Shown here piece by piece: positions 1-21,782 of a stretch of 21,782 bases of DNA; within the stretch, counting starts at the first letter, position 1, and each line of letters starts with the position of its first letter. Both the position numbers and the translations under genes were made by a program. The DNA is taken from the IMG/VR virus record IMGVR_UViG_3300030406_002141, positions 1 to 21,782 of that record. One strand, given 5' to 3'. This DNA is from a virus. The notes below the pieces were generated by a model. The model did no database searches. It worked only from the letters and a program-made list of their open reading frames with translations, and was not told the origin of the DNA.

Positions 1-1242
1 CCATTGGTTGTATGCCGATCAAAGTCGGGGGGAGCACATTTGTTTTGCTTCTTAAAAGAACCCACACAAGCAAAGATATTCAGAGAATATTTAACTGAGA
101 TTGCAGGTGCTCTTGGTTATGCCAAGGCAGAAATATTCCCAAAGCAAGACACAATATTATCTGAGAGAGGTGACGTAGGTAATTTTATTAATCTACCTTA
201 CTTCAAAGCAGAACAAACAATGCGATATGCCTTTGATGACGAAGGCAATGCCGTAACCTTAGAAGAATTTTTAAAAACTGTAGAAAAAAAGAAAACATTA
301 GTATCCGAGTTAGAGGGTGTTAAATATGGAGATAGTAGAGAACTATTTACAGACGGGCCGCCTTGTTTACAAAACTATGTGGCAACGGGTGGAGTTACAA
401 CGAATAGAAACATTTTTTTATCGCAGTGTGCCCCTTATTGTAAGGGTAAATACTCTGACAGTTGGAAGAGTTCTCTGGAAGAAATAAATCAAAGGCACTG
501 CTCTCCACCTCTACCCGCGAGTGAATTGGTCAGCTTACAGAGTCAGTATCAGAAGAAAGATTACTTCTATCAATGTAACATCGAGCCTAACGCATCCTTT
601 TGTAATAAGGAATTGTGTAAGTCTAGGAAGTTTGGTGTAGGGGCGAAGTCTGATCATGCAGCTGATCTTAGTGGACTAACAATTATGTTATCTGATCCCA
701 AGCTCGTCTTTCTTGACGTGAACGGGGGCAGGCTAGAGATAACAATGGATCACTTACAGAATCAGCATCTGTTTCAGAAAGCATGTATGGAACAACTTAT
801 GATGATGCCTTCAAAGATGAAAGAGGTGGATTGGGTAAACAAGGTAAATGAGATGTTAAAAAAGGCTGTTCAGTTAGAAGTGCCACGGGAACTTACAGTG
901 GATGGACAGTTTTATGATTTGCTTGAAATGTTTTGCACGAGTCGAATTAAGGCACAATCGTCTGAAGAACTCTTGATGGGTAAACCGTGGACAGAGGGCG
1001 GTAAGACCATGTTTATGATTAACGGACTTATGGAGTTCTTACGGCAGAGAAACTTTTCATCGTACACACGGGCACAGATACAAGAGCGATTGAAAAAGTT
1101 AAATGAGGATACGGATTGTAATGGTCATAAAAGTATTCGTAAACCCGATGGCTCAAGATCGACGATTAGAGTGTGGTGGATTCCGGCATATGAAGGGGTG
1201 GAGGAGAAGATAGAGGTAGCACAAGATGACATACCCTTCTGA
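1..1242 (+). CDS. Archaeo-eukaryotic primase-like protein, 5' partial
   Basis: This is a probable replication primase that makes primers for the downstream polymerase. The frame is open to the left window edge, so the TTG at base 4 is not a trustworthy start and the N-terminal catalytic region lies outside. Residues are numbered from that TTG. Residues 6-13 (SKSGGAHL) look like the SxH motif of archaeo-eukaryotic primases, and residues 43-65 (EIFPKQ, then GN.INLPY) fit the following conserved block. A second region from about residue 117 (DGPPCLQ, then RNIFL) to 213 has cysteines 121, 191, 200 and 205, ending RKFGVG. It resembles the metal- or Fe-S-binding C-terminal part of phage and TOTE-type primases. 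The C-terminal 130 residues have no clear motif. The gene overlaps the helicase start by 17 bases. The primase family is fairly secure; the metal site is inferred. Confidence 0.78.
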   Translation, partial: PLVVCRSKSGGAHLFCFLKEPTQAKIFREYLTEIAGALGYAKAEIFPKQDTILSERGDVGNFINLPYFKAEQTMRYAFDDEGNAVTLEEFLKTVEKKKTLVSELEGVKYGDSRELFTDGPPCLQNYVATGGVTTNRNIFLSQCAPYCKGKYSDSWKSSLEEINQRHCSPPLPASELVSLQSQYQKKDYFYQCNIEPNASFCNKELCKSRKFGVGAKSDHAADLSGLTIMLSDPKLVFLDVNGGRLEITMDHLQNQHLFQKACMEQLMMMPSKMKEVDWVNKVNEMLKKAVQLEVPRELTVDGQFYDLLEMFCTSRIKAQSSEELLMGKPWTEGGKTMFMINGLMEFLRQRNFSSYTRAQIQERLKKLNEDTDCNGHKSIRKPDGSRSTIRVWWIPAYEGVEEKIEVAQDDIPF

Positions 1243-2752
1243 GTTAATACTAGGTCCCCCAGGGTGTGGTAAGACACATACCCTCATTGAGATCGTCAGA
1301 GACGCTCTCTCACGGGGTGTAGAACCCGATAGGATTGGTTATGTATCTTTTACCAAGAAAGCCGTCACAGAAGCCGTAGAGAGGGCGGGATCGGCATTTA
1401 ATCTTACACCAAAGAGCCTACCGTATTTTAGGACGCTTCATTCTCTTGGCTACAGTGGTTTAGGTCTGTCTCAATCAGATTTAATGGCTCGTGAAGATTG
1501 GAAGGAGTTCTCCCGAATGATGGGTATGAACTTTGATGGAATCATAGTTAGTGACGCTGATGATGGACTAATACTACCACAAGGTCGAGATCATGATCGG
1601 TATCTTCGTATGATTGATCGGGCTGCTCTTCGATGCGTTACTCTTGGAGAGGAGTACAATGATCAACGAAACTATGATCTAGACTTCTTTATGCTTTTTA
1701 AAATCTGGAGAGGATTACAAAAGTATAAATCAGATTACGGTAAAGTATCGTTCACGGATATGATATCGGGTTATGTTAAACAAGGAAGTGCTCCTAAATT
1801 AGAAATACTGATAGTGGATGAGGCACAAGACCTTGTTCCGTTGCAATGGAAGATGGTAGAAGTATTAGCACAAAACTCAGATAAAACGTACTTTGCGGGG
1901 GATGATGACCAAGCCATTCACAGATGGGCGGGGGTTGATGTAAACTTATTTATGAACTGCTCACAAAATGTACGCACATTGAAGAAGAGCTATCGGCTAC
2001 CACGATCAGCATACGACTTGGCTAACTCCGTGGTCAAACGCATTCATAATAGAAAACAAAAAGCTTTTGATCCGATGGATCGTGAGGGCACTGTTAATTT
2101 TCATATGGACACATATAACCTTGATATGAGCCAAGGTTCGTGGACATTAATGTCTCGAACTAATTCTTTTGCCCGTGATGTTGCAGCAGACCTACGGGAT
2201 CAAGGTTTATTCTATGAGATCAAAGGCTATCCAAGTGTAAGGTTAGAGGTAGCGGAAGCGATAAAGATATGGGAAGGATTGCAAAGAGGAGATCAGATAG
2301 GACTTCATGAGGTCAAACAGTTGTACCAGTTAGCACCTAAGTCTGGAGACGGAGCCGTAGTCAAACGGGGTATGAAACAATTGTTAGAGGTAGAACCCGT
2401 AGACAGCACTTATACATATGATAGTCTAGTTAAAAACTTTGGTCTTCTGGCAGACAAAAATATTGAGGCGTTAGACATGCTCCGTTTAGGCGTAGATGAA
2501 AAACATTATATTCGTGCGTTACGTCGAAGGGGAGAGATATTGACAGAGCGACCAAGGTTGAAGGTATCTACATTTCACGCTATGAAAGGAGGAGAAGACG
2601 AGAATGTGGTGGTGCATCTTGATTCAACTAAGGTATGCGTAACGAATCCAGATCAAGATGACGAGCATCGCGTTTTTTATGTGGGATTAACAAGAGTAAA
2701 AGAAAACCTTCACATAATAGAATCACAAAAAAAATATAGGTATGACATATAA
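1226..2752 (+). CDS. UvrD/PcrA-like superfamily 1 DNA helicase
   Basis: This is an ATP-dependent DNA helicase that probably unwinds DNA at the phage fork or during recombination. At 508 residues it is shorter than bacterial UvrD (about 720), but the SF1 motifs are present in order: Walker A GPPGCGKT (10-17), motif Ia SFTKKA (41-46), FRTLHSLGY (68-76), Walker B DEAQD (198-202), motif III FAGDDDQAIHRWAG (223-236), motif IV SYRLPRS (255-261), motif V STFHAMKGGE (448-457) and motif VI FYVGLTRVKENL (484-495). The region between motifs IV and V is short, so the accessory 2B domain is probably reduced. The ATG at 1226 sits inside the end of the primase gene and gives a Walker A at the usual distance from the N-terminus. 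Its stop overlaps the next start as TAATG. The family is secure; its exact role in replication is inferred. Confidence 0.93.
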   Translation: MTYPSELILGPPGCGKTHTLIEIVRDALSRGVEPDRIGYVSFTKKAVTEAVERAGSAFNLTPKSLPYFRTLHSLGYSGLGLSQSDLMAREDWKEFSRMMGMNFDGIIVSDADDGLILPQGRDHDRYLRMIDRAALRCVTLGEEYNDQRNYDLDFFMLFKIWRGLQKYKSDYGKVSFTDMISGYVKQGSAPKLEILIVDEAQDLVPLQWKMVEVLAQNSDKTYFAGDDDQAIHRWAGVDVNLFMNCSQNVRTLKKSYRLPRSAYDLANSVVKRIHNRKQKAFDPMDREGTVNFHMDTYNLDMSQGSWTLMSRTNSFARDVAADLRDQGLFYEIKGYPSVRLEVAEAIKIWEGLQRGDQIGLHEVKQLYQLAPKSGDGAVVKRGMKQLLEVEPVDSTYTYDSLVKNFGLLADKNIEALDMLRLGVDEKHYIRALRRRGEILTERPRLKVSTFHAMKGGEDENVVVHLDSTKVCVTNPDQDDEHRVFYVGLTRVKENLHIIESQKKYRYDI

Positions 2753-3039
2753 TGATAAAAAGAAAAGACGTACTAGAACGAGCAGGTGATCTAATATCTA
2801 GCGAACGAGCTACGATATACGGAGACGCACAATTAAACCATGAGCGTATCGCACAGTTTTGGTCAGTAATATTAGAACAAAAGATTACAGTAGAACAAGT
2901 GTACCAGTGCATGATTGCCGTAAAGATGTCAAGGTTGATCAACTCCCCCAAACATTTAGATTCATGGGTCGATATTGTCGGCTATGCTGCCCTTGCAGGA
3001 GAAGATAACGAATGGGGGGAAGAAGATGGCGAAGGATAG
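2752..3039 (+). CDS. DUF6378 family small phage protein
   Basis: This is a 95-residue protein of unknown function. It matches my knowledge of the DUF6378 family of phage and prophage proteins: an N-terminal helix, then RATIYGDAQLNH (19-30), a middle FWSVIL, a conserved basic patch AVKMSRL (56-62) and a C-terminal DSWVDIVGYAALAGE (70-84). The acidic tail follows the family core. The pattern of paired helices with acidic residues recalls all-alpha nucleotide pyrophosphohydrolases such as MazG, but I do not see the ExxE/ExxD metal motif clearly enough to claim that activity. Its ATG overlaps the helicase stop (TAATG), and its 3' end overlaps the polymerase start by 14 bases, so it is made together with the replication enzymes. 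A role in nucleotide supply or replication is a guess from context. Confidence 0.8.
   Translation: MIKRKDVLERAGDLISSERATIYGDAQLNHERIAQFWSVILEQKITVEQVYQCMIAVKMSRLINSPKHLDSWVDIVGYAALAGEDNEWGEEDGEG
3014..3020 (+). promoter_or_regulatory. Ribosome-binding site that decides the polymerase start
   Basis: GGGGGGA lies five bases before the ATG at 3026. An in-frame ATG also exists at 2975, but it is deep inside the DUF6378 gene and would add 17 residues. The purine-rich site therefore favours 3026. The site is itself inside the coding sequence of the DUF6378 protein. Confidence 0.65.
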
Positions 3040-4930
3040 AAAAGATAGCAGTACTATAAGTTTTGAAGAACGCATGATGATGGACACTCTAGACGTTAAC
3101 TGGAATATACCACCAGAGTTTCCAGACCTAACAAACTGTAGACAGATAGCCGTAGACTTGGAAACTAGAGATCCAAACATACGGGACAAAGGTCCAGGGT
3201 GGGCACGAAAAGACGGAGAGATTATAGGTATCGCCATAGCCACGGGGGACTACCAAGGGTACTTTCCGATTCGACATGCTAATGGTCATAATCTTGATCC
3301 TAAAATGACCTTGAAATGGTTTAAAGATCAGATGAACACCCCTCACATAGATAAGATTATGCACAATGCAACGTATGACGCGGGATGGCTAAGAGCCGAG
3401 GGCATTGAGATTAAGGGCACGATCATAGATACAATGGTTGCTGCTCCCTTGGTCAACGAGAATAGATTCAGTTACAGCCTAAACAATCTTGGTCGGGACT
3501 ACATAGACATGCGTAAGGACGAGAAGATGTTACGAGCTGCGGCAAAAGATTTTGGTATAGATCCCAAGAGCGAGATGTGGCGACTACCTCCAAAGTTTGT
3601 AGGACCTTATGCTGAACAAGATGCACTCATGACACTGAAATTATGGGACAGATTGCGTATAGAAATAGATATGCAGGAACTAAATACGGTCTTTGGGTTA
3701 GAGACAAAACTTATACCTATCTTACTTGATATGAGAACAAAGGGTGTCCGAGTTGACCTTGACAAAGCAGAACAAGCCAAGCAAACACTCAAGGCTCGTA
3801 TAGTAAAACTAAAAAAGTTTATAAAAGACAAAACGTCCGTGGATATAGAACCGTGGGCAAATGCGTCCGTAGAGAGCGTATTTAAGGCACTGAACCTTAA
3901 CTATCCCAAAACAGAACTTGGAGCACCTTCTTTTACAAAACAGTTCCTACTAGCTCATCCTCATGAAGTTGCCCAGGCTATTGTTAAACTACGCGAGGCA
4001 GATAAAGCCGATAGCACTTTTATTGACAGCATACTTAAACATGAATATAAGGGACGGATTCACTGTGAGTTCCATCAATTGAGATCCGATGATGGGGGGA
4101 CTGTCACGGGTAGGTTCTCGTCGTCGAATCCAAATCTACAACAGATACCTGCTCGTGATCCAGAGATTAAGAAACTAATCCGTGGCTTATTTATACCCGA
4201 AGAGGGACAGAAGTGGGGTAGCTTTGATTACTCTTCCCAAGAGCCAAGGCTACTGGTGCATTACTGTTCGGTCTTAGGAAGACATGATAGACACCCCATG
4301 ATTGATGAAGTGATCGAGGAGTATCACAAGGGGGACGCTGACTTCCATCAAATGGTTGCTGATTTAGCAGGTATTTCCAGAAAAGAAGCAAAAACTGTAA
4401 ATTTAGGAATTATGTATGGGATGGGCGTTGCAAAGCTAGGTGCTCAACTAAGCCTTAGTACAGAGGAAGCAAAATCTTTAATGACAAAGTATCATGAGCG
4501 TGTTCCTTTTGTTAAGCTTCTTGCTGACAGAGTTATGCAAAGGGCAGCTGACAACGGTAAAATTAGAACAATAGCGGGTCGATTATGTCGGTTTGATTTA
4601 TGGGAGCCTAAGACTTTTGGATATAATAAGCCTATGAAACATGAGGATGCAGAGAGGGAGTACGGGCCGCAAATCCGTAGGGCATTTACATACAAGGCAC
4701 TTAACAAACTAATCCAAGGTTCGGCAGCTGACCAAACAAAGAAGGCGATGGTGGATTGCTACGATGAAGGTCTTGTGCCATTGATTACAGTGCATGATGA
4801 ATTGTGCTTTTCTGTTGAAAGCGATATACAAGCACAGAAGATTAAGAATATAATGGAGACGGGATTAGAGTTAGCTGTACCAAGTAAAGTTGACCAAGAT
4901 ATTCAGTTGAATTGGGGAGATGTCGAATGA
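3026..4930 (+). CDS. polA: Family A DNA polymerase with 3'-5' exonuclease domain
   Basis: This is the phage replicative DNA polymerase, related to bacterial Pol I and T7 gp5. The 634-residue protein has a proofreading domain with Exo I (D44 and E46 in VDLET), Exo II (N114 to D118 in HNATYD) and Exo III (Y195 to D199 in YAEQD). The polymerase domain shows TGRFSSSNPNLQQIP (361-375), motif A DYSSQEPR with catalytic D401, motif B with R452, K456 and Y464, and motif C HDE (590-592). No 5'-nuclease domain is present, which is normal for phage enzymes. The residue equivalent to E. coli Phe762 is Leu460. The start at 3026 is chosen over 2975 because of the purine-rich site before it. The stop shares ATGA with the next gene. 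The family and proofreading activity are secure. Confidence 0.96.
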   Translation: MAKDRKDSSTISFEERMMMDTLDVNWNIPPEFPDLTNCRQIAVDLETRDPNIRDKGPGWARKDGEIIGIAIATGDYQGYFPIRHANGHNLDPKMTLKWFKDQMNTPHIDKIMHNATYDAGWLRAEGIEIKGTIIDTMVAAPLVNENRFSYSLNNLGRDYIDMRKDEKMLRAAAKDFGIDPKSEMWRLPPKFVGPYAEQDALMTLKLWDRLRIEIDMQELNTVFGLETKLIPILLDMRTKGVRVDLDKAEQAKQTLKARIVKLKKFIKDKTSVDIEPWANASVESVFKALNLNYPKTELGAPSFTKQFLLAHPHEVAQAIVKLREADKADSTFIDSILKHEYKGRIHCEFHQLRSDDGGTVTGRFSSSNPNLQQIPARDPEIKKLIRGLFIPEEGQKWGSFDYSSQEPRLLVHYCSVLGRHDRHPMIDEVIEEYHKGDADFHQMVADLAGISRKEAKTVNLGIMYGMGVAKLGAQLSLSTEEAKSLMTKYHERVPFVKLLADRVMQRAADNGKIRTIAGRLCRFDLWEPKTFGYNKPMKHEDAEREYGPQIRRAFTYKALNKLIQGSAADQTKKAMVDCYDEGLVPLITVHDELCFSVESDIQAQKIKNIMETGLELAVPSKVDQDIQLNWGDVE

Positions 4931-5745
4931 AGTTAAGTGAACCACATAGTAATCCAGACGTAAGGATTATAAGCTTGGGGGCAGGTGTGCAAAGTACAGT
5001 TATGGCTCTAATGGCAGCAAAAGGTGAATTAGATCCAATGCCCGATTGTGCTATATTTGCTGACACGGGATATGAGCCTCAAGGTGTATACGATCATCTT
5101 GAATGGTTAGAGAAACAATTGCCCTTTCCAACATACAGAGTTAGTAGCGGTAATATAAAATCGGATATACAAAAGGGTGTAAACACCACTGGAACTCGTT
5201 TTGTAGCCATGCCCTTCTTTACCAGAGAGGGCGGTATGGGTATGCGTCAATGCACAAATGAATACAAGATTGTGCCTCTGAAGAAAAAAACTAGAGAACT
5301 TCTTGGTCTTAAACCAAGACAAAGAGCCAAGGACGAAGTGTCGGAAACATGGCTTGGTATTTCATGGGACGAGATGCAAAGAATGAAAGAAAGCCGAGAC
5401 AAGTTTATTTACCACAGATTTCCATTAATAGAAAAACAAATGCGTAGACATCATTGCATGACGTGGTTTGAGGAGCACTACCCTGGTAGGTCACTAGCAA
5501 AAAGTGCATGTATTGCGTGTCCCTTCCATAGTAACGACTTATGGAGAGACATGAAGATTAATGATCCAGAGTCTTTTCAAGATGCTATAGAGTTTGATAG
5601 AGATATAAGGAAACTACCTACCTTTGAACAAGAACAATATGTTCATAGGTCATGTAAGCCTTTAGATGAGGTAGATTTTGAGAACGCAGAAGATAAAGGA
5701 CAGCTATCGTTTCTTGATGAATGCGATGGTATGTGTGGCGTTTAA
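4927..5745 (+). CDS. PP-loop ATPase, PAPS reductase-like superfamily
   Basis: This 272-residue protein belongs to the adenine nucleotide alpha-hydrolase fold, the superfamily of PAPS reductases, TtcA-like thiolases and DndC. The phosphate-binding loop is SLGAGVQS (16-23), followed by ADTGYEP (45-51), which matches the second strand of the family. Four cysteines, C109 (MRQCTNEYK), C177 (HHC), and C195 and C198 (CIACPF), are spaced as if to hold an Fe-S cluster or zinc. The tail ends CDGMCGV. A true sulfate-assimilation PAPS reductase is possible, but the extra cysteines fit a sulfur-transfer or nucleic-acid-modifying enzyme at least as well; the sequence does not decide. The start at 4927 overlaps the polymerase stop as ATGA and is preferred over the upstream ATG at 4912. 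It is the last gene of the plus-strand module. Confidence 0.82.
   Translation: MKLSEPHSNPDVRIISLGAGVQSTVMALMAAKGELDPMPDCAIFADTGYEPQGVYDHLEWLEKQLPFPTYRVSSGNIKSDIQKGVNTTGTRFVAMPFFTREGGMGMRQCTNEYKIVPLKKKTRELLGLKPRQRAKDEVSETWLGISWDEMQRMKESRDKFIYHRFPLIEKQMRRHHCMTWFEEHYPGRSLAKSACIACPFHSNDLWRDMKINDPESFQDAIEFDRDIRKLPTFEQEQYVHRSCKPLDEVDFENAEDKGQLSFLDECDGMCGV
5742..5745. other. Convergent overlapping stop codons (TTAA)
   Basis: The plus-strand PP-loop gene ends with TAA at 5743-5745, and the minus-strand 1122-residue gene ends with TAA read from 5744-5742. The two stops share TTAA. There is no intergenic space, so any transcription terminator between the replication and virion modules would have to lie inside a coding sequence. 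I saw no strong hairpin with a U-run close by. Confidence 0.9.
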
Positions 5746-8700
5746 CGATTAAGTGCTTGAGCTAGTGCTTGCGTTGCGGGGTCTGGATTCACTATCGGAT
5801 TAGTAGGATCTACACTTGCTGCGGGAGTTCCTGCAAAAGCACTCTGCACATTAGGAACAGCTTGTGATACTCGCTGTACTAAAGGATTAACAAAACTGGT
5901 TACGTTTTGTCTTTGTTCTGGACTTAAATTAAGAGGCCCTTGTTGGCTAAGACCGAGTTGAAGATTTGTTTTCTGAGCAGCTGTATTAATATCTCTCAAA
6001 GCCGTTGAAATAACCTCTGCCCCAGGCTCTCTTGAGGAGGTCATTAACTTTAGTACACCTGGCTTTCTGAGAGCCATCGACATGAACGTATAATATCCCA
6101 AGGCAGGTAGAGTAGCCAGAGGAGCCGTTAGAACTCCAAAGATAGTTAGTCCAAGAGCAATGGTCGGAGCGGCAAGACCCCCTTTTCCTTTCAGGGGTTG
6201 GTCAGAAGATCGGATCATGATATCAGCCAGTTTATACATGGAGTCGGACTGTTCTTTTCCAAACATTGCCTCTATGGTTTCTCTACCATAACCATCTAGA
6301 CTTTCAAAAAAATCTCGTCCCACCTTACCCGATAGGAAATCATCAGCAAATCTAGAAGAGTTCACATCTGTTACAGATCGTAGAATCCTTGCCATAGCTG
6401 CATCTCTCACATCTTCTACAAGATCCTCATGATTCGGTAGTGATCGAGTCTGATCTCCAACTCTTATTTTGTTGTCCATAAACTGACGAATACGGTCTGG
6501 TCTGTTTCTTCTAAAGAGTTTATCAACTATCTCATCTTCATCTGCTCTAGCTAGAGATCTAAACAGATCATTATCAGAAACTTTTTTCTGTGTTTCTATT
6601 GCTTCTTTTAATCCCGTTATTGCTTGGCTTAGAGGTCTGTTTGCAAATTCTTGCATTGTTTGTTCGCTAAATTCTGCACCCGTTGACCTAAATAATTTTA
6701 ATAATTCGTCTAGTTCCTCAAGTTCTCCTCTGAATAAGACATCTTTGGTGGCTCCTAGTTTTTCTATTTCTCTTTGAATTTTTATACCATCAAAGACAAA
6801 CTCTCCGTCTTTAAGATTTTTTACTTTCAGATTCTGGTTCATTAATCGAGTAATCCAAGCAGAAGCTAATTGTTTTCTTAGATCTTCCGCTTGTCTGCCA
6901 CCTTGCTCAATAACATCCTTGCGTTTTGCTCGTTCAGCTTTTGCTTTTTGTATCCGTGCGTTTAAACTTTTACCTTGCTTATCTAATTTTGTTTTACCAG
7001 TTAGTGGATCTACTTTAAAAAGAGGTCTTAAAATTTCTTCTGCTTCATCAATGCTATACTCCACTTCGTTAAAACGAACTTTGGGTTCTTCAAGCTCTAT
7101 TCCAGGTACCCTTGGAACACCTCTTGCCTCTTTCAAGAAATCTTCTAAATTTTTAGGATCATCGTTTTTAACAACATAATTTAATACACGAGAGGCGTTC
7201 ATTTTTTTCTTACCGCCTCTTGTTTCCTTAAATATTTTAGCTGTAATTGTTCTATCAAATCGACCTATGCCATCAGCATAAAACTCACCCGTTTCTCGAA
7301 GAAGTTGTAATCCTTGAGTTAGTTCGTTAACATCTCCATCAATTCTTAGCGTATCTGTAATCTTAGGCTTCACTTTTGATCCAGGAGGAAACCCTTTCAA
7401 AGAGTCAACAGCTATTCGTAATTTATCCTCTGCATCAGAAAAAGATTTTGTTAAGGTATCTCTTATAACGCCAAAGTCTCTCGCCTTTAACTGTTGAGAG
7501 AACCTAGGATCATAGTTCAATTGTGTAAGAATATTTCTTAATATCTGTCCTTGTTCTGGAGACACATACATTTCCTTACGAATAAGTTCTTTGTATAAAG
7601 CTTGGTCTTGTGCAATCTTTTCTTCTGATTTTCCCTTGGTATCTCGTAACCGTTTAAAAAAGCCTTTTTCATACTTAGTGCTTTCTAATCTTTTAATCGC
7701 CTCTGCTCTCGCGTTTCTAAAAATATCGGAGATACCTTGTTTATTAAAAATATCAAACATTTCTCTTGTAGCGAATTGTTCATCAATAACTTCTTGAACT
7801 TGACCTAAAGGTATAATCTTATTGTTTCTCCCTAGTTTTTCAGAAGCCATCTTGTACAATTGGTCTACTTGCTCTCTAAAAATATCATTAGAAATTTTTA
7901 AAGTTTTCAAAGCTTCCTTTGGTAAGTCCACATCTTTTTTGAGAGGAGCAATAATCTTTTGTAACTCTGATTCAATCTCATTATTTAAAACTCTTCTAGC
8001 CTCTGTTACCGCTTCGCTTGAATCCATATATATTCTGTCAACATCTTTTTTTAACAATCTATTTAAATTAGCAATGTTACCCTCTGCAACAGATCCTAGC
8101 TCTCGTAAGTCTTTCATAGCTTGATTAATATTATTTTGTGCCGCTTTTTTGTTAGGTATAACACCCTCATAAACAGCTTGAACACGGCTAAGAATGGAGA
8201 ACGCTCCAGGGGCAGCCCCCTCAATTGTTGGTAAATATCCCGCCTCCAAGGCTTCTCGACCCCCTACTTTAGCTAACTCAGCCTCTCTGCTTGGACTTCC
8301 TTTAAATAGTCTTCCTGCTAAACCAGAGATAAATCTCCCTACGCCTTCTCCCGCAAAACCTATACCCGCTTCAATAATAGCGTCTCTGGTAATCTCTTCC
8401 TTTGTTTGCCTTTGATACCCTTGAGCAGATTCAATAGCCTCATCAGCCACTTTACCAAGACCCATTGATATACCAACGGCTGTCATAGCAGGCAAGGTAC
8501 CTAACCCACCAGTCAAGAAACCTGCAACTATTCCTACCCCTAAAGGAAGACCTGCTTCTCCAACAAAATCTGCTACGTCATATCGACTAATCCCCTCTTC
8601 ATCAATAGCTACCTCTGGGCCATCACCTAAACCTAGCTTCTTACGACCTTTCTTAGTAAGAATAAAACGACCCCCTTTATCTAAACGGAAGCCATCGGCT

Positions 8701-9110
8701 CCTACTTTATCTTTTAAGTATGCTGTTTTTTCTTCCGTTAGTTCTTTATTGGAAAGTCCCATCCGTAGAGAAAGATTCCTAACACCCGATGTGTAGTCTA
8801 CATCTTCATCTTTTAACTGTTCATCAAATAAAGTTTCCTCTTCTTTCAAAGGCTGCATAGTAACGGGATTTATACCCGCTTTTTTCAAAGCAGAAGTATA
8901 TTCTCTTATTTCTGCAGCGGAGGCAGTCGCTAAATCAATCTCTGGAACGGGGGTCGTGGGGAGAGTAGTAGTGGTCGTGGCTCCTAACTGCTGTGCTTTT
9001 TCTGGATAAAACTGAGCAATAATCGCTCTTTGTTCTAATTCTGTTGGTGAGTCTCCTGCTATTCTGACTTGTTGGACTCCACTAGGTGTTCTTACTTTTA
9101 TAATACCCAT
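5742..9110 (-). CDS. Large internal virion or ejection protein candidate
   Basis: I do not recognise a named family for this 1122-residue protein. The N-terminus (about 1-33) is a small domain, IKVRTPSGVQQVRIAG then PTELEQRA, followed by a Thr/Pro linker (45-55). A glycine-rich hydrophobic stretch at about 187-218 could span or insert in a membrane. The long middle (about 320-970) is charged and mostly helical, with coiled-coil-like heptads. A second hydrophobic stretch lies at about 978-1013, followed by a Pro/Ala/Gln-rich tail. There is no cysteine. Such architecture at the end of a tail module is typical of podovirus internal proteins that are ejected with the DNA, in the manner of T7 gp15/gp16 or P22 gp16/gp20, but I see no lysozyme motif. 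Its ATG overlaps the preceding stop as TAATG. The ribosome-binding site is weak (GGGAT, about 11 bases away), suggesting translational coupling. Confidence 0.6.
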   Translation of the reverse strand: MGIIKVRTPSGVQQVRIAGDSPTELEQRAIIAQFYPEKAQQLGATTTTTLPTTPVPEIDLATASAAEIREYTSALKKAGINPVTMQPLKEEETLFDEQLKDEDVDYTSGVRNLSLRMGLSNKELTEEKTAYLKDKVGADGFRLDKGGRFILTKKGRKKLGLGDGPEVAIDEEGISRYDVADFVGEAGLPLGVGIVAGFLTGGLGTLPAMTAVGISMGLGKVADEAIESAQGYQRQTKEEITRDAIIEAGIGFAGEGVGRFISGLAGRLFKGSPSREAELAKVGGREALEAGYLPTIEGAAPGAFSILSRVQAVYEGVIPNKKAAQNNINQAMKDLRELGSVAEGNIANLNRLLKKDVDRIYMDSSEAVTEARRVLNNEIESELQKIIAPLKKDVDLPKEALKTLKISNDIFREQVDQLYKMASEKLGRNNKIIPLGQVQEVIDEQFATREMFDIFNKQGISDIFRNARAEAIKRLESTKYEKGFFKRLRDTKGKSEEKIAQDQALYKELIRKEMYVSPEQGQILRNILTQLNYDPRFSQQLKARDFGVIRDTLTKSFSDAEDKLRIAVDSLKGFPPGSKVKPKITDTLRIDGDVNELTQGLQLLRETGEFYADGIGRFDRTITAKIFKETRGGKKKMNASRVLNYVVKNDDPKNLEDFLKEARGVPRVPGIELEEPKVRFNEVEYSIDEAEEILRPLFKVDPLTGKTKLDKQGKSLNARIQKAKAERAKRKDVIEQGGRQAEDLRKQLASAWITRLMNQNLKVKNLKDGEFVFDGIKIQREIEKLGATKDVLFRGELEELDELLKLFRSTGAEFSEQTMQEFANRPLSQAITGLKEAIETQKKVSDNDLFRSLARADEDEIVDKLFRRNRPDRIRQFMDNKIRVGDQTRSLPNHEDLVEDVRDAAMARILRSVTDVNSSRFADDFLSGKVGRDFFESLDGYGRETIEAMFGKEQSDSMYKLADIMIRSSDQPLKGKGGLAAPTIALGLTIFGVLTAPLATLPALGYYTFMSMALRKPGVLKLMTSSREPGAEVISTALRDINTAAQKTNLQLGLSQQGPLNLSPEQRQNVTSFVNPLVQRVSQAVPNVQSAFAGTPAASVDPTNPIVNPDPATQALAQALNR

Positions 9111-11536
9111 TAGATTGTTATATCCCAGATACCGTCATCTCCTAAATTCATACTTCCCAAGGTGAACCCTTCTGCACCCGTGCCCCCAGGAGCAAATATA
9201 CCTGTTCTTTTTATAGGATCAAGAGCAGAACTTCCTATTCTTTGGTCTGGAGTTAAAAGGTAAAGCATTTGATTTTCTATAGCTGTCATTTCTGTTAGTG
9301 CACCTACTTGAGCTTGCCGAACTGCTCTTAATCCATTTTGTAAAGAATTGATAAATTTTTCTTGTGTAGTGGTAGCAAAGTTAAAAATCCCTGGTTCATC
9401 CCCCTTTTGGGTTATAATACCACCCGATATAAAAGATTGAATTAAGAGACTCACATCTCTGTCTGAGATAGAGTTAGCCGATTGTGTCTCTCCAAGAGTT
9501 GCAGGTATCACCGATTGTAATGCAGCGGTTAAATCTTGTACTGTAAGATCTCTTGTATTCCATCCGGCAGGAGCGTCGTATCCAAAAAGAGCAGTAAATC
9601 TTGCTCCTGCTGATTGTAATGCAGGACCTAAACCCACAACATCGGGTGCTCTTTTTATCACAGATTCTATTAAGGTTCCTGCTGTTTCTGCCTGTGATGC
9701 TTTTCTATGTAATGCAGCAAAATCATCAACAAAAGCTTTTTGCTCAGTTATAGTCATAGATTTCATCTCAAGTAATTTTTTAGATAAAGCCGCATTATTC
9801 TTTAAACGAGCATTTAGAGCAGACTGGTTTGCTGTGAGCAATTTTTCTGAGATTAATCCAGGTGGAAGTTTGCCACCATTATTAAAGTAATCTTGATTAG
9901 ATATTCTAATTGATTGACCAGGTTGATAGGTAGTGCCCTTCCACGTTACTGGTTTATCTCCAACAGCAAATTCTGTAAAAGTTCTAGCGTCAGCACGAGC
10001 TTGTGTTCTTTGCTTACTTATTTCTCCAAGACCATATTGAAGAGCAGACAACTGTACTTGACGATTGAAGGCATCTCTTTTCGCGTTATCTGCAATAAAC
10101 ATGTCGGCTCCATCAGATAAGGCTTTTGCTATGTTTGTTATTGCATTAGGACTTTCACCCGCAGCCATCGCAAAACCTATCTTTGCTATAGCCAATCCTC
10201 TATCTAATCCTTTGTATTCTGGAGCATTGTCCGTGAATTCTTTCATTAATTGCTTCAAGGCACCTTTTGTTCCAACTCCAGTTTTTACAACATCAGAAAT
10301 TTGGTTCTTGACATTGTCCACATTACCTTCACCATCTAAAACTTTTTTACTTTCTGCAGCTAACTTAGCTTCTGTGCCTTGATCTGCGGTAACACCAAGC
10401 GTTCCTGTTTCTGGAAAGCTTTCTGGTTTCTCTCTCCTATTTGGATCGGGCGTTTTAGAAGGCTCTCCTTGAAAGTATTGATCTTTTGTTTTATCTTCTT
10501 CGGCTCTGAAACGAAGTTGTTCTTGTATTCTTGCAGCTTCAGGATCAATGTCTATTCGACCCGTTCTAATGTCCTCTTGCTTTCTAAAAGCTTCTTGTTC
10601 CTTTAATCTTTCTTTTTCTGCTTCTTGTGCTTCCTCGTCAACAATACTAACTTTACGCTCAAGATCACCAAAACCCTCTGCTCGAACTTTTTTCATAGCC
10701 TTTATTTTGTCTATAGGAACTCCTAATTCCTGTAGACGCTCATCACTTAAACCAGAACTTGCACCCAGAGCTATAATATTAACGCCCTCTGGCATAGGTA
10801 TAGTTCCTGCTAATATGCCCTCTACACGTTTCGGATTTGTTTTTAGTATAAACTCCCCTGTTTTCTTTAATAAATCTGCGGTCACTGTCCCTGGAAGCAA
10901 GGTATATTTAGCTATTTCTCTTCCTAAAATACCTAAATTCTTTTCTGAAGTATTCTCCCCTGGTTCTGCGGGTTGTGATAAAGCGTTCATGAGAGCTTCT
11001 GACGCTTCAAAAAAAGGAGTGCCTGTTTCATTTCGTATAAACTCTTCTACTTCAGTCTTTGAAACATTGGGTGTTTCTAAAAATTTTATTGAATCTGCTT
11101 TCTGTATAATTTTATTTAACTTTTGTCGTGCTAGTAACTCTTCTTCCGTTAGATCAAAAGCTCTTTGTGTTTGAAAATTTTGTCCCGATAGTCTGGAAAC
11201 GTCTGTAGGTTCAGTGAGTCCGGGTTGAAAAATATTATATTCTTGTCCAAGAATATTTTTTTTAGTTTGACCAAAACTAAATAAAGGATCCTTTTGACTA
11301 ACAACTGTTTGAGATCTAGTGCCAGTTCTTTTCGGAGGATTGCCTAAAGATTGAAGAAAAGCTGAACGTATCTCTGGACGCATATTTCGTATTTCAGACA
11401 AGATATCTACGCCTCCACCAAACTGATACTTAGCCACCTCTTGTATCAACGGCTCAGACGATGCCATGATACCGCCCATGTTACGAAGTTTATTCCGTGC
11501 ATCACGTCTAAACATTTTTCTATTTGTTACGCTCAT
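9110..11536 (-). CDS. Internal virion protein candidate, 808 residues
   Basis: This large protein has no named family that I can assign. The N-terminus is basic (RKMFRRDARNKLRN, 6-19), followed by GGIMASSEPL and YQFGGGVDIL (21-46). Residues 281-353 are highly charged and probably coiled coil. A later segment, AIAKIGFAMAAGESPNAI, followed by an AlaGly-rich helical region, resembles a motif I associate with large internal proteins of marine phages. The C-terminus ends in a Gly-rich stretch. There is no cysteine and no membrane segment as strong as in its downstream neighbour. It lies between the 333- and 1122-residue genes with TAATG overlaps on both sides, so the three are likely made in fixed ratio and may assemble into one ejectosome-like complex. 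That role is inferred from size, composition and order only. Confidence 0.6.
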   Translation of the reverse strand: MSVTNRKMFRRDARNKLRNMGGIMASSEPLIQEVAKYQFGGGVDILSEIRNMRPEIRSAFLQSLGNPPKRTGTRSQTVVSQKDPLFSFGQTKKNILGQEYNIFQPGLTEPTDVSRLSGQNFQTQRAFDLTEEELLARQKLNKIIQKADSIKFLETPNVSKTEVEEFIRNETGTPFFEASEALMNALSQPAEPGENTSEKNLGILGREIAKYTLLPGTVTADLLKKTGEFILKTNPKRVEGILAGTIPMPEGVNIIALGASSGLSDERLQELGVPIDKIKAMKKVRAEGFGDLERKVSIVDEEAQEAEKERLKEQEAFRKQEDIRTGRIDIDPEAARIQEQLRFRAEEDKTKDQYFQGEPSKTPDPNRREKPESFPETGTLGVTADQGTEAKLAAESKKVLDGEGNVDNVKNQISDVVKTGVGTKGALKQLMKEFTDNAPEYKGLDRGLAIAKIGFAMAAGESPNAITNIAKALSDGADMFIADNAKRDAFNRQVQLSALQYGLGEISKQRTQARADARTFTEFAVGDKPVTWKGTTYQPGQSIRISNQDYFNNGGKLPPGLISEKLLTANQSALNARLKNNAALSKKLLEMKSMTITEQKAFVDDFAALHRKASQAETAGTLIESVIKRAPDVVGLGPALQSAGARFTALFGYDAPAGWNTRDLTVQDLTAALQSVIPATLGETQSANSISDRDVSLLIQSFISGGIITQKGDEPGIFNFATTTQEKFINSLQNGLRAVRQAQVGALTEMTAIENQMLYLLTPDQRIGSSALDPIKRTGIFAPGGTGAEGFTLGSMNLGDDGIWDITI

Positions 11537-12537
11537 TACACTAAACTTCTAAAAAAGTTGCCATCATCGGCTTGGCTTAATCCATATATGCCCGTGGCAA
11601 GTCCCCCTATCTGAGATATGAGACTTGGATCGGGAGCCGTGGTCTGCGTAATCGTTGTACCAGAAGACGGCACTCCTCTAAATATATCGGATAGGAATCC
11701 TACCTCTTTGAACGGTTGACTTTGCCCCGCTAAGAACGACTGTAGTCCACCCGATAAAATGGCTTGGTCTTGCTGTTGCTGTAATCCACCTAGACCTAAC
11801 AGCATATTTATGTCCTTGCCCATCAAGCCTTGTGCAGCTTCACCAAGAGACGCTTGCTGTATACCCAATCCACCGATACCCGCACCAAGTTTACCCATGC
11901 CTTGACCTAGCTGTCCAAATAGCTGTCCCGCACCGAGTTTTCTCTTTTGTTGATCTTCAAACGCTTTTTGTGCTTGTGCTTGTGCTTGCCTAAATCCCGC
12001 ACTTCTAAGCTGTGCTCCTAATCGAGCAGCTTGCTCTCCTGCTGTTCTACCTAATTCTGTTTGAGCAATCATCTCTCTTGAACCACCAAAGGCTCCTCGT
12101 CCCGCAGCTTGACCCGATAATCGATTAGCTTGTATCTGGCGTTGTCGCTCTATATCATCTTGTAACCTAGCCACAACCTCTTCTTGGTACGGATCCATAA
12201 ACGCCTTATACGACTGTGGATCATACGCACCCGTAGCTCCACCTATCTGTCCCGCACCCATTCGTGTAAGATCGGCTCCCTCGCCTAATGTCGTTACACC
12301 ACTAGCAAGAGTCTTGGCTCCTTCCTCAAGCATAGGCTGATATGCACCTATACCTTGTGTGCCTATTTCAATAGCTTTTAGCTGTGCGGGTGTTAAGGCA
12401 GCAACAAAATCTTCGTACTTTGGAATCTCTTGACCCGCCCCCGCTACAGATTGTGCCGTGGCAAGTAAGTCTTTTAGATATTTTTCTTGATATTCGGGAA
12501 GGACGGTATCCGTTTGTTGAGTGCCAGTTTCTGCCAT
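11536..12537 (-). CDS. Gly/Ala/Gln-rich virion protein, DNA-ejection candidate
   Basis: This 333-residue protein begins with a helical region. It contains a conserved block from about 105 to 165: YDPQSYKAFMDPYQEEVV, then a charged helix, then GRGAFGGSREMIAQTELGR. I recognise this DPYQ plus GAFGGSR pattern from small internal or tail-associated proteins of several podovirus-like phages, though without a firm family name. The region at 165-300 is Gln/Ala/Gly-rich with LGQLGQ-like and GAGIGGLG-like runs, suggesting long amphipathic helices. The C-terminus ends ADDGNFFRSLV. There is no cysteine. It is joined to the 239-residue gene upstream and the 808-residue gene downstream by TAATG overlaps. 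Its position after the nozzle-like gene and before two giant helical proteins matches the small-to-large order of ejection proteins in T7 and P22. The function is inferred. Confidence 0.62.
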   Translation of the reverse strand: MAETGTQQTDTVLPEYQEKYLKDLLATAQSVAGAGQEIPKYEDFVAALTPAQLKAIEIGTQGIGAYQPMLEEGAKTLASGVTTLGEGADLTRMGAGQIGGATGAYDPQSYKAFMDPYQEEVVARLQDDIERQRQIQANRLSGQAAGRGAFGGSREMIAQTELGRTAGEQAARLGAQLRSAGFRQAQAQAQKAFEDQQKRKLGAGQLFGQLGQGMGKLGAGIGGLGIQQASLGEAAQGLMGKDINMLLGLGGLQQQQDQAILSGGLQSFLAGQSQPFKEVGFLSDIFRGVPSSGTTITQTTAPDPSLISQIGGLATGIYGLSQADDGNFFRSLV

Positions 12538-13256
12538 TAAGCGACTCCCTTTTCAAGATTATTCATTAATGAATACATCCTTGCTGCACCTTTTTCTCTG
12601 TCACCACCACCTGCGTTGCGTACCGCTTTTTCGGTCATAACAAACTCTCCGTCCGAGAGCCGTGCTTCTTGTACTTTTTGTCCGTTCTGAAAGATACCTG
12701 CTTTTACGTCGTCACTACGACCAGTGCCAGGACCTTCTATGTATCCACCCGCAGCAGCAGACATGATGCCTACGCCTTGTTCATCTGCTTCTTTCTCTTC
12801 AAGAGTCATGTAGCGTTTATTTGTGATCGGACTGTAATAAGGCATAACGACCACTCCACCCTCATAATCGGGTAATCGCTCTCCTTTTTCAAACATTGGT
12901 CGAGGTGGTTCTTTTTTTTCTGCCATACCCGCAAGCGACGCTGCTGTAAGGATACCACCAGGACTCATTAAACTAAAAGATCCCTTAGATGCACCCGTTG
13001 CTGCTGCGTCTGCCATCTTCTTTGCTGTCGTTGCTTTTGCTGTAGCTCCACCCAACCCTAGTTGCCCCGCAGCACTTTTAGCAAAGTTTCCAACACCTGG
13101 TATTGAGCCTATACCAAAAGCAAGAGCACCATCTTTTAGTGCGTCTTCTAAATCTCCACCACTTGCTAATCGTCCTAGTCCTGCACCGACGGCAGCTGCC
13201 ATAGCGGTGCCTCCAGTTAAAAGTCCCGCTATTCCTCCTAAAACTGATCCTAACAT
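12537..13256 (-). CDS. Glycine-rich virion protein with SDGEFVMT motif
   Basis: This 239-residue protein has an N-terminal Gly/Ala hydrophobic region (about 1-30) that could insert into a membrane or form a tight helical bundle. An Ala/Lys/Thr-rich stretch (60-95) follows. The distinctive C-terminal domain, about 171-217, reads GYIEGPGTGRSDDV, then ARLSDGEFVMTEKAV, then NAGGG. This GPGxGxSDxxxA...SxGEFVMxxxAV pattern recurs in many phage structural or tail proteins, where its function is not well defined. The ATG at 13256 has an AGGG site about seven bases upstream, and the gene sits nine bases after the 100-residue gene. There is no cysteine. A small internal or ejection protein is the best reading from context. 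Confidence 0.65.
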   Translation of the reverse strand: MLGSVLGGIAGLLTGGTAMAAAVGAGLGRLASGGDLEDALKDGALAFGIGSIPGVGNFAKSAAGQLGLGGATAKATTAKKMADAAATGASKGSFSLMSPGGILTAASLAGMAEKKEPPRPMFEKGERLPDYEGGVVVMPYYSPITNKRYMTLEEKEADEQGVGIMSAAAGGYIEGPGTGRSDDVKAGIFQNGQKVQEARLSDGEFVMTEKAVRNAGGGDREKGAARMYSLMNNLEKGVA

Positions 13257-13264
13257 AATCTGCC

Positions 13265-13567
13265 CTAACTTATGCTTACTGTTACCGATCCTAACCCACT
13301 TGTAGCAGAATTACCAGTACAATGTGGGATATTCACTTTGCTAATTTTTAATACTCCGTCCACTTCAAACAAGGCTCCTACCTCTAATGTGGTATCGTCA
13401 CCAGACGGAAGATTCGTAAACGTCATCTTTGTTGCCCGTGCTTCACCAGGGTTTCTTTGCTGATCCACAAAAATAGAGAAAGAACGCACCACATCAGAAA
13501 AGTAATTTTGGTCGTAATCCTCTGGTGGATATGGAAATAATGGTGCAGGTACATTTCTAGTAGACAT
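13265..13567 (-). CDS. Small structural protein candidate, 100 residues
   Basis: I do not recognise this family. The protein begins with a proline-rich stretch (VPAPLFPYPPEDYDQNYF, 6-23), then a helix (SDVVRSFSIFVDQQRNP), then beta-strand-like segments with a Gly/Thr pattern such as LEVGALFEVDGVLKIS. The sequence after residue 45 (MTFTNLPSG, then LEVGALFEVDGVL) looks like a short beta barrel of the kind found in phage attachment or fibre tips. Its start overlaps the stop of the nozzle-like gene as TGATG, so the two are translationally coupled and may work together at the tail. There is one cysteine near the C-terminus. The role is inferred from position. Confidence 0.65.
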   Translation of the reverse strand: MSTRNVPAPLFPYPPEDYDQNYFSDVVRSFSIFVDQQRNPGEARATKMTFTNLPSGDDTTLEVGALFEVDGVLKISKVNIPHCTGNSATSGLGSVTVSIS

Positions 13568-15906
13568 CAGCGTCTCCCATCTTGTCGAACATCAAGGCGT
13601 GGTGTGCCTAGTCTCCACATAACGCCCGTTACGTCACTTTCAATACGAAAAGCAAAAGATCTCCCTCTTGCTCGTAAATGTATCTGCTCAGTAAACTGCT
13701 CTACGGGTGTAGATACAGACTGTGTCACCGTGTTACTGTTTGTTTCGTTAAAGGTCACACCAGGGAAGTTTCTTGTTTTTACCACCATATTCACCCGTGG
13801 TGTCTCATTTGTGCTGTCTCTAAAGGTTACATCGGGAATCATCCGTCGTATGAACGAGAACTTTTCTCCGTCTCCTATATCTATCTGACTTGATTCAATG
13901 TTCGCGGATATAGCAGAAGGAGGATTGGTGCTACCGTCATCTTGTCCAAACTCATGGTAATATAGCTTATTATCGGTGTGTGCTGCAATCGGATACTGGT
14001 TGATACCACGATCCACCCACGCGGTTCGTGTAAGGTTGCCAAAATACCACACTTTTTCTTGATAGTTGTAGATGACATAGCGGTCGTTTGTGGTGCTGTT
14101 TTTGGACGGATAGAACCACCATACCTCACCATACGAGGAGTTATGACCCGCTGTTACCTTACCAATCTGATCTCTGTTAAAATCACCAAATACATAATCC
14201 AATACGGTGCATGGTAGACGTTGCACAGTACCACCATATACATAGAACTCTTTTGACCCCATCCAGAATACAAAGTCGTTTACCGCTACGGCTGCGTTTG
14301 GACTGGCAATTGTAATATTTCGTGATATTTCGTTCAAACCAAAAGTGAACGGTGGGCCTAGAAATTGCATCCCGTGGAGCGATACGTCTGTATACACCAA
14401 TATCTGTTGCTTGGTCTGTATAGCCACGACTATCTCAGAACCCGTAGATATACGCAGTTCGCCTGCCGTATTCGTTGCTAGACTTTGCCACGCTGTAAGA
14501 CTTTCTTGTGATCCAAAGCGTATAAGTAGTGGATCTTGTGTGCCAATAGAGGCTTCGCCATCACACCCAAAAGCAATGACATGTCTATCTTGGTCGGACA
14601 CCATAATCTGCTTAGCTACCGTAGGAGCGAGCGTAGATCCAGACAAAGTGTTTAGTTCCACGGCTCGTGAAGAGGTGCCCGACGTTCTATCCCAATAGTA
14701 AATACCACCGTTTTTTACGTTCATAAGAAGATCTTCACCAAAGTTATCGTGTGTCCAGTTTGTAAGATTGGCACCCGATACAGTAGACTCCGCAGGCATC
14801 CCCCACCCAAAGCTTGCCTCGATCACCGCTTCGTTATCCGCATGAGTGGCTGCAGTGGTGCTAAGAGATCCTCTTATTAATCCAGTAAATGTTGTAGACG
14901 TTGTACCCGTGTATTCTATTATTTCATCTTCAATCTTTATGTACCCAGAACTAGGAAAGGCTGCAGCAGAATCAACTGTTGCTGTGGTCACCGTAGCGTC
15001 AGACGCTAATCCGCTACCATTAATCAAGGTTACGGTGTCGTCTGTTGCGGTAGCATTACCTTTGACTAACCGCACCAACTCTCCGTTTGAATGCACAACT
15101 GCTGTTGTACCGCCATGTCCACGAGTCACGGTCAGTGTGTTAGAGGATATCCCACCTACAAGCATAAGCTCACCCGCTACGCTAATAACATCAGAGGTTG
15201 ATATGCCCGTGGCACTTGCCACATCTACACCAGTTTCGGATGCATCAAGCTCTTCAGCGAGTGTTGTTGTTAATTCATCAGAATCTATTCCGTTCCAGAC
15301 ACCGGCACCCCAACCCGTGCCAAAGAAGTTTGTATCAAGACCCGTGTTCACTTGATATTTACCCACTACAGAACTGCCACCGTTACCAGAATCAGAGCTA
15401 TTTGCGGATACGCTAACAGCGATGGTGTAGGTATTATTGTTTACCACGTTTGTAACTTGGTGTTCTGCGTTAAGTATTGCAGCTGTCACATTCCCACCCA
15501 AGGACGCTGCCCCAGAAAAAGTAACAAAATCATTCAATACGGCTCCATGAGCAGCATCGGTCACAGTTATTGTACTACTGCCATTCGTAGCGGCAAAAGT
15601 AACATCTCCAGACCCCGTCGTGGATCGAAGAGGCGTAATATCGTTGTATTGACCACCATCGGCTATGTAGTATTTAAGGTTTGTGCCAAGACCCAAGTAT
15701 TTAGTGCCGTCTAACGCCACCCAACTAAACAAGGCTCGACATGTACCCAGAAAGGTATTGTCGCTATAAGACTGCCATCCCCCAATCTTTTCTGCTGCAC
15801 CAAATCGAAACCGTATTTTGTCGCAAGAAAACCACCCACCCTCATTAGAATAGGATGTTGATTCTCTGTTGATTCCTGGTTTAAATTTAAGTGCAGTTAA
15901 GGGCAT
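13567..15906 (-). CDS. Tail nozzle-like structural protein with inserted beta modules
   Basis: This is a 779-residue structural protein, probably the tail nozzle or head-tail stabilising ring, analogous to T7 gp12 or P22 gp10. The N-terminus has a short conserved pattern: LKFKPGINRES (6-16), GGWFSCDKIRFRFG (23-36) and EKIGGW (39-44). The middle and C-terminal parts (about 365-779) have repeated beta-strand features with WxxG and FWMGSKEFYVYGG motifs that fit a propeller-like core. Between residues 100 and 362 lie inserted Gly/Thr/Ser-rich beta modules, two of them clearly repeated. These are probably surface decorations. The start is one base after the previous stop, with AGG about eight bases upstream. 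The nozzle assignment rests on N-terminal pattern, size and neighbours, not on a direct match. Confidence 0.68.
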   Translation of the reverse strand: MPLTALKFKPGINRESTSYSNEGGWFSCDKIRFRFGAAEKIGGWQSYSDNTFLGTCRALFSWVALDGTKYLGLGTNLKYYIADGGQYNDITPLRSTTGSGDVTFAATNGSSTITVTDAAHGAVLNDFVTFSGAASLGGNVTAAILNAEHQVTNVVNNNTYTIAVSVSANSSDSGNGGSSVVGKYQVNTGLDTNFFGTGWGAGVWNGIDSDELTTTLAEELDASETGVDVASATGISTSDVISVAGELMLVGGISSNTLTVTRGHGGTTAVVHSNGELVRLVKGNATATDDTVTLINGSGLASDATVTTATVDSAAAFPSSGYIKIEDEIIEYTGTTSTTFTGLIRGSLSTTAATHADNEAVIEASFGWGMPAESTVSGANLTNWTHDNFGEDLLMNVKNGGIYYWDRTSGTSSRAVELNTLSGSTLAPTVAKQIMVSDQDRHVIAFGCDGEASIGTQDPLLIRFGSQESLTAWQSLATNTAGELRISTGSEIVVAIQTKQQILVYTDVSLHGMQFLGPPFTFGLNEISRNITIASPNAAVAVNDFVFWMGSKEFYVYGGTVQRLPCTVLDYVFGDFNRDQIGKVTAGHNSSYGEVWWFYPSKNSTTNDRYVIYNYQEKVWYFGNLTRTAWVDRGINQYPIAAHTDNKLYYHEFGQDDGSTNPPSAISANIESSQIDIGDGEKFSFIRRMIPDVTFRDSTNETPRVNMVVKTRNFPGVTFNETNSNTVTQSVSTPVEQFTEQIHLRARGRSFAFRIESDVTGVMWRLGTPRLDVRQDGRR
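14821..15273 (-). repeat. Two related beta modules inside the nozzle-like protein
   Basis: Module 1 covers residues 212-280 and module 2 covers residues 305-362 of the 779-residue protein. Both carry a glutamate-containing strand (GELMLV or EDEIIEYTG), a strand ending VTRGHGG or LIRGSLS, then T-x-A and a histidine about ten residues after the Arg-Gly (H272 and H355), and end with a strand and Val. A more distant insert at about 100-180 is also Ser/Thr/Gly-rich (TFSGAASLGG, then NNNTYTI). The pattern suggests duplication of a small domain, possibly for binding. Confidence 0.7.
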
Positions 15907-15907
15907 A

Positions 15908-17221
15908 TTAACCTGGTCTTAATTGAACAGCTACAAAATTAAAACTACTTCCTGATATTGTAGCTCCTGCGGGTAATAAAGTTGCAAAGGTATCTCTTGT
16001 TCCACTGTCTCCATCAGTCATATTTAACGTGTGACCCGATCCTCCAACAGTTACTGTAAAAGTGAATGATCCTGCTGACACAGAACAACCCGAAATAAAA
16101 GTAGGGTAGGTGCTTGCAGTAAAACTTGTTGTGGTTCCAGAGGAAATTGCTCCTGAAGTATTTTGTAGAAAGTCGTTCTTTATAGATATAGTAGGAGTTG
16201 CTCCACCAGAAGACTCTATAGGATCAGTCGCACCCACTGATGTCACTGTTCCATCCCTAGCTGAGTTTATTTGATCCGTGGTTCGAGTCACTCCATCTAA
16301 TAAATTTAACTCAGAGGTGCTTGCTGTTACCCCATCCATAATATTGAGTTCAGCTGCTGTTGCTGTAACCAAAGTGCCTCCTAGTTTCAAACCATTAGAT
16401 GTATCATGTGAGGCTATATCTACGTCTGTTGAGCCATCGGCAAAAACAACATCTCCAGTGACTAACATGGTATTATTACCATCCTCGTCATATTCAATGC
16501 TTACGTCCTTGTCTGTACCAAAATTAAGTTTTTTGTCGTCAGCTATTGTTACATCTCCACCCGATATTAAAAGAGTGTCGGTGCCGTCCTCATCATATTC
16601 AATACTCACATCTTGGTCAGATCCAAATTTTATTTTTTTGTCGTCAGCGATGTAAATATCACCAAATTCTGCTGAAGTAGAGCCTATATCCGCACCACCA
16701 GAAGTATCGGGTAGTATGGACGTTGTAGCGGTAATCGTGGTTCCAGTAATTGCTGCGGGTGTTGTACCACCGATTACCACATTATCTATGGCTTGGCTTG
16801 TGGTAAATAAAGCCGTTAAATCAGTCACTGCAGCACCCGATCCCGCTCCGTCAGCAAAGATTATGGCTCCAAAACCATTGAGAATAGTTACATTTGCACC
16901 AGAACCTTGCGTAAAAGTAACAGATTGTCCAGAAGCATTCTTAACAAAATATAGTTTATCCGCGTTATTAGGCTCAATCGTAATAGTATTCGTGCCAGAG
17001 GGTGAACCTCCTAAGACAAGAACCTTAAACATACCGTCCGATAAACTACCATCACTCGTTGTTAATGTGTGCGTGGTGCCCGATAGACTAATAGAACCTA
17101 CTCCATTTATTAGGCGGTCTACAATATCAAAGTTATTATTGGTGGTCGTGCCCCAAGCTCCCGCTTGTTCACCGAGTCCTATCTTCTCTATTCCACCGTT
17201 GTCTGTATACGTCGATCCCAT
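15908..17221 (-). CDS. Tail fibre-like protein with aspartate-rich repeats
   Basis: This is a 437-residue fibre or tail-surface protein. The N-terminus MGSTYTDNGGIEKIGLGEQAG is short, and the rest is rich in Gly, Ser, Thr and Asp, as in beta-solenoid fibres. Two tandem 35-residue units start IADDKKIKFG and IADDKKLNFG (191 and 226), each followed by DVSIEYDEDG. They are followed by two shorter units, ELNIMDGV and ELNLLDGV (288-311). Such repeats are common in fibre proteins of environmental marine phages. The C-terminal domain (from about 330) is beta-rich with little motif and may be the tip. A single cysteine is present. The ATG at 17221 has AGAGGT five bases before it, and the gene ends one base before the nozzle-like gene. 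Receptor contact is plausible but not shown. Confidence 0.8.
   Translation of the reverse strand: MGSTYTDNGGIEKIGLGEQAGAWGTTTNNNFDIVDRLINGVGSISLSGTTHTLTTSDGSLSDGMFKVLVLGGSPSGTNTITIEPNNADKLYFVKNASGQSVTFTQGSGANVTILNGFGAIIFADGAGSGAAVTDLTALFTTSQAIDNVVIGGTTPAAITGTTITATTSILPDTSGGADIGSTSAEFGDIYIADDKKIKFGSDQDVSIEYDEDGTDTLLISGGDVTIADDKKLNFGTDKDVSIEYDEDGNNTMLVTGDVVFADGSTDVDIASHDTSNGLKLGGTLVTATAAELNIMDGVTASTSELNLLDGVTRTTDQINSARDGTVTSVGATDPIESSGGATPTISIKNDFLQNTSGAISSGTTTSFTASTYPTFISGCSVSAGSFTFTVTVGGSGHTLNMTDGDSGTRDTFATLLPAGATISGSSFNFVAVQLRPG
16289..16360 (-). repeat. Short ELN(I/L)(M/L)DGV repeats in the fibre gene
   Basis: Two copies of ELNxxDGVT occupy residues 288-311 of the 437-residue protein with a 14-residue period. 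They sit just after the aspartate-rich units and probably continue the fibre stem. Confidence 0.6.
16445..16651 (-). repeat. Two tandem 105-base repeats in the fibre gene
   Basis: The units encode residues 191-224 and 226-259 of the 437-residue protein, 35 codons apart. At the DNA level they remain clearly similar; for example, the segments coding DVSIEYDEDG differ at only a few bases, which fits a recent or homogenised duplication. Confidence 0.8.
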
Positions 17222-17224
17222 GTG

Positions 17225-17584
17225 TTACCTCTTTTCTTCTGTCCATGTCTGCGAGGCTCCAGTGGTAACTGTCGTCCACGTTGGGGTGTTCGAGGTGCTC
17301 ACATTCGCGTATGTCGTTGTGACACCAGGTACAACCTTGCCCCATACTAATACATCTGCCAAAGAAAGTGTAGCAGAAATTCCAGTTAATGAAATACTTG
17401 CCGTTCCTACGATAGAAGGAGATCCAAGAGCCGTGGTTCCTACCACCGTAGTTACATTTGCTGCACCTTGTGCTTGAATAGTTGCCGATCCGATAGCCGA
17501 GGTTGCTGATTGTCCGTTTAGCGGTACAAAAGCACCAGGTAGTTCAGCAATAGAGACTTCTGATATGGCATTGAAGCCAAGCAT
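17225..17584 (-). CDS. Small tail or fibre-associated protein, 119 residues
   Basis: No named family is recognised. The protein starts MLGFNAISEVSIAELPG, a pattern I associate with small structural proteins of marine phages. It continues as a Gly/Ala/Thr/Ser/Val-rich beta segment (about 20-80) and ends with a Trp-containing stretch (TPTWTTVTTGASQTWTEEKR). The composition resembles a short beta-helix or fibre decoration. The start overlaps the 58-residue gene as TAATG. The fibre gene follows after three bases. A structural role is inferred from location and composition. Confidence 0.65.
   Translation of the reverse strand: MLGFNAISEVSIAELPGAFVPLNGQSATSAIGSATIQAQGAANVTTVVGTTALGSPSIVGTASISLTGISATLSLADVLVWGKVVPGVTTTYANVSTSNTPTWTTVTTGASQTWTEEKR
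17227..17232 (-). promoter_or_regulatory. Ribosome-binding site for the 437-residue fibre gene
   Basis: AGAGGT reads on the minus strand five bases before the ATG at 17221. It overlaps the end of the 119-residue coding sequence and is one of the stronger sites in the virion module. Confidence 0.65.
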
Positions 17585-17760
17585 TAGTCAGCGTCCTTGA
17601 TTGTCAGTGTGCCTTCCTTTACTTGTTTTAGTATTTCTGCGTAGTGTCTGTTGGCAGGGTCTAGTGGAATCCACATAGTTACACTGTCTATAGTAGCACG
17701 AACCATTTCATTTTCTTTCGTATGTGGGTTTTTGGTGTATTGTGCGTTAGATATTTTCAT
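17584..17760 (-). CDS. 58-residue small protein, homologue of the 64-residue gene
   Basis: This short gene fills the stretch between the 119- and 347-residue genes. It begins with ATG at 17760, two bases after the preceding stop, and ends with TAA at 17584-17586, overlapping the next start as TAATG. The protein starts MKISNAQYTKNPHTKEN, has a middle TIDSVTMWIPLDPANRHY, and ends KQVKEGTLTIKDAD. The end and the NAxYxxxPxTK start match the 64-residue protein at 20582-20776. The order NRHYAEI...VKEGTLTI is familiar to me from small phage proteins encoded beside fibre genes, so a fibre-assembly or stabilising role is possible but unproven. With no gap on either side and a clear homologue, it is very likely real. 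Confidence 0.8.
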   Translation of the reverse strand: MKISNAQYTKNPHTKENEMVRATIDSVTMWIPLDPANRHYAEILKQVKEGTLTIKDAD

Positions 17761-17762
17761 AG

Positions 17763-18806
17763 CTATAACTCCGCTTCTGCTTCAAATCCGTCATTAAAAT
17801 ACCAATAACCATCAGCACTATCAATAGTAACAAGTCCACCAACATGAAGTTTATTAACATTCACAAATTGAAAATTAGACCAATTATAAGCAGTGCCAAC
17901 CTCTATTTTTGTACAAGACGGCCCTGTTCGCATTTCCACAGGTAGAACTGCGGAAAATGCACAATTATTATAAAGAGCATCTCTATTACCAGAACCTCTT
18001 GTTCTGGCAACTGTCATAAAATACCTTTGACACTTAGCCAATGTCCTCTCAAAAGGCTCATGCTCAAAACTCGTTGGGTTCTGCCCTACTTCTAACTGAA
18101 CACCTGTGATGAAGAAGGTTCTATCTGTGCTGTCAAAGAATGAAGTTTGACTATCTGAAAGTCTTGTTGTGTTTGATATAGACTCCCAAGTGTTTGCTGA
18201 AAACGTGCCACTTGTAAAGTTTGATCCACCATGTAAAAATATATTTAAAGACAACGACAAAGCGTTGTCGTCATCAAACGCACCTGTTGTATCTTTTGGA
18301 AAAGATAACTCTACTCTTGCCCAATCTGTAGTGACAGAAAACTCTTTAGCCACTCTTCTTGAGTTGTCGCCATCCTCTAGCTCACAAGTATATGTAGCAG
18401 AAGCGTTGCCCTTTACATAAAAAGATACAGCGTATGGTTTTGCACTTGTTGTTCCTTTAGCAAACATCTGTAGGTTTTGACCTTCTATCCTTTGTTGTAG
18501 AGAAAGTAACTCATCCGCAGCAATAGATGTGTCTGCCGTAGTGCAAGATAATTTTAAAGAGTTAGCAAAACCCTCTGGTGCGGAGCCATCTTGTACCATA
18601 GTAAATCGCCCTGCTGAAGTACCACCAATGTTCATTCTAAATCTATCAAGTGTTTGATAGCCTGGGTCACTGCTACCCAATCCTGTTTCTGATGTGCTTC
18701 TCTGTGCCACATTCATCGCACCATTAATGATGACATTCCTGTTTACTCCACCACCCCCTGCGTTGATGTTGCCTATAAGGTTTGCTAAGTCTGCTGCTTT
18801 GCTCAT
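17763..18806 (-). CDS. Tail fibre or receptor-binding protein with jelly-roll-like core
   Basis: This 347-residue protein has the architecture of phage tail-fibre and host-recognition proteins: an N-terminal anchor (MSKAADLANLIGN), then VNRNVIINGAMNVAQRST (21-38), then GYQTLDRFR (49-57), then a beta-sandwich region (about 60-245) resembling carbohydrate-binding modules, ending FFITGVQLEVGQNPTSFEHEPF (231-252), and a conserved CQRYF (259-263). The last 85 residues are variable and probably form the tip. Families with the NRNxIINGxM...DRxR...QLExG...FExRP...CQRY signature occur in many phage tails, and I assign this by that signature. The gene overlaps the preceding paralogue by four bases (ATGA). 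Glycan binding is inferred. Confidence 0.78.
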   Translation of the reverse strand: MSKAADLANLIGNINAGGGGVNRNVIINGAMNVAQRSTSETGLGSSDPGYQTLDRFRMNIGGTSAGRFTMVQDGSAPEGFANSLKLSCTTADTSIAADELLSLQQRIEGQNLQMFAKGTTSAKPYAVSFYVKGNASATYTCELEDGDNSRRVAKEFSVTTDWARVELSFPKDTTGAFDDDNALSLSLNIFLHGGSNFTSGTFSANTWESISNTTRLSDSQTSFFDSTDRTFFITGVQLEVGQNPTSFEHEPFERTLAKCQRYFMTVARTRGSGNRDALYNNCAFSAVLPVEMRTGPSCTKIEVGTAYNWSNFQFVNVNKLHVGGLVTIDSADGYWYFNDGFEAEAEL

Positions 18807-19189
18807 GCTAGGTCTCCTGTGAGATGAAAATATACTCTACCATCTTGGTTTGATAAAGAGTCAGTCCTTGAAAGTAAAAACTGTTGTATCACACTTGTTG
18901 TTGGTGTACCAAAACCATCGTTTTCAGCGTACTGAGAGCCACCAGTAGGGCAACTGCTTGTGCTGTTCATATTGTTTGTTAGAGTGTTCTGATAATTACC
19001 TGTACCTCCATCAGCTTGACTTGACACATTAAAGGAGTCCTCTACAGTTGCAGGTTGACTTGAAACAGACCATGCCTTACACAACCCCTGTTGCAGATTA
19101 GTCGTGGTGCTATTACCTTCGCCTGTCACAGCGATTGACCCTGCTGTGCTGACACCTGTTAATGTATTTATTTTAAGTGTCGATGCCAT
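18803..19189 (-). CDS. Tandem fibre paralogue 3 (128 residues)
   Basis: This is the last of three adjacent homologous genes. It opens MASTLKINTL and continues GEGNSTTTNLQQGLCKAW (23-40), then EDSFNVSSQADGGTG (50-64) and TLTNNMN (69-75), and ends HLTGDLA. The block GEG.(S/T)TTT.(L/V)QQGL.K.W and DSFN is shared with both neighbours. It is the shortest of the three. The start shares TAATG with the preceding stop, and GGAG in the conserved GDLA codons upstream acts as its ribosome-binding site. A structural role at the tail tip or fibre is inferred from the neighbours; the family itself is not named. Confidence 0.75.
   Translation of the reverse strand: MASTLKINTLTGVSTAGSIAVTGEGNSTTTNLQQGLCKAWSVSSQPATVEDSFNVSSQADGGTGNYQNTLTNNMNSTSSCPTGGSQYAENDGFGTPTTSVIQQFLLSRTDSLSNQDGRVYFHLTGDLA
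19086..19102 (-). repeat. 17-base identity between paralogues 3 and 1
   Basis: This sequence, coding the conserved TNLQQG part, is identical to bases 20002-20018 in paralogue 1. The flanking bases are also similar. It supports shared origin or recombination between these genes. Confidence 0.75.
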
Positions 19190-19203
19190 TATGCTAAATC
19201 TCC
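19184..19203 (-). repeat. 20-base junction repeat, copy 1
   Basis: The minus-strand sequence codes GDLA-stop and the start of the next gene, and includes GGAG as the ribosome-binding site. It is identical over 20 bases to copy 2 at 19684-19703, exactly 500 bases away. A related but diverged version lies at the 347-residue gene start (18804-18817). Confidence 0.85.
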
Positions 19204-19689
19204 ACTACATTGACAAAACGCAGAATCAGTATCTACATAACTCTGTGATGCACCACCATAAGGCATATTAGTAGATGTTATACGATATGTGCTTGTTGTG
19301 TGTTCATTAACTCTACAACCTATAATATAATCAACATCTCTACCACCTTGCGTAGTAACACTAAATTTATCGTTACCCATATTATTAGTAAAATTCACAT
19401 ATACTTTTCCTGTGCTTTGATCGGTGAAACTTGCTGTATTGAAAGAATCTCTAGCAGAAGGAGTACTTCTTTGGTCAAAGTTTACCCAGTTTTTTAATAA
19501 TCCTTGTTGAACACTCGTAGTAGTCGTACCACCCTCTCCAACGATAGTGGTCTGTCCTGTGGAGTTCATGGTTAGCTTTGTAGCATTGGCTACCTTCAGC
19601 AATATCTGGTCATTAGTCGCAAGATCAATACCAGTGTCATTATCTCCCCCTGCATTGACGATTGTATCTACTTTAATTTCACTTGCCAT
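19189..19689 (-). CDS. Tandem fibre paralogue 2 (166 residues)
   Basis: This is the middle of three homologous genes. It starts MASEIKVDTIVNAGGDNDTG and, unlike its siblings, carries an extra strand region, LLKVANATKLTMNSTGQ (31-47), of a kind seen in many fibre stems. Next come VGEGGTTTTSVQQGLLKNW (50-68), RDSFNTASFTDQSTG (79-93) and FTNNMGN (99-105), and it ends CQCSGDLA. Cysteines are clustered near the C-terminus. Its coding sequence is bounded on both sides by an identical 20-base sequence that spans stop, start and ribosome-binding site, so the gene could be lost or duplicated cleanly. The function is inferred as a fibre or tail-tip component. Confidence 0.75.
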   Translation of the reverse strand: MASEIKVDTIVNAGGDNDTGIDLATNDQILLKVANATKLTMNSTGQTTIVGEGGTTTTSVQQGLLKNWVNFDQRSTPSARDSFNTASFTDQSTGKVYVNFTNNMGNDKFSVTTQGGRDVDYIIGCRVNEHTTSTYRITSTNMPYGGASQSYVDTDSAFCQCSGDLA

Positions 19690-19703
19690 TATGCTAAATC
19701 TCC
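19684..19703 (-). repeat. 20-base junction repeat, copy 2
   Basis: Identical to copy 1 at 19184-19203. It spans the conserved GDLA codons, the TAATG stop-start overlap and the first bases of the 166-residue gene. The two copies bracket that gene precisely. Confidence 0.85.
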
Positions 19704-20105
19704 GTGTACTGTAAAAGAAGCTTCTAAATACTCATCTGCACTACCGTTATCTTCTTTAACATCAATTTGATAATTACTTGTAGTTTTATCAACATGACCT
19801 ATAATTTGTCCTTGTCCTCCATTATCACGCTCTCCCCCTCCTAAAGCAGAATAATCGTCATTACCCATACTGTTTGTAAAAGCTAAAGTTTGGTCACCTG
19901 TGCCGTTGTCTGTCAAACTAGCATGATTAAAACTATCTACTATGGTAGGGTCACCTCCACCATCTCCTGATGTTTGACAACCTGCCCAAGCCTTACATAA
20001 TCCCTGTTGCAGATTAGTAGTCGCAGATGTACCTTCACCCAAGACATTTATACTGCCACCTGTGGTGCTACCTTTTAAATTATCTACTCTAAGTTCACTT
20101 GTCAT
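19689..20105 (-). CDS. Tandem fibre paralogue 1 (138 residues)
   Basis: This is the first of three homologous genes. It starts MTSELRVDNLKGSTTGGSI, then GEGTSATTNLQQGLCKAW (23-40), VDSFNHASLTDNGTGD (56-71) and FTNSMGNDDYS (76-86), a Gly-rich turn (GGGERDNGGQGQ) and the ending FTVHGDLA. The start overlaps the previous stop as ATGA, with no clear Shine-Dalgarno sequence upstream, so it is probably made by translational coupling to the 154-residue gene. A surface or fibre role is inferred. Confidence 0.75.
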   Translation of the reverse strand: MTSELRVDNLKGSTTGGSINVLGEGTSATTNLQQGLCKAWAGCQTSGDGGGDPTIVDSFNHASLTDNGTGDQTLAFTNSMGNDDYSALGGGERDNGGQGQIIGHVDKTTSNYQIDVKEDNGSADEYLEASFTVHGDLA

Positions 20106-20566
20106 AATATTGTATAAAATCCATTAACTGTTAGCGTTGCTGATGCACCGACTGTAATAGGTCCTGCTGATAGGGCATTGGTTGTACTACTGATTGTTAT
20201 GTCAGCACTGATAGTCTGCCCATTGGTTCGTATAATACTGTCATTACCTAAGAAGGGATAGCGTGTGTCTGATTCTGACTTGGTGTAGCTGTTAGCTATA
20301 CTAAACGCATCATATACCACTATCTCGACAACATCGTTGACGGATGCACCTGTAACTAAAACCACTGTTGTGCCTGTTGTGGATGTGTAGTCTGTGGCAG
20401 GGTTTAGTAATATTCCATTCTGATAGACATCGACATACTCACCATCTGCATATGTGAGTGTATTGGAATTAGCATCCGAACCACTAAAAGAAGTCTGACC
20501 TGCTGTGGCTTGGTATATAAACCGTGTTCTTACGCCTTGGTTTGGTGCTTTTCCTATATATGGCAT
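20102..20566 (-). CDS. Tail fibre-type protein, 154 residues
   Basis: This protein starts MPYIGKAPNQGVRTRFIY and then shows ATAGQTSFSG (20-29), YVDVYQNGILLNPATDYT (44-61) and DVVEIVVYDAF (77-87). This is a strand pattern common to N-terminal anchoring modules of fibre proteins in marine cyanophage- and pelagiphage-like genomes. The C-terminus has another familiar beta unit, LSAGPITVGASATLTV (132-147). At 154 residues the protein is only the anchor and a short unit, so a longer fibre may be assembled with the neighbouring gene products. The ATG at 20566 has AAGGAAG four bases upstream. It overlaps the next start by four bases (ATGA). Fibre membership is fairly secure; receptor binding is not shown. 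Confidence 0.82.
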   Translation of the reverse strand: MPYIGKAPNQGVRTRFIYQATAGQTSFSGSDANSNTLTYADGEYVDVYQNGILLNPATDYTSTTGTTVVLVTGASVNDVVEIVVYDAFSIANSYTKSESDTRYPFLGNDSIIRTNGQTISADITISSTTNALSAGPITVGASATLTVNGFYTIL

Positions 20567-20581
20567 TATTCTTCCTTAAAG

Positions 20582-20776
20582 TTACTCATCTTGAATTGTT
20601 AATGACTTTGCTTTTACTCTCTTGTTGATTTCATCTAGTAATTCATCACCTTGTATTGCATCAGAGCTATTAACATGACGAGTTTCACCATCTACATCTA
20701 CGACAATATATTTAATTTTTGTGTTAGGTTCTGTGTAATATTTGGCATTTTCTAATTTAGTTGTGTCATTTATCAT
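20582..20776 (-). CDS. 64-residue small protein, homologue of the 58-residue gene
   Basis: The chosen start, ATG at 20776, gives MINDTTKLENAKYYTEPNTK, a middle VVDVDGETRHV and the end VKAKSLTIQDE. An earlier ATG at 20809 would add 11 residues and lie inside the upstream gene. AAGGAA six bases before 20776 decides for the shorter form. The NAKYxxxPxTK start and (V)K..(S/T)LTI.D end match the 58-residue protein at 17584-17760. Both lie next to fibre genes. It could be a fibre-assembly or accessory factor; no named family is claimed. Confidence 0.75.
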   Translation of the reverse strand: MINDTTKLENAKYYTEPNTKIKYIVVDVDGETRHVNSSDAIQGDELLDEINKRVKAKSLTIQDE

Positions 20777-20782
20777 TTTTAT

Positions 20783-20788
20783 TTCCTT
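20783..20788 (-). promoter_or_regulatory. Ribosome-binding site deciding the 64-residue start
   Basis: AAGGAA on the minus strand lies six bases before the ATG at 20776. It supports that start over the in-frame ATG at 20809. Confidence 0.65.
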
Positions 20789-21488
20789 ACACTGGGTTTC
20801 TAAAACCAAATAAACTCATGTGTGTTTTTGTGGCTGCATTACCAGACGCAGTGCTAATTACAAACCCTGTAAAAAAATCATCTGCCTGAGAGGAGTCATA
20901 CCTTCCAGCAGAAAATGTTCTTGTAAAACAATCATCAGAGGCTTCATATCCTACTAAATCTGATTGAATCCAAGGTCTGTAAACAGAACCTCTATCTGTG
21001 CTTGTTCCTCCCAATACTGGTGCAGTATGATTCCAAAAATTTATTTCTCCATGTATACCACCCACAAGATTAGAATATATCTGACTCCATAGTCTAATTG
21101 AAGAATCACCACTTGCTGTAGTTCTATCTAAGCTTGTTGAGTCAGAACGTAATCTATCCACTACCCAATAATAGTTTGTAGCAGTTGTGTAAGTATTTGT
21201 AGAATACAACCATTGAAAATTAATCGTATTATTATGGGAACCAGTTGCAGTAAAAAACCCAATAACTAACTTGTAATAAAGATAATCTGCTGAAAAACAA
21301 TTTCTAAATTCTATGTTACCAGTTGACTGATTGATGTCACCATCAGTCGCAGAAACTTTGTTTTCAATAAGTTCCCAACCTTGCATAGACTTTGCAATCT
21401 TTGGTTGTGTGACATTAACATCTGTTATTTTCGCAGTTGTTATATTTGCGTCAGTAATACCACCTGTTCTAACTCTGGTTAATGCCAT
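20787..21488 (-). CDS. Tail fibre or tail-tip protein, 233 residues
   Basis: The N-terminus has a repeated pattern, ITDANITTAKITDVNVTQPKIA (11-32), typical of fibre stems that form a short coiled or beta spiral. A GWELIENKVSA segment (37-47) then leads to a beta-rich domain (about 55-233) with aromatic-rich strands such as YYKLVIGFF and NFQWLY. This shape resembles the C-terminal receptor-contact domain of fibre proteins. Two cysteines are present in the domain. The ATG at 21488 has GAGGT six bases upstream. It follows the 87-residue protein by nine bases and is followed by the 64-residue gene after ten. Receptor binding is inferred. Confidence 0.75.
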   Translation of the reverse strand: MALTRVRTGGITDANITTAKITDVNVTQPKIAKSMQGWELIENKVSATDGDINQSTGNIEFRNCFSADYLYYKLVIGFFTATGSHNNTINFQWLYSTNTYTTATNYYWVVDRLRSDSTSLDRTTASGDSSIRLWSQIYSNLVGGIHGEINFWNHTAPVLGGTSTDRGSVYRPWIQSDLVGYEASDDCFTRTFSAGRYDSSQADDFFTGFVISTASGNAATKTHMSLFGFRNPV

Positions 21489-21497
21489 TTATTTACC

Positions 21498-21782
21498 TCA
21501 TGCGTAAGGGCTGTCACCCAATGTACTTGTATCCCAAGCAGCTTTTAGTTTAGCGATTGTGTCTGCATCATCTATAGCCTTTGCAGCAGGGGCATCTCTC
21601 AATGCTTTCTTCTTTTTTACTGATGCTGTTTTAGCCGATGCGTCATCAGCTTCCAATGCTTTCATGTAGACTACATCTTCAGCTTCTAACAAAGGCTTTC
21701 TGACTTCTCTGATCTTGTCTTTGAATATCTTCTTAGCCTCCGTCATGTCTTCGGATATCACAGAACCACTGAGCTTCCATGC
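21498..21782 (-). CDS. Small helical fibre-associated protein, 5' partial
   Basis: The frame is open to the right edge. The upstream codons read A-W-K-L-S-G-S before the GTG at 21761, and that segment fits a family beginning with a WKL-type sequence, so the real start is probably just outside the window. The body has KIFKDKIREVRKPLLEAED, then VYMKALEADD, then KKKALRDAP, then a Leu-Lys-Ala-Ala-Trp end. This pattern of R..R..LL...D followed by LRD.P resembles phage tail-fibre assembly proteins such as the XkdW type. That match is a resemblance, not a proven assignment. It ends nine bases before the 233-residue gene. Confidence 0.72.
   Translation of the reverse strand, partial: AWKLSGSVISEDMTEAKKIFKDKIREVRKPLLEAEDVVYMKALEADDASAKTASVKKKKALRDAPAAKAIDDADTIAKLKAAWDTSTLGDSPYA

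Follow-up and report, generated by a model that had tools for sequence, protein, structure and literature searches.

Three paralogous open reading frames lie in tandem on the minus strand between positions 20105 and 18803 of the window, by which we mean the whole 21,782-nucleotide stretch of viral DNA analysed here. They encode proteins of 138, 166 and 128 amino acids, referred to below as slots D, E and F, and each overlaps the gene that follows it by TAATG or ATGA in the window sequence. The array is headed by a protein beginning MPYIG, the adaptor, and closed by the MSKAADLANL gene (Table 1), whose 347-aa product also resembles the Pfam family CBM_4_9 (E = 0.002, under the curated cut-off) and which comes after the three slots in related phages as well. 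All three slot proteins match the profile of phrog_11355, named "tail fiber protein" (E = 1e-12, 2e-14 and 1e-10 for D, E and F), and a search with slot D retrieves E and F at E = 3e-18 and 1e-16, so that the homology is not a matter of chance. In an alignment, the elements common to the three are an N-terminal stretch of about 32-60 residues, the framework of the domain and the terminal GDLA, and the rest diverges. The earlier note on this DNA had described three tandem paralogues with named shared motifs and a GDLA end, and the alignment, the phrog_11355 matches and the mutual retrieval bear this out. The set of three is real but incomplete: a fourth member, slot C, lies beyond the window on the same 22.7-kb record (22658-22260) and also has the GDLA ending, and a fifth is represented by its GDLA end upstream of slot C, on the same record and likewise beyond the window. 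An Rfam scan of the window gave no match.

Table 1. Genes and translation signals of the fibre array in the window.
Feature	Position	Strand	Parts and evidence
MPYIG adaptor, 154 aa, array head	20102..20566	-	ATGA overlap with slot D; matches phrog_18345 (tail fibre) at E = 1.3e-6
Slot D gene, 138 aa	19689..20105	-	Putative docking part at the N-terminus, 20010-20105; exchangeable cassette 20009 (QQGL) to 19692 (GDLA)
Slot E gene, 166 aa	19189..19689	-	N-terminal part 19510-19689, which contains a fibre-like insertion; cassette 19192-19509; AF2 model
Slot F gene, 128 aa	18803..19189	-	N-terminal part 19094-19189; cassette 18806-19093; AF2 model
GGAG within the slot D GDLA codons, Shine-Dalgarno for slot E (GGAGATTTAGCATAATG)	19700..19703	-	Sequence; codon and context tests
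GGAG within the slot E GDLA codons, Shine-Dalgarno for slot F (GGAGATTTAGCATAATG)	19200..19203	-	Sequence; codon and context tests
GGAG within the slot F GDLA codons, Shine-Dalgarno for the 347-aa gene (GGAGACCTAGCATGA)	18814..18817	-	Sequence; codon and context tests
Array-closing gene MSKAADLANL, 347 aa, tail-fibre protein	17763..18806	-	phrog_4492, E = 1.3e-44

The fibre genes of the window, itself a fragment of a marine phage, resemble those of HMO-2011, an isolated Puniceispirillum phage. The window's adaptor is 70% identical over the full length to an HMO-2011 protein and the fibre gene order is the same: HMO-2011 gp28-gp43 follow the same plan of an MPYIG protein, small GDLA-ended fibre genes and a closing gene, and gp40, gp37, gp34, gp32 and gp29 carry the GDLA end with an overlap, as in the window. 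HMO-2011 differs in that a C1q tip or another kind of tip, accompanied by a Phage_tail_APC partner, occupies some of its slots. Its record is annotated gene by gene only; to that extent the earlier statement that no such system was known has to be amended, although the logic of slots and cassettes set out below was not found described in papers. Judged by sequence similarity, the fibre module, which is HMO-2011-like, and the replication module, which is pelagiphage-like of the HTVC023P type, appear to have different affinities. The DNA polymerase gene at 2975-4930 (plus strand) finds its best matches in 023Pt_psg01, DSL-LC04, HTVC023P and HTVC027P at 49-54%, with HMO-2011 not among the best 12 of 4720, and the 277-aa protein encoded at 4912-5745 (plus strand) has, by eye, the look of the PAPS-reductase/adenine nucleotide alpha hydrolase family.

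About 160 loci with relatives were taken from IMG/VR, most of them on metagenomic contigs, and they contain two types of array. In the first, an MPYIG protein is followed by slots A, B and C and then by a TPEFQ protein; in the second, another MPYIG protein is followed by slots D, E and F and then by an MSKAA protein. Exactly three genes stand between adaptor and end gene in 24/28 chains of the A/B/C type and in 48/60 of the D/E/F type, some of the longer D/E/F-type chains being both arrays read through, and copy-number expansion was not seen in these 28 and 60 chains. The slots of a sister group, which carries other tip classes, are the same slots. The idea of an "expandable" set, put forward in the earlier note, thus finds no support in a near-constant number of slots, and it is their content that varies instead. 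The companion idea, that small single-domain proteins, candidates for receptor binding, stand in a row in place of one long fibre, is supported by CRP-1, CRP-2 and HTVC109P, where the MPYIG homologue sits inside a single long tail-fibre gene; a sister MPYIG protein also resembles PF03906, the N-terminus of the T7 fibre, at a level below threshold. All 96 of the 96 aligned slot proteins match phrog_11355, and 41 also match a section of phrog_3484, which is 818 residues long; the two families supply a name and no mechanism. Searches by tblastn against isolate phages gave no match for slot D and matched slot F to HMO-2011 only, and slot E as query gave no relative in a scan of a genome contig collection.

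The third slot of nearly every A/B/C-type array is followed by a protein of 152-153 residues (TPEFQGTHLWDRL, the TPEFQ protein; 1043-1501 in locus L002, just beyond the window, and 4998-5459 in L014). Sequence-family tools found no family match for the 152-aa protein, which is possibly an assembly factor. A run of ten N at 1024-1033 of L002, just past the window end, marks a scaffold gap within the small gene that follows the TPEFQ gene. On the other side of the D/E/F adaptor, the window encodes a 233-aa MALTRV protein (20787-21488, minus strand); in relatives the protein at this place opens with a conserved MALTKV, its body of 168 to 415 residues, sometimes with an S74 chaperone, is otherwise different, and the position has the look of an additional, single exchangeable slot.

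Comparison between phages separates each slot protein into two parts. Up to QQGL, the N-part has a median identity of 0.94-1.00 in slots B, C, D and F, 0.77 in A and 0.64 in E, and the C-terminal cassette has a median identity of 0.30-0.33 in all six slots. The nearest neighbour lies in the same slot for 124/124 N-parts, but for only 39/124 cassettes. Between phages, cassettes that occupy different slots form pairs of 97, 96, 93, 87 and 87% identity, and the window's own slot F cassette is found at 96% in slot D, the first slot, of locus L006. In nucleotide alignments of such swapped cassettes, identity starts abruptly at the QQGL codons and stops at GGAGAYYTAGCAT (GGAGA). Next to MPYIG genes that are 90-97% identical, the first-slot cassettes still fall short of 50% identity in 82/82 pairs. 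As read from these alignments, tips move between slots, and within a slot the N-part stays nearly invariant and the tip is replaced wholesale. The layout is confirmed by the isolate HMO-2011, and the slot swaps are known from contigs that are mostly metagenomic.

Vertical gene duplication followed by fast divergence, with no exchange from slot to slot, would account for the homologous N-part and domain found in all slots, and also for the fact that the 124 cassettes fall into 108 clusters at 70%, most of them with no close relative in the sample. We nonetheless consider it very improbable, since near-identical cassettes with sharp boundaries occur in different slots of different phages, and since complete replacement of the cassette is seen beside so closely conserved a neighbour gene. 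Duplication within a genome was rejected as the source of cassettes: pairs within a contig have a median identity of 0.31 and a maximum of 0.61, so that donors are more likely to be other phages.

A hypervariable C-terminal domain in a receptor-binding position, together with tyrosine recombinases in 6/13 large relatives and in HMO-2011, might be taken to indicate that a diversity-generating retroelement or a site-specific recombinase creates the variation, but we regard this as extremely improbable. A reverse transcriptase (PF00078) is present in 0/13 large relatives, the window's own record being a fragment, and the variation consists of wholesale replacement with change of length, not of adenine substitution. 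Site-specific exchange would need matching sites, whereas the two seams differ in sequence, and 7/13 large relatives have no above-threshold integrase. With no reverse transcriptase, integrase in a minority and seams unlike each other, homologous recombination is the simplest reading; cassettes would then be exchanged during co-infection, by phage homologous recombination at two short conserved seams. The T7-like endonuclease I encoded by HMO-2011 fits homologous recombination and is no proof of it.

The GDLA codons are GGA GAY YTA GCA, followed by TGA or TAATG, which puts GGAG at a distance of 7 or 10 nt from the ATG that follows, and it is GCA-TGA that creates the start/stop overlap. A TAATG or ATGA overlap with a Shine-Dalgarno GGAG at one of these two distances is found at 3/3 junctions in the window, and a start/stop overlap with the Shine-Dalgarno sequence inside the upstream coding end is found in 300/310 overlapping family members. 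Among 319 unique ends, glycine is encoded by GGA in 313 (background 32%) and alanine by GCA in 302 (background 47%), and the next ATG is overlapped in 313. When 485 open reading frames were picked by their domain and not by their end, a G[DE]LA end was found in 293/310 of those overlapped by the next gene and in 3/130 of those with the next gene more than 8 nt away (Fisher p about 1e-86, a value that overstates the number of independent events because the sequences share ancestry). The exceptions and a second cassette class weigh more than the exact p values. Exceptional ends alter the residues and keep GGAG, as in GALA, GGLA, GDSA, GSLA written as GGG-AGT, or FGD-stop with the ATG 3-4 nt further on; residues are likewise altered and GGAG kept in a Nostoc phage and a Vibrio phage. 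Where there is no overlapping next gene, the same domain ends in FR, FGD, FS and the like. In the second class, whose tips end in EIAQ, GGAG (as xxG-GAG) is present in 64/71 overlapping and 0/9 non-overlapping cases, and in the latter the Shine-Dalgarno sequence lies mostly at or after the stop.

On the strength of the codon bias, the dependence on overlap, the exceptions that keep GGAG and the EIAQ class, we interpret the shared GDLA C-terminus mainly as a translation signal and not as a protein signature. In other words, the common end noted earlier as a feature of the proteins is real, but it is conserved mainly at the nucleotide level, by the Shine-Dalgarno sequence embedded in it. Isolates with non-overlapping genes show that the domain itself does not need this device. 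The converse explanation, in which the protein needs GDLA for docking, folding or as a protease signal and the ribosome-binding site is a by-product, appears to us decidedly unlikely. It could draw on the dominance of GCA, although TAATG overlaps would permit other alanine codons, on the retention of glycine even in most exceptions and on the position of the end within the last predicted strand. Against it stand the near absence of GDLA from the domain where no next gene overlaps, the exceptions that hold GGAG at the expense of D, L or A, and the distinct cassette class in which other residues give the same pattern. Part of the constraint may still be structural, given the place of the end in that strand and the fact that glycine is nearly always kept and, in most exceptions, leucine and alanine too.

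Single-chain AF2 models of slot F (m66ed3ffe8fd1; pLDDT 78, with eight strands between residues 34 and 126) and slot E (m40cbfaa18d19; pLDDT 76, also eight strands) have confident cassettes with the same strand order and poorly ordered N-parts. Their best structural neighbours are the C-terminal domains of tailspikes (Pam1, phiAB6, LKA1), the fibre feet of R-pyocin and AP22, and H-type lectins, with Z scores of 4.9-8.4 (Pam1, phiAB6, R-pyocin, AP22, SLL-2, HPA), of which 4.9-7.0 belong to the R-pyocin and AP22 feet, and with a Foldseek E of 0.05 at best, which is not significant. As obtained from predicted models, the list is middling in score but consistent in kind. A sequence search of the PDB returned only weak, chance-like matches to titin and LRRC4B. 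The cassette is likely a discoidin-like or H-type-lectin-like eight-stranded beta-sandwich, and slot D is provisionally grouped with E and F on sequence grounds. Two further points in the earlier note are supported: the E and F cassettes have a predicted fold in common, and it is the outer domain that varies. The trimeric R-pyocin fibre ends in a foot that is a discoidin-like lectin domain, and the variable distal domain has been proposed to set specificity (PMC6363177). The R-pyocin foot and AP22 gp53 share the predicted beta-sandwich of the cassettes but form the end of one long fibre chain, whereas in the window the domain belongs to free-standing proteins of 128-166 aa, each with a putative docking part of its own, several to a phage. 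As far as the models go, the role of the cassette is likely to be sugar binding at the host surface.

The slots also accept tips of other kinds. An S74-chaperone fibre can occupy slot E of other phages, and slot A can be filled by a C1q tip together with its Phage_tail_APC partner; the sister group has C1q or EIAQ tips in its MASELH slot. Some C1q tips have a small Phage_tail_APC (PF16778) protein directly downstream and so make up a two-gene cassette (L017, L026 and HMO-2011 gp31/gp30, the last at 15165-15939 of L084), and in the sister group (L106-L148) the same slots carry tips ending in EIAQ or, for C1q, GxLxG. The EIAQ examples tested had no Pfam match. S74 and C1q domains are normally homotrimeric.

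These occupants bear on the quaternary structure of the array. According to the earlier note, D, E and F might form one heteromeric tip, that is a mixed trimer, or else a set of changing copy number. Three homologues in fixed order, probably coupled in translation and with a conserved N-part particular to each slot, would suit such an assembly, as would the common strand pattern of the E and F models. We judge it unlikely, because the number of slots is nearly constant, cassettes of about 30% mutual identity swap freely across slots, and S74-chaperone or C1q tips occur in the same slots. The presence of these normally homotrimeric domains leads us to favour separate homotrimers standing side by side over mixed trimers. 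Docking most likely resides in the N-parts, which are slot-specific and nearly invariant. We suggest that each product would form a homotrimer docked by its N-part near the MPYIG protein, that coupled translation would hold the tips in a near-fixed ratio, and that the set of tips would set the host range.

We think it highly probable that D, E and F are slots of a split tail fibre, each joining a slot-specific docking N-part to an exchangeable lectin-like tip that probably binds sugar and carries the ribosome-binding site of the next gene. Since the tip would bring with it the translation signal needed by its downstream neighbour, tips could move without breaking the operon. A broader proposal is tentative, and we hold it to be possible without considering it likely: that the two arrays of mostly three slots, drawing on a common pool of at least four tip classes, amount to a combinatorial receptor display, the junctions having been selected for exchangeability itself and not only for expression.

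Swapping of fibre tips and hypervariable recognition islands are already known (Smug et al., 2023, PMC10684548; metaviromic islands, PMC3909814). In the accessible parts of these papers, as here, a conserved N-terminal part is combined with an exchanged or highly variable C-terminal receptor domain, but the swaps and variability described there fall within single fibre, spike or receptor-binding protein genes, whereas in the present arrays a single pool supplies several slots, and each cassette brings the ribosome-binding site of the gene that follows. Our literature search, which mostly did not extend to subscription papers and so leaves absence unproven, found no description of multi-slot cassettes carrying the ribosome-binding site of the next gene. 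To our knowledge, slot-to-slot swapping of such cassettes is new.

The reading of the locus as slots and cassettes explains the extreme variability of these genes beside near-identical neighbours. It reduces the array to a defined code of slot tag, tip class and tip sequence, and leads to the prediction that up to six tips in combination make up the host range. The placement of the next gene's ribosome-binding site inside the exchangeable unit, in at least two tip classes, suggests how overlapping genes could stay modular.
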